In this document: one piece after another, positions 1 to 59,609 of the stretch | Position numbering within the stretch: the first letter of the stretch is position 1 | How the letters are laid out: each line of letters opens with the position of its first letter | NCBI RefSeq assembly: GCF_900167415.1 | Contig: NZ_FUWU01000015.1 | Span: 1 to 59,609 of the forward strand | DNA length: 59,609 nt | Source of the DNA: Fibrobacter intestinalis | Lineage (GTDB): Bacteria > Fibrobacterota > Fibrobacteria > Fibrobacterales > Fibrobacteraceae | Direction: 5' to 3' | The notes under the pieces: generated by a model | The model's input: only the letters and a program-made list of their open reading frames with translations | Databases searched by the model: none | What the model was told of the DNA's origin: nothing | Translations under genes and position numbers: made by a program

Positions 1-2
1 CG

Positions 3-293
3 AAGAAAAACGCGACTTACTACCAGAAGAAAAAGGCTCACAAGCTTTTTTGCAAGAGGGCTGGCATCGAACCAATCAATGGTCACTTGAAGAGCGACCA
101 CCGCATGGGTCGCAACTTCTACAAGGGAATCTTTGGCGACATGCTCAACGCAAAGCTTGCAGCAGCAGCGTTCAACTTCAAGAGGGCCATGAGACGCTTT
201 TTTGTTCTGTTGGAATGGCTATACTGTTTTTGCCTTCTGTGGAACGGAATGAACAAAAAATGCGAACGTCCTTATCTTGCGTTCGCAAAGTGA
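3..293 (+). CDS. IS5-family transposase, C-terminal fragment cut by window edge
   Basis: The frame is open from the first bases of the window, so the 5' end lies outside it. The visible 96 residues contain the segment RAGIEPINGHLKSDHRMGRN, followed by a GD..N..LAAAAFNFKRAMR stretch. This is the typical C-terminal block of IS5-group DDE transposases, including the last catalytic Glu (IEP). After the FKRAMR motif the protein runs on for about 35 hydrophobic and basic residues to a TGA, which is plausible for the family. No clear terminal inverted repeat could be matched because the left end is missing. The family assignment rests on motif recognition only. Confidence 0.8.
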   Translation, partial: KKNATYYQKKKAHKLFCKRAGIEPINGHLKSDHRMGRNFYKGIFGDMLNAKLAAAAFNFKRAMRRFFVLLEWLYCFCLLWNGMNKKCERPYLAFAK

Positions 294-369
294 CTTTTTA
301 AGGGCTGACTATATAGAATTCCTCAAAAGTTTTACCAAGAGACAATCAAATTTTTTTTTAGATTTGCCC

Positions 370-1350
370 ATGATGAGTTTCTATCGCCGATTAAAAATAC
401 TTGCGAGCTGCGGCCTGCTTTTTACGGGCCTTGCTGTCGGCGATATTTTTGACTTTGATGGGCTTTACCGGTTGCGGTATGGTCCGAATGCCAGCGTGGT
501 TCTTTCGGGGAATACGCCTGTGGTGTGGGGCGAGTGGTTGAATCAGGCAACGGGAACAGCCTCTTTCAATTGGATTGAACCGCTGCGCAGTCTGCCTTAT
601 GGGGAACCTTTGGATCCGGATGCCGCATTTTTGCGTTTTTCCTTCGATTTGGAAGCTTCGCCTTTTTATGGGGGATTTCGTTTGGGAATCGGAGGTCGCC
701 CTCTCCAGATGAATCCGCAAATCGAAGTTCGCTTTATTTACGAACACTACACCTATTTCAATTCCAACGTAGAGATGACTCTGGCGAGCAATTCGAAAAA
801 CGGAAGCATCGCGGATTCGTGGAATGCGGACTGGATGAGCGACCGGGTGTTTTCCAAAGACGCTGCGGTGGATTTTATGCAGAATTTCGCGTTCTATCTC
901 AATATGGAGTATGCGCTGTTGGGGGACGGCCTGCTCGGGATTGGGGCGCATTTTACGCTGGTGGATATCAGCACTCAATTTGAAGGGAAAAGCTTCGACT
1001 ATCGCAGAAATATCCCGGTTTTCAGTAGGGACTTTATTATAGATCTGGTCGCCTTCGCCTATATTCCCTTTTCGGAACACTGGGCGGTCGCTTGCCATTT
1101 GAACCAGTATAATACGGGCAATTCCCGCTCTTCGGACGGCACTTATCTGAAGGAACCTTTAAGCTATACGATTGGGTTGGTGGGTCCGTCTTTCCGCTGG
1201 GGGAAAAAATCGCCTAGCAAAGTGACCCTTTTGGGGGGCTTTTGGATGCGGGAAAAAGACCGCTTTTACAGCGGGGATGTTTCCCAGCAGTTTCTTGTCC
1301 ACCTACAGTTCCAGCGGAATTTCGGATTTGATATCCAGCCAGTTCCATAA
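370..1350 (+). CDS. Putative outer-membrane beta-barrel protein, function unknown
   Basis: A 326-residue protein starting at an ATG pair at 370/373. The upstream in-frame TTG at 277 would overlap the transposase and would put non-signal sequence first. The N-terminus has a basic start and a hydrophobic stretch ending near GLAVG, consistent with a signal peptide. The rest is rich in alternating aromatic and polar strands (for example FEGKSFDYRR, FSEHWAVACHLNQY) and ends in a segment like a barrel strand, which suggests an envelope beta-barrel. I do not recognise a named family. Its 3' end overlaps the convergent gene at 1303..2034 by 48 bases. Confidence 0.6.
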   Translation: MMSFYRRLKILASCGLLFTGLAVGDIFDFDGLYRLRYGPNASVVLSGNTPVVWGEWLNQATGTASFNWIEPLRSLPYGEPLDPDAAFLRFSFDLEASPFYGGFRLGIGGRPLQMNPQIEVRFIYEHYTYFNSNVEMTLASNSKNGSIADSWNADWMSDRVFSKDAAVDFMQNFAFYLNMEYALLGDGLLGIGAHFTLVDISTQFEGKSFDYRRNIPVFSRDFIIDLVAFAYIPFSEHWAVACHLNQYNTGNSRSSDGTYLKEPLSYTIGLVGPSFRWGKKSPSKVTLLGGFWMREKDRFYSGDVSQQFLVHLQFQRNFGFDIQPVP

Positions 1351-2034
1351 ACGCATTTTTTTGTCGGGTTGAATTTTCTTTGGACTTTCCGTTTGAGGGC
1401 GCTGCGCCTCTATTTTTCGCGCCGTCCGAATCCATAAAGAACCATGATAGTCGTTTCCCCAAAAATCCAGAATGGTCGGCAGAAGCATATTGTCGTAGGG
1501 CTTCCAGGAGTGGATTCGGATTGTCCGTTTGTTTTGGGCGTTGAAGTCGCTCATTTGGACGGAATCGGGAGTCGGGAACGTGTTCGGGGTCAAGCTTTGC
1601 CAGGTCTGGGATTTTGCGGTGAGGAAAGAGGCGGGTGGGCTGTGCTGGCTGTCCGGGCACAAGAACGCACCTCGGGCGAGAAGTTCCAGATCGTCCCATT
1701 TGATGGGACTCTCTCCGATGTTTTCTTTCAAGTGGTGCATGGCCATCAGTCGCCGGAAATTTTCGGGCTTTAATTCGATGTAGCGGAAATTTTCCGCAGA
1801 GACATAACGGAAAGATTCTTTTCCCGATACGGAAATGTCGAAAGTGTCGGCGGTAAAGGGCTGGTGTTGCCAGATAATGTCCACGTGGATTCGGGAATGT
1901 TCCCGGTTGATAAAGCGGCCCTCTGCGGAGATCACCGCGGCAGAATCCATCAGCAGCTTGGGGCATTCTTCAGCGCAAACGGAAGAAAAGAACAAGGCGA
2001 GCAACAAGGTTGTTTTAGGGGCGGAAAGAATCAT
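1303..2034 (-). CDS. Secreted protein of unknown function
   Basis: A 243-residue product with an N-terminal signal peptide (hydrophobic LLLALFFSSVC followed by AEE). The Cys at the end of the hydrophobic run is not in a good lipobox, so type I signal cleavage is as likely as lipidation. The mature part is of mixed composition, with two further Cys at about residues 23 and 126, and shows no motif that I recognise. The gene is convergent with and overlaps the barrel protein at 370..1350. No strong ribosome binding site is visible in front of the ATG. Confidence 0.55.
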   Translation of the reverse strand: MILSAPKTTLLLALFFSSVCAEECPKLLMDSAAVISAEGRFINREHSRIHVDIIWQHQPFTADTFDISVSGKESFRYVSAENFRYIELKPENFRRLMAMHHLKENIGESPIKWDDLELLARGAFLCPDSQHSPPASFLTAKSQTWQSLTPNTFPTPDSVQMSDFNAQNKRTIRIHSWKPYDNMLLPTILDFWGNDYHGSLWIRTARKIEAQRPQTESPKKIQPDKKMRLWNWLDIKSEIPLEL

Positions 2035-2312
2035 GAAATCGTAAAATTGGAATAGGCGATGGACCAGCTTTTTTCACCAAAGCCATTTTTAAATGGTGGC
2101 CAATACAATATAATTTATATCCGTTCGGAAATTTTATCCATGGTTTTGGAATCCAAACAAATAAGCAAGAAACAGCAGCGGTCGTCTCTTTTCTTTAGCC
2201 GTGCTTTTAGGAGACCTAAAGCAAAAGCCCTTTCCTCTTTCGCTGGACTTCGGAATATGGCGAAACCGAATTTGACGGATAGAGAAAAGGACTTTCTGTT
2301 ATCAACGAAATT

Positions 2313-3416
2313 TTAGGCTTCTTCTGCGGCAGCTTCCGGAGAAATGGAATCGTCCGTAGAAAGGGCTTCGTCTTCGGAAATATCGAACATTTTCACGTCT
2401 TTCATGTTCTCGCGGATTTTCGTTTCGATCTCGCTGCAAATTTCCGGGTTGTTTTTCAGGAACAGGCGAGCGCTTTCGCGGCCTTGTCCAATACGCTCGC
2501 CGTTATACGAGAACCAGGATCCGCTCTTTTCGATGACATCCAATTCAACGCCCAAGTCGAGAATGCTTGCTTCGCGGGAAACTCCCTGCCCGTAGAGGAT
2601 GTCGAACTCGCATTGGGTAAACGGCGCCGCGACTTTGTTCTTGACGATTTTTACGCGGGTCCTGTTGCCGATGACATCTTCGCCGTTTTTGATTTGGGCG
2701 ATGCGACGGATGTCCAGACGCTGGGATGCGTAGAATTTCAAGGCGTTTCCGCCGGTCGTCGTTTCCGGGTTGCCGAACATCACGCCGATTTTCATACGGA
2801 GCTGATTGATGAAAATCATGCAAGTGTTGGATTTGGAAAGAATGCCCGTGAGCTTGCGAAGGGCTTGGGACATGAGGCGTGCTTGCAATCCGACGTGGTT
2901 GTCCCCCATTTCGCCGTTGATTTCCGCTTGCGGAACGAGAGCCGCTACCGAGTCGATGACGATAAGGTCGATGGCCCCAGAACGCACCAAGGTTTCGGCA
3001 ATATCGAGAGCCTGTTCGCCCGTATCGGGCTGGGAAACCAAAAGCTGGTCAATGTTGATTCCCAAGTGGCGGGCATAGACCGGGTCAAAAGCGTGCTCCG
3101 CGTCGATAAAGGCGGCCACTCCGCCTTGTTTTTGCGCTTCGGCAATGGCGTGGAGGGAAAGGGTCGTTTTTCCGGAAGACTCCGGTCCGTAGATTTCGAT
3201 GATGCGTCCGCGCGGGAATCCGCCGACTCCGAGTGCCATATCCAGCTGGATGCAGCCCGACGGGATGACGGGAATATTCTGTTCTGGCTGTCCTCCCAGC
3301 GTCATGATGGAACCCTTGCCGAAATTCTTTTCAATTTGTGCGATAGCCGCTTCGACGGCTTTAGCCTTTTCTCCGGAAAGGGGCTTGTTGAGAGAGGTCG
3401 CTGCTTTCTTTGCCAT
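2313..3416 (-). CDS. recA: RecA recombinase
   Basis: A 367-residue protein that forms ATP-dependent filaments on single-stranded DNA, drives strand exchange and stimulates LexA self-cleavage. The Walker A motif GPESSGKTT is at about residues 77-85. The conserved [12 protein letters not shown] and the L2-region [20 protein letters not shown] segments are intact. The C-terminus is acidic, as usual. The ATG at 3414-3416 was preferred over the upstream in-frame start at 3476 because a GGAG ribosome site lies just before it and the protein then begins MAKKAATS. It lies 41 bases downstream of pncC on the same strand, with its own promoter and LexA box inside the pncC 3' end. Confidence 0.97.
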
Positions 3417-3447
3417 TTTGGTATCTCCAAGTGATTTTTTGAACTTA

Positions 3448-3476
3448 AATATACAAACTACTGAACTTTTGTGCAA
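3448..3476 (-). promoter_or_regulatory. recA sigma-70 type promoter
   Basis: On the minus strand a TTGCAC hexamer (3471-3476) is followed after exactly 17 bases by TATATT (3448-3453), about 30 bases ahead of the recA start. The -35 element lies inside the last codons of pncC, so recA can be transcribed separately from its upstream partner. Confidence 0.7.
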
Positions 3477-3994
3477 GTGCTTTTCTGTTCATTTTCGTTG
3501 GTGAGAGCACCGCGCAGAGTGTCCAGTACTTTAAAGACGCTTTTCTGGCGGATTTGTCCACGGTTTCCCGAAAATTTTTCACAGAATACGATTTTTTTAC
3601 AATCGGAAACGACGGCCATCCATACGAGTCCTACTGGTTTTTCCTTAGTTCCTCCGTCCGGTCCGGCGATTCCCGTTGTAGAAACGGCCCAATCCGTTTT
3701 GTAAATCCGGCGTGCGCCTTCGGCCATGGCGAGTGCGGTTTCTTCGCTGACGGCTCCAAATCTATCTAAAGTATCTTGGGGAACGCCAAGAATGTCCCGT
3801 TTCGCGTCGTTCCAGTATGTACAGGCTCCGCCTTTGAAAAAAACGCTTGCGCCCGGCAGCCCGACCAATTCGCTGGCGACCATTCCACCGGTGCAAGATT
3901 CGGCGGTGGAAAGCGTTTCGCCTTTTTGCTGTAAAAGTCCGGCCAGATTTTCGAGCAGTTCGTTCAGCGTATTCGTGTTGGGTTCTGTTGTCAT
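3458..3994 (-). CDS. pncC: CinA C-terminal domain protein (NMN amidohydrolase, PncC type)
   Basis: A 178-residue protein corresponding to the stand-alone CinA C-terminal domain, which deamidates nicotinamide mononucleotide in NAD recycling. Family signatures are the [19 protein letters not shown] block near the N-terminus, then [18 protein letters not shown], and [21 protein letters not shown] near residue 110. The N-terminal molybdopterin-binding half found in full CinA is absent. An AAGGAA ribosome site precedes the ATG. The pairing with recA immediately downstream is common in bacteria (cinA-recA), which supports the call. Confidence 0.92.
3462..3475. promoter_or_regulatory. Probable LexA (SOS) box at recA
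   Basis: The plus strand reads TGAACTTTTGTGCA. This fits the LexA motif that I recall being reported for Fibrobacter succinogenes, TGCNC-N4-GTGCA, with one mismatch (A for C in the first half-site). It overlaps the -35 hexamer of the recA promoter, where a repressor would block polymerase. Its place at recA, the classic SOS gene, supports the call. Confidence 0.65.
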
Positions 3995-4123
3995 GGTTTT
4001 AGTTCCTTTTTCCTATAAGATAGAATGTCGGATTGACAGAATATGACAAAAAGCCACTTCTAAAAATCCTTTTCAAAAAATCGGAGGTTCGTTGTCCGTT
4101 GAGAGCGGTTCGTGAGTCAGGCT

Positions 4124-4146
4124 TCCTTCGATAAACTCAGGGCTCG
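4124..4146. repeat. Dispersed TTCGA..CTCAGGG intergenic repeat, partial copy
   Basis: This is a degenerate copy of the CTTCGACAAGCTCAGGGACCG repeat that recurs in gaps throughout the window, here between pncC and mltG. The stretch just upstream (about 4059-4085, CTTCTAAAAATCC then TTTTCAAAAAATCGG) is also found at 8337-8366, so the two copies share flanking sequence as well. Confidence 0.6.
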
Positions 4147-4157
4147 TCGGTTGAAAA

Positions 4158-5162
4158 CTATTCGCCCCGATTTCTTGCGGCGGTGGATTTGAACTTGTTG
4201 TGCTGGGCGAGCGAGCTGGAAAAAAAGTGGGTTCCGGAACCGTCGTCTTTGGCGACAAAGTAAAGGACGTCCGTTCGGGCTGGATGAAGGGTTGCGACAA
4301 TGGCTTTTTTCCCGGGATTGGAAATCGGACCCGGCATCAGTCCTTGAAACCGTCGCGTGTTGTAAGGGCTGTCGCTTTGCAGCTGGCTTTTGTAAATCGG
4401 GCCGGAGAGGTTCCGAAAGATAAAGCGAACCGTCGGATCGGCACCGAGCGGCATTCCGATGCGCAGCCGGTTCACAAAAACGCCGGCAATCAGATTTCGC
4501 TCTTCGATTTTTCCTGTTTCTTCTTCGACGACGCTGGCGAGGGTCAGTATTTTATGCCAGCCACCGAGTTCCTTCCACAGGGGGCTGTTTTCCTTTTCGA
4601 GTTCGTCGCGCAGTTTCAGGTTGGCTTTGACCATTTGGCGAGCGATGTCTTTTTCCGAAGCACCGTATTCAATGGGATAGGTGTCGGGAAGCAGGTAGCC
4701 TTCCAGACTTTCTGCATCGACGCCGAGTTCCTGGGCAAATTGCGGGTCGTGGACGAGGGCTTCCCATTTTGTGGAATCGAAAGCGGGAAAGGCTTTGCGG
4801 AAGTAGGCGGGCATTTCCCACGAAGCGCGACCTTCGGGAATGGTTACTTTGCGGTTTGCCGTCTTGCCGGAGGTCAGGATCTTTGCCATTCCAGCGATGC
4901 TAGTTTGGGGCGGAATGTCGTACCAGCCGGCCTTTAGCTGCAATTTTTGGATTCGGCACCACCAGGAAAAGAGCTTGGCATGGGAAATAAGTCCCTGTTT
5001 TACCAGCATATTGCCCGCTTTAAGGGCCGAAGAACCGCTTTCTACTTGGACGGTGGTCCAGGTCCGGTTGTCCGAAGGGGCAAAAATCTGGCGTTTGGCC
5101 CCATAAAGGGCGATGGCGGCCATCGATAGAAGAATAAATAGGGCGAAAACAAATTTTTTCAT
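4158..5162 (-). CDS. mltG: MltG endolytic murein transglycosylase
   Basis: A 334-residue single-pass inner-membrane enzyme of the YceG family, which cuts nascent glycan strands and terminates peptidoglycan polymerisation. A transmembrane helix (FVFALFILLSMAAIALYG) sits at the N-terminus. The family's catalytic region is clear: ASVVEEETGKIEERNLIAGV contains the active-site Glu, followed by FVNRLRIGMPLGADPTVRF. Near the C-terminus the NTRRFQGLMPGPISNPGKKA and YFVAKDDGSGTHFFS blocks are also typical. The start was placed at the MKKFVF codon; an in-frame ATG 36 bases upstream is possible. No tmk or holB neighbour is present. Confidence 0.93.
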   Translation of the reverse strand: MKKFVFALFILLSMAAIALYGAKRQIFAPSDNRTWTTVQVESGSSALKAGNMLVKQGLISHAKLFSWWCRIQKLQLKAGWYDIPPQTSIAGMAKILTSGKTANRKVTIPEGRASWEMPAYFRKAFPAFDSTKWEALVHDPQFAQELGVDAESLEGYLLPDTYPIEYGASEKDIARQMVKANLKLRDELEKENSPLWKELGGWHKILTLASVVEEETGKIEERNLIAGVFVNRLRIGMPLGADPTVRFIFRNLSGPIYKSQLQSDSPYNTRRFQGLMPGPISNPGKKAIVATLHPARTDVLYFVAKDDGSGTHFFSSSLAQHNKFKSTAARNRGE

Positions 5163-5267
5163 ACGAATGGGAATATAAAAAGAAAAAATCCCTACCATTT
5201 TGAAAAAATAAAGGATATATTTGGGATAAAGATTAGAAAAAAGGGTTCCACCCTAAGAGGATGTGAA

Positions 5268-5708
5268 ATGACTAAAAAAATTTTGTTCTGCCTTCTTGCT
5301 TTGATGGTTGTCGCTGCTGTTGCCGCGCCGAAATCGGTGAAGTCAAAACGCGGCGATATTGATTTGACCAAGACGAAAGGCGGTTCGGATGTGGTTTGTA
5401 CCGCATCTTTCTCCGACGAACTTCGCATTGTAAAAGATGATGGCGATGCGGTTCTTGTCAAAGGTGCTTGCGGTCAGGGATGGGTCGCTAAAAGCATCGT
5501 GGAATATGTAGCGAAAGCCGAAGGCGACAAGTCGATGTCCTTGGATGAAGTTGACGTTATTGGTTGGTTGGACAACCCGAGTGCCGTGTTCGTTTTGGAC
5601 GCTGACGCTGCGGAGTTCGATGGAGTGAATATCGATCGTAACTTCAAGGAATACTTGCAGCATACGATGGACCGCGAAACCATGGAAATGCAGAACAACG
5701 AAAACTAG
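5268..5708 (+). CDS. Small secreted SH3-like protein
   Basis: A 146-residue protein with a clean signal peptide (FCLLALMVVAAVAAP) and an AGAGG-type ribosome site before the ATG. The mature N-terminal part (about residues 35-80: VCTASFSDELRIVKDDGDAV, then ACGQGWVAKSIVEYV) resembles a bacterial SH3 fold, with the usual final W-V.KS.V signature. The acidic tail is of unknown role. It is a single-gene unit followed by a good terminator. Function is not known; such domains often bind cell-wall or surface polymers. Confidence 0.6.
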   Translation: MTKKILFCLLALMVVAAVAAPKSVKSKRGDIDLTKTKGGSDVVCTASFSDELRIVKDDGDAVLVKGACGQGWVAKSIVEYVAKAEGDKSMSLDEVDVIGWLDNPSAVFVLDADAAEFDGVNIDRNFKEYLQHTMDRETMEMQNNEN

Positions 5709-5737
5709 TTCGATTTTCAAAACGATTTAGAAAGGAT

Positions 5738-5770
5738 CCGCCTCATTCAAAGTGGGGCGGTTTCTTTTTT
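5738..5770 (+). terminator. Rho-independent terminator of the SH3-like gene
   Basis: CCGCCTCA and TGGGGCGG form an 8-base stem (one G-T pair) with a 7-base loop, followed directly by TTTCTTTTTT. It lies 30 bases after the stop codon. Confidence 0.85.
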
Positions 5771-5825
5771 AGAATTTCACTAGCAACAAACCACTACTTT
5801 TCCCTTGGCGCTGGTTAGTGTGCTT

Positions 5826-5880
5826 TGACTAGTTCGATAAGCTCACTAACCGGCGGTCCCTGAGCCTGCCGAACCACTTC
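5826..5880. repeat. Dispersed TTCGA..CTCAGGG intergenic repeat
   Basis: The gap between 5771 and 6071 contains AGTTCGATAAGCTCACTAAC followed by GGTCCCTGAGCCTGCCGAAC. These are two half-units in opposite orientation of the repeat seen at 16581, 19890, 39911, 47668, 57078 and 58938. The rest of this 300-base gap is AT-rich and shows no gene. Confidence 0.65.
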
Positions 5881-6071
5881 ACCAAAGCAATTTTATTTAA
5901 TAACGGATTTTGACCTGCATTTGCGAGTGTTGTTCAAAGGATTTTCAAGGGGCGAAGTGGATCCGAAAAATGGTGTTACGCATCATTTGTATAATTTGGG
6001 CTCAAGCTCGGGATTTGGTTCCATAAACTTTCAAAACGCAAATTTTGAAGGAAAAATTTTTTCCGAAAGGA

Positions 6072-6626
6072 TTATTTGTTTTTGTCTGCATATTCCTGGC
6101 GGGTGATGACATAGCGAGAGTGGGGCATGACGATTCCTTTGTAATGCTTAACTCCGCTGTCTTTTTTGTGCATGCCGTTTCGGAGAGCCACGCGGATAGA
6201 TGCCTCATTGTTATCGCGAATGATTGAGCAGACTTCTTGGGCTTTCCATTTTTCGAAAGCGTATTTTTTGCAGGCGACAGCGGCTTCTGTAGCGAAACCC
6301 TGATGCCAAAATTGCCGTTCAAAAAGATATCCGATTTCCAGCACTTCTTCGTTTTTCCACGGTTGCATGGTTAGTCCGCATTGGCCGATGAAGCTGTCGC
6401 TTTCTTTTAAAACCACTGCCCACAATCCGAAATGCCACATTTTGTAGCGGGCGATTTGCCGTTCTAGCCATTGCCGGACTTCTTCGTCGGAAAAGGCTCC
6501 CTCGTAGGCGTACATGGCTTTGGCATCTTGCAGGGTTTTGCACAAAGCGGAAAAATCTTCTTGCTCCATTTCCCGGAAGTAAAGCCTTTGGGATTCTAGA
6601 ATCCTCTTTTTTGAGTTAGAGTTCAA
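6072..6626 (-). CDS. GNAT-family N-acetyltransferase (RimJ/RimL-like)
   Basis: A 184-residue acetyltransferase. It begins with ILESQRLYFREMEQEDF, the strand and helix typical of RimJ/RimL-type GNATs. EIGYLFERQFWHQGFATEAA matches the family's acetyl-CoA binding region, and NEASIRVALRNGM the later N.AS..V..K.GM region. The start is a TTG at 6624-6626 with a GAGG ribosome site; the first internal ATG would delete the first strand. The substrate cannot be told from sequence. It is the last gene of a minus-strand run of small transferases and a kinase (8313 to 6072), and the only intact GNAT of the two there. Confidence 0.85.
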   Translation of the reverse strand: MNSNSKKRILESQRLYFREMEQEDFSALCKTLQDAKAMYAYEGAFSDEEVRQWLERQIARYKMWHFGLWAVVLKESDSFIGQCGLTMQPWKNEEVLEIGYLFERQFWHQGFATEAAVACKKYAFEKWKAQEVCSIIRDNNEASIRVALRNGMHKKDSGVKHYKGIVMPHSRYVITRQEYADKNK

Positions 6627-6680
6627 TGGAAACCTCGTATTTTTTATCGATGAAAATAGAATTTAGATGGAATTTTTGAG

Positions 6681-7100
6681 TCATTTCCAGAGATTTTCCT
6701 GAGAACAGTCGTCGTGTAGGCGTTTTTCCGTTTTGGCATATTTTTGAATGTCGTCAAAATGATTTCGGATATAATTTTCGCTCATGATCAGGCAATACGA
6801 TTGGATGTGCTGGCGATATTTGGGAGCGAAATCACTAGTCCAGTTCTAAGGGATATAGCAGCCTTCCACAATCAAATTCTGATCGTTTTCGATAACGGTT
6901 TTTATCATTTCTCGCAGAATGGGCCAGAGAAATTCTGTGAGTTTTTCGTCGTCGGTGGGCGTGAGCTGGGCCAGTCCGCTTCGGATAAGCCCCATTTTCA
7001 GGTGGTCGATGGAGAAATAAGGATATTTGTATTTTTCCAAAAGTTTTTGCGCTAGGGTCGTTTTCCCGGTGTGGGATGCGCCCATAATTAAAATGACCAT
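6681..7100 (-). pseudogene. P-loop kinase-like gene interrupted by an in-frame TAG
   Basis: The first 84 codons encode a small nucleotide-binding protein with Walker A GASHTGKTT at residues 7-15, a GGAG ribosome site and the ending NLIVEGCYIP, then TAG (6846-6848). In the same frame the reading continues past the stop for 54 more codons (NWTSDFAPKYRQ, then YCLIMSENYIRNHFDDIQKY) to a TGA at 6681-6683. This downstream part looks like the expected continuation of the same AAA-type ATP-binding family. I infer a single nonsense mutation in a recently intact gene. The C-terminus also looks shorter than the family's usual length. Confidence 0.75.
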
Positions 7101-7135
7101 TCGTTTCTCCGACGATATTTTTGTGACTTCAAAAT

Positions 7136-7768
7136 TTATTTCTGAATAGCCTGTAATTTATGTACGTCATTTCCCAAAATGATTTCCAGATGGTCCAGAA
7201 TTTTTTGAATGTCCCAGTCCCACCATTTAATTTGTTGTAAAATGGCGATTTCTTTTGGGGAAAAGCGTTTTCGGATTTCTCGGACAGGGTTCCCGGCGGC
7301 GATGGTGTAAGGGTGCACGTTTTTGGAAACCGTCGAGTTGGCTCCGATGACGGCGCCGTCTCCAATATGGACGCCGGGCATAATTGTCACGTTTTGTCCA
7401 ATCCACACGTCATTGCCGATGACGGTGTCGCCTTTTTGGGGCAGTTCGGCAAGATGCTTTTGGTTCACGCCCTCCCTTTGCTGCAAAATGGCGGTAAAGG
7501 GATAAGTGCTAATGGCGTTCATGTTGTGATTTGCCGCATTCATGATGAAGCGGATGTTTTCGCCCAGGGAGCAGAATTTGCCGATAATCAGCTTGTCCCC
7601 AAATTCCTTGTAATGATACAGGACGCAGTCTTTTTCAAAATTTTCTACGCCCTTTTCGCAATTGTAGTAGGTGAAATCCCCGATTTGAATATTGGGATTT
7701 TGGACGACGTTTTTGATGTAGCAGATGTTTTTCAGGTTCTTGTTGGGATGCAGTTCGTTGGCGTTCAT
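7136..7768 (-). CDS. Vat/XAT-type hexapeptide-repeat acetyltransferase
   Basis: A 210-residue left-handed beta-helix acetyltransferase of the xenobiotic acyltransferase type. The N-terminal third has IQIGDFTYYN and IGKFCSLGENIRFIMNAANH, including the family's catalytic His in NAANHNMN. Later turns read VIGNDVWIGQNVTIMPGVHI, then GDGAVIGANSTVSKNVHPYT and AAGNPVREIRKRF, the standard end of the repeat. An AAAGGA ribosome site fixes the ATG at 7768, and the start overlaps the stop of the upstream GNAT gene (ATGA). Relatives acetylate streptogramins, chloramphenicol or sugars; the substrate here is unknown. Confidence 0.88.
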   Translation of the reverse strand: MNANELHPNKNLKNICYIKNVVQNPNIQIGDFTYYNCEKGVENFEKDCVLYHYKEFGDKLIIGKFCSLGENIRFIMNAANHNMNAISTYPFTAILQQREGVNQKHLAELPQKGDTVIGNDVWIGQNVTIMPGVHIGDGAVIGANSTVSKNVHPYTIAAGNPVREIRKRFSPKEIAILQQIKWWDWDIQKILDHLEIILGNDVHKLQAIQK

Positions 7769-8313
7769 TGTTTTTTCCTTTGTGCTGTCCACTCTTCTTT
7801 TGTCAAAAGGCTGATGAGGCAGGTCCGGGTTTCGTTTAGCAAGGGAACGGGGGAGTTCCTGTCGGTGTGATGGTGGGAAAATCCGCATTTTTCCTGGACG
7901 CGTCTGGATTTTGTGTTGCCTTCGTAGGAGCCGCACCAGATTGCCGAAAGATTCAGCTCTTCAAATCCTCGGCGAATAAGTTCGCTCGCCGCTTCGGGAA
8001 TGTAGCCGTTTCCCCAGAAAGGCTTTCCTATCCAATAGCCCAGTTCGCATTCGCTGTCGCTTGTTGTCAAGTCAGAGCGTCCGTTGGGAATGAGTTCAAT
8101 CGCTCCGATAGCTTTTTCGTCTTTTTGGCAGACGGCGTAGCATTTCACTCCGCAAAAAACGGATTCGATAATGCTGCGGCTTTCTTAGACGTTTTGGTGG
8201 GGCGGCCATCCGGCGATGTATCCTACGTCGGAATCCTTGGCGTATTCGTATAGATTTTCCGCATCGTCTTTCTTCCAAGGGCGAAGAATCAATCGTTTCG
8301 TTTTCAATATCAT
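7765..8313 (-). pseudogene. GNAT acetyltransferase gene interrupted by an in-frame TAA
   Basis: Reading from the ATG at 8311-8313 gives [20 protein letters not shown], a typical GNAT N-terminus, up to [12 protein letters not shown] at 8185-8187 follows, and then in the same frame ESRSIIESVF and the rest of a normal GNAT domain (ELGYWIGKPFWGNGYIPEAA, NTKSRRVQEKCGF). A single base change from GAA to TAA would explain it, as the family has an acidic residue there. Translation of only the 3' part from a GTG at 8148 would lack the first strands. It overlaps the next gene by four bases and so belongs to the same transcription unit. Confidence 0.78.
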
Positions 8314-8463
8314 GCAAATCCTTGAGTTTATAGGCTCTTCTAAAAATCCATTTTCAAAAAATCGGTTGTATTCGAGTGGCTCGGGATTAATGATTGGTGG
8401 GCTTCGGGTTCCGCGCTCGTAGCTCGAACTCGTCGAATCATTTCATCAAAGCTCCGTTAAAAT

Positions 8464-9090
8464 TCAATACAGAATTTTTTCAGCGGCGATGGTGGTTGCC
8501 GCTCCGTGCCCGCAGCATACGACGGTTTTGGCGTCCAGCACGAGGAGCTTTTCCCGGATGGATTTCAATAGGGTCGTTTCGTCTCCGCAAAACAAATCGG
8601 TGCGGCCTCGTCCGCCTTGGAACAGAACGTCGCCAGAAAACAGTACGCCTTCCGATTTTTCGTAAAGAGCCAGACTTCCCGGCGAATGCCCGGGCACTTC
8701 CAGCACTTGGAAAGACATCTTGCCGACTTTGATGATGTCTCCCTCTTTCAAAAAGTTTCGAGGCTGGGGAACTTTCTCGTGGATTTCCAGACCGAAAAGT
8801 GCCGCCTGTTTTTCAACCCCTTGGATAAGAAATAAATCCTTTTCCCCGACTTCTGCCGAAATTCGAAAATCCCGTTCCACGAAGCCGTTGCCCAGACAAT
8901 GATCCAGATGCAGGTGTGTATTGATGAGGCGTTTGGGAAGGAGTCGGTTGCTTTGGATAAAATCTTTGGCTTTGTTCCATTCGGTTTCGTTGTAGAATCC
9001 GGGATCAATCAAAAGGGCTTCTCGCGTGTCGTCATAGACGATGTAGGAATTTTCTTGAAAGGGGTTGCAAATGAAATTTTGGATATTCAT
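8464..9090 (-). CDS. Metallo-beta-lactamase-fold hydrolase (glyoxalase II-like)
   Basis: A 208-residue cytoplasmic hydrolase. The zinc-binding motif THLHLDH (about residues 58-64), EVPGHSPGS, the bridging Asp in LFSGDVLF and the late VCCGHG His are all present in order. These define the MBL superfamily, and the length matches the short hydroxyacylglutathione hydrolase-like group of anaerobes rather than full GloB. It starts MNIQNFICNPFQENSYIVYD, a common opening in this group. The natural thioester or other substrate is unknown. Confidence 0.9.
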   Translation of the reverse strand: MNIQNFICNPFQENSYIVYDDTREALLIDPGFYNETEWNKAKDFIQSNRLLPKRLINTHLHLDHCLGNGFVERDFRISAEVGEKDLFLIQGVEKQAALFGLEIHEKVPQPRNFLKEGDIIKVGKMSFQVLEVPGHSPGSLALYEKSEGVLFSGDVLFQGGRGRTDLFCGDETTLLKSIREKLLVLDAKTVVCCGHGAATTIAAEKILY

Positions 9091-9191
9091 GCCTTTGAAT
9101 ATATATTTTCAAAAGTTCGCGTGTTTTGCTTGCGGCGGCTTTATGCCGACGTTAAATGCCAACGGGATGAACGGTTCAACAAGGGTGTGTT

Positions 9192-11000
9192 ATGTGTCGT
9201 TTTCAAAAAGTCCTCCTTGCGCTGGGTGCGCTTTCCATGTCGGCTTTTGCCGCGTCCATGGTTTCTCAAAATCTGGATTACTCGGATCATCTTCAAAGTT
9301 TTTACAATCCGGATATCGGATTTTATACTCCCCAGACCATGCATTTGAAGGTTTCCGGGAACACGCCCATTGCAAAACCGTATGGGCGTTTTTTGCATTT
9401 GCGGGCGGAGCTTTCGGAATTTAGCGACAAGGCCTGGTGGATAAGCGATGGCGATACCGTGCGGGGGACGAGTCGGGATTTGACGGAGGACGCCCTGCAA
9501 GTGCTGGGAGAGACTTTGGATAATGTTCGCAAAAATTCGGGAACCACGATTATCCGCTTTTGCTACGACCCTTGGTATAACGGACATAGCAACACCACGC
9601 CAGATCAAAGCGTCATTTTACGGCATCTGGAGCAGCTGGCGCCGGTTCTTTCCGAACACTTGGACGTGATTACCGCTTGGGAAATCGGGATTTACGGAGC
9701 TTATGGCGAAATGCATTCGGATACCATGATCACTCACGAAAAAGTCGGGGAAGCGATTCGTTTTGCTTTGGAACACACGCCGCCCGAATTGAAAATTTTG
9801 ACCCGGACCCCACGCTATGCGGCATACGCGCTGGGTTTTGCCAAGAATGCGGAGAATCCGGCCTTGGATGCCGATCCGAATGTCCACTTCAACGTGGAAA
9901 GCGAAGTGTTTCAGAGAATCGCCAAGGCAAAAAAGGACACCTTGTTTCGCCTGGGAATGTTTAACGACGGCTATTTGGGGACGCAATACGATTATGGAAC
10001 CTGGAGCACTACGGCAGAAAACGGAATTTCCCGGGAAGAAGGAGTTGCTTGGCTGGAAACTTACGGCATGCACACGCCCTATGGCGGCGAAGCGCTGACG
10101 ACGGCTTCGGGCTATCAAGAAATCAATACGCCGGATTTTATCGCTTACGAGGGATTCCGCACCCACACCAGTTATTTGAATATCCAATGGAATTACAATC
10201 TGATTGAACGCTGGAAAAATACCGACGTTTTTACCGCGCGAAAGTCCAATGCCATCGATTCCGGGTACAACGGGATTTCCGGATTCAAGTATATCAACGA
10301 CCATCTGGGCTACCGTTTTGTTCTGAGAAATTCCTGGATGAACGACTCCGTGGGAATTGGCGGGCAATTGCAAGTGGCATTGCTGCTGCAAAATGTGGGT
10401 TTTGGGAATGTCACCCGGAAAAAGGCCACGACGCTGATTTTCAAATCGGATGCAAATGAAAGCATTTACGAAATTCGCCCGGATTCGGCCACGGACATTG
10501 GGAAAATCCTCTCCCGGAAAATGAACGCCGACACCACCATTTCCTATGACGGAACGGATACGCTCCGGATTTTGGCGAAGCTGCCCGAAGAAATGCCCCT
10601 GGGCCTTTGGAACGTGTTTGTGCGTTTTTCGGAGGACGGCGATTTTCGCACGGATGAAAATTTTTCCGTTATCCGCTTTGCCAATGATTCCAACTATTTC
10701 GATAAGGAAACGGGTTCCAATTTTGTCGGCACTTTTATCTTAAGCGACAGAATTCAATCGCTCCAAAGTCGGCCCGTGACCTCTGCGGTGGAATTGCGGC
10801 AAAATGGGAAAATGCTCATTGTTCGCCACGGCCAAGAGATTGAAATTTTGGATTTGAACGGCGTCCTGCTGGAAAGAAGGGCGATTCCGGAAAGGGAATG
10901 GATTTGGGACATTTCTAAATTTCCCGCCGGGCCTTTGGTTGTTCGCGTTAAAGACCGAAATGGAATTGCGCGAATCCAAAAAATAGAGTGCAGGAAGTAG
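9192..11000 (+). CDS. Secreted DUF4874/DUF4832-like protein with C-terminal sorting-like domain
   Basis: A 602-residue secreted protein with a signal peptide (VLLALGALSMSAFAA). Residues 30-190 (NPDIGFYTP, LRAELSEFSDK, TTIIRFCYDPWYNG, VITAWEIGIYGAYGEMHS) resemble the TIM-barrel-like DUF4874 module. The following part (GYNGISGFKYINDHLGYRFV and on) resembles DUF4832, a beta-sandwich often attached to it. The last 80 residues (EIEILDLNGVLLERR, FPAGPLVVRVKDRNG) look like a type IX-type C-terminal sorting or autodiagnostic domain. Such proteins are suspected glycan-active proteins, but the activity is unproven. The start follows a weak AGGGTG site. Confidence 0.72.
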   Translation: MCRFQKVLLALGALSMSAFAASMVSQNLDYSDHLQSFYNPDIGFYTPQTMHLKVSGNTPIAKPYGRFLHLRAELSEFSDKAWWISDGDTVRGTSRDLTEDALQVLGETLDNVRKNSGTTIIRFCYDPWYNGHSNTTPDQSVILRHLEQLAPVLSEHLDVITAWEIGIYGAYGEMHSDTMITHEKVGEAIRFALEHTPPELKILTRTPRYAAYALGFAKNAENPALDADPNVHFNVESEVFQRIAKAKKDTLFRLGMFNDGYLGTQYDYGTWSTTAENGISREEGVAWLETYGMHTPYGGEALTTASGYQEINTPDFIAYEGFRTHTSYLNIQWNYNLIERWKNTDVFTARKSNAIDSGYNGISGFKYINDHLGYRFVLRNSWMNDSVGIGGQLQVALLLQNVGFGNVTRKKATTLIFKSDANESIYEIRPDSATDIGKILSRKMNADTTISYDGTDTLRILAKLPEEMPLGLWNVFVRFSEDGDFRTDENFSVIRFANDSNYFDKETGSNFVGTFILSDRIQSLQSRPVTSAVELRQNGKMLIVRHGQEIEILDLNGVLLERRAIPEREWIWDISKFPAGPLVVRVKDRNGIARIQKIECRK

Positions 11001-11011
11001 CGCATAAATTT

Positions 11012-11941
11012 TCAAGTCGCCGCGAGTTGGAAAATGGCGTTCTGGTATTGGGGGAGTGAACGCGCTTTGCGGATTTCTTTGGCGATTTTGTGCGGCAAGT
11101 CGACGAATGTCCAAAACGGACGAATTTTGTCGAGAAGCTGCTGCGGATTTTGCCATTTGGCCCTGTAATCGTTGAATACCGCCGTGTGAATTTGCAGGAG
11201 GGTAGGAATCGGGGCCAGCTTTTTTTGAATGGCGGACTCCCGGGCGAGAGTTGGCCTTTGCAGCAGTCCGCGTCCGATCATGACTCCGGCAAGTCGGGGA
11301 AATTCCGATTCCAGCTTATCGATTTGGGAAGAGGAAACGATGTCGCCGTTGAAAAGAAGCGGGTGCGCGCAGGCTTCGTAAAAGCGTCGAAAGGAATCCA
11401 TGTCGAGTTCTCCGCGATATTGCTGCACGCCCAGTCGAGGGTGGAGGACGATGTGCGAAAGGGGCGCGGAGTTGAATAGGGAGAGCTGCCGGAAGATCTC
11501 GCTGGGGCTGTTCATTCCCGTGCGCAATTTGATGCTGAATTGGACTTCTGGCGCATAGCGTCCGATTTCTTGGAAAATTTCCTGAACCTTTTCGGGACGT
11601 TCCAAAATTCCTGCGCCACGTCCGGCGAGCGTCTGCTTGGGAAAGGGACAACCCATATTCAAATTGATTTCTCGAAATCCGTTTTGCAGCAGGCATTCGA
11701 CGAGTCGGTAAAATTCCTCGGCATTCTTGGCGATAATCTGCGGAATCAGGCGGTAACCAGCCGCTTCCCCGCGGGACTTGTCTTCGAGAAGGTCGTTCAG
11801 GTCCTTTGCGCGGGCTTTGCCTTTTTCAAGGCGTAAAAAGGGCGTGTAATAGGCGGCGATCCCCCCGGCGAATTTGGCGTGGGCTCGTCTGTATGCGGAA
11901 TCCGTAAATCCCTGGAGGGGCGCAAAGTGGACGGGAAGCAT
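11012..11941 (-). CDS. tRNA-dihydrouridine synthase (Dus family)
   Basis: A 309-residue FMN-dependent reductase of uridines in tRNA. It opens with the APLQGFTDSAYR substrate and FMN loop and has the catalytic Cys in INLNMGCPFPKQTLAGRGAG near residue 98. KLRTGMNS, IVLHPRLGVQQYRG and LLFNGDIVSSSQ complete the barrel motifs. It is closest to the DusC-like short group by eye, but the exact subfamily and modified position are unsettled. Its ATG overlaps the stop of the upstream M23 peptidase gene (TAATG), so the two are co-transcribed. Confidence 0.92.
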   Translation of the reverse strand: MLPVHFAPLQGFTDSAYRRAHAKFAGGIAAYYTPFLRLEKGKARAKDLNDLLEDKSRGEAAGYRLIPQIIAKNAEEFYRLVECLLQNGFREINLNMGCPFPKQTLAGRGAGILERPEKVQEIFQEIGRYAPEVQFSIKLRTGMNSPSEIFRQLSLFNSAPLSHIVLHPRLGVQQYRGELDMDSFRRFYEACAHPLLFNGDIVSSSQIDKLESEFPRLAGVMIGRGLLQRPTLARESAIQKKLAPIPTLLQIHTAVFNDYRAKWQNPQQLLDKIRPFWTFVDLPHKIAKEIRKARSLPQYQNAIFQLAAT

Positions 11942-12873
11942 TACGAACAGCGAAGCCGTTGTCCGATTCGCAGGACGCTGTTTCTTTTGATGCGGTTCAG
12001 CCGACAGATTTTTTCCACGGACGTGCCGTATTTTCTGGCGATGGCGCCGAGGGTGTCTCCCTTTTTCACGCGGTAGATGCGGTATTTGGAAAGTTCCTGC
12101 TGGATGGCGAGGTGGTCGGCACGGGCGACTTCCGTCGAAATTTTTGCCGCGTTTTCGGCAAGAACTCCGTCCGGGAAATTAAAAACCTCTTCCGGTGAAA
12201 TGTTGATGTCCTTGTAACGGATTTCGAAATGCAAGTGCGAACCTGTCGATCTCCCGGTGTTTCCGCCCAGCCCGATGAGGGAACCGCCAGAAACCTCGTC
12301 ACCGATTTTGACAAGCCGTTTGGACAAGTGCCCGTAAAGGGTCCGCGTGCCATTTGGGTGCTCCAGCAAAATGTAATGCCCGTAGCCCCGTCTTTCGTAC
12401 GCGGCCTTGATGACTTTTCCGTCGTGGGCGGCGACGATGGAATCCCCTTTGAAAACCTTGACGTCGATGCCGCGGTGCAGCCGGTAATGGCGAATGCCGT
12501 AAGGCGAAGTGATGCGGGTCGCGTGCACGGTGGGCAAGAACCAGTCCGAAAAATCCAGAGCGCTCGCCGCCAGGGAAGAATCGCTCAAGTCCGTTTGAAC
12601 GGCGGAATCCAGGGAACATTCCGGTTCCGTATCCGGGTCGTCTGCGGGCATGGCAAGTGCCACATTTTCGCTGGAATCCGCTTTCTCGGCAAAGGGTTCC
12701 TCGTTTTCGGGGACATCCCGATTTTCTGCATCCGGGGCGCAGGAATCCTCTTCGGGCGTTGCGGCGACAGCCGCCGAATCCGCCGTTTCTTGAAGATTCT
12801 GGGCGGCATCTTCCGTTAAAGCAAAAGCCGGAATAGCGACGAGCAGAAAGCACCAGGAAAGAAAACGAATCAT
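11941..12873 (-). CDS. M23 peptidase with C-terminal LysM domain
   Basis: A 310-residue exported cell-wall protein. A signal peptide (LLVAIPAFA) is followed by about 90 acidic, low-complexity residues. The M23 domain then has SPYGIRHYRLHRGIDVKV with the first zinc His and Asp, YGHYILLEHPNG, LYGHLSK and SHLHFEIRY with the HLH motif. All zinc ligands are kept, so it is likely an active endopeptidase and not an EnvC/NlpD-type activator. A single LysM domain (YRVKKGDTLGAIARKYGTSV) ends the protein. It is upstream of and overlaps dus. Confidence 0.92.
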   Translation of the reverse strand: MIRFLSWCFLLVAIPAFALTEDAAQNLQETADSAAVAATPEEDSCAPDAENRDVPENEEPFAEKADSSENVALAMPADDPDTEPECSLDSAVQTDLSDSSLAASALDFSDWFLPTVHATRITSPYGIRHYRLHRGIDVKVFKGDSIVAAHDGKVIKAAYERRGYGHYILLEHPNGTRTLYGHLSKRLVKIGDEVSGGSLIGLGGNTGRSTGSHLHFEIRYKDINISPEEVFNFPDGVLAENAAKISTEVARADHLAIQQELSKYRIYRVKKGDTLGAIARKYGTSVEKICRLNRIKRNSVLRIGQRLRCS

Positions 12874-13087
12874 AGCGAGGCAAAATTAGAAAAATTTCCG
12901 GGTCAAAAAGCCGGGGCGTTCCCCGCACCTTGAGCGGGAACACAAGGCGGACGGGTGCGGGTCGGGCTCTGCTCGGGCGTAGCCCTCATCGTGCCTCATC
13001 CGGTTGGCGAGTCACGCCGCCTTCGCGCGACGATCCCTAACGCGATTTAGGAACATTCCACTTCGTGCATGCGCCAGCAAAAGAAAA
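12874..13087. other. GC-rich intergenic stretch, no gene found
   Basis: Between the M23 gene start and the next terminator lies a GC-rich, repeat-like stretch (for example GGGTGCGGGTCGGGCTCTGC at 12954). A short open frame runs through it, but without a start site or recognisable product. Confidence 0.4.
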
Positions 13088-13111
13088 CCCGCCGACAAAA
13101 AAATCGGCGGG
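13088..13111 (-). terminator. Terminator of the HExxH secreted protein gene
   Basis: CCCGCCGA and TCGGCGGG form a perfect 8-base stem around an A-rich loop. On the minus strand it is followed by TTTTCTTTT. It lies 25 bases past the stop of the minus-strand gene at 13136..15607. Confidence 0.85.
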
Positions 13112-13135
13112 ATTTTGGGTTGGGATTGGTATTTG

Positions 13136-15607
13136 TTATTTGGAAATGGTGACGCTTCTGGCTTCTCGATAAGAACCCGTCGTCAATTTGACAATGTATG
13201 TCCCCTGCGGCATATTGCGCAAATCGAACTGGTGCTGGTGCGTCCCGGCATTTTGCAGCGGGGTGATTTCGTAAGTCAGCAGTGCGCCATAGGCATTGAA
13301 CAGGCTGATTTTCACATTGTCCTTGTTCGGCAGCGTGTATTGGATGTCAAGAATGCCGCGCTTGTTTCTCAAGGAGAAATGCGTTGCGGGTCCGCTGATT
13401 CCATACATCAAGGCCGTCGTTGCGCCGCCGTTGCCAATCTCGTTCGTGATTTTGACGGTGACTTTATAGAGGACGGTTTTGCCGTTGTAGGTGAATCCCT
13501 GCTGGAACGAGTAAGAATCCCCGTTGGAAACGCGGTTCGGGTAATGTCCGACGACAGCGGAATCCTTGTCGAACTGAAATTCCGAATAGAAAATCGCCGA
13601 TTCGCCGTAATCTACGACGTTGCCTTTGGAATCAAACCAGTGTCCGGGAGCGTTTGCGGTAGAATTTGTGTTTTTCGCTTGCGTGTCGTGGTTGATGGCA
13701 AAGTAAGTCGCTTGCTGCATATCCGCAGTGGAAAGCCCGAGAGCGGAAGAGACTTGCGAAAGGTTCAGCCCGAATTTAACTCCGGCGTAGTTGTCGTCAA
13801 TCGGGAGGGTGATGTTCACATCGTAGGAGAGGACGACGGTTTCTGCAACTTCCGAGGAAGAAGAAATGCTGGAACTGCTCGGCGTATAAGAAGAGCTGGA
13901 GCTGGGCGTTGTCGAAGAGCTGCTCGGAACGGAGCTGGAGCTGCTTGGAACAGAACTGGAACTGCTCGGTGCGGAGCTGGAACTGCCCGGTCTCGAAGAA
14001 GAGCTGCTGGAGTTGCCGCTCGAAGAGCTTCCGGGAAGGCTGTTCCAATCATAGTCCAGTTTGAAGTCATTATAGTATTTGGTGTATGCATCGCCGGCTC
14101 CGCTGATACCTTCTTCGAGTTTCAGCTTGTAGTCGAAATGCTTGGTACGGATATCCGTGTTGTTGGTGTATTGGTAATCGGTGTTCACGACGACGGCAAA
14201 GACCATCTGGGCACCGTTTGTGGAAGAAGGTGTCTTGTCCAGTCGAAGAGTGACGCTGCCTTCGCCGGTAATGGGTTCGCTGTAAACTGGTGTGCCGTCT
14301 GTCGCGCGGTAGCAAATCAGGAAGTTCATGTTGGTGTTGTTGGAATTGCTGCCATTGGGATAGAACGTCACCGTTACCTGCTTGGATCCGCTTTGCACTT
14401 TCAGCGGAATGTAGTTGGCGCCGGACCAACCCGGAGTGATATCCTGATTCGGAACAAGATATTCACCGCTTGCAGTTACCGTTTGGTAAGGGGTCATCTT
14501 CCAAGTATAACTGTAGTTTCCGTTATCCCAGTAATCCTGTTCCCAATAAGTATTGCTCCCGAAATTCTGGTTTAGCAAATTCTTGATTTCGTTGGACCAT
14601 TCCTTCATATCCAAAAGGGCGAGTTTTGCACGGAATTCCGTAATCAGGCGGCGCGTTCCTTCAACGCCAAGTCCTTCGTTGAGAGCGTATGTTTCGAGCA
14701 GGTACTTCGTCTTGCCGTAAGCATTTCCATAAATCCAGCGGACAGAGCCTGTACCAAGCCAAGTCCCCAAAAAAGTAGGGAAGATGTTGCTGTATTGGGC
14801 GCCGCCTAAAAGGTATCTCTGGTTCCTGCCGGTGACTCCACCGTTGTCTGCACCACCCCCGGGGCCTCCGAAGGTTCCGTCAATCAGCCAGCCCGAATAA
14901 GTTTCTATAGGCATAAAGGGCGCGATGACGGTTGCGGCGTTCAAAAATCCCATGCCGCTGTAAACCGCATTGCGATGGCTGAACATATCCTGCTGAATCC
15001 AGGTGTTGCCCGCTTCCTGGAACCAATGCGCATCCTTGGCACCCGGGTAGGCGTTAGTCATCGAGTGAATGCCTTCGTGAATCATGGCATCCATTTGCGC
15101 CACGCGATCACGGTAGGGGCAGCTGGTGTTGAAACTATAAAGCGGATAAAAAGAAGCTGCGACAGCCGTGTAACCAGCGATATAAGTCTGCCAACCGCCG
15201 GTTGTATCCGTCTTGCTGCCCCCGGCGCAAGTCCCCGAACCATAATAATAAATCGCACTATACTTGCCGTCCTGCGCCTGGGCATCCGGAGCCCAACCCA
15301 AGGTGTCGTAGAGGTAACTGAAATCCGTATCGTATTTTTTCAGGATGCTGTCGATGGTCACGTCCGTAATGCGCGAATCCCGATCGGCTCCCCAATAAAG
15401 CGCCCACCATTTTCCGGCTTTTTTCCCGGTAACGCCGGAGCAGTTGTTGTTAAATTGCGTCGGTGGCTGAACGACCCCGATGTGCGTTTTGGTGTCGTAA
15501 TCCAGGTCCGAGCGGTAGCCCGGCCAAACGTAAGCGTCGCCGTTGGCGGCAAAAGTCCAGGAAAAGGACCCAGCCAGCATCAGAGCGAAAAGATTTCTTG
15601 ATTTCAT
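13136..15607 (-). CDS. Secreted putative zinc metalloprotease with Ser-rich linker and DUF4859-like domain
   Basis: An 823-residue multidomain secreted protein. A signal peptide (LFALMLAGSFSWTFAA) is followed by a 500-residue catalytic-like region with HEGIH (HExxH) in QMDAMIHEGIHSMTN, and 17 residues later HWFQEAGN, whose Glu could be the third zinc ligand of a gluzincin-type site. A Ser/Pro linker of about 60 residues follows. Next comes a domain resembling DUF4859 (VVLSYDVNITLPIDDNY, FAINHD, NAPGHWFDSKGNVVDYG). The end (NVKISLFNAYGALL, MPQGTYIVKLTTG) resembles a type IX C-terminal sorting domain. The ATG at 15607 has an AAGGACGG ribosome site. Protease activity is inferred from the motif only. 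Confidence 0.75.
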   Translation of the reverse strand: MKSRNLFALMLAGSFSWTFAANGDAYVWPGYRSDLDYDTKTHIGVVQPPTQFNNNCSGVTGKKAGKWWALYWGADRDSRITDVTIDSILKKYDTDFSYLYDTLGWAPDAQAQDGKYSAIYYYGSGTCAGGSKTDTTGGWQTYIAGYTAVAASFYPLYSFNTSCPYRDRVAQMDAMIHEGIHSMTNAYPGAKDAHWFQEAGNTWIQQDMFSHRNAVYSGMGFLNAATVIAPFMPIETYSGWLIDGTFGGPGGGADNGGVTGRNQRYLLGGAQYSNIFPTFLGTWLGTGSVRWIYGNAYGKTKYLLETYALNEGLGVEGTRRLITEFRAKLALLDMKEWSNEIKNLLNQNFGSNTYWEQDYWDNGNYSYTWKMTPYQTVTASGEYLVPNQDITPGWSGANYIPLKVQSGSKQVTVTFYPNGSNSNNTNMNFLICYRATDGTPVYSEPITGEGSVTLRLDKTPSSTNGAQMVFAVVVNTDYQYTNNTDIRTKHFDYKLKLEEGISGAGDAYTKYYNDFKLDYDWNSLPGSSSSGNSSSSSSRPGSSSSAPSSSSSVPSSSSSVPSSSSTTPSSSSSYTPSSSSISSSSEVAETVVLSYDVNITLPIDDNYAGVKFGLNLSQVSSALGLSTADMQQATYFAINHDTQAKNTNSTANAPGHWFDSKGNVVDYGESAIFYSEFQFDKDSAVVGHYPNRVSNGDSYSFQQGFTYNGKTVLYKVTVKITNEIGNGGATTALMYGISGPATHFSLRNKRGILDIQYTLPNKDNVKISLFNAYGALLTYEITPLQNAGTHQHQFDLRNMPQGTYIVKLTTGSYREARSVTISK

Positions 15608-15878
15608 TTCCAAACCGTCCTTTAAAATTTTTTATTCAGGTGTGTAAAAAATAATCCACGAAAGCAGAAAATAGTGTTAATAAACCTTTTCAATTTGGAT
15701 GTTTCGTGTTGCAAGCGTGTAAAAATTTTTGGATCTGTGTGTAACACTCCAAGAAGTACTCGCGATTGAATTTTTTAGTGGAATTTCTTTCGCGAGGTGA
15801 ACTCGGTTATCAGTTATTAGTTATCAGTTTTCAGTTCTAACTCCCAACTCCCAACTAATCTCTTGTCTCTGACCACTA
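15608..15878. repeat. Intergenic gap with AGTTATCAGTT-type low-complexity repeat
   Basis: The 271-base gap has AT-rich promoter-like sequence next to the secreted protein gene. At 15800-15870 lies a run of short near-repeats of the form AGTTATCAGTTTTCAGTTCT and CAACTCCCAACT. The same words recur at about 16484, 17393, 21303, 39935, 44618 and 47627. Confidence 0.6.
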
Positions 15879-16436
15879 CTAGAGAAGGTCTTGGAAAGAG
15901 AACCGAACAGGTTTCCATTCTCCGGGTTTTAATCCAGAAAGGGAGAGCTTTCCAATTTGAATGCGGATAAGGCGCAGTGTTGGATAGCCGACCGCGGCGG
16001 TCATGTGCCGAACCTGGCGGTTTTTGCCCTCGGTCAGGGTGATTTTTATCCAGGATGTGGGAATGTTTGCCCGAAAACGAACCGGCGGATGGCGTGGCCA
16101 AAGATCTTCGGGTTCCGGGACGATTTCCGCTCGGCATTTTTTTGTGCGGTAGCCTTTGATGAGCACCCCGTTTTCCAATTTTTGAATGGCCGCTTCGGAA
16201 ATTTGCCCTTCTACTTGGACCAGATAGGTTCTCGGGTGTCCGTTTTTAGGGTCAAGAAGCTTGTGGATGAGTTTCCCGTCGTCGGTCAAAAGGAGCGCGC
16301 CCTCGCTGTCGTGGTCGAGCCGACCCGCCGCATAAACGCCTTTGGGAAAGTGGAACTCGTCCAGAGCCCGGTGGTTTCCTTCGGGAGTGAATTGGCTGAG
16401 GACGCCGAAAGGCTTGTTGAAAAGAATCGTGGGCAT
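15879..16436 (-). CDS. rluE: rRNA pseudouridine synthase, RluE type
   Basis: A 185-residue member of the RsuA/RluB/RluE family lacking an S4 domain, as in RluE. It begins with the FNKPFGVLSQFTPEG signature and has the catalytic Asp in AAGRLDHDSEGALLLTDDG near residue 41. YLVQVEGQI and LTEGKNRQVRHMTAAVGYPT, the family's RQ(V/I)R motif, follow. RluE isomerises a single uridine of 23S rRNA in E. coli; the site here is assumed by family. It is a stand-alone gene between two repeat-rich gaps. Confidence 0.9.
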   Translation of the reverse strand: MPTILFNKPFGVLSQFTPEGNHRALDEFHFPKGVYAAGRLDHDSEGALLLTDDGKLIHKLLDPKNGHPRTYLVQVEGQISEAAIQKLENGVLIKGYRTKKCRAEIVPEPEDLWPRHPPVRFRANIPTSWIKITLTEGKNRQVRHMTAAVGYPTLRLIRIQIGKLSLSGLKPGEWKPVRFSFQDLL

Positions 16437-17006
16437 AGGCGAAATCGTGTTTTTATAAAATTAACTTTTTGGGCATCTCTAGATAGTTGGTAGTTATCAG
16501 TTTTCAGTTGTTTGTTTTCAGTTATCAGTCTGCATTGTCTATCTAACCACGAATCCCTTTTCCCTTCACGCTGCTTGCCGCCCTTCGATTGGTTCGACAA
16601 ACGGTTGCTGAGCTTGTCGAAGCATTCTCCAAAGCCATTTTTAGAGATTGCCTTTTTTTGGGGGGATTATATACAATCTTCCTCCAAATTCTCACAAATA
16701 AAATTTTTTTCAAAGCGTGAATTTCCTTTTCACAAGGGGAATTTCTTCTCGCAGAGTGCGAGGTGCTCGCTTTCCCATGAGCCTTGGGAACTTGTTCCCT
16801 TAGGCGAATTGTGCAGCGCCCCATGAGCCTTGGAAGCTTGCTTCCCTAGACGAATTGTCCCTTGCAGGGATACTTCAACTATGGAATCGGAGATTCCAAG
16901 TTTCAGGGATGCAAAGCCCAAGCAATCTGTGCTGGCACCTCGTCATTGCGAGGAGCGTAGCGACGTGGCAATCTTGTCTGCGGGAAAGGATTGCTTCTCC
17001 ACATAG

Positions 17007-17048
17007 AGGATAACTCCACTAAGTCAATAAATTGACAAGTGTCGTATA
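17007..17048 (+). repeat. Hairpin repeat element, copy 1
   Basis: The sequence ATAACTCCACTAAGTCAATA continues with AATTGACAAGTGTCGTATA. CACT pairs with AGTG, and GTCAAT with ATTGAC, around a two-base tip. A nearly identical copy sits at 48138-48180, and a variant with a different but still paired tip at 48086-48129. Confidence 0.7.
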
Positions 17049-17468
17049 ACCCCTCCGGGGTTCGGGGTGACGGTCGCTTTCAAATATGACTGATTTTCTC
17101 CTTGGTGGGTACGCAATGACGAATACTACTAGTCTCCTCGAAGATAATGCCTGCAAACAAGCTTGCGGCGCAACATTCGCCTTGCACGCTTTTGCGAAGG
17201 CTCCCTTCCAGGGACAATTCGTCTAAAAGAGTAAAACTCTTAAGACTCATAGGCAGCCCCCTTATCCCTTCACCCTATCCCCCGCCACGCTTTGCTGTGG
17301 GAAATTTTGAATTCTAGAGCGGAATAAGTTGTATTACGTTGCGAGAGGGTGAACTTCTTTTCAAACGGGGCTTTTTCTTTCACAAGGGGAACTCAGTTAT
17401 CAGTTCCAACACACAACTTTCAACTAACCCCTAATCACTAACCACTTACAAACAAATCGGGTGGAATT

Positions 17469-17497
17469 TTGTATATAAGTCCTTTTTTTTCTATAAT
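17469..17497 (+). promoter_or_regulatory. Possible guaA promoter
   Basis: TATAAT at 17492-17497 is preceded after 17 bases by TTGTAT at 17469. It ends only 11 bases before the annotated ATG, so the transcript would be nearly leaderless or translation would begin at the second ATG (17518). The -35 match is weak. Confidence 0.35.
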
Positions 17498-17508
17498 TAC
17501 GGGCGAAT

Positions 17509-19329
17509 ATGAAAAACATGGATACGATTGCCGTTCTCGATTTTGGCGGCCAGTATGCGCATTTGATTGCGAACCGGGTTCGCCGTCTCGGAGTCTTTAC
17601 CGAAATCCATTCCCCTAATGCTCCCGTTTCGGAACTGGAAGGAGTCAAGGGAATCATTTACAGCGGAGGGCCGTCCAGCGTTTACGCCGCGGATGCTCCC
17701 GAATACAACCCCGAAATTTTGAGTCTTCCCGTCCCGAAGCTCGGCATCTGCTACGGGCACCAGCTTCTGGCGTTCCAGCAGGGCGGAAAAGTGCAGCCGG
17801 GAAAAGTCAAGGAATACGGCATCGCGGATTTGAAGGTTCTGGAACCTGCCGACCCGATATTTGACGGCGTTCCCCAAGCGTCGCCTATGTGGATGAGCCA
17901 CGGGGACAGCGTCTCGGAACTTCCGGCGGGATACAAAATCATCGCAAGCACGGACGATTGCCCGATTGCCGCCGTTGCCTGCCCCGAAAAAAGACTTTAC
18001 GGATTTCAATTTCACCCGGAAGTCACGCACAGCCGCTTCGGCATGAAAGTCCTTGAAAACTTTGTGAAATTCTGCGGTTGCGAAAAATCGTGGAATATGA
18101 AGAGCTATTTGCCCCTGATTACGTCTCGCATTCGTGAGCAGGTCGGGAACAGGAAAGTCTTCCTTTTGGTGAGCGGCGGCGTGGATTCCACCGTGGCGTT
18201 TGTCCTTTTGAACCGCGTCCTCGGACCTCAAAAGGTTCTCGGCTTGCATATCGACAATGGCATGATGCGCCTGAACGAATCGCAAAAAATCGTGGATTTT
18301 CTGAAAGCCGAAGGCATGGACAATCTGAAAGTCTGCGACGCCAGTGAAAAATTCCTCGAAAAACTGCGGGGCGTCACGGCACCGGAAACCAAGCGCGGCA
18401 TTATCGGCAGGGAATTTCTGGTTGTCAAGGACGACGAAATGGCGAAGTTGCACCTGGATCCAAACGAATGGATGATGGCGCAGGGAACGATTTACCCCGA
18501 CACGATTGAAAGCGGCGGCACGAAAAACGCGGACAAAATCAAGACGCATCACAACCGCGTCCAGGAAGTTCTGGATCTGATGGAAAAGGGGCTAGTTCTG
18601 GAACCCCTTGCCGATTTATACAAAGACGAAGTCCGTGCGCTCGGCGAGGAACTCGGCATTCCGCATCATCTTGTCTGGCGACACCCTTTCCCCGGCCCGG
18701 GACTTGGCGTGCGCTTGCTTTGCAGCGAGGGAAAAATCAGCGAAGAAATTGTGCCTGCGGAAAACGTGCGGGACTTTTCCGGGAAATCGCTTGCCGAATA
18801 TCTGCGAGAAAATCAAATCGACGGACGGATTCTCCCGATTCGAAGCGTCGGCGTGCAGGGCGACGGCAGAACTTATGCGCAGCCGTTTTTGCTTTCGACT
18901 CCCGGACTTTCTTGGAAACGGTGCGAAAAATTTTCCACGGAATTGGCGAACCGTTTCAAGGCTATCAATCGGGTGGTGTATCAGATTGGAACCGTCGGCG
19001 GGGAAGAGAAGCTTGTTGAGCAGTATGCCACGCGGAAAAATTTTGACACTCTCCGTTTATTCGACAACATCTGCACGGAATTTTTGCAAGAAAACGATTT
19101 GTATGAAAAAATCTGGCAGATGCCCGTGGTGCTTCTGCCGCTTCGTGTGCAGGAAAAGCCCTGCATCGTCATGCGCCCGGTGAACAGCTCCGAAGCGATG
19201 ACGGCGAATTTTGCCGAAATCGAACCCGCGTTGCTCGGGGAACTTTGGCGCCGTTTCGAGTCGGCTGGAGCGGGCTCGCTCTGGTATGACGTGACGCACA
19301 AGCCCCCCGGAACGATTGAGTGGGAATAG
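17509..19329 (+). CDS. guaA: GMP synthase (glutamine-hydrolysing)
   Basis: A 606-residue enzyme that aminates XMP to GMP with glutamine and ATP. The N-terminal class I amidotransferase domain has the nucleophile Cys81 in LGICYGHQLLAF and the His-Glu pair in YGFQFHPEVTHS. The ATP pyrophosphatase domain has the P-loop LVSGGVDSTVA near residue 224, and the dimerisation domain ends KPPGTIEWE as usual. It is about 80 residues longer than the common 510-525-residue form; extra sequence lies around the region EEIVPAENVRDFSGKSLAEY. An in-frame ATG three codons in is an alternative start. It is a single-gene unit with a terminator at 19399. Confidence 0.96.
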   Translation: MKNMDTIAVLDFGGQYAHLIANRVRRLGVFTEIHSPNAPVSELEGVKGIIYSGGPSSVYAADAPEYNPEILSLPVPKLGICYGHQLLAFQQGGKVQPGKVKEYGIADLKVLEPADPIFDGVPQASPMWMSHGDSVSELPAGYKIIASTDDCPIAAVACPEKRLYGFQFHPEVTHSRFGMKVLENFVKFCGCEKSWNMKSYLPLITSRIREQVGNRKVFLLVSGGVDSTVAFVLLNRVLGPQKVLGLHIDNGMMRLNESQKIVDFLKAEGMDNLKVCDASEKFLEKLRGVTAPETKRGIIGREFLVVKDDEMAKLHLDPNEWMMAQGTIYPDTIESGGTKNADKIKTHHNRVQEVLDLMEKGLVLEPLADLYKDEVRALGEELGIPHHLVWRHPFPGPGLGVRLLCSEGKISEEIVPAENVRDFSGKSLAEYLRENQIDGRILPIRSVGVQGDGRTYAQPFLLSTPGLSWKRCEKFSTELANRFKAINRVVYQIGTVGGEEKLVEQYATRKNFDTLRLFDNICTEFLQENDLYEKIWQMPVVLLPLRVQEKPCIVMRPVNSSEAMTANFAEIEPALLGELWRRFESAGAGSLWYDVTHKPPGTIEWE

Positions 19330-19398
19330 CTGGTGATGTTTCCGAACTAGGTCGCAACCCAAATTGCAAACCCCTGTTCCAAACCCCTTAAGCAAGGT

Positions 19399-19432
19399 CT
19401 CCGAATGTAAATCTCGGAGGCTTTTTTGTTTT
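19399..19432 (+). terminator. guaA terminator
   Basis: CTCCGA and TCGGAG pair around a 9-base loop and are followed by GCTTTTTTGTTTTTT. It lies about 70 bases after the guaA stop. Confidence 0.8.
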
Positions 19433-19652
19433 TTGCAACTAGGTATGGAACCAAGTTTATAACCGGGTTGAAAACCCTTTTTTGAACTAGATTTGCCGCT
19501 TTTGGCAACAAACCAAGTTGCAAATCTTGCTAGAAAACTAGGAGGGAAACTGAGTGGCAAATCATCGTTTTCAAATGCAACTGGCAGGAGTGGAACGACA
19601 GTTTGCAACTGGTGGAACAACGTTTTTTTGAACACAGGTTAGTGGGAAAAAT

Positions 19653-19842
19653 GGCACGATGCCACGAGCTGTTTTTTGCCCGGGACGGTGAAAGGCATGG
19701 TGCCACGACCCATTTTTTGTTCGGGACGGAGAATGGCATGGGGCCGCGACCCATTTTTTGCTCAGGATGGTGAATGGCATGATGCCACGACTTGATTTTT
19801 GCCCGAGACGACGAATGGCACGATGCCGCAGCCTGTTTTGGG
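19653..19842 (+). repeat. 41-base tandem repeat, 4.6 copies
   Basis: Four full units begin at 19653, 19694, 19735 and 19776, and a partial unit at 19817. Each opens GGCAYGRTGCCACGA (with variants) and continues with a T6 tract and GGGACGGTGAAT-like sequence. Open frames on the minus strand through it (100-110 codons) are by-products of the 41-base period and lack a ribosome site. The 815-base gap 19330-20144 otherwise holds the guaA terminator and the repeat at 19890. Confidence 0.85.
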
Positions 19843-19889
19843 AACATTCCAAAGCGCATGAGTTTGTGATTAGCGGCATAGCGGCGAGT

Positions 19890-20010
19890 GCCCTTCGATA
19901 AACTCAGGGACCACCCTTCGACTGGCTCAGGGACCGTTGGTTAGTGTGCTTCGACGGGCTCAGCAACCATGCTTCGGCAAGCTCGGTAACCGTTTGTCGA
20001 ACTAGTCAAA
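19890..20010. repeat. Cluster of TTCGA..CTCAGGGACC repeats
   Basis: At least four half-units occur in a row: CCTTCGATAAACTCAGGGAC, CCTTCGACTGGCTCAGGGAC, CTTCGACGGGCTCAGCAACC and CTTCGGCAAGCTCGGTAACC, ending TTTGTCGAACTAG. It is the densest copy in the window. Confidence 0.8.
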
Positions 20011-20144
20011 GCGGGAGCAGTGATTTAGGGAGTTAGGAGAACGGCTGCCAGCCATTTTTTCGCTTTAACACACGGATTTGCTCAGAACTAACGTTCTTCG
20101 CTTTTTGTAGTGAGAGCCGTCAGGCGCGAATAAATCCGTTTTTC

Positions 20145-20405
20145 TTATTTTCTCGCCAGCTCCTCGTACTTCTTAAACAACTCCGCGACGATTTCGCTCT
20201 CGGTCATCTTTGGCGAGGATCCATACGCTTGCATAACGGCACGATCGTTTTCCTGATGGGCTTTGCGCAGTTCGGGCGGCATCGTGGTTTCGTCGTAAAG
20301 GTCGGCGAGGGAACAATCGGGGTATTTGGCGCGGGCGTCGAGGATGGCTTGGGCGGTTTGGGTGATAAGGCAAGGAGGAACGGTCTCCTGATCGTTCTTT
20401 TTCAT
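20145..20405 (-). CDS. Orphan MmeI C-terminal-like protein or remnant
   Basis: An 86-residue product matching, from memory, only the last part of large MmeI-type (type IIL) restriction-methyltransferases: AILDARAKYPDCSLADLYDE, TMPPELRKAHQENDRAVMQA, then ESEIVAELFKKYEELARK. No methyltransferase or nuclease domain lies upstream; the preceding 100 bases are TCACTTC-type tandem repeats. A GAGGAGG sequence sits four bases before the ATG at 20405, so it may still be translated. The likeliest reading is a leftover of a deleted restriction-modification gene; a small independent protein is the alternative. Confidence 0.6.
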   Translation of the reverse strand: MKKNDQETVPPCLITQTAQAILDARAKYPDCSLADLYDETTMPPELRKAHQENDRAVMQAYGSSPKMTESEIVAELFKKYEELARK

Positions 20406-20579
20406 GTCCTCCTCTTTTTGGACGGTCGGGAGACCGTCCTTCCCAGTGACTTCACACATTTCACTCTTCACTCCTCACTTCTCACTTCTCACTTCTCACT
20501 TCCAACTTCCAACTTATTACCCGCTCTTCCCCAATTTCAAAATTTTCCTATTTTTTCGCCCGTCTTTGGAGATTTTACA

Positions 20580-21281
20580 ATGAAACATTTTGCTCTTTTC
20601 CTTGCTGCTGCGTTCTCTGTGACCTTTGCTAAAGATTTGGCTCCCAACAAGACGCACGCGGTTTTGAATATCTCTTATACGAATTTCGACGATGTTCCGC
20701 AAAAGAACAAGACTTTGACTTTTGTCGGGGAGAGTAAACCCAAAAACAAAATTGTCGTGAAAACGAATGGCTACGGGGAAGTTTCGTTTTTGATTCCCCG
20801 CGAGGACTCCTATACGATTCTGTGCGAAAGTCTGACGGGCGCTTTTGAATGCGGCAAGACTCCCTATGTTTCTTTGAAGGCTAGCTACGGCTCGGTGAAT
20901 GTGGCGTTTGACGACACCCGTGCGGAATTGCACGGCGTTTCATTCAAGGCGGGAAGTGCGGAGCTTTTGCCTTCGTCGCTTTCGACGTTGGACAAGACGA
21001 TTGCGGGTCTCAAAAAGAACGCCAAGGCAAAAGTGGAAATCGAAGGGCACACGAGTTCCGAGGGCGGCGAAGAATTTAACCAGAAACTCTCCGAAGACCG
21101 CGCGAACAGCGTCCGGGATTACATGATTCAAAAGGGAATTTCCAAAGATCGCGTGACGGCAGTCGGCTACGGATTTTCCCGGCCCAAGGCGTCGAACGAT
21201 ACCGAAGACGGCAGACGCCAGAACCGCAGAATTGAAGTCCGGGTGACAAATCCCGACGAAGTGAATGTTTCCGCGGAATAG
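20580..21281 (+). CDS. OmpA-family outer-membrane protein with peptidoglycan-binding domain
   Basis: A 233-residue protein with signal peptide (FALFLAAAFSVTFA). The first 100 mature residues form an Ig- or carboxypeptidase-like beta region. The OmpA C-terminal domain follows: VSFKAGSAELLPSSLSTLDK, VEIEGHTSSEGGEEFNQKLS, RANSVRDYMIQKGI, VTAVGYGFSRPKASNDTEDG and RRQNRRIEVRV. The peptidoglycan-contacting Asp and Arg positions look kept. The ATG at 20580 was chosen over far-upstream starts because it opens the signal peptide and has GGAG nine bases ahead. It likely tethers the outer membrane to the wall. Confidence 0.92.
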   Translation: MKHFALFLAAAFSVTFAKDLAPNKTHAVLNISYTNFDDVPQKNKTLTFVGESKPKNKIVVKTNGYGEVSFLIPREDSYTILCESLTGAFECGKTPYVSLKASYGSVNVAFDDTRAELHGVSFKAGSAELLPSSLSTLDKTIAGLKKNAKAKVEIEGHTSSEGGEEFNQKLSEDRANSVRDYMIQKGISKDRVTAVGYGFSRPKASNDTEDGRRQNRRIEVRVTNPDEVNVSAE

Positions 21282-21302
21282 AAGCCTTTTCATTAGAGTG
21301 AC

Positions 21303-21500
21303 TATTTGTTAGTGGTCAGTTATCAGTTGTTAGTTATGAGTTGAGAGTTGAGAGTTGGAACTTAGAACTTAGAACTGAGAACTTAGAACTGAGAACTTAG
21401 AACTGAGAACTGAGAACTGAGAACTGAGAACTGAGAACTGGGAACTGAGAACTGGGAACTTAGAACTTAGAACTGGGAACTGAGAACTGGGAACTAATAG
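21303..21500 (+). repeat. AACTGAGAACTTAGAACT low-complexity tandem array
   Basis: About 200 bases are made of 7-base words (GAACTGA, GAACTTA, GAACTGG) repeated in tandem, preceded by GTTATCAGTTGTTAGTTATG words. Inverse-sense TCACTTC words occur at 20460-20515, so the OmpA gene is flanked on both sides by such arrays. Confidence 0.85.
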
Positions 21501-21517
21501 TTGGTCGCTTCCAAAAG

Positions 21518-22492
21518 TTACTGAAGCGCTTCCGACTGGATTTTCCAAACCTGTTCGGGATTGTCGGACGTAAGCCAGGAAAGGTAAGCGTTTCCTTTAA
21601 AGGACCAGGCGAAGATGTTTTGGATTCCCGCTCGGCGGGCTTCTTCAGTAGCGATTGCGATGTCGTTTTCCCGTCCGCTTTCAATCTGGTAATTTTTAAT
21701 CCACATTTGCGCTTCTTTGCCGAATGTTTTGGCGATGCTTGCAATGCGCTTGGAAATCTGTGCGTAATTCAAACGGATTTTTTCTTCGGAATCCCCGCGC
21801 TCCCAGTAAGGGTCGCAGGCGATTTCATCGACGGAGGGAAGCTTGGCGATTTGTTCCCAGTCGTCAAGTCCGGCAGGAAACCAGGGTGGGAGCATGCAGA
21901 TGCAGTTCCTTTTCCCGCGGGCGTGCGCGTCGGCTGTCATTTCGGCAAGGAAATCGACAAGGGAATCTTCCCGGAATTTTTTCACCTCTTCGGTTAGGGC
22001 CACTGGCATTTCGCAGCCGAACTGTTCCCGGAATTTTTGTTTGCACGCAGGGCAGCGGCACGCCCAGTTTTCCAATTTTCCCTTTTCAAAGTAGAAATGC
22101 GGCTCATCCCAAAAAATGGTTTCGACTCGGGATTTGCAGACGCTTTCTATCCAGCGGTGCATGTAGGCGCGGAACTTCGGCTGGTTGGGGCAGGCTGCGA
22201 CAGAAGGACTTCCGTCCAGGGAAATCTGGCAGAGGGAATGATCCCGGGCGGTGAGTTCCGAATACGCTTCGCCACCGAAAACCCGTCCGACTCCCCAGGG
22301 ATTCGCATAGACGGTGAATCCGGCGTCTGCGGACAAGTCGATGATGCGCCGCATCGTTTCGGGGTAGTATTGCTCGTCTTCTTCGGACCAGGTGTGCAGA
22401 ATGCAGTTGAATCCCGCTCGGCGGATTTCGTTCAGGTCGTCGATGATCCGTTCCGGATTTCGTACGCCAAAATAGGCGATTCCTTTTTTCAT
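21518..22492 (-). CDS. Putative TIM-barrel glycosidase-like protein
   Basis: A 324-residue cytoplasmic protein without signal peptide. It starts KKGIAYFGVRNPERI at an ATG with an AAAGG ribosome site; the TTG two codons upstream is less likely. Strand-like segments at regular spacing (FNCILHTWSEED, FTVYANPWGVG, ETIFWDEPHFYF, DEIACDPYWE, NIFAWSFKG) suggest a TIM barrel, with acidic residues at strand ends (WDEPHF). The CRCPACKQKF pattern has three Cys as in a metal site. This resembles hypothetical glycosyl-hydrolase-like families, but I cannot name one. It is downstream of a receiver-domain gene on the same strand. Confidence 0.6.
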   Translation of the reverse strand: MKKGIAYFGVRNPERIIDDLNEIRRAGFNCILHTWSEEDEQYYPETMRRIIDLSADAGFTVYANPWGVGRVFGGEAYSELTARDHSLCQISLDGSPSVAACPNQPKFRAYMHRWIESVCKSRVETIFWDEPHFYFEKGKLENWACRCPACKQKFREQFGCEMPVALTEEVKKFREDSLVDFLAEMTADAHARGKRNCICMLPPWFPAGLDDWEQIAKLPSVDEIACDPYWERGDSEEKIRLNYAQISKRIASIAKTFGKEAQMWIKNYQIESGRENDIAIATEEARRAGIQNIFAWSFKGNAYLSWLTSDNPEQVWKIQSEALQ

Positions 22493-22573
22493 GGGCAAAA
22501 CCTTTTAGGGAGAGATTTCTGGATGCGCGATGGCCTTGAATATCGCTGTGCCGGAATTCAGGCTTCTTGCGTT

Positions 22574-23005
22574 TCAGGGCTTGAATGTGGCATTCGACCA
22601 TTGCGGCGTGGTCGCTTCGTCGAGAACATATTGCAGGACTTCGTCCCAGGAATTTTTGTTCACGGGTTTCGGCAATAGGAACGCTTCGTTAGAATCCCTG
22701 TCGATGGGATAATCTTTTTCCACAAGTTCGACAATCCAAGATTCCGGGATAGCGTCGCGGAGCCTTTTGCCAAAGAGGACGGATTCCTTTGTCGGCGCAG
22801 AAGCGTGGTCGAGAACGATGAGCGCTGGTGATTCGCCTTGGGATAGCGGAGTGTCCAGGGCTTTTTCGCCCTGCGCAATACCTTTGCACGTGTAGATGGC
22901 GGTGTCTGCGGAAATATCATGGGAAAGCATCCAATCGAGAGTCCAATTGGCGATTTCCGAAAGATCCGTCGCAGGGTCGTCAGAGATGAAAAAAATGTGT
23001 CCCAC
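22574..23005 (-). CDS. Stand-alone divergent receiver domain protein
   Basis: About 143 residues with a CheY-like layout: an acidic pair in IFFISDDP at the start, a candidate phospho-acceptor Asp in ALIVLDHASAP near the middle, and a conserved Lys-Pro in AFLLPKPVNKNSW near the end. There is no output domain. The GTG at 23005 places the first beta strand at the N-terminus; a start further upstream would overlap the divergent thiL start. It may regulate by protein contact. It is probably co-transcribed with the barrel protein downstream. Confidence 0.6.
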   Translation of the reverse strand: MGHIFFISDDPATDLSEIANWTLDWMLSHDISADTAIYTCKGIAQGEKALDTPLSQGESPALIVLDHASAPTKESVLFGKRLRDAIPESWIVELVEKDYPIDRDSNEAFLLPKPVNKNSWDEVLQYVLDEATTPQWSNATFKP

Positions 23006-23043
23006 GGCTGAAAAAATAACTAAAAATTTTAGTTTTACAGCAA

Positions 23044-24033
23044 ATGGAAAAAACAACATGGCATTTTCCCCCGCTGGGGGAGTTCGATTTTATACGGCAG
23101 ATTCTTTCGGACAATGTCCCGATGGACAAAGCGTCCCCTTCGGAACGCCTGTGGCTTGGCGCCGGCGATGATTGCGCTATTTTTGACGGCTGGCTTGTGA
23201 CCAAGGATATGTCGGCGGAAAATTCGCATTTCCGTCTGGACTGGTCGTCTCCGGAGCAGGCGGTGGAAAAGTGCATCGTCTCCAATGTCTCGGATATTTC
23301 GGCGATGGGCGGGGAAGCGGCGTTAGCACTTCTCGGTATTTGCGTGAACAAAAATTGGGATGCGTCCGTTCGGGCGCGGATTGCGGAAGCCTTTTCCAAA
23401 GGATTTTCTAAACGGGGAATTTCTCTTATCGGCGGCGACATCGTTTCTGCCGACGAAGGCCTGTTTTCGATTACGATGCTCGGTCGTGCAGTCGGGAAGC
23501 CGCTTCTCCGTTCGGGGGCAAAGCCGGGGGAGACCGTCTTCGTTTCGAGTCCAATTGGGGCGAGCGGAGCGGGATTGTGGGCTTTTTTGCACGGAAAGCA
23601 GGAAGATGCCGAAATTCAGGATGTGGTCGCGGAACACTTGTGCCCGAAAATCGACGAGAAATTCGGGGCGAATCTGGTGCGCGCGGGAATCTCCGGCGGT
23701 TGCGTGGACCTCTCGGACGGCCTCAGCTCGGAATTGAACCACCTCGCGCTTTCTTCCGGGGTGAAAATTCGCATTGAAGAAAGCAAAATTCCCGTTCATC
23801 CGGGGGCGGTTCGCCTTTCGGAAAAATACGGAGTGGACGCTCGCGAGTTCTGGCTGCGGGGCGGCGAAGACTACCGCTTGCTTTTTACTTCGGACGATAC
23901 CGAAGAAACCTTGCGGGAAAAAGGGGTTTCCGCCTATGCCGTGGGCCATGTTCTGGAAGGCTCCGGAGTGGAAATGATTTCCCGAACGGGAAGCGTGGAG
24001 AGGATTTGCGCCGCCGGCTGGTCGCATTTGTAG
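23044..24033 (+). CDS. thiL: Thiamine-monophosphate kinase
   Basis: A 329-residue ATP-dependent kinase that converts thiamine phosphate to thiamine diphosphate. It opens with GEFDFIRQIL and has the LGAGDDCAIFDG metal site, SNVSDISAMGGEAALALLGI, GGDIVSADEGLFSITMLGRA, GGCVDLSDGLSSELNHLA and RGGEDYRLLFTSD in the family order. All acidic metal ligands appear present. Transcribed divergently from the receiver gene with 38 bases between starts. Confidence 0.95.
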   Translation: MEKTTWHFPPLGEFDFIRQILSDNVPMDKASPSERLWLGAGDDCAIFDGWLVTKDMSAENSHFRLDWSSPEQAVEKCIVSNVSDISAMGGEAALALLGICVNKNWDASVRARIAEAFSKGFSKRGISLIGGDIVSADEGLFSITMLGRAVGKPLLRSGAKPGETVFVSSPIGASGAGLWAFLHGKQEDAEIQDVVAEHLCPKIDEKFGANLVRAGISGGCVDLSDGLSSELNHLALSSGVKIRIEESKIPVHPGAVRLSEKYGVDAREFWLRGGEDYRLLFTSDDTEETLREKGVSAYAVGHVLEGSGVEMISRTGSVERICAAGWSHL

Positions 24034-24189
24034 CTTCAAAGGAGAAAAAGTGGATTGGGCGGTCTCTTTATCGCCTTCCAAATTGTATATTTTCCTGCAA
24101 AATTCGCTGAAAAGACTTTTTGAAAAAGACGGTGCCCCGTTTGGGCCGTTCCCGGCGAGGAATGTTTCGCGTTTTCAAAAAGGGAATGG

Positions 24190-26133
24190 ATGTCGAATCG
24201 TAAGGACAACGTTGAAATCGGGTGGTTTATGGGATCTGGAAAAAAAATTGGCGAACTCCTGCTGCGTCAGGGAGTCATTGACGAAGATCAGCTGAAACAC
24301 GCGTTGAGCGAAAACGAGCGGACAAAAATTCCGCTTCCGAAAATCCTTGTGCGCCTGGGGATGGTCAGCGAAGAAGTCTTGACGAATATTCTGGGCGTGC
24401 AGCTGCGCAATACGACTCGGATGCGTATCGGCGAAATGCTCTTGAAGCACAGCTTCATCACGGAAGCCCAGCTGAACAAGGCACTGGAAGAACAGAAAAA
24501 AACGGGTCAGCGGCTTGGACGGACGCTGGTGTCTTTGGGATTCATGCCCGAAGAACGGCTGGTGGAAATCCTTTCCGCCCAATTTGAAGTCCCCTATGTC
24601 AAACTGACGAATTTCAATATCGATTCGGAAGTCCACAACCTGATTTCCGAAGATGTCTGCCGTACTTATAAAATCGTCCCGCTTTTTGTGACCGATAAGA
24701 CGCTGACGATTGCGATGATGGATCCGACGAATGTCCGGGTTGTCGATATTGTGAAGTTCAAGTCCCAGATGGATGTGGACGTCGTGATGGCGAATGAAAA
24801 AGACGTCATGGCGGCTATCGATCGGGTCTATGCGACCACAGCATCCGGCGATTCGTTGGAATCCTTGTTGAATAAGGCGAAAGCGGAAGGTTCCGAAGAA
24901 CTGGAAACGGTGGACCGGGAAGCGGAAGCCCAGCAGGACGCTGCCCTGACCGATGAAGAAGGCCAGCAGGTTGTCAAAATCGTGACCTCGCTGATTCAGG
25001 AAGCGATTGCCAGCCATGCTTCCGATATTCATTTGGAACCGCAGGAAACTTTCTTAAAGCTCCGTTATCGCATCGATGGCGACCTTCAAGTTCAAACGCC
25101 GATTCCCGCCCGCCTGATGCCGCAGATTCTTTCGAGAATCAAATTGCTCGCCAAGATGGACATCGCGGAAAAGCGCAAACCTTTGGATGGCCGTTTCACG
25201 GTTCGATATCGCGGCAGCGAAGTGGACTTGCGTGTCAGCTCCTTTCCCGTTTCCCTCCGCAAGCGCGGCGTCTGCGAAAAAATCGTCATGCGTATTTTGG
25301 ACCCGAATTCGGGCCAGTTCCCGCTGAAGGACATGGGATTTGCGCCCATCATGTTCAAGCAGTTCAAAGACGCGATCAATTCGCCGAACGGCATTGTGCT
25401 GGTGACGGGTCCGACAGGTTCCGGTAAATCGACGACCCTTTACGCGTCTATCCGGGAAATTCTCGATCCGACAATCAATATCTCGACGATGGAAGACCCT
25501 GTGGAATTGAATATCGACGGGGTGAACCAGGGACAGATCAACGTGGCTGCGGGATTTACTTTTGCGGCGGGCATTCGCGCACTTCTCCGTCAAGACCCCG
25601 ATGTGATTATGATCGGCGAAATGCGTGACAAGGAAACGTCTTCCATGGCGATTGAAGCGGCTCTGACGGGGCACTTGGTGTTCAGCACGCTCCATACGAA
25701 CGACTCTTCGGGTTCTTTCCCGCGTCTTTTGGAAATGGGGCTGGAACCCTTCCTGGTCGCGACGGTTATGAAAGGAATTCTGGCGCAGCGATTGGTACGC
25801 CGTATCTGCAAGCACTGCAAGGAGCCTGTCGATATTTCTCCGGAACTTCGAGAAGAGCTGCATCTGGATCCCGGGATGCAGTTCTATCACGGCAGGGGTT
25901 GCGAACATTGCGACGGTTCGGGCTACAAGGGGCGTTGCGGCATTTACGAATTTCTGGTACCCAACGAAGCGGTGCGGAATGCGGTCGTGAAGCGCGCCTC
26001 TGGCGATGAAATCAAGCAGATTGCCATGAGGGAATGCAACATGATTACCCTGCGCATGGATGGAATGCAAAAGGCTTTGGAAGGCCTTACCACTTTGGAG
26101 CAAGTTCTCGGCTCCTCGAATCCGGATGACTAA
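24190..26133 (+). CDS. PilB/GspE-type secretion ATPase
   Basis: A 647-residue cytoplasmic hexameric ATPase. Two MshEN-like N-terminal repeats occur (GELLLRQGVIDEDQLKHALS and GEMLLKHSFITEAQLNKALE). These precede the core with ASDIHLEPQE, the Walker A GPTGSGKSTTLYASI near residue 415, the Asp box TMEDPVELNIDG, the Walker B RQDPDVIMIGEMRDKETS and the GHLVFSTLHTND His box. Four zinc-type Cys sit in CKHCKEP and CEHCDGSGYKGRCG. With pilM and a PilN/O-like gene 6 kb downstream, a type IV pilus role (PilB) is favoured over type II secretion. The stop overlaps the pcrA start (TAATG). Confidence 0.93.
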   Translation: MSNRKDNVEIGWFMGSGKKIGELLLRQGVIDEDQLKHALSENERTKIPLPKILVRLGMVSEEVLTNILGVQLRNTTRMRIGEMLLKHSFITEAQLNKALEEQKKTGQRLGRTLVSLGFMPEERLVEILSAQFEVPYVKLTNFNIDSEVHNLISEDVCRTYKIVPLFVTDKTLTIAMMDPTNVRVVDIVKFKSQMDVDVVMANEKDVMAAIDRVYATTASGDSLESLLNKAKAEGSEELETVDREAEAQQDAALTDEEGQQVVKIVTSLIQEAIASHASDIHLEPQETFLKLRYRIDGDLQVQTPIPARLMPQILSRIKLLAKMDIAEKRKPLDGRFTVRYRGSEVDLRVSSFPVSLRKRGVCEKIVMRILDPNSGQFPLKDMGFAPIMFKQFKDAINSPNGIVLVTGPTGSGKSTTLYASIREILDPTINISTMEDPVELNIDGVNQGQINVAAGFTFAAGIRALLRQDPDVIMIGEMRDKETSSMAIEAALTGHLVFSTLHTNDSSGSFPRLLEMGLEPFLVATVMKGILAQRLVRRICKHCKEPVDISPELREELHLDPGMQFYHGRGCEHCDGSGYKGRCGIYEFLVPNEAVRNAVVKRASGDEIKQIAMRECNMITLRMDGMQKALEGLTTLEQVLGSSNPDD

Positions 26134-28586
26134 TGCCAAAAATTGTTGATTTTGCTTGCCTTCAAAGGGAATTGAACGAAGAACAGGTCGCTGCTGCGAT
26201 AAAAACCGAAGGCCCGGCGTTGATTCTTGCCGGAGCGGGTTCGGGAAAAACCCGGACGATTACTTATAAAATCGCGCATCTGATTTCTTCCAAGGGCGTG
26301 GATCCCCGGCGGATTCTTGCTGTGACTTTTACAAATAAAGCGGCGCGAGAAATGAAGGGGCGCATTCAGCAGATTTTGGAAAGCAACGTCTCGCTGGAAT
26401 GGATGGGGACGTTTCATTCCATCTGTGTCCGTATTTTGCGGCTGTGCCTTGCGAACGAGCGGATTGTGCAGGCTTTGGGCTGGAAAATCAATCGGAATTT
26501 TTCGATTTACGATGACGACGACCAGAAGAAAATCCTGAAGGAAATTTTGAAGCCGATTTTTGGCGAAGAAATGGACGCTCAAAAATTGAAGCAGGCCAGA
26601 TCGGCGATTTCTCGATACAAGAACGGCGTGCACAAGGAATTGCTTCCCGACGGCAGTTCGAAAATCGTGTTGCAGACTCCGGCAGTCGCTTTGGAAAAAG
26701 CCGCCTTTCCGGATCAGGTTCAAATGGCGGGCATCTATCGGGATTATCAGGCAAAGCTCGATGATGCGAATGCGATGGATTTTGACGACTTGCTTTTGAA
26801 CGCGGTGGATCTTTTGCAAAAACTTCCGCAGGTCGCCGCACAATTTGCGGGCCGTTTTCAATATGTCGTCGTCGATGAATACCAGGACACGAACGATGTC
26901 CAATACGAATTGCTGAAACTCCTTATCAACCGGGCGCAGCAGAACGTGACTGTCGTCGGCGACGATGACCAGAGCATTTATGGCTGGCGAGGGGCGAACA
27001 TCGAAATCATTCGCCATTTCTCGCAGGATTTTGACGGCGTGACTTTTTTCAAGCTAGAGCGGAATTACCGTTCTTCGGCCAATATCGTTCGTGGAGCTGG
27101 TGCGGTTATTGCCCACAATGAACGTCCGCTGGAAATGACAAAAAACGTCTATTCCAAGGAGCCGCCCGGCGATCCGATTCATGTTGTACATGTTTTAGCG
27201 GATACCTTTGAAGCGGAACAGATAGCCAAGCGCATCGCTTCGGCGGGCAAAGAATGTTATGCGCAGACTGCGATTTTTTACCGGACGAATGCGCAATCCC
27301 GCGCCATCGAAAAAGCGTTGAACAATTTGCGGATTCCCTGCGTGATTTTTGGCGGCACCCGTTTCTGGGATAGAAAGGAAGTGCGGGATGTTTTGGCGTA
27401 TATGCGCCTGCTTTCAAACCCGAAGGACGATGCGGCGCTATTGCGGATTATCAACACGCCACCGCGCGGAATTGGCAACGGCTCGCTGGATGCTTTGCGC
27501 TTGTCGGCAACGGCAAATTCCTGTTCTCTGTGGGAGGCCATGCCGTTGGAAATCGCCAAAGGCGGGCGCTCTGCCAAAGGATTTGAAAATTTCAGGAATC
27601 TTGCGGAACTCTGGCTGGCGATGCTCCGGAATAAGGAAGCGCTTCCGATTATTGCAGAACACATCGTCCAAGACACGTTCTATAAAGAGTTCCTCAAAAA
27701 GGAAGACGAATCGACTGCCGAAGAACGCGCCCAGAACCTGGACGAAATGGTGAACGCTTTCCGCGAATTTGAAGAAGACAATCCGGACAAGGGACTGGAC
27801 GAATTTTTACAGGAAATTTCCCTGCTGACCGATGCCGATAAAAAAGTCGAATCGAAAGATACCCGCGTGACCCTGATGACCATCCACATGGCGAAGGGGC
27901 TGGAATTTGACACCGTCCATATCGCGGGTTGCGATGAAGGCGTCTTCCCGTTGATCCGGGAATCGAGCGCTTTGGAAACTCCCGACGAACGCAAAAAACA
28001 GACGGAAGAAGAGCGCCGACTCTTTTATGTGGGCTGCACCCGGGCGAGACACCAGTTGTATCTGTATCACGCCGGTCGGCGGTTTTGGCAGGGAACCCTT
28101 CGTCCGTTTCCGCCTTCGCGATTTTTGGAAGAAATCGATCCGGTCACGGTTTCCGTAGAAGGAAAAAGCAGCGACGACGAGGAACTTTCTTTTACCGGAG
28201 CTCCTTGGAATGCTGGCTTCGGAGGCTATGCCGGAAAATCGTCCCGTTCCTATTCAAGCTATGGACAGGAATCGGGATTGTCAAGGAAAAGGACTTTTGC
28301 CGCTCGAACTCCAGAACGCGCATCCGGAATGCACAGGACGCAGCGAATCGTTTACAGCAATCCTCCCGTCGTCGAAAAGGTGGAAAAGGGTCCGCGTCTG
28401 GTTTACGACGAAAACTGCGACAATCCGTTGCATCGCGGCGTGAAAGTAGGGCATTTGAAATTCGGCAATGGCATTGTGACAAATGTGTCGGGTTCAGGCG
28501 AGAATACGCGTGTCGAAGTACGCTTTTCCGACGGAATTGTCAGAAAATTGATTTTAAAATATGCGGGATTGAAAATTTTGGACTAG
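26133..28586 (+). CDS. pcrA: PcrA/UvrD-type DNA helicase
   Basis: An 817-residue superfamily 1A 3'-5' helicase. Motifs appear in order: the Q-motif region (LNEEQVAAA), Walker A AGAGSGKTRTIT, motif Ia AVTFTNKAAREMKGRI, Walker B VVVDEYQDTNDVQ, VGDDDQSIYGWRGANIE, LERNYRSSANIV, and VTLMTIHMAKGLEFDTVHIA with FYVGCTRAR. The C-terminal Tudor-like domain (KVGHLKFGNGIVTNV) is the one found in PcrA, which contacts RNA polymerase in relatives. It has roles in repair and in removing transcription or RecA blocks. Its ATG overlaps the stop of the ATPase gene. Confidence 0.95.
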   Translation: MPKIVDFACLQRELNEEQVAAAIKTEGPALILAGAGSGKTRTITYKIAHLISSKGVDPRRILAVTFTNKAAREMKGRIQQILESNVSLEWMGTFHSICVRILRLCLANERIVQALGWKINRNFSIYDDDDQKKILKEILKPIFGEEMDAQKLKQARSAISRYKNGVHKELLPDGSSKIVLQTPAVALEKAAFPDQVQMAGIYRDYQAKLDDANAMDFDDLLLNAVDLLQKLPQVAAQFAGRFQYVVVDEYQDTNDVQYELLKLLINRAQQNVTVVGDDDQSIYGWRGANIEIIRHFSQDFDGVTFFKLERNYRSSANIVRGAGAVIAHNERPLEMTKNVYSKEPPGDPIHVVHVLADTFEAEQIAKRIASAGKECYAQTAIFYRTNAQSRAIEKALNNLRIPCVIFGGTRFWDRKEVRDVLAYMRLLSNPKDDAALLRIINTPPRGIGNGSLDALRLSATANSCSLWEAMPLEIAKGGRSAKGFENFRNLAELWLAMLRNKEALPIIAEHIVQDTFYKEFLKKEDESTAEERAQNLDEMVNAFREFEEDNPDKGLDEFLQEISLLTDADKKVESKDTRVTLMTIHMAKGLEFDTVHIAGCDEGVFPLIRESSALETPDERKKQTEEERRLFYVGCTRARHQLYLYHAGRRFWQGTLRPFPPSRFLEEIDPVTVSVEGKSSDDEELSFTGAPWNAGFGGYAGKSSRSYSSYGQESGLSRKRTFAARTPERASGMHRTQRIVYSNPPVVEKVEKGPRLVYDENCDNPLHRGVKVGHLKFGNGIVTNVSGSGENTRVEVRFSDGIVRKLILKYAGLKILD

Positions 28587-28669
28587 ACAGCGAAGCCAAG
28601 TTTTATATCTTTGAAAAAAATGGCGTATTCTGGAAAAACAGAACCGTCGATAAACAGAGAAAGGTCATC

Positions 28670-28954
28670 ATGTTAAGCAAAGAAGAAGTTTTGAAAATCG
28701 CCAAGTTGTCCCGGTTGAAAATTTCCGATGCGGAAATCGAATCTTTTGCAAAACCGCTGGACAAGCTTTTGCATTATATGGAAGATTTGAAGGCCTTGGA
28801 CCTTTCGAATGTGGAACCGATGACCGGAGTGGAAGATGCGCCGACCGTTTTGCGTGAAGACGTTCCGCAGCCCTCCCTCTCGTACGAACAGGCGTTTGCC
28901 AATGCGCCGGAAGAGGAAAATGGCCATTTTGTCATTCCGAAAGTCATCGGCTGA
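28670..28954 (+). CDS. gatC: Asp-tRNA(Asn)/Glu-tRNA(Gln) amidotransferase subunit C
   Basis: A 94-residue subunit that braces GatA and GatB. It begins MLSKEEVLKIAKLSRLKISD with the family's EV..IA.LARL pattern. It contains LDKLLHYMEDLKALD, then VEPMTGVEDAPTVLREDVP, and ends near FVIPKVIG (usual F.VPKV.). An AAAGG ribosome site lies ahead. No gatA or gatB is adjacent; it heads a run with kdsB and pyrG. The frame is open far upstream inside pcrA, but the ATG at 28670 matches the family's start. Confidence 0.93.
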   Translation: MLSKEEVLKIAKLSRLKISDAEIESFAKPLDKLLHYMEDLKALDLSNVEPMTGVEDAPTVLREDVPQPSLSYEQAFANAPEEENGHFVIPKVIG

Positions 28955-28968
28955 TTCGCGAGAATTTT

Positions 28969-29682
28969 ATGAAGCCTGAAGTCTCCTGCGTCGTTCCCGC
29001 ACGGTTTTCGTCTTCCCGGTTTCCGGGAAAGCCCCTTGTCCCGATTTGCGGGCGGCCAATGATTCTTCGCACATTAGATAGAGCTATCGCCGCCGGGTGT
29101 TTTAGAAATGTCGTCTGCGCTACGGACGACATTCGCATTTTAAAAGCGGTGGAAGAGGCTGGATTTTCGGCGGTGATGACCGCGCCGGCAAAAACGGGTT
29201 CCGACCGTGTGGCGGAAGCCGCGCGCAAGCTGGGATTGGATCTGGTAGTGAATTTGCAGGGCGATGAACCCTTGGCGAACCTCCAGACTCTTCGCGATGT
29301 GGCAAATGCCCTTGCGGAAGAACCGGAATCCTGGGTAACGGTCGCGGCGCCTTTGGTCGATGCGGACCGGGAAACCCTTTCCATTGTCAAGGTGGAAGTG
29401 GATGCGCAAAATTACGCGACGGATTTTGTCCGAGAGATTCCGCCGGGAAATCGCCGATGGATGCGTCATGTGGGAATTTATGCGTATTCCGCAAAGGCGA
29501 GAGAAGAGTTTGCTGCGTTGCCGCAGTCGGCTTCCGAAAAGGAACGTTCTTTGGAGCAGCTTCGCATTTTGGGAAAGCGTCCGATCAAAGTTGTGAGTAC
29601 TACATCCCTTTCAGCGTCGGTCGATTTACCGTCCGATGTGCAAAAGGTCGAAACCCTCTTTTTGAAAATGGGGAAACCATGA
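28969..29682 (+). CDS. kdsB: CMP-Kdo synthetase
   Basis: A 237-residue 3-deoxy-manno-octulosonate cytidylyltransferase that activates Kdo for lipid A inner-core synthesis, so the cell has Gram-negative lipopolysaccharide. It has PARFSSSRFPGKPLVPICGR at the N-terminus, ATDDIRI, GSDRVAEAARKLGLDLVVNL and the QGDEPL metal motif, then RHVGIYAYSAK and E.LEQLRILGKRP. It starts 14 bases after gatC and overlaps pyrG by four bases (ATGA). Confidence 0.95.
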   Translation: MKPEVSCVVPARFSSSRFPGKPLVPICGRPMILRTLDRAIAAGCFRNVVCATDDIRILKAVEEAGFSAVMTAPAKTGSDRVAEAARKLGLDLVVNLQGDEPLANLQTLRDVANALAEEPESWVTVAAPLVDADRETLSIVKVEVDAQNYATDFVREIPPGNRRWMRHVGIYAYSAKAREEFAALPQSASEKERSLEQLRILGKRPIKVVSTTSLSASVDLPSDVQKVETLFLKMGKP

Positions 29683-31322
29683 AAAAGGAACATGAATATA
29701 ACGGCAAAACCAAATTTATCGTCGTGACCGGCGGTGTCATTTCCGGCTTGGGCAAAGGCGTTGCGGCGGCGAGTATCGGCGCGCTTCTTTCCAACCGGCT
29801 CAAAGTGATTCCGGTGAAATGCGACGGCTATTTGAATACGGATCCCGGGACGATGAATCCGACGGAGCACGGCGAAGTCTATGTGCTTGACGACGGCGGC
29901 GAAGTCGATATGGATTTCGGACATTACGAGCGTTTTTTGAATGTGGTCGCCCGTTCGGATTGGAGTCTGACGATGGGCAAGGTGTTCAAGCTGATTTTGG
30001 AAAAGGAACGCCGCGGCGATTTTTTGGGGCATACGGTACAATTTATTCCGCACGTGACCAATGTTATCAAGGAACATTTTTACGAGGTGGCGAACAGCGA
30101 AAACGCCGACGTTTTGCTGATTGAAATCGGCGGAACAGTGGGCGATTTGGAAAATCAATTTTTCATCGAAGCCGCTCGGCAGCTTTCGCACGACGTGGGT
30201 TCCGAAAATTGCATGTTCGTCCATTTGACGTACGTTCCGATTCCGTCTGGAGTCAAGGAGCAAAAGTCCAAACCGACGCAGATGTCCGTTCGCGAATTGA
30301 ATGAACGCGGAATCTATCCGGACATCATCATCGCGCGTTGCGAAGAATTTTTGAAACCGCACATCAAGGAAAAAATCGGGCTGTTCTGCAATTTGCCGGC
30401 CTCCCATGTGATTTCGGGCGTGGACGTGAAACACGTTTACGAATGCCCGCTGGTTTACGACAAGGAAGGCGTTCCCGAAATCCTGTTGAAAAAATTGCGC
30501 ATTTATGCGCCGCCCAAGCTTGACCGTTGGAGTCGCCTTGTCGATACGATGAATCGGAACGATGTCAGCCCGCGCAAGGTTTTGACTGTCGCCATCGGCG
30601 GAAAATACACCCGCTTGGAAGATTCCTATGCGAGCATTGTCGAATCCCTGAATCATGTTTCGGCGCATCTGGATGTCCACGTGGAAATTCGCTGGATTGA
30701 TACGGAAAAATTGGAAAAGCATCCCGAAGAAGTGGAAAAGGATATGCAGGGGATCGATGCGGTCATCGTTCCTGGCGGCTTTGGAACCCGCGGAATCGAA
30801 GGAAAAGTCGTGCTTATCCAATACGTGCGAGAACACAAGATTCCCTTCCTCGGCATTTGCTACGGTATGCAGCTTGCCGTTGTGGAATTTGCGCGCCACG
30901 TCTGCGGACTGGCCGAAGCGGGGACTATGGAAACGGAAGCGGATTCCCATGTCAAAGACCCCGTTATCGCTTATTTGCCCGGGCAAGATAAAATTCGGGA
31001 GATGGGTGCCTCGATGCGTCTTGGCGGCCACGATGTGCTTATCAGCAAAGGCTCCCTTGCGGAACGGGTTTATGGAGCTACGGAAATCCGGGAACGTTTC
31101 CGCCACCGCTACGAAGTGAATCCCGAATATGTGGAACGCTTGGAAAAAGGCGGCATCATTTTCTCCGGCAAGGCGAAAAATGAGAATATCATGCAGATTC
31201 TGGAACTTGCGGACCATCCGTTCTTTATGGCTTGCCAGTTTCATCCGGAACTCAAAAGTTCGCTTTTGAAACCCGCACCCCTTTTCCTCGGTCTCTTGAA
31301 GGCTGCAGATGAACGGGGCTGA
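29679..31322 (+). CDS. pyrG: CTP synthase
   Basis: A 547-residue enzyme that makes CTP from UTP, glutamine and ATP. The synthetase half has VTGGVISGLGKGVAAASIGA with the P-loop, then KCDGYLNTDPGTMNPTEHGE and VLDDGGEVDMDFGHYERF. The amidotransferase half has PGGFGTRGIEGKV, the nucleophile Cys in LGICYGMQLAVVEFAR, and QFHPELKS at the C-terminus. Chosen start: the ATG at 29679, which overlaps the kdsB stop; longer in-frame starts lie inside kdsB. Supplying CTP next to the CTP-using KdsB makes functional sense. Confidence 0.97.
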   Translation: MKKEHEYNGKTKFIVVTGGVISGLGKGVAAASIGALLSNRLKVIPVKCDGYLNTDPGTMNPTEHGEVYVLDDGGEVDMDFGHYERFLNVVARSDWSLTMGKVFKLILEKERRGDFLGHTVQFIPHVTNVIKEHFYEVANSENADVLLIEIGGTVGDLENQFFIEAARQLSHDVGSENCMFVHLTYVPIPSGVKEQKSKPTQMSVRELNERGIYPDIIIARCEEFLKPHIKEKIGLFCNLPASHVISGVDVKHVYECPLVYDKEGVPEILLKKLRIYAPPKLDRWSRLVDTMNRNDVSPRKVLTVAIGGKYTRLEDSYASIVESLNHVSAHLDVHVEIRWIDTEKLEKHPEEVEKDMQGIDAVIVPGGFGTRGIEGKVVLIQYVREHKIPFLGICYGMQLAVVEFARHVCGLAEAGTMETEADSHVKDPVIAYLPGQDKIREMGASMRLGGHDVLISKGSLAERVYGATEIRERFRHRYEVNPEYVERLEKGGIIFSGKAKNENIMQILELADHPFFMACQFHPELKSSLLKPAPLFLGLLKAADERG

Positions 31323-31743
31323 AAAGAAGGTCTTTATATTAGCGATTTTTCTTTTGGGGCTGGGCGCCCTTGTTCGGTATTCCCCGTGGGATCCGGTTCC
31401 GCATATAGAATCTTTTGAATATGCGGAAAACGATTCAAATGGAATCGGGGAACAGGAAATGAAGGCTTTCGTGTCGTCGGATTCCGAAAAGGGGGCGGCA
31501 CGCGATAAAAAGCCGAAAGGCAAGCGGGCAAAAAAGCCCGTGGTCCATTTTCCGATTTCCATCAACAAGGCTTCCGCCGAGGAACTTTGCGCCATCAAAG
31601 GGGTCGGACCCAAGCTCGCCGAAAAAATTATCGAATATCGGAACGCGCATGGGGCGTTTTCTGGAGCCAAAGACCTGAAAAAAGTGTCGGGAATCGGCAA
31701 GAAAAAAGCGGAGGCCCTCCTCGGCTTTATCGTTTTTGACTAG
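31309..31743 (+). CDS. ComEA-like helix-hairpin-helix protein
   Basis: A 144-residue protein with one N-terminal membrane helix (VFILAIFLLGLGALV), a charged linker rich in Lys, and a C-terminal tandem HhH module: INKASAEELCAIKGVGPKLA, EKIIEYRNAHGAF and LKKVSGIGKKKAEALLGF. This matches the periplasmic DNA-binding ComEA family of competence systems; the lineage also has type IV pilus genes next to it. It overlaps the 3' end of pyrG by 14 bases. Confidence 0.85.
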   Translation: MNGAEKKVFILAIFLLGLGALVRYSPWDPVPHIESFEYAENDSNGIGEQEMKAFVSSDSEKGAARDKKPKGKRAKKPVVHFPISINKASAEELCAIKGVGPKLAEKIIEYRNAHGAFSGAKDLKKVSGIGKKKAEALLGFIVFD

Positions 31744-31777
31744 TTTTATGAAAAATAAAACGTAAGTTGTTGGTATT

Positions 31778-32689
31778 ATGGACGATACGAAGTTACATCT
31801 AGGAATTGAAGCCGGCGATGTCCTTCTCAAGGTGGCGCTTTACAACCCCCAGGAGAAGAAAGTTGTCAAAACGGCGATTCTCAATACGGAAACGAATCCG
31901 CTGGACGACGTCTCCTCTTTTGAAGCCGCCTTGCAAGTGTGGTTTGCTGAAAATGAAGACGTGAATGTCGGTTCGGTCTCTTTGACCGTGCCGTCTTTTC
32001 GGGCTATCGTTCGGCAGGTCTTCATCCCGTCCGAAGCGAAAAACATTCGGGAATATCTCCAGTGGTATTTGGGAACGCTCGTCAATGTCTCCGCCGACGA
32101 TTACGTTTTGGATTTTGTGGAACTGGGCGGTTCCGCCGAACTCGGGCGCACGGTTTTGATGATTGCCATGCGCAAAATCTGGGTCAATTCCATTCGCAAG
32201 GGTTTCCGAAATCAGCAGATAGCTCCGAAAGTTCTGGAAGTGGACATTCTTTCAATCATGAATCTTTTGGAAACCGCTGGCGGTTTGGACGGAAAGCTCC
32301 AGTGCGTGATCAAAGCCGATACGAACGGTGTCATGCTGCTGTGGATTTCTCGCGACGACTTGCGCTGCGTGAGCCATTGCCCGACATTTGACCTGGCCGG
32401 GAAGAGCCGGGAAGACGCTTATGCGATTCTTTCACAAAATGTGGCGAAACAGATGCGGAGCTCCGAAGAGATTTACGGAATGTCTGTGAACCGCTTTTTG
32501 CTTTGCGGCGAACTGGCGACCGACGAACTTTTTGTGCAGAATCTTTTGAAAGAACTCGAAGGCAAATCGCTGAAGTTGATGGATTCTTTTGAAAATATTC
32601 GCCTTCCCACAGACGAAGAAAGCGCAAACCACGTCCTTTCTTGCATTGGCGCAATCGGTGTCGCATTGAGGAGCGTAAATCATGATTGA
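31778..32689 (+). CDS. pilM: PilM-like type IV pilus assembly ATPase
   Basis: A 303-residue actin-fold-like cytoplasmic protein. LGIEAGDVLLKVALYN at the N-terminus is the phosphate-1-like strand. SVSLTVPSFRAIVRQVFIPS and REYLQWYLGTLV resemble the PilM core, and VNRFLLCGELATDELFVQNL the late C-terminal loop. The match is weaker than in proteobacterial PilM, so it is an assignment by fold-like motifs and by context: the next gene is a PilN/O-like membrane protein whose start overlaps its end. Confidence 0.7.
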   Translation: MDDTKLHLGIEAGDVLLKVALYNPQEKKVVKTAILNTETNPLDDVSSFEAALQVWFAENEDVNVGSVSLTVPSFRAIVRQVFIPSEAKNIREYLQWYLGTLVNVSADDYVLDFVELGGSAELGRTVLMIAMRKIWVNSIRKGFRNQQIAPKVLEVDILSIMNLLETAGGLDGKLQCVIKADTNGVMLLWISRDDLRCVSHCPTFDLAGKSREDAYAILSQNVAKQMRSSEEIYGMSVNRFLLCGELATDELFVQNLLKELEGKSLKLMDSFENIRLPTDEESANHVLSCIGAIGVALRSVNHD

Positions 32690-33707
32690 ATTGAATTTGA
32701 TTGAAGCGGCGTCGCAGTCGGTTTCGATTCCTGTCACGCCGGTGACAAAAGAAACGTCGGGTTCTGCGCAACGGAATTTTCCGAAACCTCTGATTGCCGT
32801 CGCGGCTCTTCTGGTGCTGATTGTCGGATTTTTTGGCTGCTTGAAAGTGGTCGGAATCCCTGCGTTTTTGGAAGGAGCTTTGCCGACTCCGCTTTTGGGG
32901 GCTTTGGGGATTGAAGATCCCAGCCGTTCCGGTCCCGAAATGAATGTGCGCCGGGTCAGCCAGATGACGACTGCGGGTGGAGGTTTGGAACGTCGCAAGG
33001 CCGAAGAGGAAGCCGCAGCGGTGCGTCTTGCCCAGGCGAATTCCCCTGAGCGAGTCGTCCAATCCGTGCAGCCGGGAATGTTCCATAACGAAAAACGTTC
33101 CGGCTATGCGGCTATGTTCCCGATGGTTAAAATTGTGTACCAAAAGACATTGGCTGCACAGGTGTTTGAATTTATCAACGCGATTACTCCGGAAGGGGTG
33201 AGTTTTGCGGAACTTTCCTATATGGCTCCGAATTTTTATTCCGTCCGTGGTGTGGCAGAAACGCCGCTCATCCAGCGGAACTATTTGGAACGCTTGAAAA
33301 TGGGAAGTTCCGAATTTAAAACGCCGGAATTGCCGGAAAATGCGCCTGCAACGGCGGTTACTGCATACGGCGTTCTCAATGCCAAGCCGGATATGACAAA
33401 AGCGTCTTCGGTGCCGTTTGTCAAAGATGACGAAGTAGCAAAGGAAATCGATTTGCTCAAAAAATTGGATGCGAACGGAAAATTGCGCTTGGCGGGGCTG
33501 AAACACGCGAAGGTTGAAGACTTTGGCGTGTATAAAAGTTATACATACAACGTAACTACCAAAGCCGATTTTGTGGTGGTGCTGAAGTTCTTGCAAGCTT
33601 TGAGCCAAAGCCCCGCTCGCGTGGGCATAGAACGAATCAAAATGTCGGCTTCGGGGAAAAAAGGCGTATCGACGTCCATGACCCTTGTCGTTTATTCTTC
33701 GAACTGA
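32682..33707 (+). CDS. PilN/PilO-like inner-membrane protein
   Basis: A 341-residue bitopic protein. It opens MIELNLIEAASQSVSIP, as PilN-type proteins do (which bind PilM through an N-terminal INLLP-like motif). One transmembrane helix follows at about residues 36-52 (LIAVAALLVLIVGFFGCL). The remainder is periplasmic, with a ferredoxin-like region near the end (TTKADFVVVLKFLQALSQSP, RIKMSASGKKG). It overlaps pilM by 8 bases and rsmD by one. Together with PilM it probably forms the inner-membrane alignment complex of a pilus. Confidence 0.68.
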   Translation: MIELNLIEAASQSVSIPVTPVTKETSGSAQRNFPKPLIAVAALLVLIVGFFGCLKVVGIPAFLEGALPTPLLGALGIEDPSRSGPEMNVRRVSQMTTAGGGLERRKAEEEAAAVRLAQANSPERVVQSVQPGMFHNEKRSGYAAMFPMVKIVYQKTLAAQVFEFINAITPEGVSFAELSYMAPNFYSVRGVAETPLIQRNYLERLKMGSSEFKTPELPENAPATAVTAYGVLNAKPDMTKASSVPFVKDDEVAKEIDLLKKLDANGKLRLAGLKHAKVEDFGVYKSYTYNVTTKADFVVVLKFLQALSQSPARVGIERIKMSASGKKGVSTSMTLVVYSSN

Positions 33708-34240
33708 TGTCCATTCGTATCACCGGCGGGGAATTTCGCGGACGCCAGATTTCTTCGCCTTTGACTTCAAAGACCCGACCCACGGGCGCCATGGCGCGCG
33801 AAGCCCTTTTCAATATCCTGCAAGATGTTTCGGAGTTCAACATTCTGGATCTTTTTGCGGGATCCGGTGCTGTCGGGATTGAAGCTCTCAGCCGTGGTGC
33901 GGGGCAAGTCACTGCGGTCGAAAAAAATAGGGCGCAGGCTCAGTCCCTTTTGAACTCTTACAAGTCGCTTGGCGTGGAAGAGAAACTTCATTTGTGCGTA
34001 GCCGAAGTGCAGGACTTTTTTTCACGGGCAATCACTAGGGAAGAGCGTTTTGATTTGATTTATGCGGATCCTCCGTTTACCGAAGCTTATCCCGATTTGC
34101 TGCCATTTTTAAAACTTCTTTCTCCTCGTGGTGTTGCCGTTTTTGAAATTCCGTCTCGAAAGGCTCCGGAATGGACGCAGGCGGGCAGAATCCGCCGATA
34201 TGGAGAAAGCTCGCTCGCTTTCTTTTCGGCAACTTTGTAA
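33707..34240 (+). CDS. rsmD: 16S rRNA (guanine(966)-N(2))-methyltransferase
   Basis: A 177-residue SAM-dependent methyltransferase. It opens RITGGEFRGRQISSP and RPTGAMAREALFNIL, and has motif I LDLFAGSGAVGIEALSRGA, VTAVEKN, and the catalytic motif IV FDLIYADPPF (DPPY type). Its stop is 11 bases before coaD; the rsmD-coaD pair is widespread in bacteria. Confidence 0.94.
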   Translation: MSIRITGGEFRGRQISSPLTSKTRPTGAMAREALFNILQDVSEFNILDLFAGSGAVGIEALSRGAGQVTAVEKNRAQAQSLLNSYKSLGVEEKLHLCVAEVQDFFSRAITREERFDLIYADPPFTEAYPDLLPFLKLLSPRGVAVFEIPSRKAPEWTQAGRIRRYGESSLAFFSATL

Positions 34241-34250
34241 ATTTGGCGTT

Positions 34251-34736
34251 ATGGAACGCATTGCTGTTTTTGCTGGTTCTTTCGATCCGTTTACATCGGC
34301 CCATTTGTCGATTGTAAAAAGGGCGAGTTCTCTTTTTGATCGGATTTTTATCGTTGTCGCCCAAAATGTGAACAAAAAATCCTTATTTCCTGTAGAAGTT
34401 CGGATGCGCTTCATTCAAAAGGCGGTAGCCGGTTTGCGGAATATTTCCGTAGAATCTTATTCGGGACTGACGGTGGATTTTGCCCAAAAAAATGCGGCAA
34501 AGTATTTGGTTCGCGGCATTCGTTCTTCGGCGGAATTTGATGCGGAACGCAACTTGGCGTGGAACAATCGCCGGCTCGCTTCCGAAATAGAAACCGTCTT
34601 TTTGCAGATAGAACCGGAATTTGCCGACGTGTCCAGTTCCGCCGTTCGGGAAGTCCTGAAATTCGGCGGCGACATTTCTTCGATGGTTCCTTCCACAATT
34701 TTACACGACATCCTTCACGAAACGGAGAAACTCTGA
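34251..34736 (+). CDS. coaD: Phosphopantetheine adenylyltransferase
   Basis: A 161-residue enzyme for the penultimate step of coenzyme A synthesis. MERIAVFAGSFDPFTSAHLS contains the nucleotidyltransferase motif, VRGIRSSAEFDAERNLAWNN and RLASEIETVFL match the phosphopantetheine-binding region, and VSSSAVRE is the late ISSS motif. Residues 15-18 are TSAH where the family usually has (T/H)xGH, so Ala replaces Gly while the catalytic His18 is kept. The ATG at 34251 matches the family start. The stop overlaps the rhomboid start (TGATG). Confidence 0.93.
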   Translation: MERIAVFAGSFDPFTSAHLSIVKRASSLFDRIFIVVAQNVNKKSLFPVEVRMRFIQKAVAGLRNISVESYSGLTVDFAQKNAAKYLVRGIRSSAEFDAERNLAWNNRRLASEIETVFLQIEPEFADVSSSAVREVLKFGGDISSMVPSTILHDILHETEKL

Positions 34737-35572
34737 TGTTTGGATTGAAACCCTTCCGTTATCTGTCCCAGCCGATTCGCATCCTTTTCATGGCGAATGC
34801 CGTTGTTTTTGCCATTTGCTTTTTCTCGCGGACTTTGCATTTGGATTCCCTGTATTCGTATCTGGTCGGCTACGGGGCTTTAGTGCCGGTCGCTTACGAG
34901 CAGGCGTGGCGTTATTTGACATACGCGTTCATCCATATGAATTTCTGGCATTTTGCTTTCAATATGTTCTCGCTCTGGATGTTCGGGGATGATGTCGCTA
35001 TGGCGATTGGATTTCGCCGTTTTTGGATTCTTTATATTTTCTGCGCGGTCTTTGCCGGGCTTTTCAGCATTCCGTTCTATTTGTTCGGTGCGATGTCGCC
35101 GATGACCTTTATCATCGGGGCTTCGGGCGCGTTGATGGGAATTTTTGTCGCTTATGCTCGGCTTTTCCCCGATCGGATGATTCTGATGTTCTTTGTCATT
35201 CCGATGCGCATCAAGCACGCTATCTGGATATTCATCGCGTTGGACGTTTTCATGGCGGGTTCCAACGATACCATTGCGCATTTTACGCATTTGGGCGGCG
35301 TCCTTTCGGGATTCCTGTGCATGTATTTTTTTGAACACGATATTTGGGCGAAGCTCCGCGGGGAATTTCAAGAAAAGCGTTGTGGAAAGCCCAAGGGAAC
35401 ACCTGAAGAGCCGCTCGAAGGGGAAGTACGTTTTCTGGACAATCAAAAGCAGCTGGACATGATTCTCAAAAAAGTGAGTGAATCCGGAGTCAATTCGCTT
35501 TCGGAAAGTGAAAAGTCGTTTTTGATTCGGGAAAGCGAGCGTCGTCGCCACGGCGGTTTTCGTGGGTTTTAA
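34736..35572 (+). CDS. Rhomboid-family intramembrane serine protease
   Basis: A 278-residue membrane protein with six predicted helices. HMNFWHFAFNMFSLWMFG near residue 67 is the first rhomboid signature. The catalytic Ser is Ser130 in IIGASGALMGIF and the catalytic His is likely His185 in FTHLGG. After the last helix a soluble tail of about 75 residues ends in ESEKSFLIRESERRRHGG, a C-terminal extension seen on many environmental rhomboids. The start was set to the ATG overlapping coaD; the frame is open upstream inside coaD. Confidence 0.93.
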   Translation: MFGLKPFRYLSQPIRILFMANAVVFAICFFSRTLHLDSLYSYLVGYGALVPVAYEQAWRYLTYAFIHMNFWHFAFNMFSLWMFGDDVAMAIGFRRFWILYIFCAVFAGLFSIPFYLFGAMSPMTFIIGASGALMGIFVAYARLFPDRMILMFFVIPMRIKHAIWIFIALDVFMAGSNDTIAHFTHLGGVLSGFLCMYFFEHDIWAKLRGEFQEKRCGKPKGTPEEPLEGEVRFLDNQKQLDMILKKVSESGVNSLSESEKSFLIRESERRRHGGFRGF

Positions 35573-35587
35573 ATAAAAGGGATTTCA

Positions 35588-36556
35588 ATGAAAAAGGTTT
35601 TAGGTTTTGGTGCTGCGCTGGTCGATTTGCTGGTCCACGTGGAAGAGGAACGGATTCAAAAGGCGAATGTTCCCAAAGGCAGCATGAATCTGGTAAAATA
35701 TCCTCAGCTTTTGAAACTTTTGGACGGCGTGCAAAATCCGCAGAGGGTTCCGGGCGGATCGGCCTGCAACACGATGGTCGGCTTCGCGAAGCTCGGCGGC
35801 AAGTCCTCTTTCTTTTCCAAAACGGGACGTGACGAATTGGGCGTTCTTTTTGCGAAGCATTTGGAAAATTCCGGAGTGGAAAATCATCTGCTTTTATCTT
35901 CGACGGCGACAGGGACGGTTCTTTCGGCGGTGACTCCCGATGCGGAAAGGACGATGTTCACTTTTTTGGGCGCTTCGGATGAAGTTTCTGCGGCGGATAT
36001 TTCGCCAGAACTTTTTGACGGTGTCGGGATTCTTTATCTGGAAGGCTATCGCGCATACGGTGAAGAGTGCTTTGCCAAAATGGTGTCGGAAGCTCGTCGT
36101 CGCGGGGTCATGACTGCTCTGGATTTTGGAAGCTTCGGCGTGGTGAACGATTGCCGTTCATTTTTTAACAAACTCTTTGCGGGCAAAGAAATCGACATTG
36201 TGATAGCCAACGAAGAAGAAGCGAAAGCCTATACGGGGGAATGCGAGGAGGCTGCTTTGGCAAAGATGGCGCAGTTTGCTTCCATCGCGGTAGTAAAGCT
36301 CGGCAAACGCGGCGCGCTGATTTCTCAAAATGGAAAAATCACCCGTGTAGAAGCCGGCTCGGCAAAGGCTATCGATACGACAGGCGCTGGCGATTTGTGG
36401 GCTTCGGGCTTTTTGTATGGGCTTCTCTCCGGTTGGTCCATGGAGCGCGCAGGAATTTTGGGCAGCATGGTTTCCAATGAAGTCGTGCAGGTTGTCGGCG
36501 CGCAAATTCCAGAAGAAGGTTGGGAACGCATTCGCAAGGAAATGGGAAATGTCTGA
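35588..36556 (+). CDS. PfkB-family sugar or nucleoside kinase
   Basis: A 322-residue ribokinase-fold kinase. VPGGSACNTMVGFAKLGGKS near residue 53 is the substrate-side signature. IVIANEEEAKAYTG follows, and the anion hole with catalytic Asp is AIDTTGAGDLWASGFLYGLL near residue 262. The N-terminus (GFGAALVDLLVHV) resembles the adenosine kinase-like subgroup, but the substrate is not certain. It overlaps the next gene by 8 bases. Confidence 0.9.
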   Translation: MKKVLGFGAALVDLLVHVEEERIQKANVPKGSMNLVKYPQLLKLLDGVQNPQRVPGGSACNTMVGFAKLGGKSSFFSKTGRDELGVLFAKHLENSGVENHLLLSSTATGTVLSAVTPDAERTMFTFLGASDEVSAADISPELFDGVGILYLEGYRAYGEECFAKMVSEARRRGVMTALDFGSFGVVNDCRSFFNKLFAGKEIDIVIANEEEAKAYTGECEEAALAKMAQFASIAVVKLGKRGALISQNGKITRVEAGSAKAIDTTGAGDLWASGFLYGLLSGWSMERAGILGSMVSNEVVQVVGAQIPEEGWERIRKEMGNV

Positions 36557-37313
36557 ATCGTCGGAACAGATGGAATGGATGACTCTGGAAACTTTTGCCA
36601 CGGCAGAAGAAGCGCGGGCGTTGGCCGCCCTGCTGCAAGAGAATGCTTTGGAGTCGAATGTTATAAACGATGCGAATATGGGCGGCGACCCGCTGGGACT
36701 CGATTTTCAGAATCGCGGGGCGTCTTCGGTGATTGTACGGGTTCGGGCAAAAGATATTGAATCCGCGCGTCGTATTTTGGAAGCCGCCGTCAAAGCTGCC
36801 GTTACGGATGCGGACGAAGCGAGCCTTGCCATGTTTGAATCTTTTTCGGACGAAGACCTGCTGGAAGTTTTGCAAAAACCGGACGAGTGGAATCCGGAAA
36901 ACGTGCTGCTTTCGCGGAAAATTCTGGCGTCGCATGGAAAGGAATATTCGGATGCGGATTTGCAACGTTTTTTTGACGAACGTCTGGCCGCTTTGCGCGC
37001 ACCGGTTCCTGTGAAAGTTTCCAGCGGCGCTCTTTCCATGGTCGGCTGCATTCTTGTTTTTGTCATCGCCGGCGTGAACTTTTTGTACTTGGACAATGTG
37101 AATTATCTCTATCTTCTTTGCATTGCCTTTTTGATTTCTTGCTTGGCGTTGATTGCGGGATTGAATTGGACGTATCGCAAAAAACGCCTGCCGAATGGTG
37201 AAAAAATTTTCGTATTCTCCAAAAGGATGCGCCTTTTTTCGTTCTGCGAAATGGTGCTTGCCGCATTGTCTTTGGCTGCGGTCATTATAGATATCGCTAT
37301 TCGAACGATGTAA
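36549..37313 (+). CDS. Membrane protein with N-terminal DUF2007-like domain
   Basis: A 254-residue protein. The first 80 residues (LETFATAEEARALAALLQEN, then VIVRVRAKDIESARRIL) resemble the DUF2007 (ferredoxin-like) fold found in small bacterial proteins of unknown role. A charged middle region follows, and then two hydrophobic hairpins (MVGCILVFVIAGVNFLYL, LYLLCIAFLISCLALIAGL, and a third near the end). The start overlaps pfkB by 8 bases. Function unknown. Confidence 0.7.
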   Translation: MSESSEQMEWMTLETFATAEEARALAALLQENALESNVINDANMGGDPLGLDFQNRGASSVIVRVRAKDIESARRILEAAVKAAVTDADEASLAMFESFSDEDLLEVLQKPDEWNPENVLLSRKILASHGKEYSDADLQRFFDERLAALRAPVPVKVSSGALSMVGCILVFVIAGVNFLYLDNVNYLYLLCIAFLISCLALIAGLNWTYRKKRLPNGEKIFVFSKRMRLFSFCEMVLAALSLAAVIIDIAIRTM

Positions 37314-37405
37314 TTTGCGGTTGTCTTGGGACAACGTTTTTTGGTGAAAGTTCGGGATAAAAGAAGAGACGCATTTAATTTTATGCCTATCGAAAAGGAA
37401 AAAAT

Positions 37406-39874
37406 ATGCGCTCTTTGCTTTGGCTTGCACTTCTCTGCGTTCCCTGTTTTGCGGCGATTTCTCTTACGGAAGTGGCCACTCTCCCTGAATCGCCCAATTA
37501 CGGCGGCGGGGACAACGTCGGCTCTTTGCTGATTTCGGAAACTTACAATGCGGGCAAGGGACCCGGAATTTGGATTGTTGCCGATGGCGGTTATCGTTTG
37601 TATGTAAACGGCGAACTTTTAAAAGAAGATGTTCAGGCGGGGCGGGTGAGTTTTGTCCCGTACACTTTTCTGCCTGGAGAAAATGCGGTGAGCGTCGTAG
37701 GCGTCAATCGATCGGGCGCTCCCGGCGTTCTCGTGCAAATCGACGAATTGGAAAAATCGTATTATTCCGGTGCGGGGTGGGTTTCAAAACCAGCGGTAGG
37801 AAACAACGCGTGGAAAGCGAAGGGACGCGATCTTTCGCAATGGGGCGGCGCGACCATTCTCGACCATTCCAACCAGAAAATGCCGAGCGGCGGCGATCTT
37901 TCGGGATTTGCCGAAGATACGAAAGCAAAGTGGATTTGGACGGGAAGCGAATCGGATTCCCTTGCCGTTCTGCTCTATACTTTTTATGTGAAAGCGGAAG
38001 GCTTTGGAGCTGCGACGACAGGCGGCTCTGGGGGAGAAGTCGTGCTGGCGACGGACTCGGCAAGTGTTCGCAAGGCTTTGCAATCCAATGGCCCAAAAAC
38101 GATTCTTATTCCCGAAGGAACCTATGATTTTCGGATTTTTAAAAATGCCGTGACGGATGCCAAAAACAGAAAATGGACGTGGTGCAAGGGCCAATGCGGG
38201 GCAAATGATAAAAATTCAGGCAATACCTTTTACCGCATTTCCTTTACGGAAAATTCTTGCAGCGGGCTCAGCGAAGACGTGACGCCGGTCAGCGAATCGG
38301 AAAATTTGCAATCCTGGAACAACTGGATTACCACAAGCGCGGACAAAAGTCTTATCGGCATGGGACGCGGAGCCAACTTGCGCGGGGCGGCCATCAATCC
38401 GAGGTCGTATGAAAACGGCCACAATAATATCTATCGGAATCTGGCGTTTTACGATGTGAATCCGCACTTGGTCGAAGCGGGAGACGGTTTAAGTGTGGAC
38501 GGTTCCGATGAAAATTTCGTACAAAAATTCTGGGCGGATCATATTTCTTATAAATGGATAAGCGATGGCTTTGACATTGGGAATGTGAAAGGTGCGACGG
38601 TGAGCTATCTGGATTACGACGGCACGAGCGAATTCAACTGCTGGGGATACGATCCCTACATGGCATTGGTTCAAGATGCAGAACTCACTTATGCGAATGT
38701 CTATTGGCATGGAACTTATGGCAGGGTTCCCAAAGTCGGCGGAAATTCCCGCGTGCATATATTCAACAATTACACTTCTTATAATTATTGGACGGGAGCA
38801 GCGGTCAGCGGCGATAATTCCGGCAGCTATTCGCAAATACTTTACGAGAACAGCTATCTGGATCAGATGAATTTTCACATTGTCGATGTCGGAAGTTACG
38901 GCTATATGAATTTCACGGGCAATCAGGTAAAAAACAGCAAAGGCTGCTATTATGTCAATGGGGTATGCTCCAGCAATCCGCCGCAGAATAGCGTGTTCAC
39001 ACCTTCGTATTCGTATGCCAAGCGGACGGTTTCGGCGATTCCTTCGGAACTTCCGGTTTATGCAGGCGTTGGCGGAAAGTGGGGGAAAATGCCGGAATAC
39101 AATCAGGCTTTTGAAATTTCGCCCAAAGCCGCCTCGGTATCTGTGGAAGCGCAAATTGCGAATAATGCGGTAACATTGAATGCGACGGTGACAAGTTCTA
39201 GCGGCGCGGCGATTCAGCGAGTGGATTTTTACGTGGGAACGGAACTTGTTGGAAGTGCCCATTCCGCACCGTATTCGTTCAACGTTTCCGATCTCGTTCC
39301 GGGAGTTTACAGTGCCATCGCTGTAGCGACAGATAAAAATGGACTTTCGGGCGTTTCTTCTTATGTGGTATTTCAGGTTTCGGGAGACTCGGAAAAAACG
39401 GTGGCGAAGCTGATTAAAAATGGAGCGGGCTCTTCCAATCAGAATTTGATTCTTGGCGACTCCCTTGTTCCGTTCAGTTATGTTTGGGAAAATGCAGAAA
39501 CGGTAACGGCGACGGGATTTCCCATGGGCGTGAATGTCTTTATAGATTCGCTGGATTCTCGAATTTCCATTTCGGGAACGCCTACGGAATTCGGAGAGTT
39601 TGTGTACACCATTACGACTGTCGGAGCGGACTCAAATGTCAGCGTCGTTCGTACCATTCGTGTTGCAGAATCGGAAACCGCGATAACGCATCAACAAACC
39701 GTTCTACCCAAAGCCTTTTCGTATCGGGTATTTGATTTGCAAGGACGCCTATTGTATCGTGGTGCTTTTCAACCGAGGATTTATAATCAGAGAGTTCTGG
39801 TTGTAGAATTTGATAAAGAGGGAAATGCGCTGCGGAAATATCTGATGCCTTGTTCTAAGTCGATGCCAAAATAA
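37406..39874 (+). CDS. Secreted pectate lyase-like (PL1-type) multidomain protein
   Basis: An 822-residue secreted protein with signal peptide (LLWLALLCVPCFAA) and an AAAAGGA ribosome site. Domains: an N-terminal beta-sandwich (about 20-200) with WIVADGGYRLYVNGELL; a right-handed beta-helix of pectate lyase type (about 215-560) with TILIPEGTYDFRIF, KSLIGMGRGANLRGAAI, NNIYRNLAFYDVNPH and DGLSVDGSDENFVQKFWADH as the metal and fold signatures; an Ig-like domain (VDFYVGTELVGSAHSAPYSF); a putative-Ig domain; and a C-terminal sorting-like tail with YRVFDLQGRLLYRG. It likely acts on pectin in plant cell walls. The exact PL family was not verified. Confidence 0.85.
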   Translation: MRSLLWLALLCVPCFAAISLTEVATLPESPNYGGGDNVGSLLISETYNAGKGPGIWIVADGGYRLYVNGELLKEDVQAGRVSFVPYTFLPGENAVSVVGVNRSGAPGVLVQIDELEKSYYSGAGWVSKPAVGNNAWKAKGRDLSQWGGATILDHSNQKMPSGGDLSGFAEDTKAKWIWTGSESDSLAVLLYTFYVKAEGFGAATTGGSGGEVVLATDSASVRKALQSNGPKTILIPEGTYDFRIFKNAVTDAKNRKWTWCKGQCGANDKNSGNTFYRISFTENSCSGLSEDVTPVSESENLQSWNNWITTSADKSLIGMGRGANLRGAAINPRSYENGHNNIYRNLAFYDVNPHLVEAGDGLSVDGSDENFVQKFWADHISYKWISDGFDIGNVKGATVSYLDYDGTSEFNCWGYDPYMALVQDAELTYANVYWHGTYGRVPKVGGNSRVHIFNNYTSYNYWTGAAVSGDNSGSYSQILYENSYLDQMNFHIVDVGSYGYMNFTGNQVKNSKGCYYVNGVCSSNPPQNSVFTPSYSYAKRTVSAIPSELPVYAGVGGKWGKMPEYNQAFEISPKAASVSVEAQIANNAVTLNATVTSSSGAAIQRVDFYVGTELVGSAHSAPYSFNVSDLVPGVYSAIAVATDKNGLSGVSSYVVFQVSGDSEKTVAKLIKNGAGSSNQNLILGDSLVPFSYVWENAETVTATGFPMGVNVFIDSLDSRISISGTPTEFGEFVYTITTVGADSNVSVVRTIRVAESETAITHQQTVLPKAFSYRVFDLQGRLLYRGAFQPRIYNQRVLVVEFDKEGNALRKYLMPCSKSMPK

Positions 39875-39888
39875 AGGAATTTATATAC

Positions 39889-40000
39889 AAAATTCCACCT
39901 CGATTTGCTTGCCCTTCGACAGGCTCAGGGACCGGTTAAGAGTTAGGAGTTGGAACTGAAAACTGAAAACCGAGTTCACCTTGTGAAAAAGAAATGCTTA
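39889..40000 (+). repeat. Composite intergenic repeat module
   Basis: In this gap four words seen elsewhere follow each other: TATATACAAAATTCCACCTC (reverse complement near 17456), CTTCGACAGGCTCAGGGACC, GAGTTGGAACTGAAAACTGA and GAGTTCACCTTGTGAAAAAG. The rest of the gap 40000-40235 contains a TATATAATT box at 40041 and one tiny open frame. Confidence 0.65.
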
Positions 40001-40037
40001 TTTTGAAAAAAAATAATTGAAAGTATTTAGTGGAAGA

Positions 40038-40166
40038 ATGTATATAATTCCCAAAATAAAGTTCCGATTTCTTACGGCGTTTTTTATCGTTGGGTTGGTT
40101 GCATTCTATCGTTTTCAGGATCTCTATTGCGGATCCATCCGGCTAAAAGTTTTCTCCATCGCTTGA
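40038..40166 (+). CDS. Possible 42-residue membrane peptide
   Basis: An ATG at 40038 opens a 42-codon frame, MYIIPKIKFRFLTAFFIVGL, then VAFYRFQDLYCGSIRLKVFS. It has one hydrophobic helix with basic flanks, as a small single-pass membrane peptide would. However, the ATG lies inside a TATATAATT promoter-like box, no ribosome site is visible, and no family is recognised. It may equally be a remnant. Confidence 0.2.
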   Translation: MYIIPKIKFRFLTAFFIVGLVAFYRFQDLYCGSIRLKVFSIA

Positions 40167-40235
40167 ATAGAGGATTTTAGAAAATGAAGAAATTTCAAAA
40201 GCTATAAGCCCGAAGAATCCTTTTTTCCCGTTGCC

Positions 40236-41189
40236 TTATTTTGTGGAAGGATTCTTTTCTTTGAGAATCGCGAATGCGATTGCGCCTTGGATGGTTTGGA
40301 ATAGGAGTGGCATATAGCTGAATAAGGTAGAAGCTAAAACGATGTCTGCGGGAATGCCTAAAAGTCCCGAGTACAGGCTAATTTGTACGTTTTCGCGAAT
40401 GCCTATTCCGTTAATGGAAATGGGCAGCATCGTGAAAGTTACCATAATAGTGGTAAAAACTGTAATGACGGCAAAGTTTACATCCACTCCCATCGCTTTA
40501 AAATACGCCCAATGAATAATAATGGTTATCGCTTGTAGCCAAATGGAATCCAAACCGGACAAGAAAAATTCTTTTTTATGCTTGCGGTAAAGACAAAAAG
40601 CGTCTTGCAGTTTCAATAGAAAAGGAAACTTTGTGGTCAATGGGGCGGGAAGCTTTATTTTGTCGGAGAAAAGTCCTAGGAAAATGACAAGGAGGGCAAT
40701 CAATGCCAAAATGCAGACGACAGCGACGTATGTCATCGGAATGTTGTATTCGACAGCCACAAAAGGCAATGCTATAAAGAAACTGAAAAACATGGCCAGT
40801 AGTCCCATGATTCGGGAAACGATAATAGCTGCTACAGAGTTTGCCATCTTGCCAAATCGCCTTCCAAAGGCGATCGTTTTTACCGCATCTCCGCCAAAAT
40901 TGCTCGGCAGTAAATTGTTGAAAAAGTAACCCAGGGCGATATAAGCGTAGAATGATTTAAAAGGGATCTTCCGGCCTTCATTGAGCAACAGCCCTCTCCA
41001 GCGATTGGCTTGAATTGCCATAAATAGGATCGTTAGCGCGAAAATAAGCAAAAGCCATAACAGAGCTTTGGATGTCCATAGGTTTAAAGCATCGTTTAGG
41101 GGAACCTTGTAGAAAACATAACAAAGGCCGCCCACGGTGATTAAAATTTTAAAGGCGAGTTTTAAAATTTTTTTGGCAGGTTGGTTCAT
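40236..41189 (-). CDS. Flippase-like membrane protein (LPG synthase TM-region family)
   Basis: A 317-residue polytopic protein with about eight membrane helices. The family signature is the conserved run around RWRGLLLNEGRKIPFKSFYA, YIALGYFFNNLLPSNFGGDA, and later TMLPISINGIGIRENVQISL. It has only the membrane half, not the lysyltransferase domain of MprF. Members are thought to move lipid-linked intermediates or lipids. It is convergent with the pectate lyase gene; a 10-base inverted repeat spans its stop codon (40213-40222 with 40247-40256), but without a T tract. Confidence 0.8.
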   Translation of the reverse strand: MNQPAKKILKLAFKILITVGGLCYVFYKVPLNDALNLWTSKALLWLLLIFALTILFMAIQANRWRGLLLNEGRKIPFKSFYAYIALGYFFNNLLPSNFGGDAVKTIAFGRRFGKMANSVAAIIVSRIMGLLAMFFSFFIALPFVAVEYNIPMTYVAVVCILALIALLVIFLGLFSDKIKLPAPLTTKFPFLLKLQDAFCLYRKHKKEFFLSGLDSIWLQAITIIIHWAYFKAMGVDVNFAVITVFTTIMVTFTMLPISINGIGIRENVQISLYSGLLGIPADIVLASTLFSYMPLLFQTIQGAIAFAILKEKNPSTK

Positions 41190-41287
41190 GCGTTTTAATT
41201 TAGAATTATTTCTCTAGGAGTTTTTTTTGTGGGAAAAATGTTTATATTTATGCTATTGTTCTATTTTTAGGTTGGAGACTATTATTT

Positions 41288-43228
41288 ATGAACGCCGAAC
41301 AAAAGAAGTTTTATCTGACTCTGGGATTATGTGTAACGTTATTTTCTTTTATGGCTTGTTCTAAAGGCGATGTTGCCGGTTCAGAAGAAACTTTGCCATC
41401 GGATATACCTCTGACCTCCCTTCAAATACCTCCTTGTTCCCGTTCCACGGTCTCCGCCTGGACGTTGAATTCGGAAGACAGTGTTTACGCCCAGCCAACG
41501 GATTCCGCATTTAACGAAAATGATTTTGCTGTAGAAGCGGATATTTTTCTTAAAGGCAAAAAAGGCTATATGACCTTGGCTTCTGCCGGTGTTGACGGGG
41601 ACGGGGACGCTTGGGCACTTCGCGTGGAAAACGGCAATGCCATTTTTGCTTGGCGGGATATTTCCACGAGTAACGAATGGTACAGGCTCGAAGCGGAAAA
41701 CGTTCTGGTCGTCAACGATACGATGACAATCCGTGCGGAGCGTTATGGCAAACTTACGGTTCTCTATGTGAACGGAATCATAAAGGCGGCATCAGAATCC
41801 GCAAGCGCTATTGAAAATGTGAATGGCCATTTCACCATAGGTTTCGACCCGTCCTCGGAAACAGAAAATATGCCGGGAAGCGTTCTTTACGTCCGTTTTG
41901 ACAAGGTTCGATATATTCAAGACGATTTTATAGAAGAACGCCCGGATTCGGCCGGCCTGGATACAGACGCCCCGCTGGTCATTGATCCCGAACTTTCGGA
42001 AAATTCAACGGATTCTACCGCTTCTGGCGAACGTCCGTGGATTGCCGCTTGGGAATTTGACGATTCTTTAAATGTCGGCAAGGATTATACGGGAAATGGT
42101 CATGATGCGCTGGCGGGAGAAGGCAAAATTACCGTAAAGGACAGCGTAGCCTATTTCGACGGCTCTTCGGGGCTGGAAATTCCGCTGGTGTCCGATCTCC
42201 AGAAAAACTCCTTTGTTGTTGAAGCCCGCATTAAACCGACAGAGTTTGGCGCGATGAAGAACATCTTGGTCGCAGAACCTCCCGGACGTTCTGGCGACGG
42301 CTGGATGATTCGTGTTGATGACGGTTATTTAACCGTTCATTTCCGAGATGAAAATACGGACTATGCGGATTGGAACGTATATACAGGGGAAAAACTTCTT
42401 TTGAATGAATGGAACGCTATTCGTGTAGAACGCTCCGATGATGCCGTCAAAGTCTTCCAAAACGGGGTCTTGACAATAGATGCCTCTTATACAGGAGACG
42501 TCGGTGAGGTAACGTACAATTGGGGACTTGGTTATGATGCGATGAACCAGTCTTACCATGACCGTTGTTTTGTTGGCTATGTGGATTATATTCGATTTGG
42601 AAGTCTGGATCAAATGAGTAAAGATTCGTTGGGAAGCGCTTCTTCTTATGTACTTTTAGCGGACTGGGAATTTAATGCCCCGGATTTTGTGGGTTTGGAC
42701 AAAATAGCCAACAATACTATCTACAATAGGGTTGGAAATGCGAAAGTAGAGGACAGCAGTTTAACTTTAGACGGAAAATCCGGGCTATATCTTCCCCTGA
42801 CGAAAACATTCTTACGGAACGAATTTGTCATCGACGTGCGTTTAAAACCGAAGGCCTTTGGTAAAATTCAAAACATCTTGGTTGCGGAACCTCCTGGACG
42901 TTATGGCGACGGCTGGATGATTCGTATAGATGACGGCATTCTTCGCATCCACCTTCGCGACAGCCAAACGCATAGTGTTGAGTGGCAAATTTTTGAAGGG
43001 AAAGCTTTAAAAGCGGATCAGTGGACAGAAATTCGTATGATACGTTCGGCCAATGCGCTTCAACTTTATCAAGATAACGAATTGATTGTGAATGCCGCTT
43101 ATCAAGGCGACATCTCCCAGTTGGAATATGATTTGTCTATCGGATTTGACGGGATGAATCAGAATTGGAATGAACGCTTTTTTGAAGGCCAAATCGATTA
43201 CATCCGTTACTACGGTATTCGCCAATAA
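41288..43228 (+). CDS. Lipoprotein with three LamG-like domains
   Basis: A 646-residue lipoprotein: TLFSFMAC places a lipidated Cys near residue 24. Three concanavalin/LamG-like beta-sandwiches follow at about 55-220, 255-440 and 455-645. They share the sequence pattern VEARIKPTEFGAMKNILVAE (second) and IDVRLKPKAFGKIQNILVAE (third), then PPGRxGDGWMIRxDDG, RVERSDD or RMIRSAN, and IDYIRYYG-type endings. The second and third domains are recent duplicates; the first is divergent. LamG domains bind glycans or close them in a surface setting, so a substrate-binding or adhesion role is likely. The next gene is a glycosyltransferase. Confidence 0.82.
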   Translation: MNAEQKKFYLTLGLCVTLFSFMACSKGDVAGSEETLPSDIPLTSLQIPPCSRSTVSAWTLNSEDSVYAQPTDSAFNENDFAVEADIFLKGKKGYMTLASAGVDGDGDAWALRVENGNAIFAWRDISTSNEWYRLEAENVLVVNDTMTIRAERYGKLTVLYVNGIIKAASESASAIENVNGHFTIGFDPSSETENMPGSVLYVRFDKVRYIQDDFIEERPDSAGLDTDAPLVIDPELSENSTDSTASGERPWIAAWEFDDSLNVGKDYTGNGHDALAGEGKITVKDSVAYFDGSSGLEIPLVSDLQKNSFVVEARIKPTEFGAMKNILVAEPPGRSGDGWMIRVDDGYLTVHFRDENTDYADWNVYTGEKLLLNEWNAIRVERSDDAVKVFQNGVLTIDASYTGDVGEVTYNWGLGYDAMNQSYHDRCFVGYVDYIRFGSLDQMSKDSLGSASSYVLLADWEFNAPDFVGLDKIANNTIYNRVGNAKVEDSSLTLDGKSGLYLPLTKTFLRNEFVIDVRLKPKAFGKIQNILVAEPPGRYGDGWMIRIDDGILRIHLRDSQTHSVEWQIFEGKALKADQWTEIRMIRSANALQLYQDNELIVNAAYQGDISQLEYDLSIGFDGMNQNWNERFFEGQIDYIRYYGIRQ

Positions 43229-43287
43229 CAAGATGAATGTATATTCTAACGGGAATTTTTAGGATTCCATTTTTGAAAAATTGAAAA

Positions 43288-44256
43288 ATGAATATCGACG
43301 TTGGCATCATCAATTACAATGGTGGCGATGAACTCACCGACTGCGTGCGCAGTTTGGCGATGCAGACAATGTCCGTTCGGATTTTCGTTTTCGACAACGC
43401 TTCTGTGGACGATTCCATTTCGAAACTGCAAAATTCCGGGCTGTCTTGCCAGGTGATTTCAAGCGACAAGAATCTAGGTTATGCGGGAGCCTGCAATAAG
43501 CTGCTAGATACGATGGACGCGGAAATCCAAGTTCTTTGCAATATGGATTTGGAATTTGATGCGCATTGGGCGGAACATCTGTTGGCCTGTTTTGCGAGGC
43601 ATCCGGATGCGGGTTCCGTGGCGAGTTTGGTTATGGAAAAAAGCGGCGTGGTGAATGCCGTCGGGGTGCTGTTCGGTCCCGATCTTTTTGCCGAAAACGA
43701 AGCGAGCGGTTTGAATATTTCCGAAGCAGACGTACGCGAAAAAGAAGTCTTCGGCTGCTATGGTGCCGTGATGAGTTTTCGTAAGGAAGCCGCGCAAGCC
43801 GTCGGTCGAATGGATGCTAGCTTCTTTCTCTTTTTTGAAGAAACGGAATGGTATTTTCGTCATCAGTTGGCCGGTTTTAAAACGGTCTTCTGCCCGGACG
43901 CCAAAGTTTTCCATGAACGTTCGAAAACCACGGTGCGCTATTCCCCAAAAAAATTATTCTATTCCGAGCGCAATCGTTTGCGTTCCGCTCTCCGGCTGCT
44001 TCCGGCAAAAGAAATTGCAAAACTTCCCTTTTATGCTGTGACACGTTACTTGTCGATGGCAAAAAAAACGCCGAGCCGTTCTGGAGACGGAAAAAAACTT
44101 TCCACCGTTTCCATTTGCACAGCTTTGGCAAAGGCCTGGATACAAGCGATGATTTTTTTGCCGGCAGAACTGAAAACAAGGTGTCATTACCGGCAAAAAT
44201 TTGGCGATGTCAATGTCGCCGTGATGAATTTGTTGAAAACTTACGTTTTAAATTGA
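43288..44256 (+). CDS. Family 2 glycosyltransferase (rhamnosyltransferase-like)
   Basis: A 322-residue GT-A fold enzyme. VGIINYNGGDELTDCVRSL opens the fold, VFDNASVDDS and NLGYAGACNKLLD give the nucleotide-sugar site, LCNMDLEFD the metal region, and GRMDASFFLFFEETEWYFRH the late acceptor region. This layout is that of rhamnosyltransferases that build surface polysaccharide. It is 60 bases downstream of the LamG lipoprotein gene, possibly co-transcribed. Donor and acceptor are unknown. Confidence 0.88.
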   Translation: MNIDVGIINYNGGDELTDCVRSLAMQTMSVRIFVFDNASVDDSISKLQNSGLSCQVISSDKNLGYAGACNKLLDTMDAEIQVLCNMDLEFDAHWAEHLLACFARHPDAGSVASLVMEKSGVVNAVGVLFGPDLFAENEASGLNISEADVREKEVFGCYGAVMSFRKEAAQAVGRMDASFFLFFEETEWYFRHQLAGFKTVFCPDAKVFHERSKTTVRYSPKKLFYSERNRLRSALRLLPAKEIAKLPFYAVTRYLSMAKKTPSRSGDGKKLSTVSICTALAKAWIQAMIFLPAELKTRCHYRQKFGDVNVAVMNLLKTYVLN

Positions 44257-44303
44257 AGGGCGGTAGGGCTTGCTGAAATGGATGTGCAGGTTTTCGGGGT
44301 TAC

Positions 44304-44330
44304 AAAAAGAGGAGTGCGTTCGCACTCCTC
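44304..44330 (-). terminator. Strong minus-strand hairpin terminator
   Basis: A perfect 10-base inverted repeat (44309-44318 with 44321-44330, GAGGAGTGCG) is followed on the minus strand by TTTTTGT. It has no T tract on the plus strand, so it does not serve the glycosyltransferase gene well. No confident minus-strand gene lies upstream. Confidence 0.65.
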
Positions 44331-44470
44331 CTGGATTGATATTGTCGCTAATCGGATGCCCCGAGTTTAAGGTTTATCCATACCGCAAGGATTTTCCTCC
44401 ACCGCGGCTCAATCCGGCTAAAAGATAGCTTTTATTGCACGAACAAACAAGAGCGGAAGACGCTTGGTTG

Positions 44471-44502
44471 AAAAAAAGTGTATTCTCCGGGAATACACTT
44501 TT
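44471..44502 (-). terminator. Second minus-strand (possibly bidirectional) terminator hairpin
   Basis: A perfect 12-base inverted repeat (44474-44485 with 44491-44502, AAAAGTGTATTC) surrounds a 5-base loop. On the minus strand it ends in T7. Just ahead of it on that strand are AGGAGG (complement at about 44551) and a 12-codon frame MAREGSNLSLNP with a stop next to the stem. Confidence 0.6.
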
Positions 44503-44782
44503 CAGGGATTCAAGGAAAGATTGCTTCCCTCTCTCGCCATAGTAATTTATTCCTCCTAAAAGCTCAAAATTTCCAACCATAAAGCGCGGCGTTTCTAAAG
44601 CAAGTTTGGGATCGGTTGGGAGTTGGAAGTTATGAGTTGAGAGCTGAGAATTGAGAACCGAGTTCCCCCTGTGAAAGAAAACGCCCCTTGCGAAAAGAGG
44701 TCCACCCTTTGGAAAAAAGAATCGCGAGTATTTGGCAAAAGATTATGTATAATTTCCTTTTTTTAATGTTATATTTGTGGCT

Positions 44783-45655
44783 ATGAATTTTAACCTGTTT
44801 TTGGCTATCGCTGCGATTTTGGTCTCCTCGCTTTGTGCGCAACAGACGTCCAGCACTCCTGCACCCGTTTACTACATTATTGTGACGGACACTTCTGCAT
44901 TGCGTTCTTTGCCCGAAGGAACGGTTGTCTATCCGGCTCAGCCGCCGAATCCGCAGCCATTGGAATCCGCACCAAAGGCCGTGCACCATTCTGCTTCCAG
45001 CGATGCTTTTGTTGACGATAGGGGACAAACTCCGAATGCGGAGAATCCGCGCCGCCCGAAAAGAGCCCGCAGCAGTTTTTACTTCAGCCCTTCCCTGAAT
45101 TTTGTGGCCAATATTTTAAAAATGGAAAGGGATGACGACTATTACGATTATTATGACGAAGAAAGCGAGCTGGATGCCCTGGGACTGGGAATGTCCTTCA
45201 AATTAGGATGGAATATCAAGAACGTCGTAGCTCTGCATGGGACGCTGGAATTTACTGTGGCTCAAGGGGATCTCGAATACACGCGCAAAAAAGAAGGGGA
45301 GACTAACGAATCCATCTCTTTGGATGGTGCGGAATTTTCCCGATTCTTTTTCGGCTTTGGCGCGACGATTTTCCCATTCAGGGATACCTCTTCCGTTTTT
45401 CACGGAACCTTTTTTAGCACTTCGCTGGGCTATTCCTTTGGCTCTTATGCGGATTGGGACTATTATTCTTCCGATGATTTCTACGTAGGCTTTGGATTTA
45501 AAGCCGAAGTGGGGAAAGTGTGGGCGGTGAGCGAACGCTGGCATTTGGGGCCTTCCGCCGCATTCTCTTTGGACGGCTATGTGGGATACGACGAGGATGA
45601 TTTTCGGCGGACGTGCTATTCTTTATGGCTCGGCATCAATATCGTCCGGAAATGA
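44783..45655 (+). CDS. Putative outer-membrane beta-barrel protein
   Basis: A 290-residue protein with signal peptide (LFLAIAAILVSSLCAQ), starting at the ATG at 44783 (a GTG two codons upstream is also open). Residues 30-95 are a Pro- and Ala-rich segment. From about residue 100 on, alternating strands with aromatic girdles appear (SSFYFSPSLNFVANIL, GLGMSFKLGWNIKN, FHGTFFSTSLGYSFGSY), ending CYSLWLGINIVRK as a porin-like last strand. An acidic Asp/Tyr run lies in one loop. A TATAAT box sits at 44748-44753. No named family is recognised. Confidence 0.65.
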   Translation: MNFNLFLAIAAILVSSLCAQQTSSTPAPVYYIIVTDTSALRSLPEGTVVYPAQPPNPQPLESAPKAVHHSASSDAFVDDRGQTPNAENPRRPKRARSSFYFSPSLNFVANILKMERDDDYYDYYDEESELDALGLGMSFKLGWNIKNVVALHGTLEFTVAQGDLEYTRKKEGETNESISLDGAEFSRFFFGFGATIFPFRDTSSVFHGTFFSTSLGYSFGSYADWDYYSSDDFYVGFGFKAEVGKVWAVSERWHLGPSAAFSLDGYVGYDEDDFRRTCYSLWLGINIVRK

Positions 45656-45788
45656 CGCTGGATAAAAAAGCCGCTGATTTTGAAGCTAGCCACAAATAAT
45701 TCACAAAAAAAATCACACATTCCCTTTCCAAAAAAGGAAAAGTTTTCTATTTTCCTGCACCCACAGCAAACCTAAAAAAAGGAATATT

Positions 45789-46277
45789 ATGTATTCTATT
45801 GTTGAAACAGGTGGTTTCCAGTATAAAGTCGAAGTCGGTAAGACTTACAAGGTCCCGAGCGTCGATGCTGCTGTCGGTTCTTCTCTGGAACTCAAGTCCG
45901 TCCTTCTTTTCTCTAACGGGAAAGAAGTGAAAGTCGGCACCCCTGTCCTGGATGATGCTTCTGTCAAGGTCGAAGTTCTCGCCCACGACAAAGAAGATAC
46001 GGTGATTGTCTTCAAAAAGAAGCGTCGTACCCGCTACGTCCGTCGTAACGGTCATCGTCAGGGCTATACGGAAGTGCTTGTCACGGAACTTCATTCCGGT
46101 GCAGAATCCGAAGTGGTCGATCCGAAGATTGTCGAACGCAACCGCGCCCGCGTCAAGGCTCTTGCCGCTCAGAAGGTGCAGAACGTTCCTCTGACCCGCA
46201 AGGAAAAGATCGCTCAAGGCATTCCGAAGCCCGCTAAAGTCAAAAAGAATTCCATCCGCAAGTCGAAGGAGGCTTAA
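45789..46277 (+). CDS. rplU: Ribosomal protein L21 with C-terminal extension
   Basis: A 162-residue large-subunit protein. [20 protein letters not shown], then [12 protein letters not shown] and [20 protein letters not shown] are the L21 core with its rRNA-binding basic loop. The usual length is about 103; the extra 60 residues form a Lys- and Arg-rich tail, as in some other deep-branching phyla. rpmA follows after 2 bases, the normal rplU-rpmA order. Confidence 0.96.
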
Positions 46278-46279
46278 TA

Positions 46280-46534
46280 ATGGCTCACAAGAAAGGTCAA
46301 GGCTCCGTTCGTAACGGCCGTGATTCCAACGCCAAATATCTTGGTGTAAAGAAATACGCCGGAGAAACGATTAAAGCCGGCGGCATCATTGTCCGTCAGC
46401 GCGGTTCTCATTTCCATCCGGGTGCAAACGTCGGCATGGGCAGGGACTTCACGTTGTTCGCTCTTGTTGACGGAAAAGTCAAGTTCGAACAGAATGCTGG
46501 TGCGCAAAAGGTTTCGGTCTATCCGGAATCGTAG
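46280..46534 (+). CDS. rpmA: Ribosomal protein L27
   Basis: An 84-residue protein. [40 protein letters not shown] and [20 protein letters not shown] are the classic L27 sequence. The N-terminus starts directly with AHKKG, so no Firmicutes-type cleaved N-terminal extension is present. It reaches the peptidyl-transferase centre in known ribosomes. A terminator follows at 46559. Confidence 0.98.
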
Positions 46535-46558
46535 AGCGTCAAAACGCATTTAAACAAG

Positions 46559-46586
46559 GCCGAGTGCAAACTCGGCTATTTTTTTA
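46559..46586 (+). terminator. rplU-rpmA terminator
   Basis: GCCGAGT and ACTCGGC form a 7-base stem with a GCAA tetraloop, followed by TATTTTTTT. Confidence 0.9.
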
Positions 46587-46598
46587 GGGATTGGGTCT

Positions 46599-47618
46599 AT
46601 GAAAAAAAAATTTGCGCTCTCGTTGCTTTGCTTGGGATCGGTTCTTTTTGCCGAAGAGCCTGTCGATGCTTTCGGGTTTAAGAAAATCTATCGGACAAAA
46701 ACGGGAACGGAGGAATGGAATTCCTCCCATTGGGCGAATGGAAAGGCTCGCTCGGTCGAATGGGACGGGGATCCGGACGATCCTTGGGGCTGGACGGAAA
46801 GCCACAGCGCCGGTTCTGGCTCTTTTGATATCGATGGCCAGGGAATCATGCAGATGAACTGGAACGACGGACCGCGATTTCACTTGAACAGCCTGCACGG
46901 TTCTTCGACGCAGTTCTTTTTGAACTCCGAATGGACGGGCTACTTTATGCGGGACGCCTTGGGTGGCGAAAATTACGGCGGCATGGTTGTCGGTATGCGT
47001 TCGGGACCGCTTGGGCACGCTTCCAGCGGTGGCGACGACTGCGATGCGACGACGTATTACGCCCGTTTTCGCAACGACGGCAAATGGGATTTTGAAAAGG
47101 AGTGGAAACACCCGGAAAGCTATTATCGCACGACATCGGGAGTGGGGAATCAGGATCCGCTCTGGAATGGAAACGTGCTGCCCGTCGGAAAGTGGATTGG
47201 CATGAAGTATATCGTTTACAACAAGGACGCGGGAACTGTCCGCCTGGAACTTTATATCGATTCGACATCCAATGCGACCCCTCCCGGAAAATGGGAACCC
47301 GTCGGTGCCATTGAGGACTCGGGAACAGATTTCCGCGGAGCGTATAGCGAAACGGTTTCGGGCTGTTCCTATTCGGACGCTTATGCGCCGATTTTGGAAG
47401 GCGGCGGCACGATTCTCATGCGTTCGGACAAGGATCATCCTTACTACAAATTTGTGACCCTTCGTGAAATAGACGTTCAAGAAGCTCCGTTTGAAGGGAC
47501 GGAGTCGATTCGGAAGCTGCCCGCCCGCAGCTGGATTCCCGCTATTTCTGACAAAGCGTTCGATTTGCTCGGTCGCCCGGCTGGTTCGGGGGATGTTTGG
47601 AAAATGCTTGCCCGATAG
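46599..47618 (+). CDS. Secreted beta-sandwich protein of unknown function
   Basis: A 339-residue secreted protein (signal FALSLLCLGSVLFAEEP). The body is rich in Trp, Gly and Asp (WNSSHWANGKARSVEWDGDP, WGWTESHSAGSGSF, YYARFRNDGKWDFEKEWKHP, VGKWIGMKYIVYNKDAGTVR, LYIDSTSN). This looks like a concanavalin-type jelly roll used by polysaccharide lyases or binding modules of the Fibrobacter secretome. It ends FDLLGRPAGSGDVWKMLAR, a shortened form of the FDLLGR sorting-like tail. I cannot name the family. Confidence 0.6.
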   Translation: MKKKFALSLLCLGSVLFAEEPVDAFGFKKIYRTKTGTEEWNSSHWANGKARSVEWDGDPDDPWGWTESHSAGSGSFDIDGQGIMQMNWNDGPRFHLNSLHGSSTQFFLNSEWTGYFMRDALGGENYGGMVVGMRSGPLGHASSGGDDCDATTYYARFRNDGKWDFEKEWKHPESYYRTTSGVGNQDPLWNGNVLPVGKWIGMKYIVYNKDAGTVRLELYIDSTSNATPPGKWEPVGAIEDSGTDFRGAYSETVSGCSYSDAYAPILEGGGTILMRSDKDHPYYKFVTLREIDVQEAPFEGTESIRKLPARSWIPAISDKAFDLLGRPAGSGDVWKMLAR

Positions 47619-48085
47619 GTGAAGGTGGGGAGTGGGAGTTAGGAGTGGTCAGCAGCTAGCGGCTAGCGCCCTTCGACAAGCTCAGGGATCGCTGGTTAGT
47701 GCACCTCGGCAAGCTCGGTAACCGCTTGTCGAACTAGCCGAACCATGGCTAGTTGGAAGTTGGGAGAAACGGCTGTCTGCCGTTTTTTTCGCATTTTGGG
47801 TTTTCGACTAAATGAAAAATGCCTGTTTCGATGCAAAGTCGGCCTTTGTCAAATGGAACACAAGTCATCGCCAGCGGTACGTCATTGCGAGCAAGGCGAA
47901 GCAATCCTTGCTGGCATCCCGTCATTGCGAGGAGCGTAGCGACCCATGAGCCTTGAAAGCTCTGCTTCCTTTAGGCGAATTGTCCCTTCCAGGGATACTT
48001 CAACTACGGAATCGGAGATTCCGAGTTTCAGGGATGCGCCGCCGCGGCAATCCTATCTGCAAAAAAAGGATTGCTTCTACACTTC

Positions 48086-48129
48086 GAGTATAACTCCACT
48101 AAGGTAACAAAGTTACCAAGTGTCGTATA
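48086..48129 (+). repeat. Hairpin repeat element, variant tip
   Basis: ATAACTCCACTAAGGTAACA continues AAGTTACCAAGTGTCGTATA. The tip stem is GGTAAC with GTTACC around AAA, while outer CACT/AGTG and flanks match the other two copies. Confidence 0.7.
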
Positions 48130-48137
48130 TCCACATA

Positions 48138-48180
48138 GAGGATAACTCCACTAAGTCAATAAATTGACAAGTGTCGTATA
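48138..48180 (+). repeat. Hairpin repeat element, copy 2
   Basis: Nearly identical to 17007-17048, including the GTCAAT/ATTGAC tip and the flanks CACATAGAG upstream and ACCCCT downstream. Confidence 0.7.
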
Positions 48181-48282
48181 ACCCCTGTGGGGTTCGCAAT
48201 GACGGAAAAACGCCAGACAGCAAGTCGCCAGAGTACGTCTTTTTTTGCAAACTTTGCACCGTAATGTAACAAAGGAGACGCG

Positions 48283-49345
48283 ATGCGGTTCAAGGAAGCG
48301 GCGGAAAGGTGGTTTGAAAAGAAGTGTGCGAGTTGGAGCGAGAGTTCCCGGGCGAAATACGAAAATATTCTGCGGAAGCATTTGCTGCCGTATTTTGGCG
48401 AAGTGGAGCTGGTCGGTTTCGATTCGGCTCTCGTGAGGGATTTTGCGGAGCGCGCTCTCGGAGAGCTTGCGGTTTCGACGCGGCGTTTCGTGCTGGCGAC
48501 CTTGCAGCAGATTTTGAAATCGGCACTTTCGCCGGAGGATTTGGGTGCGCTGGATTTTCCCCACGCTGGGACGACTCGGAAAGGGGAAGCGGTTCCCCTC
48601 TCACCCGAGGAACTGGCCGCGCTGATTCGTGCGCTGGAAAAGAACGAAAATCCAAAACTGGAAAATTCGGCCCGGAGTCTCTTGCTGATTGCATTCACCG
48701 GGATGCGCCTCGGCGAAGTTTGCGCCCTGAAATTTTCGGACTTCGACTTTGTGCGGAACACCATCAAAATTCACGGGACGCTGGAACGGCTGCCCAATGA
48801 CAAGGGCAAAACGGCAAAAGGCGCAGACGAAAATGCCGCTGCCGAAATGGAAAATGCCAAGCCCCCGAAGACCGTCCGCAAGCTCTGCCCGCCGAAAAGC
48901 GAAAGCGGCCATCGGGAAATCCCCATCCCGGAAAATCTGCTCCAATGGCTGAAAAAAAATGGCGAGGGAAAATTCCCCGGACAGTTTTCTGGTGAAGCAC
49001 GACCAGCGGACATTGCAGAACCACTTCAAGCGCTTCCTGAAAATCGCCGGGGTTGCGGAAACGAACGTTCATGTGTTACGGCATACCTTCGCCACCCACG
49101 CGCTGACTTCCGGGGCGGACCTGAAAACCCTCTCGGCGACCCTCGGCCATGCCAGCACCCACACGACTCTCGACCTTTACGTTCACCCGACTTTCGAGAG
49201 CAAGCGGCGCGTGCAGGAGGCGTTTTGGAAATTCGTGAAGAACCCGAAGCGGGCGCAAAATCAAAGCGGGCAAAGAAATTGTGATTATTGGAACGAAAAT
49301 TTTGGAAAATCGGGAGGTTCCGGGCGCAAGCCGACCCAGCAGTGA
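48283..49345 (+). pseudogene. Tyrosine recombinase split by a frameshift at an A8 tract
   Basis: The first frame (48283 on, GGAG ribosome site) gives an integrase N-terminal SAM-like domain (FKEAAERWFEKKCASWSESS) and catalytic Arg I in AFTGMRLGEVCALKFSD, reaching LLQWLKKN at the run of eight A (48952-48959). Past it this frame is nonsense to 49284. The next frame, entered if one A is skipped, carries the rest: QRTLQNHFKRFLKIAG, HVLRHTFATHAL with HxxR, TLGHAS, and the Tyr in TTLDLYVHPT, ending at 49345. Either a disabled gene or one read by slippage on A8. No attachment site or tRNA is seen nearby. Confidence 0.8.
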
Positions 49346-49346
49346 A

Positions 49347-49378
49347 TTTCGCAGAAGTACTCTTCTGCGAAAGTTTTT
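49347..49378 (+). terminator. Terminator hairpin after the recombinase
   Basis: TTTCGCAGAAG and CTTCTGCGAAA (11-base stem, TACT loop) are followed by GTTTTTAT. The stem starts two bases past the recombinase stop. Confidence 0.75.
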
Positions 49379-49915
49379 ATAAACGATAAACGAAATATAA
49401 GTAGGATTTGTGAACTTGTCAATACGCAAAGGATAAAAATTCCTACCGGTTCTTTGCAAATTTGACGAAAATCAACTCCAAGACCATGAATCCTAACCTC
49501 GGCAAGCGGTTTTCCCTGTCGGACGTGTTCCCGCCTGTCCCCTTTTTGCTCGGTGGCGGCTCCGAGTCGGGAAAAAGTGCCGTTCAACACTCCATCCCGA
49601 AATGCTTTTTTCGCAGAAGAGTACTTCTGCGAAAAAAGAGGAACGCAGAGAATGGCAAATAAAAATGTCCAGCGAAGAATCGCTAGAGTTGAATTTTTCC
49701 AAGGAAAAGATTCGCCCGTTTCCGTTTTTTCGTTGCTTGCCTCCAATTTTCGAGCCGCCAGGATTTCGCGGCATTGTTTGAAATTTTCCTTTACGCCCGA
49801 AAAGATTTGTTTTAACAGGGCGTTCCTCATGACGAAAAACTTCAACTTCTCCAAAAATGTCTGCATTAAGGATTTGAATTGGACTATTTCAGCATAAAGG
49901 ATTTCAATCGAGGTA
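49379..49915. other. Intergenic region, no supported gene
   Basis: About 540 bases with open frames on both strands (up to 193 codons on minus) but no ribosome site, no domain-like sequence and a frame rich in repeat-derived residues. It includes the hairpin at 49605. I see no gene. Confidence 0.5.
49605..49638. repeat. Perfect 15-base inverted repeat, counterpart of the recombinase terminator
   Basis: CTTTTTTCGCAGAAG and its exact reverse complement flank an AGTA loop. The core TTCGCAGAAG..CTTCTGCGAA is the inverse of the hairpin at 49347 (TACT versus AGTA loop), so the two hairpins bracket 230 bases in opposite orientation. Confidence 0.75.
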
Positions 49916-49918
49916 ATG

Positions 49919-50551
49919 ATGAAACATTCTTATGATCGTCCGATAAACGACAAGAAGGAGTACGAAGCTTTGTTTCCCTCAAATCATTATGAAAAAGCTT
50001 ACGAACGTGCCGCTCAAACACGGGAATTTGAAATTAAACTTTATTGGGAACGGGCGAAGTATTTTTGGGCATTCATCACAACCATTTACGTCGCTTATTA
50101 CAACGTCTTGATCAGCATTTACGATAAGGCTCACGGAAAATTTCCTTTACTGGTTCTATCCGGATTGGGACTGTTCTTTGCCATCGCATGGATTCTAGTC
50201 GCCAAAGGTTCCAAACATTGGCAAGAGAATTGGGAACATCACATTGCCTTGCTGGAAGACAAGGTGACTGGCCCGCTTTTTAAAATTTACAAAGCGAATT
50301 CCTTTTCCGTTTCCAAGGTCAACTTGATTGCCGGTTATGTGGTAGCGTTTTGTGCGGCAGGATTGTTCGCTTATGAAGGGGTGGAATTTTGCCGAAAATC
50401 CTTTGTCAAAGAAATTTCTTTTGCGTTCTATATCGGCATCTTGGTGGTGGCGGCCATAGGAATTATCGCCTTTATATTCAACGCCCGGGGAAATGTTAAA
50501 ACAAAAGAAAAGGAAATCGTCTTTGACTTATTCTCGGTGAAGGGGAAATGA
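49919..50551 (+). CDS. Four-helix membrane protein, RipA-like family suspected
   Basis: A 210-residue membrane protein with a soluble N-terminal helix region (EKAYERAAQTREFEIKLYWE), then two pairs of membrane helices (about 48-70, 78-97, 137-158 and 170-190). GSKHWQENWEHHIALLEDKV between the pairs is its most distinctive stretch and resembles, as I recall, small RipA-type octameric membrane proteins found in mobile or defence-like regions. Two adjacent ATGs exist; the second has better spacing to GAGG. It overlaps the next gene by four bases. Confidence 0.6.
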   Translation: MKHSYDRPINDKKEYEALFPSNHYEKAYERAAQTREFEIKLYWERAKYFWAFITTIYVAYYNVLISIYDKAHGKFPLLVLSGLGLFFAIAWILVAKGSKHWQENWEHHIALLEDKVTGPLFKIYKANSFSVSKVNLIAGYVVAFCAAGLFAYEGVEFCRKSFVKEISFAFYIGILVVAAIGIIAFIFNARGNVKTKEKEIVFDLFSVKGK

Positions 50552-50871
50552 AAATGAAAAAGTTCGAGCCAAAAGATTGGTTATTGACTTTGTCCTTGTC
50601 GATGGCATTTAGCCTGTTTGTCGGGTATGGTTTGATTTCTTTAGGAGGTTGTGAAATGAATTTATGTGTAAAAATTCTCGCATCAGTAATGCTGGTCATT
50701 CCAATCATTCTTATCTGGTGCTGTAAGGATTGCAGCAAAGAAGAAAAAGATTCAACAAATCAAGCCCAAATACAAAGTTTCAATTATTCGTTTACAGCGG
50801 AATATGACGGGAAAAAATGCGAAATAAAAATCAGTGATTTTCAAACAATTCCTAAAGAAAATTCCAAGTAA
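50548..50871 (+). CDS. Small two-helix membrane protein
   Basis: A 107-residue protein with two hydrophobic helices (TLSLSMAFSLFVGYGLISLG and KILASVMLVIPIILIWCC) and a soluble tail of about 45 residues (FNYSFTAEYDGKKCEIKISD). It is translationally coupled to the preceding membrane protein (ATGA), which suggests that they act together. No family is recognised. Confidence 0.6.
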   Translation: MKMKKFEPKDWLLTLSLSMAFSLFVGYGLISLGGCEMNLCVKILASVMLVIPIILIWCCKDCSKEEKDSTNQAQIQSFNYSFTAEYDGKKCEIKISDFQTIPKENSK

Positions 50872-50888
50872 AAATAGGAGACTGTCAA

Positions 50889-53673
50889 ATGCAAAAACTC
50901 AAATCCTTATTCCTATTGCTCGCTCTGTTCGCCTCTTTCAGTTTTGGGGCGGCGTGGACGGGTTCCAACAGCGAGCCGGAAAACATGAAAAAGATAGACG
51001 GCAAGAGCTTCTACGTGATTACCACGCCAGAGGAACTTGCCTGGATTGCGGCGCAGGTGAATAACGGCAATGATAGCATTAACGCAGTGCTTGCCAACGA
51101 CATTGTGTTTGGGTCTGACACGTCGAAAACGAACACGACCAGCCCATGGACACCTATCGGTAAAGACGATTTGCACCGCTTCAAAGGTATTTTAGATGGA
51201 GCCGATTTTTCAATTTATGGCGTTTACACAAACGGAAGCGACTTCGGCGGACTAGTGGGTGTGCTGGATACGGCTGGCATTGTGCGGAATGTGAACATGA
51301 AAAAGGATTCCATCAATGGCAATCAGCATGCAGGTGGGTTAGTGGCGTATAATTATGGAATCGTCAAAAACGATTCCCATAGTGGCATCGCTCATTCTGT
51401 ATCTTCAACATCTTCTTCGGGAGGTATTGTTGGTAATAACAAAGGTATTATTACAGATTGCCGAAATAGCGGCGATATTTATGCTGGGAAAAATTACAGC
51501 GATTCTACTTCGATTGGTGGCATTGCAGGAATCAATCATGGCCATATTGAAAATTGCGAGAATACAGGACTGATATTTTATCGATCCGGAAGTAGATATT
51601 CAGGAGGGATTGCCGGAAAAAATGTCGGGGAAATTAAAACTTGTACAAATTATGGGGTAGTAAAAAGTTTTGCAAGCGATTTGGATTTTGCTGGAGGAAT
51701 TGCTAGTTACAATATCGGAATAGTTGGACAATGTATCAATTACGGAAATGTCGTTTCTGAAGATGCAGCGGGCGGAATTGTTGGATATAATGGAGGAAGT
51801 GTTATAAATAGCATTAATAAAGGACAAGCCGCTGCAGTATATTATAACGCTAATTTTGACACAAGCAATGTCCTTTTGGGAAAATCAAATTATTGGTCGG
51901 CAGGAGGTCTTGTTGCTGTAAATTCCAGTACATCGGCGATAGTTAAAAATTCGTTTTCATTAGCAGATTCTATCTATGCGCCTAAATACAAAGGTGGGGT
52001 TGCAGGTACCAACTACAATTCTGCTCAAATCGTCAACAATTATTATGATTCTGATATTTTGCCGGGATTCTCAGCGGTAAGCTATCAAAAATCCACTATC
52101 GTTAACGTAAATAGTCTTACCACTGCCAATATGCAGACCGACGCTTTCGCTTGGAGCTTGAATACGAGCAACGGCACGGAAGAAAATAGCGGAGTATGGA
52201 GTAGGGACAGCATTGGTTATCCGGTTTTTGCAGATTCTGGCCATTTAGCAATTCATCGGGTCATCATCAATTGGGTTATCTCCACGTCCGGAAATCAAGT
52301 GGACACACTGTATACAAACTTTCAAGGATTGATTCCCACCGAGTTTCTAAATGTTATTGGTAAAGATTCCCTCGGCAACTGGGTTTCCATAAATTCAACA
52401 ATTAATCGTGATGTGACGATTTTCTCGGTCTGTTATGAAATTTCTTTCGTAGATTTCGCTGGCGAAACGCTGCAAACAGATACGCTCGAGTACGGATCGT
52501 TCCCAACGTCTCTTCCAACACCTTCGCGAGACAATACGGCACAATACACCTACTCATTCAAAGGTTGGAACCCCGAAATCGATAGTGTTAAAGCGAATGC
52601 AATTTATACCGCTCAATATGATAGCACACTTCGCAGTTATGAAATTTCTTTCGTAGATTTCGATGGAGAATTGCTGCAAACAGATACGCTCGAGTACGGT
52701 CCCAACGTCTCTGCCAGCACCTTCGCGAGACAACACGGCACAATACGCCTACTCATTCAAAGGTTGGAACCCTAAAATCGATAGTGTTAAAGCGAACGCA
52801 ATTTATACCGCTCAATATGATAGCACACTCCGCAGTTATGAAATTTCTTTCGTGAATTTTGATGGCGAAACTTTGCAAAGGGGCATCCTAAACTATGGCG
52901 ATTCAATTGTTTACAAGGGAACGACTCCTGAAAAAGCGAAATCTGCAAAATATTAATATACGTTTAAGTGTTGGAGTCCAGCAATTACGGAAACCGTCGA
53001 AGGCGCAGCAATTTATACGGCAATATTCGATAGCACAGAACGTGAATTTTCCGTTGTCTTTCTGGATTACGCAGGTGAAGTATTGCAAAGCGCTCTTTTG
53101 AGCTACGGTGCTTCCGTAGCTTACCAAGGCGCAAAACCGACACGTCCAAATTCCGAGAATTATGCTTACACTTTTAAAAAATGGAATCCATCGATTACTG
53201 CTGCAGTCGCTGATGTCGAGTACACCCCTGTCTTTGACAGCATAAAAATTTATACCATTACGATTGATGACGGCACTTCCAAAACGGACACGGCGGCTAG
53301 TATTCAATTTATTCTCCCCGACGCTCCGGCAAAAGACGGCTATGAATTTGTCGGCTGGTACAACGGCGATGAAAAACTGGGAATGCCCGGCGACACCATC
53401 CAGATTGTAGAGGGACTCCGTATTTCCGCCAAGTGGGAAAAGACGGACGCAATCCACTTTAGCGCGCATCCCCGCTTCAACCTCCACGTTCAAAACCGCA
53501 CTCTCCAAATCCAGAACGCCCGCATTGGCGCAGCCTTTAACCTGCTGGATTTGCAGGGCCGTGTACTGCATCGCGGTGTGGTGAATGCGCCCGTATTCTC
53601 GCTTGAAATGCCGAATGCCGGCGCTTACATCGTCCGCGTAGGCAAGGAAATTCAGAAAATCCGCGTGAAATAA
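50889..53673 (+). pseudogene. Secreted GLUG/InlB-repeat adhesin, broken by a deletion and a stop
   Basis: A signal peptide (LFLLLALFASFSFGAA) leads a beta-solenoid with GLUG-like repeats (GGLVAYNYG, GGIVGNNKG, GGIAGINHG, GGIAGKNVG, GGIASYNIG, GGIVGYNGG) to about residue 400. Five InlB-type repeats follow (YEISFVDFxGExLQTDTLEYG; KGWNPEIDSVKANAIYTAQY). In the second repeat five bases are missing compared with the first (junction 52699/52700), shifting the frame to a stop at 52775. In the restored frame a TAA stands at 52954-52956 where an aliphatic or polar codon is expected. The tail from 53083 ends in a sorting-like domain (FNLLDLQGRVLHRG, GAYIVRVGKEIQKIRVK). Two lesions make it a likely pseudogene. 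Confidence 0.82.
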
Positions 53674-53706
53674 GAAACAGAAACATTATAAGATATTGGA
53701 GATTTT

Positions 53707-54756
53707 ATGACTCTGCATGATTTTAGAAATCCCATTTTCGCACTCGCCATTCTCGCCATCGTTTTCCTCGCCGCCTGTGGCGACGATAGCGGATCTTCCG
53801 CCAGCGGGAACGCCATCCCCGAAGCGGACCCCAATGCGACCCTTGTTTCTCAGGTTCCTGTGGGGGATGTTTACTCGGACATGACTGTCCGCGATGCAAA
53901 CGGCAATGTGGTGGGCGTATTTGACCCGAACACAGGCTACATCACGCTGAGCGATGGAAATGTCGTGACGATGAATGGGGGACTGATTTTGGCCATATCT
54001 TCAAATTCGTTGTTGCCAGAAGTTTCATCCTCTAGCGTAGAAGTTGCGTCGAGCTCGTCTATGACAGAAGTAAGCTCCTCGTCGATGGAAGTCGTTTCCA
54101 GTAGTTCTAGTTCATCTGCAATTTCTTACGGAACTCTCACGGATGCCCGCGATGGTCAGTTCTACAAGACCGTGAAAATCGGCGAGCAAATTTGGATGGC
54201 GGAGAACTTGAACTATGATTACAATGGAGGAACCGCTAAAAGTTACTGCTACAACGACGAGCCGGATTCCTGCGCCAAGTATGGACGGCTCTACACTTGG
54301 GCTGCAGCGATGGACAGTGTCGGGGTCTTTGGCGATGGCGGCAAGGGTTGCGGTGGTTATGGTGTGACATGTAAGGCGACGTATCCGGTTCGCGGTGTCT
54401 GCCCCGAAGGTTGGCATCTGCCCAGTGATGGGGAATGGCAGACTCTGTTTAAGACTGTCGGCGGTACGGGTGTCGCAGGAACAAAGCTGAAGTCCACTAG
54501 TGGCTGGGATGATTATGATGGCAAAAGCGGCAACGGATCGGACAAATACGGCTTTTCCGTGTTGCCGGCGGGCGACCGCCGTGTCGGTGGCAGTTACCTC
54601 GACGCCGGCGAGCACGCCTTCTTCTGGAGTTCTACGGGGGGTAGCAGCTACAATGCGTACTACTGGTACTTCAGCTTCGACATCGAGGACGTGAACTCGG
54701 ATTACGACAGCAAGCACCACGGGTTTTCCGTACGTTGCCTCAGGGACCTCAACTAG
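53707..54756 (+). CDS. FISUMP-domain lipoprotein with hypervariable C-terminus (copy A)
   Basis: A 349-residue lipoprotein (lipobox FLAAC near residue 24). Residues 35-95 hold a short beta region (LVSQVPVGDVYSDMTVRDAN, GYITLSDG). A Ser-rich linker of about 45 residues follows, then the Fibrobacter major paralogous domain: DARDGQFYKTVKIGEQIWMA, ENLNY, AKYGRLYTW, RGVCPEGWHLPSDGEWQ, GFSVLPAG and GFSVRCLRD. The domain is probably a C-type-lectin-like fold; the stretch between LPAG and GFSVRC is hypervariable among copies. It is probably surface-exposed. A GC-rich hairpin follows the stop. Confidence 0.88.
   Translation: MTLHDFRNPIFALAILAIVFLAACGDDSGSSASGNAIPEADPNATLVSQVPVGDVYSDMTVRDANGNVVGVFDPNTGYITLSDGNVVTMNGGLILAISSNSLLPEVSSSSVEVASSSSMTEVSSSSMEVVSSSSSSSAISYGTLTDARDGQFYKTVKIGEQIWMAENLNYDYNGGTAKSYCYNDEPDSCAKYGRLYTWAAAMDSVGVFGDGGKGCGGYGVTCKATYPVRGVCPEGWHLPSDGEWQTLFKTVGGTGVAGTKLKSTSGWDDYDGKSGNGSDKYGFSVLPAGDRRVGGSYLDAGEHAFFWSSTGGSSYNAYYWYFSFDIEDVNSDYDSKHHGFSVRCLRDLN
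54574..54726 (+). other. Candidate DGR variable region A
   Basis: Codons from the LPAG-G end to the GFSVRC block. Compared with 56174-56332 and 56891-57043, most differing codons keep the third base (C or T) and change positions 1 and 2 only: TAC/GAC/AAC, TTC/TCC/AGC, GAC/GCC/GGC, AAC/TTC/TTC, GAC/CAC/TTC. Unvaried codons between them (GCG TAC, TGG, GTG, TCG, AAG, GGG) are identical. Confidence 0.55.
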
Positions 54757-54758
54757 GG

Positions 54759-54776
54759 GCGGGGTAGGGCCCCCGC
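54759..54776 (+). repeat. GC-rich inverted repeat just after copy A
   Basis: GCGGGG and CCCCGC pair across a 6-base loop, three bases past the stop codon of copy A and about 30 bases from the variable stretch. It is not followed by T. GC-rich hairpins at a comparable place help target recognition in known DGRs; here it is seen only after copy A. Confidence 0.5.
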
Positions 54777-54786
54777 TCCTAGCTGA

Positions 54787-54863
54787 GGCCTAGCCGTAGG
54801 CAAGGCCGCCCTTCCTTTTCCGCTGTTTTGCTGTAGTCACGACTATGGAACATTAGGAATTGT
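54787..54863 (+). repeat. Post-FISUMP repeat module, copy 1
   Basis: GGCCTAGCCGTAGGCAAGGC, then TTCCTTTTCCGCTG and GCTGTAGTCACGACTATGGA, ends ACATTAGGAATTGT. It matches 58859-58935 with few changes. It follows the FISUMP stop codon in both places. Confidence 0.8.
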
Positions 54864-54914
54864 CAGTGCTTCGGCACAACCCCAAAAATTCACCTAAAAA
54901 AAGGAGTAATCAAA

Positions 54915-55487
54915 ATGGAAACAATGAAAGAATCAATTCAAAAATTACTGCAATCTATTAATGCGAAGGATTTTAATATAGAAGGTCCTTTCCCAATAAA
55001 AGATTTGCAGGCTGGGAAAGTCGATGTTCCAAAATCTGCCGGAGTTTACTTTGTCGGCAAAATCGATGACACAAAATCCTTGCGGGCTTGTTCGGCAAAA
55101 GCTTGCAATCTCGAAAAGGGGACGCGTGTTAAATGGTATGAATTGGATTCGTTGGAGAAAAAATTGAACGCAGGCGATGTCGTTCTCTATATCGGGAAAG
55201 CGAATCCTGAATCGGAAGATTCTAAGTATGGTTTGAAAGACCGATTAAGGAATTATATGAAAAGCCAAGAAGATTTTCAAAAAGGAAAATCATCAAATCA
55301 TCAAGGTGGGCGCGCCATTTGGCAATTAGAAAATGCCAAAGAACTGGGCGTTTGCTGGATTCAAACCAAAGATGCAAGCGAAGCGAAAGAGCTGGAAAAA
55401 GCTCTGCTGAAAAAATACAAGGAAGACAATCCTAACGCTGGACTTGAAGGTCGCGAGGCTTATCCCTTCGCCAACTGGCGTTTATAA
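54915..55487 (+). CDS. GIY-YIG-like protein, copy 1
   Basis: A 190-residue cytoplasmic protein. The GIY and YIG motifs are GVYFVG (about 44) and VVLYIGKAN (about 93), followed by the conserved Arg in LKDRLRNYM and a candidate catalytic Glu in EAKELEKALLKKYKE. HQGGRAIWQLENA and the end YPFANWRL are shared with the copy at 57210. GIY-YIG folds cut or nick nucleic acids, but the substrate here is unknown and degenerate members exist. It is preceded by AAAAAAAGGAGTAATC, the same leader as copy 2, and ends 29 bases before a FISUMP lipoprotein gene. Confidence 0.72.
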   Translation: METMKESIQKLLQSINAKDFNIEGPFPIKDLQAGKVDVPKSAGVYFVGKIDDTKSLRACSAKACNLEKGTRVKWYELDSLEKKLNAGDVVLYIGKANPESEDSKYGLKDRLRNYMKSQEDFQKGKSSNHQGGRAIWQLENAKELGVCWIQTKDASEAKELEKALLKKYKEDNPNAGLEGREAYPFANWRL

Positions 55488-55516
55488 AAGAATAGCATGG
55501 CCATATAGGAGATTAT

Positions 55517-57073
55517 ATGAATCGGCACAAATTCAAGAAATCGGTTTTAGGTTTGTTGATAATGCTTTTCCTCGCCGCTTGCGGCGACAGCGGCTCTTCC
55601 GTGAATGGGGGACCGATTTCGGCCATATCTTCAAATTCGTTGTTGCCAGAAGTTTCATCCTCTAGCGTAGAAGTTGCGCCGAGCTCGTCTATGACAGAAG
55701 TAAGCTCCTCGTCGATGGAAGTCGTTTCCAGTAGTTCTAGTTCATCTGCAATTTCTTACGGAACTCTCACGGATGCCCGCGATGGTCAGTTCTACAAGAC
55801 CGTGACCATTGGAACCCAAACATGGATGGCGGAGAATTTGAATTATGAGACTGCCAATAGCTACTGCCCCAACGCCGCGCGGGATCTCTGCGTCAAGTAT
55901 GGCAGGCTCTACCTGTGGAGCACCGCCATGGACAGTGCCGGAGTCTTTAGCGACAGCGGCAAGGGCTGTGGTTTTGGCCTGACTTGTTCTGCAAAGGAAC
56001 CGGTTCGCGGAGTCTGCCCCGAAGGCTGGCACCTGCCCAGCAAAGAGGAATGGAATACGTTGTTCGCGGCTGTCGGTGGTGAGTATGTCGCAGGAACAAA
56101 GCTCAAGTCCAAGAGCGGTTGGCTCAATGATGGCAGCACGGACGAATACGGCTTTTCCGTGTTGCCGGCGGGCAGCCGCCTTGGTGGCGGTGACGGTTAC
56201 CACTACGCCGGCGAGCGCGCCGACTTCTGGACTTCTACGGAGGTCAGCAGCGACGATGCGTACTACTGGGAATTCAGCTCCGCCTACGGGCGCGTGTTCT
56301 CGGATTACCACTACCACAAGTACAGCGGGTATTCCGTACGTTGCCTCAGGGACTCGGGTGCTTTTAATGACTCTAGTGCATTTAATCAGAATACGGAGCC
56401 TGTTTCATCCTCTAGCGTAGAAGCTGTGTCGAGTTCATCTATCGATTATGGAGAGTTCACCGATTCCCGTGATGGTCAGGTTTACAAGACTGTGAAAATC
56501 GGCGAGCAAATTTGGATGGCGGAGAATTTGAAGTACGCCTACTTGCAGCCAACAAGTACAGAAGATTCCTCTAGCTTCTGCTACAGAAACGAACCGGATT
56601 CCTGCGCCAAATATGGACGGTTTTATTGGTGGAGTGCCGCGATGGACAGCGCCGGGGTCTTTAGCGATGGCGGCAAGGGCTGCGGCTACAAAGTAAAGTG
56701 CAATGCGACGGAATCGGTTCGAGGCGTTTGTCCGAAAGGTTGGCATTTGCCCAGCAATACGGAATGGAAGATTCTATTCGCGACCGTCGGCGACACGAGT
56801 ATTGCCGGAATACTCCTCAAGTCCAAGAGCGGCTGGTACAGTGATGGCTATGGCATGGACATTTACGGCTTTTCCGTGTTGCCAGCGGGCTACTGCGGTG
56901 GCACTGGCCATTACGGCAATGTCGGCAAGGGCGCTTACTTCTGGAGTTCTACGGAGGACGGCAGCAACGATGCGTACTTCTGGGGCTTCGACAGCGGCTA
57001 CGAGGGCGTGTTCTCGGGTTACTTCGACAAGAGCCTCGGGTATTCCGTCCGTTGCCTCAAGGACTCAGAGTGA
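55517..57073 (+). CDS. Double-domain FISUMP lipoprotein (copies B and C)
   Basis: A 518-residue lipoprotein (MNRHKFKKSVLGLLIML, lipobox LAAC). Unlike copy A it lacks the N-terminal beta region and goes directly to the Ser-rich linker, which is nearly identical to that of copy A over about 200 bases. Two FISUMP domains follow, joined by a second short Ser linker: B (about residues 82-280, ending GYSVRCLRDSG) and C (about 312-517, ending GYSVRCLKDSE). Both have the GVCPxGWHLPS, GFSVLPAG and FWxSTE blocks. Their C-terminal stretches carry the same codon-position pattern of variation as copy A. AGGAG precedes the start. Confidence 0.88.
   Translation: MNRHKFKKSVLGLLIMLFLAACGDSGSSVNGGPISAISSNSLLPEVSSSSVEVAPSSSMTEVSSSSMEVVSSSSSSSAISYGTLTDARDGQFYKTVTIGTQTWMAENLNYETANSYCPNAARDLCVKYGRLYLWSTAMDSAGVFSDSGKGCGFGLTCSAKEPVRGVCPEGWHLPSKEEWNTLFAAVGGEYVAGTKLKSKSGWLNDGSTDEYGFSVLPAGSRLGGGDGYHYAGERADFWTSTEVSSDDAYYWEFSSAYGRVFSDYHYHKYSGYSVRCLRDSGAFNDSSAFNQNTEPVSSSSVEAVSSSSIDYGEFTDSRDGQVYKTVKIGEQIWMAENLKYAYLQPTSTEDSSSFCYRNEPDSCAKYGRFYWWSAAMDSAGVFSDGGKGCGYKVKCNATESVRGVCPKGWHLPSNTEWKILFATVGDTSIAGILLKSKSGWYSDGYGMDIYGFSVLPAGYCGGTGHYGNVGKGAYFWSSTEDGSNDAYFWGFDSGYEGVFSGYFDKSLGYSVRCLKDSE
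56174..56332 (+). other. Candidate DGR variable region B
   Basis: Variable stretch of the first FISUMP domain. In the first block its codons read AGC CGC CTT GGT GGC, GAC GGT TAC CAC TAC, with CGC and GAC where copy A has CAC and TTC. One codon longer than copies A and C in each of the two sub-blocks. Confidence 0.55.
56891..57043 (+). other. Candidate DGR variable region C
   Basis: Variable stretch of the second FISUMP domain of the same gene, with TAC TGC GGT GGC ACT, TTC tgg GGC TTC GAC AGC, and TTC GAC aag AGC CTC before GGG TAT TCC. The frame ending is conserved (GGG TAT TCC GTC CGT TGC). Confidence 0.55.
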
Positions 57074-57077
57074 GGCA

Positions 57078-57170
57078 GCCCTTCGATAAGCGGTCTCTGA
57101 GCCTTGGTTAGCGTGCTTTGAGAACCGGTCCCTGAGCTTGTCGAAGGGCCGCAACCATGCTTCGGCAAGT
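57078..57170. repeat. TTCGA..CTCAGGGACC repeat cluster
   Basis: Several half-units: CCCTTCGATAAGCGGTCTCT, GGTCCCTGAGCTTGTCGAAG, ATGCTTCGGCAAG, in both orientations, between the double-domain FISUMP gene and the second GIY-YIG gene. It replaces the post-FISUMP module seen after the other two FISUMP genes. Confidence 0.7.
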
Positions 57171-57209
57171 ACAATCCCAAAAATTCACCTAAAAAAAGGA
57201 GTAATCACA

Positions 57210-57797
57210 ATGGAAACAATGAAAGAAATCGAAGGACTCGTGCACTTAGGTTCTATCCAAAAATTTCAAAATTGCATGCCTCAAATTCGAGAAAGAATTC
57301 GAAATGTCCCCAAAAAGGATGTTCACCGGATTAAAGACTTGATTGCTAGCATCAAGAATAAGAATTGCGAAATCCCCGAAGCTCCCGGGCTTTATTTTGT
57401 CGGGCAGTGGACGGAGCCCCAAAATTTGACTTTATGCACCGCCGAGTCCCTTGAATACAAGGCGATAAAAGGCGGCTGGTTCGATAAAAAATGGGAAGCA
57501 GTCAATGAAAAATTGAAGCGAAATTCGAGATTGCTCTATATCGGCAAAGCCGAAAATCTAAATGACAGAGTTTCTTGCTATATGGAATTTGTCGATGACA
57601 TCGTAAAGGGCAAAACATCAAAAAAATCCCATCGTGGTGGACGTGCGATTTGCTTGCTAAAGGAAGTTCCTGAATTGGAAATCTTCTGGTTTTCCCTTTC
57701 TGGTTTGGATATCGATCCGGAAATTGTAGAAAAGCAGCTTCTCTTGAATTATAAGGCTGCACATCATGACTATCCCTTCGCCAACTGGCGTTTATGA
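57210..57797 (+). CDS. GIY-YIG-like protein, copy 2
   Basis: A 195-residue paralogue of the protein at 54915. It starts METMKEIEGL (copy 1 METMKESIQK) from the same AAAAAAAGGAG leader. GLYFVG and LLYIGKAENLNDRVSCYM give the GIY and YIG motifs and Arg; KKSHRGGRAICLLKEV and DYPFANWRL match copy 1. Between the two motifs the sequences differ strongly. A Glu (PEIVEKQLLLNYKAA) stands at the expected catalytic place. The stop is 23 bases before the start of the next FISUMP lipoprotein gene, with AGGAG in between. Confidence 0.72.
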   Translation: METMKEIEGLVHLGSIQKFQNCMPQIRERIRNVPKKDVHRIKDLIASIKNKNCEIPEAPGLYFVGQWTEPQNLTLCTAESLEYKAIKGGWFDKKWEAVNEKLKRNSRLLYIGKAENLNDRVSCYMEFVDDIVKGKTSKKSHRGGRAICLLKEVPELEIFWFSLSGLDIDPEIVEKQLLLNYKAAHHDYPFANWRL

Positions 57798-57820
57798 AGA
57801 ACGGCCATACAGGAGATCAT

Positions 57821-58843
57821 ATGAATCGGCACAAATTCAAGAAATCCATTTTAGGGTTAATGATAATGCTTTTTCTCGCCGCCTGCAGCGACAGCGGCTC
57901 TTCCGTGAATGGAAACACTATTCCCGAAGCAGACTCCAATACAACCCTTGTCTCTCAGGTTCCTGTGGGGGATGTTTACTCGGATTTGACCGTCCGCGAT
58001 GCAAACGGCAGTGTGGTGGGCGTATTTGATCCGAACACAGGCTACATCACGTTGAGCGATGGAAGAGTCGTGACAATGGACGGTAATTCGATTTTTGAGT
58101 CGTCATCCAGCTCGTCGGCAATCGTTTCTTCGTCCAGTGAAAAAGTTTCCAGCTCGTCTGTAACGGAAATCCAGGAAAAGCCGAACTGGAAATATCTGAA
58201 TCCATACATCTCCTACGGGATGTTTCAGGACTCCCGCGACGGTCAGGTTTACAAGACCGTGAAAATTGGCGATCAAATTTGGATGGCGGAGAATTTGAAT
58301 TACGCTTATTTGCAGCCAACAAGTACAGAAGTTTCCTCCAGTTTCTGCTACAGCAACAAGCCGGATTCTTGCGCCAAATACGGAAGGCTCTACCTTTGGA
58401 GTGCTGCCATGGACAGTGCCGGGGTCTTTGGCGATGGTGGCAAGGGCTGTGGTTATTATGGCAAAACTTGCTCTGCAAAGGAATCAATTCGCGGAGTCTG
58501 CCCCGAAGGCTGGCACCTGCCTAGTAATGCGGAATGGTGGACTTTGATTGAGACTATCGGCGACACGAGTGTCGCCGGGAAAAAGCTCAAATCCGCTAAC
58601 GGATGGTACAAAGGCGATAATGGTACGGATGAATACGGCTTTTCCGTGTTGCCTTCAGGATTTCTTTATGACTATGGGGCTTTTGCTAAAGTTGGTGAAT
58701 TTCCTCATTTTTGGACTTCTACGGAGGGGAGTAGCAGTCGCACATACGCTTGGCAACTTTACCATGACATTGGACGAGCAAAACCGTATACCGATATTAA
58801 AAATTATGGATTCTCGATTCGTTGCGTCAAGGATTTTGACTGA
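57821..58843 (+). CDS. FISUMP-domain lipoprotein (copy D)
   Basis: A 340-residue lipoprotein (MNRHKFKKSILGLMIMLFLA, lipobox FLAAC), with the beta region of copy A (VSQVPVGDVYSDLTVRDANG), Ser linker and one FISUMP domain (DSRDGQVYKTVKIGDQIWMA, RGVCPEGWHLPSNAEWWTL, GFSVLPSG, GFSIRCVKDFD). The ATG at 57821 was chosen for its AGGAG site and because it opens the signal peptide; the track-length start upstream lies in the GIY-YIG gene end. Its C-terminal stretch uses mixed codons (GCT AAA GTT GGT GAA) and does not share the NNC pattern of copies A-C. Confidence 0.88.
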   Translation: MNRHKFKKSILGLMIMLFLAACSDSGSSVNGNTIPEADSNTTLVSQVPVGDVYSDLTVRDANGSVVGVFDPNTGYITLSDGRVVTMDGNSIFESSSSSSAIVSSSSEKVSSSSVTEIQEKPNWKYLNPYISYGMFQDSRDGQVYKTVKIGDQIWMAENLNYAYLQPTSTEVSSSFCYSNKPDSCAKYGRLYLWSAAMDSAGVFGDGGKGCGYYGKTCSAKESIRGVCPEGWHLPSNAEWWTLIETIGDTSVAGKKLKSANGWYKGDNGTDEYGFSVLPSGFLYDYGAFAKVGEFPHFWTSTEGSSSRTYAWQLYHDIGRAKPYTDIKNYGFSIRCVKDFD

Positions 58844-58858
58844 GACGAGCAATGCGAC

Positions 58859-58935
58859 GGCCTAGCCGTAGGCAAGGCCGTCCATCCTTTTCCGCTGCTT
58901 TGCTGTAGTCACGGCTATGGAACATTAGGAATTGT
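58859..58935 (+). repeat. Post-FISUMP repeat module, copy 2
   Basis: See 54787: the same GGCCTAGCCGTAGGCAAGGC opening and GCTGTAGTCACGGCTATGGA. Here it is followed by another TTCGGCAAGC repeat (58938-58990). Confidence 0.8.
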
Positions 58936-58937
58936 AG

Positions 58938-58990
58938 TACTTCGGCAAGCACACTAACCGGTGGTCCTTGAGCCTGTCTAAGGGCACTCG
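58938..58990. repeat. TTCGA..CTCAGGGACC repeat copy
   Basis: ACTTCGGCAAGCACACTAAC and GGTGGTCCTTGAGCCTGTCT are two half-units with an AACCGGTGG junction, as in the other copies. The rest of the gap up to 59045 is AT-rich and holds only the promoter below. Confidence 0.65.
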
Positions 58991-59045
58991 CCGCTAACCA
59001 CTAGTCGCCAACCGCACCTTTTACAAATTGTTTACAAATTCACCA

Positions 59046-59073
59046 TTGACAAAATTTCGGGCTTTCCTATAAT
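59046..59073 (+). promoter_or_regulatory. Consensus sigma-70 promoter of the Rpn-like nuclease gene
   Basis: A perfect TTGACA (59046-59051) and a perfect TATAAT (59068-59073) are 16 bases apart. The start codon is 72 bases downstream. Confidence 0.85.
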
Positions 59074-59102
59074 CCCTCCCGCGCACGAAAGCTCCGCAAT
59101 GG

Positions 59103-59132
59103 CATCCAAAAATCTGGATGTCTTTTCTTTTT
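59103..59132 (+). terminator. Attenuator-like hairpin in the leader of the nuclease gene
   Basis: CATCCA and TGGATG pair across a 6-base loop and are followed by TCTTTTCTTTTTC, then the AAAGGAG ribosome site. A terminator-like structure lies inside the 5' leader. Confidence 0.5.
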
Positions 59133-59144
59133 CAAAGGAGCACT

Positions 59145-59609
59145 ATGCCCGCGCAAAATCCGCAATTCTCGCAAATCTCGCAATTTCCGCAAAATCCGTC
59201 CCTCGACAGGGCCCACGACAAGGGCACCGAAGCCGGGGAAAGCCGCATCCCGCCCATCCTCCGGGGGAAAACCTACCTGGACCCGCTCTACGACCCCGCC
59301 TTCCGCGCCTTCTTCTCCGACGAGGCCGCCCTGAAGGACTTTCTCGACGCCCTGCTCCGCCTGCCCCCGGGACGCCGCATCGAACGGCTCTCCTTCACTT
59401 TCGCGGACCCCGTGGAGTTCCGCATCCCCGGGCCGAAGACGGTGGTCTTCGACATCCACGCCTTCACCGAGGACGGACGCTTCCTGGACATCGAGATGCA
59501 GCGGGCGAAGCACTCCTTCCTCGTGGACCGGATGCTGCTCTACAGCGCGTTCCTCGCCATCAAGGGCAAGCAGGCGATGGAGTCCTCGCCGGAAAGCCTC
59601 TCCCTGGAA
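59145..59609 (+). CDS. PD-(D/E)XK nuclease / Rpn-like transposase, 3' part outside window
   Basis: The first 155 residues of a protein running off the window. A Gln- and Pro-rich N-terminal run (QNPQFSQISQFPQNPS) precedes the domain: YLDPLYDPAFRAFFSDEAAL, LKDFLDALLRLPPGRRIERL, then the nuclease core VVFDIHAFTEDGRFLDIEMQ with D and ExQ, and RAKHSFLVDRMLLYSAFLA. This is the layout of recombination-promoting nucleases of the Rpn family. The coding sequence is much richer in GC than its neighbours (most codons end in C or G), which suggests recent transfer. Strong promoter and AAAGGAG site. Confidence 0.85.
   Translation, partial: MPAQNPQFSQISQFPQNPSLDRAHDKGTEAGESRIPPILRGKTYLDPLYDPAFRAFFSDEAALKDFLDALLRLPPGRRIERLSFTFADPVEFRIPGPKTVVFDIHAFTEDGRFLDIEMQRAKHSFLVDRMLLYSAFLAIKGKQAMESSPESLSLE

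Follow-up and report, generated by a model that had tools for sequence, protein, structure and literature searches.

Three variable regions (VRs), A, B and C, in a 59,609-nucleotide stretch of Fibrobacter intestinalis DNA (the window; contig C64 in a genome of 3.29 Mb and 116 contigs) are almost certainly VRs of a chromosomal diversity-generating retroelement (DGR) whose cassette lies on contig C92 and whose template repeat (TR) has served remote targets, those in the window included. A first-pass annotation of the window had proposed this type of origin, and the reverse transcriptase (RT), the TR, the differences at template A sites and the A-only alleles of relatives all support it. In the proposed mechanism, the RT would copy TR RNA into cDNA that carries errors opposite A, and this mutated cDNA would replace matching VRs; one TR on C92 would have served targets across contigs, the three window VRs among them. 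The AAC and AAT codons of the TR would specify those residues that can change in a domain that is probably C-type-lectin-like, and homing would thus rewrite the binding face of surface lipoproteins while the scaffold codons are kept.

Window genes and the C92 cassette

The three window genes concerned lie on the forward strand, and all match FISUMP (Fib_succ_major; TIGR02145, PF09603) far above the curated cut-off. Target gene A (53707 to 54756) encodes a lipoprotein whose signal, with lipobox LAAC, is seen in the sequence, followed by a Ser-rich linker and a C-terminal FISUMP domain (TIGR02145, E 6e-62; PF09603, E 6e-34); VR A occupies positions 54549 to 54747. Target gene B/C (55517 to 57073) is a single lipoprotein gene with two FISUMP domains (two TIGR02145 stretches, E 8e-118) and one VR in each, B being internal (56149 to 56353) and C C-terminal (56866 to 57064). 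The three regions had been placed inside these repeats by the first-pass annotation, which drew them slightly too narrow. Gene D (57794 to 58843) encodes a FISUMP lipoprotein of the same family (TIGR02145, E 9e-59), and its C-terminus (58632 to 58834) is not VR-like. Between the FISUMP genes are two paralogous ORFs of about 190 residues (54915 to 55487 and 57213 to 57797), GIY-YIG-like by eye and with no Pfam match, and positions 49916 to 50551 encode a member of the 8xMP octameric membrane protein family (PF24838, E 1.5e-31). The same PD-(D/E)XK transposase repeat (PF12784) terminates both the window (59118 to 59609) and C92, and it probably breaks the assembly near FISUMP clusters.

Differences among A, B and C are concentrated at the first two codon positions. 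In the last block of the repeat (codons 31 to 57), 18 codons differ and 16 of these keep the third base, exactly as had been counted at first reading; over the whole repeat, a codon alignment of 66 codons has 38 that differ, 32 with the third base kept. Nor are third-position differences equal to the others after alignment, each pair of copies having 2 to 5 of them versus 33 to 44 at first and second positions. Copy D was rightly set apart: it has 39 to 40 third-position differences from each of A, B and C and no significant excess of change at template A (30/59 A sites versus 56/139 others, p 0.11), with many of its changes at third positions.

Neither an RT nor a template is present in the window, as first noted, and the genome-wide search proposed at that stage located both on C92, about 24 bases apart. 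A search of the genome with RVT_1 gave a single match, the C92 RT, and a search with copy A returned B and C, several further contigs and a match just 5ʹ of this RT. That match is the TR (198 bases; 8156 to 8354 of locus L031), which was identified by its match to the VRs, is A-rich with many AAC and AAT codons, and lies outside the target genes upstream of the RT start (from about 8380). The cassette consists, in order, of two FISUMP genes, a 262-codon ORF, the TR and the RT. No second template fitting A, B and C better was found among genome matches to copy A or among 16 templates from relatives. One candidate second template, C41:23956-24171, a C-terminal FISUMP piece with a stop, was rejected because it does not match and reads as a decayed gene end.

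The RT carries the motifs PIGNLTSQ and YVDD and has an RVT_1 match. Its best PDB match is 8ub7 (E 6e-32), titled as the RT of a DGR ribonucleoprotein; the best group II RT (2e-9) and retron RTs rank behind. Additionally, it matches a PHROG RT (E 6e-88) and resembles the RT region in Bordetella phage BMP-1, where VR1 of the tropism-switching cassette is annotated in the sequence record. Judged by these matches, the C92 RT belongs to the DGR clade. Beside the DGR, a 578-residue protein (L031:3269-5005) has a SIR2-like start (FIGAGAT) and Cys pairs, with no Pfam match above cut-off and no PADLOC match.

Situated between the VRs and the TR on C92, the 262-residue accessory ORF has no Pfam match of its own. 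Among 16 aligned homologues, at E up to 0.1, bAvd is found in 7, 23S_rRNA_IVP in 4 and MutS_I in 3 (best E 1e-6, 3e-7 and 0.001, respectively). In its AlphaFold model, an alpha/beta part at the N-terminus is followed by a C-terminal four-helix bundle, for which Foldseek finds Avd 4dwl and the Avd chains of 8ub7 (probability about 1.00, target TM about 0.7). The accessory protein is accordingly described as a MutS-I-like N-terminus joined to an Avd-like four-helix bundle; among the accessory proteins known from DGRs are Avd and MSL (PF01624) (PMC10053308). A homologous ORF is present in 18 of 20 RT loci of relatives, usually between VR and TR.

Adenine restriction across nine variable regions

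The adenine-directed, DGR-like signature first reported for A, B and C holds against the TR itself. Copy A differs at 28/59 template A sites versus 8/139 other sites (Fisher p 4e-11), B at 33/59 versus 10/139 (p 3e-13) and C at 33/59 versus 12/139 (p 3e-12). By template base, the three together differ at 94/177 A, 10/159 C, 11/147 G and 9/111 T sites, with 30/417 pooled non-A differences. Nine VRs align well to the TR: the three in the window, two on C92 and one each on C116, C53, C29 and C41. They are spread over six contigs, every one at a FISUMP domain and mostly in lipoproteins; read by eye, a lipobox-like signal is present in targets A, B/C, C92a, C116, C53 and C29 and a plain signal peptide in C92b and C41b. 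Tested singly, each of the nine shows excess change at template A (p 5e-9 to 5e-18). Pooled, they differ at 256/520 A sites versus 70/1240 others (C 25/472, G 24/438, T 21/330), with template A replaced by G (123), T (83) or C (50).

A DGR, by the criterion of Roux 2021, has at least 75% of TR–VR mismatches at template A (PMC8144416); the share is 256/326 (78.5%) for the pooled VRs and 94/124 (76%) for A, B and C. In the freshest VRs, V92b on C92 and V116 on C116, template A accounts for 27/29 and 30/31 mismatches. A repeat on C108 does not fit the TR pattern (p 0.10), and a second copy on C41 is A-biased yet has many further changes. Freshest of all, with one non-A mismatch, the C116 VR (L033:6016-6219) is thrown out of frame by a two-base GA insertion, and V41a on C41 is frameshifted through a deletion; these are possibly homing errors or assembly errors. 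Also on C116, a FISUMP gene (4610 to 5092, L033) has apparently lost its VR by deletion, so that the remaining gene runs straight into a piece of the hairpin repeat found after VRs.

Just past VR A, a GC-rich inverted repeat (54753 to 54782, forward strand) overlaps the stop codon and forms a 12-pair stem in the RNA fold. A shared 3ʹ block, a candidate homing signal (IMH), is seen at A and four other VRs, each followed within a few bases by a similar strong inverted repeat; among the nine, this hairpin is absent at B, C, V53 and V29. BPP-1 requires a hairpin structure after the VR at its target (PMC3240598), and the position of the present hairpin suggests by analogy that it may serve as a homing structure. 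It may equally be an intrinsic terminator.

Several features suggest that target genes travel. A 141-base element (window 48065 to 48205; also 16998 to 17073) contains two units of about 52 bases, each centred on a hairpin, and has about 30 full or partial matches in this genome at 90 to 100% identity. It folds better than shuffles (z -2.9), is not a tRNA or an Rfam family, and often lies just 5ʹ of a tyrosine recombinase, as in the window (48283 to 49345, apparently frameshifted); possibly it is a recombination site. Of the five VR contigs longer than 10 kb, four (C92, C64, C29 and C53, not C41) have the element at most about 7 kb from a VR, against about 27 places in a possibly incomplete genome-wide list; a rough binomial estimate on that basis is <0.01. 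Of the congeners, one (G102, a complete chromosome) has a single copy and four others have none. That copy is 99% identical, and 1.8 kb separates it from the VR whose A signature is clearest there (25/57 versus 11/141); an RT of the C92 type was not found in G102.

Natural alleles and the age of the window copies

A relative of the C92 RT occurs in 28 of 111 family genomes (E 1e-10); a contig scan with the C92 RT as single query gave four relatives only. One RT-bearing contig belongs to a Fibrobacter MAG from horse faeces (G047). A TR–VR pair was found in 17 cassettes of relatives, with 364/378 mismatches at template A (best pair each), and in 16 of these cassettes a further 18 VR places were checked, every one of which ends in a C-terminus of FISUMP type. 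Within the Fibrobacter group, one genome (G028) has four separate DGR cassettes with different templates (L097, L098, L099 and L100). In the horse-faeces MAG, a gene at L101 has an internal and a terminal VR, like window gene B/C, and all 32 of 32 mismatches of the internal VR are at template A.

Four orthologous cassette pairs have identical or nearly identical TRs, two of the pairs sharing one genome. In one pair, the TR has 0/198 differences while the VR differs at 24/64 A versus 0/134 non-A sites; in another, the values are 0/195 for the TR and 23/51 versus 0/144 for the VR. The VRs of the remaining two differ at 23/54 A versus 1/127 and 28/51 A versus 1/144 other sites. Moreover, the 3ʹ flanks beside VRs with A-site allelic differences are nearly unchanged in sister genomes. 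With alleles that differ almost purely at A sites and TRs that are identical or nearly so, these patterns are strong natural evidence that the relatives' cassettes are, or recently were, active. The allele comparison suggested by the first-pass annotation, of A against non-A sites, thus came out in favour of a DGR in the orthologous cassettes of relatives; it does not extend to the window loci.

The window copies themselves have more non-A mismatches to the current TR (A 8, B 10, C 12) than V92b (2) or V116 (1), so an older form of the TR probably wrote them. Across the nine VRs, most non-A mismatches are accounted for by nine positions, each of which departs from the TR in three or more VRs; with these positions excluded, 23 remain in 1240 comparisons. 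At TR position 113, a G, the repeats have A, T, C and G, as if this position had formerly been A. These alignments point to window copies that were probably written by an earlier TR that has changed since. Homing may still happen at the window copies, or A, B and C may be retired as targets.

As a variant of the main explanation and not its opposite, the window copies may be fossils, written by this DGR or by an older template form, at which homing has ended and ordinary evolution now proceeds. We rate this as quite possible, at somewhat under an even chance. The 8 to 12 non-A differences of each copy and the missing hairpin at B and C favour it, but differences common to at least three VRs argue for a changed template rather than decay, and private non-A mismatches number only 2 (A), 2 (B) and 5 (C). 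Furthermore, the hairpin is present after A, and an internal VR in a relative, at L101, is cleanly A-restricted. A comparison of VRs with and without the hairpin gave no clear difference in freshness. No orthologue of the window cluster was recognised in the complete congener G102, whose FISUMP genes are 64 to 79% alike.

Gene conversion among FISUMP copies, which would reshuffle blocks into a mosaic, could account for the long stretches of identity between copies, for their nearly identical hairpin repeats at the 3ʹ side and for the non-A differences that they share. Most AAC codons, however, carry single or double changes rather than swapped blocks, and conversion gives no reason for the preference for template A over the other three bases, so this explanation is highly improbable as the main source. 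A history of plain divergence between paralogues, in which ligand-binding codons were under positive selection and no retroelement took part, can be practically dismissed: the family is large, its binding loops are expected to vary and a recent split could explain third-position constancy, but A-restriction against a template beside a DGR RT, A-only allelic differences with near-unchanged 3ʹ flanks in sister genomes, and the example of ordinary divergence given by D all tell against it.

FISUMP domains as targets of directed hypermutation

With RT and template on another contig and A-restricted VRs, the DGR reading means that part of the FISUMP family undergoes, or has undergone, directed hypermutation. 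The FISUMP model matches 53 times in the genome, and the nine VRs are thus a minority within the family. FISUMP has been surveyed under "other cellulose-binding proteins", with 54 to 119 copies in most Fibrobacteria genomes examined (PMC4704652). In Foldseek searches with a model of the domain (pLDDT 88), the best matches were the Lcl C-terminal domain, ranked first at E 0.07, and 4eps; TaqVP and a number of C-type lectins were listed as well, no match being significant. The related Lcl_C Pfam model scores above cut-off for gene B/C only. The resemblance of the model to C-type lectin folds is weak; the variable domain may be C-type-lectin-like, and FISUMP targets would be displayed on the surface and bind ligands.

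DGRs, remote targets and Fib_succ_major targets are already known kinds. The C92 system resembles the Bordetella phage BPP-1 DGR (brt, avd, TR and the mtd VR) in its RT class, A-specific variation, TR beside the RT, Avd-like bundle and inverted repeat after a VR. Unlike BPP-1, in which the target is a tail fibre, it is chromosomal, has several remote VRs in FISUMP lipoproteins and joins the Avd-like part to a MutS-I-like part, and the loop of its hairpin departs from the GRNA consensus of the phage. Ye 2014 listed Fib_succ_major among DGR target domains in human gut metagenomes (PMC4159848), likewise in predicted lipoproteins. Whereas that study had nine metagenomic proteins, here the template, RT, accessory gene and remote targets come from one genome, and the host family, Fibrobacteraceae, is the one that gave the domain its name. 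Cyanobacterial DGRs similarly pair one cassette with paralogous C-terminal targets at dispersed genomic sites (PMC7517822); their targets join CLec and signalling domains and are mostly predicted to be cytosolic, whereas those described here are secreted and mostly lipoproteins. No description of the Fibrobacteraceae DGR repertoire was found in the literature searched, most subscription journals being outside its scope.

More speculatively, and with a probability that we consider rather low, much of the FISUMP family, which numbers dozens to perhaps more than 200 candidates per Fibrobacteraceae genome, could be standing and fossil DGR output. Targets would be hypermutated and copied, would travel with integrase-linked elements and, once contact with a template was lost, would become fixed as ordinary binding proteins. 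The present system is a further cellular DGR, one that has many remote targets and in which an Avd-like part is fused to a MutS-like part. The FISUMP family of paralogues, which takes its name from Fibrobacter, is large and poorly understood, and hypermutation at defined codons in a subset of its members indicates that these domains probably bind something changeable and points to the residues that make contact.

What the first reader, a model, noticed from the sequence alone, without database searches (positions are those of the whole stretch)
53707..58843. Alternating array of GIY-YIG-like proteins and FISUMP lipoproteins
The order is FISUMP, GIY-YIG, double FISUMP, GIY-YIG, FISUMP. Each GIY-YIG gene has the same AAAAAAAGGAG leader and METMKE start, ends YPFANWRL, and directly precedes a MNRHKFKK lipoprotein. 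This repeated pair looks like a cassette multiplied in tandem. A cytoplasmic nuclease-fold protein coupled to a surface lipoprotein is unusual and suggests that the nuclease fold helps recombine, spread or diversify the lipoprotein genes, or acts as a paired defence module.
Basis: partly seen in the sequence, partly recalled or inferred. Interest (0 to 1): 0.75.

Follow-up and report, generated by a model that had tools for sequence, protein, structure and literature searches.

The report
Mutating lipoprotein genes with passenger nucleases
The surface-lipoprotein genes in this cluster are targets of a mutation machine (a diversity-generating retroelement) encoded elsewhere in the same genome, and the two nuclease-like genes between them look like rare, separately acquired passengers rather than the cause of the diversity.

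Summary
One template repeat (TR) with its reverse transcriptase (RT) lies on another contig (C92) of the same genome. In three of the window's four FISUMP domains, 94 of 177 template adenines are changed against 30 of 411 other bases. A 12-bp hairpin follows the variable repeat (VR) of the first gene. Ten VRs lie on six contigs. Relatives of the RT occur in 28 of 111 genomes of the family, 15 of them with a FISUMP-type TR/VR pair in the stretch examined. The two interleaved proteins are GIY-YIG type by motif, with all catalytic residues kept, but the clade is seen in only 2 of 167 genomes of the phylum. None of 80 more distant relatives sits near a FISUMP gene; they often neighbour restriction or WYL genes. 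The two copies are not a recent tandem duplication: the second groups with a gene of another species, and only the ends are near-identical. Best reading: a DGR target array carrying passenger, defence-type nucleases (DGR part about 0.97 sure, passenger part about 0.6).

The parts
53707..54756 (+). F1: FISUMP lipoprotein gene, DGR target
   Evidence: PF09603 E 6e-34, TIGR02145 E 6e-62; lipobox LFLAAC-type start (sequence)
54551..54746 (+). Variable repeat of F1
   Evidence: against the C92 template: 28/59 adenines changed, 8/137 other bases, p 5e-11
54753..54782 (+). 12-bp GC-rich hairpin with 6-nt loop directly behind the VR; includes the stop codon of F1
   Evidence: same hairpin behind both C92 VRs and the C116 VR, not behind the template
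54787..54807 (+). Second hairpin behind the VR
   Evidence: found behind other FISUMP genes too
54876..54932 (+). Leader with AAAAAAAGGAG and METMKE start, copy 1
   Evidence: 57 nt, 96% identical to copy 2
54915..55487 (+). GIY-YIG-type protein 1 (190 aa)
   Evidence: GIY/YIG tyrosines, Arg110, Glu161, Asn187 invariant in 18 relatives; relatives match PF20815 and PF01541
55461..55488 (+). Shared 3' end (YPFANWRL), copy 1
   Evidence: 28 nt, 96% identical to copy 2
55517..57073 (+). F2: lipoprotein gene with two FISUMP domains, DGR target
   Evidence: PF09603 twice; TIGR02145 twice
56151..56352 (+). Variable repeat of F2, first domain (internal)
   Evidence: 33/59 adenines changed, 10/137 other bases, p 5e-13
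56868..57063 (+). Variable repeat of F2, second domain
   Evidence: 33/59 adenines changed, 12/137 other bases, p 5e-12
57171..57227 (+). Leader, copy 2
57210..57797 (+). GIY-YIG-type protein 2 (195 aa)
   Evidence: same motif set; sister to the G001 gene, not to protein 1
57771..57798 (+). Shared 3' end, copy 2
57821..58843 (+). F3: FISUMP lipoprotein gene; its C-terminus is not a VR of this template
   Evidence: PF09603 E 4e-35; 29/59 adenines against 52/136 other bases changed, p 0.1
59118..59609 (+). Rpn/PDDEXK_2 family gene, cut by the contig end; the same kind of gene follows the FISUMP loci on C92 and C116
   Evidence: PF12784 E 6e-12; three of five matches in the genome lie there

Best explanation
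The array is a cluster of remote target genes of one diversity-generating retroelement. RNA from the single template repeat on contig C92 is copied by the DGR reverse transcriptase with errors at adenines, and the cDNA replaces the matching 3' part of FISUMP genes in trans (F1, F2a and F2b in this window; others on C92, C116, C53, C29 and C41). This varies the C-terminal domain of surface lipoproteins. Shown: template, RT, the adenine-only difference pattern, the hairpin behind F1, and the number and places of the VRs. Inferred: that it is active today, and that the FISUMP domain binds ligands. The two GIY-YIG genes are not part of this machine. They are separately acquired restriction/defence-type nucleases sitting in the repeat-rich array, whose near-identical flanks keep recombining, so that the ends and signal-peptide regions became alike while the nuclease bodies did not.
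For: Template and RT on C92; RVT_1 match, YVDD and GxxxSQ. Adenine-only differences in F1, F2a, F2b and in 10 VRs genome-wide. Hairpins behind the VRs of F1, C92, C116, C41 and not behind the TR, as required in phage BPP-1 (PMC3240598). Family-wide FISUMP-type TR/VR pairs at DGR RT loci. Passenger part: GIY-YIG in 2 of 167 phylum genomes against DGR RT in 28 of 111 family genomes; GIY2 sister to another species' gene at a different locus; no FISUMP and no DGR RT near 80 relatives, but Mrr_cat, WYL, type I specificity and methylase neighbours.
Against: All three GIY-YIG genes of this clade lie directly 3' of a variable or variable-like gene, and both genomes that have the clade also have a DGR RT (one as a fragment at a contig end), which a pure passenger would do only by chance (both among 28 of 111, about 0.06 by hand). 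No expression, activity or population data. The template is on another contig of a draft assembly.
Confidence: 0.75

Rival explanations
1. The GIY-YIG proteins help the DGR: they nick the target at or near the VR and so prime or speed mutagenic homing.
For: Directly 3' of variable genes in all three cases; co-occurs with a DGR RT in both genomes; the catalytic residues are kept; the homing model postulates a nick or break at the target (PMC3240598).
Against: 26 of 28 DGR genomes of the family lack it; it is absent from the RT locus itself and from the other target loci; relatives elsewhere have no DGR RT nearby; no held paper links the two (one review that only mentions both).
Confidence: 0.07
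2. The GIY-YIG genes are selfish, homing-endonuclease-like elements that spread by cutting FISUMP arrays, using the repeated flanks as homology.
For: GIY-YIG is a classic homing nuclease fold; near-identical flanks around divergent bodies; sporadic distribution; different loci in two species.
Against: They are intact genes with their own ribosome-binding sites, not inside an intron, intein or coding sequence; the flanks do not recur around any further gene of this genome; relatives elsewhere sit near restriction-type genes.
Confidence: 0.12
3. GIY-YIG and lipoprotein form one functional two-gene module (for instance a defence pair with a surface sensor).
For: Short gaps (about 25-30 bp) suggest co-transcription of each GIY-YIG gene with the FISUMP gene that follows; restriction-like neighbours of relatives.
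Against: 46 other FISUMP matches of this genome have no such partner; gene order is reversed in G001; the two proteins are in different compartments; no PADLOC match.
Confidence: 0.1
4. The FISUMP C-termini differ by ordinary divergence and gene conversion between paralogues, without a DGR.
For: The array is a mosaic: F1/F2 share 247 nt at 94%, F1/F3 195 nt at 87%; F3 shows ordinary divergence.
Against: Changes are confined to template adenines (94/177 against 30/411), and the same pattern recurs with other templates across the family.
Confidence: 0.02

Closest known systems
Diversity-generating retroelements with Fib_succ_major / DUF1566 variable proteins (human gut metagenomes, PMC4159848)
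   Same: RT, template repeat with adenine-directed changes, VR at the 3' end of genes with a Fib_succ_major domain, one described as a predicted lipoprotein
   Different: here one template serves about ten VRs on six contigs, including a gene with two VRs and an array with GIY-YIG genes between the targets; the accessory gene has no Pfam match
DGRs with remote variable-protein paralogues (cyanobacteria, PMC7517822; Treponema denticola TvpA, from memory)
   Same: targets away from the RT locus, C-terminal variable domain, hairpins proposed to mark targets
   Different: targets are FISUMP lipoproteins, not CLec-kinase fusions
Bordetella phage BPP-1 DGR (PMC3240598)
   Same: GC-rich hairpin directly behind the VR and not behind the TR, overlapping the stop codon in F1
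   Different: 12-bp stem with 6-nt loop, followed by a second hairpin, against 7-10 bp and a GRNA loop of 4 nt
GIY-YIG nuclease superfamily (UvrC/Cho, Slx1, COG3680, homing and restriction enzymes; PMC1564403), Pfam PF20815 / PF01541
   Same: GIY, YIG, Arg, Glu and Asn in order
   Different: the window proteins reach no Pfam family alone; extra conserved H.GGR.I motif; no added domain

Membership tests
Diversity-generating retroelement | reverse transcriptase with YxDD and the DGR-type GxxxSQ motif | tested here: met
   C92 ORF L111:6365-7537, PF00078 E 3.5e-14, IGNLTSQ and YVDD
Diversity-generating retroelement | template repeat beside the RT | tested here: met
   L111:6158-6353, ending 12 nt before the RT reading frame
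Diversity-generating retroelement | variable repeats differing from the template almost only at adenines | tested here: met
   10 VRs with p from 1e-8 to 4e-17, three in the window
Diversity-generating retroelement | VR at the 3' end of the target gene | tested here: met
   F1 and F2b end 7-10 nt behind the VR; F2a is internal in a two-domain gene
Diversity-generating retroelement | hairpin/cruciform behind the VR | tested here: met
   F1, both C92 genes, C116 and C41a; not behind F2a, F2b, C53 or C29 in this form
Diversity-generating retroelement | accessory protein (Avd or other) | tested here: inconclusive
   262-aa gene between target and template, conserved at 21 RT loci of the family, no Pfam or NCBIfam match
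Diversity-generating retroelement | C-type lectin fold of the variable protein | not testable with these tools
   structure prediction switched off; no PDB sequence match
Diversity-generating retroelement | RT-dependent mutagenic homing observed | not testable with these tools
   needs culture or population reads
GIY-YIG nuclease superfamily | GIY and YIG motifs with Tyr, Tyr, Arg, Glu, Asn | tested here: met
   Y45, Y92, R110, E161 and N187 invariant in 18 sequences
GIY-YIG nuclease superfamily | match to a curated profile | tested here: inconclusive
   none for the window proteins; 13 of 18 members match PF20815 and 6 match PF01541 at E up to 1, best 2.5e-4 and 2.3e-6
GIY-YIG nuclease superfamily | GIY-YIG fold | not testable with these tools
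   structure prediction switched off
Known anti-phage defence systems (PADLOC) | match to a defence protein model | tested here: not met
   no hit at E up to 1

The most novel reading that the evidence does not exclude
A free-standing GIY-YIG nuclease has been recruited to a DGR and nicks target genes beside the variable repeat, raising or directing mutagenic homing of FISUMP lipoproteins.
Probability: 0.07. Interest if true: 0.85.

Novelty: new member of a known kind. Interest (0 to 1): 0.6.

Why it matters
That makes surface variation in such bacteria directly testable, with the exact template, RT and target coordinates in hand. It also shows that the striking nuclease/lipoprotein alternation is best read as passengers in a recombining target array, while leaving a small, testable chance that the nuclease aids DGR homing.

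Tried and rejected
Phage origin of the GIY-YIG: no match in 50,697 phages; viral contigs gave only one false positive without a GIY-YIG gene. Further genes with the same leader: the C94 and C78 matches lie at unrelated genes and are short, probably chance. Recent tandem duplication of the nuclease: rejected by the tree, with the caveat that the rows are divergent and branches long. Inherited shared locus with G001: rejected, because the TerC neighbour of G001 lies in this genome beside a tryptophan-synthase-like gene without FISUMP or GIY-YIG. A VR in F3: rejected. Template in G001: not found in its assembly; that its FISUMP-like genes are VRs rests on codon pattern only, and only an RT fragment at a contig start is held. 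No sigma-70 promoter or terminator excess over shuffles in the array.

Full report
On the + strand lie FISUMP F1 (53707-54756), GIY-YIG 1 (54915-55487), double FISUMP F2 (55517-57073), GIY-YIG 2 (57210-57797), FISUMP F3 (57821-58843), then an Rpn/PDDEXK_2 gene cut by the contig end. The leader, the METMKE start, the YPFANWRL end and the MNRHKFKK start of the next gene recur almost identically. The bodies of the two nuclease genes do not: sliding identity is 97-100% at the leader and start, about 50-77% over most of the body, and about 90% again at the end and into the next gene.

What the FISUMP genes are. Contig C92 of the same genome carries two FISUMP genes, a 262-aa gene, an asparagine-codon-rich copy of a FISUMP C-terminus, and a reverse transcriptase. 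Aligning that copy with the window shows changes almost only where the copy has A: F1 28/59 A against 8/137 other bases, F2a 33/59 against 10/137, F2b 33/59 against 12/137; F3 does not show it (29/59 against 52/136). Over the three VRs there are 52 A>G, 26 A>T and 16 A>C changes and 30 changes of all other bases. This is the template/variable repeat signature of a DGR. A genome-wide search finds the one exact template and 11 other copies on seven contigs, of which 10, on six contigs, have a significant adenine bias. The RT has YVDD and GxxxSQ. A 12-bp hairpin followed by a second one stands directly behind the VRs of F1, both C92 genes and the C116 gene, with a shorter form on C41, and not behind the template. 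A hairpin at this place is needed for homing in phage BPP-1 (PMC3240598), though there with a 7-10 bp stem and a 4-nt GRNA loop. The C116 VR is shifted out of frame.

Spread. RT relatives at E below 1e-20 occur in 28 of 111 genomes of the family. In the stretches held around them, 15 genomes (this one included) show a FISUMP-type TR/VR pair with the same adenine bias, and four more show a pair of another kind. The 262-aa gene is conserved at 21 of these RT loci and has no Pfam match, so it is probably an accessory part of this DGR type (inference). Fib_succ_major (= FISUMP) domains as DGR targets are known from human gut metagenomes (PMC4159848), and remote targets are known too (PMC7517822). 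I found no held paper that describes it for Fibrobacter; most subscription papers are not held.

The nuclease-like genes. Both keep the GIY and YIG tyrosines, Arg, Glu and Asn. Neither hits Pfam alone, but 13 of 18 members of the wider family match GIY_YIG_2 and 6 match GIY-YIG, and UvrC is the nearest PDB entry, weakly. The fold could not be modelled. At the thresholds used the clade occurs in 2 of 167 genomes of the phylum: this one and a congener, G001, where the gene lies directly 3' of an Lcl_C/FISUMP-like gene. That gene and its paralogues vary at NNC codons in DGR fashion, but the template is missing from that assembly. GIY2 is sister to the G001 gene (100/95), with GIY1 outside, and the G001 locus is a different locus. 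So the two copies here are old and distinct, and the shared ends most likely come from recombination between flanks (inference).

Elsewhere, 80 relatives in Bacteroidota, Actinomycetota, Bacillota and others have no FISUMP gene and no DGR RT in the stretches held (up to 4 kb each side). Among 65 co-directed neighbours, 6 have Mrr_cat, 7 WYL, 3 type I specificity and 3 N6-methylase domains, with single C5-methylase and YhcG-type nuclease cases. This points to restriction- or defence-like nucleases (inference), although no defence model matches the proteins themselves.

How it most likely works. The DGR rewrites the ends of FISUMP lipoproteins at many loci in trans; the array in the window is one cluster of such targets, and the GIY-YIG genes ride in it. 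What keeps a different reading open is that all three nuclease genes seen in the phylum follow a variable or variable-like gene, and both host genomes have a DGR RT or a fragment of one. Against it, 26 of 28 DGR genomes in the family do without the nuclease. I put the DGR part at about 0.97 and the passenger part at about 0.6.

Noticed in passing
L111:5263-6051 (own genome, C92) and L116-L144, L170-L173: A 262-aa protein without Pfam or NCBIfam match lies between target and template and is conserved at 21 DGR RT loci of the family; its C-terminal half looks like a basic helical bundle, perhaps an Avd counterpart.
   Followed up: partly
window:59118-59609; own genome C92:18762-19040; C116:6785-7063: Three of the five PDDEXK_2/Rpn matches of the genome stand directly behind DGR target or RT loci, and all three contigs end inside the gene, so the contigs may be neighbours or share a mobile repeat.
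   Followed up: partly
window:55517-57073: One lipoprotein gene carries two FISUMP domains, each with its own variable repeat; the internal VR has no hairpin behind it.
   Followed up: partly
L110:6018-6215 (own genome, C116): A young VR (29/59 adenines, 1/137 other bases changed) lies in a gene that goes out of frame inside the VR.
   Followed up: no
L136, L137, L140, L141: Four family genomes have a second, distant DGR kind whose template reads like ..RNNNNNAWNFNNNGNFNNNNFNNA.., not FISUMP.
   Followed up: no
L004:1-657, L175-L178 (genome G001): Several Lcl_C/FISUMP-like paralogues vary at NNC codons between fixed blocks, as DGR targets do, but no template is in the assembly; the RT is cut at a contig start.
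   Followed up: partly
window:59046-59073: A perfect TTGACA-16-TATAAT promoter-like site stands before the Rpn-like gene.
   Followed up: no
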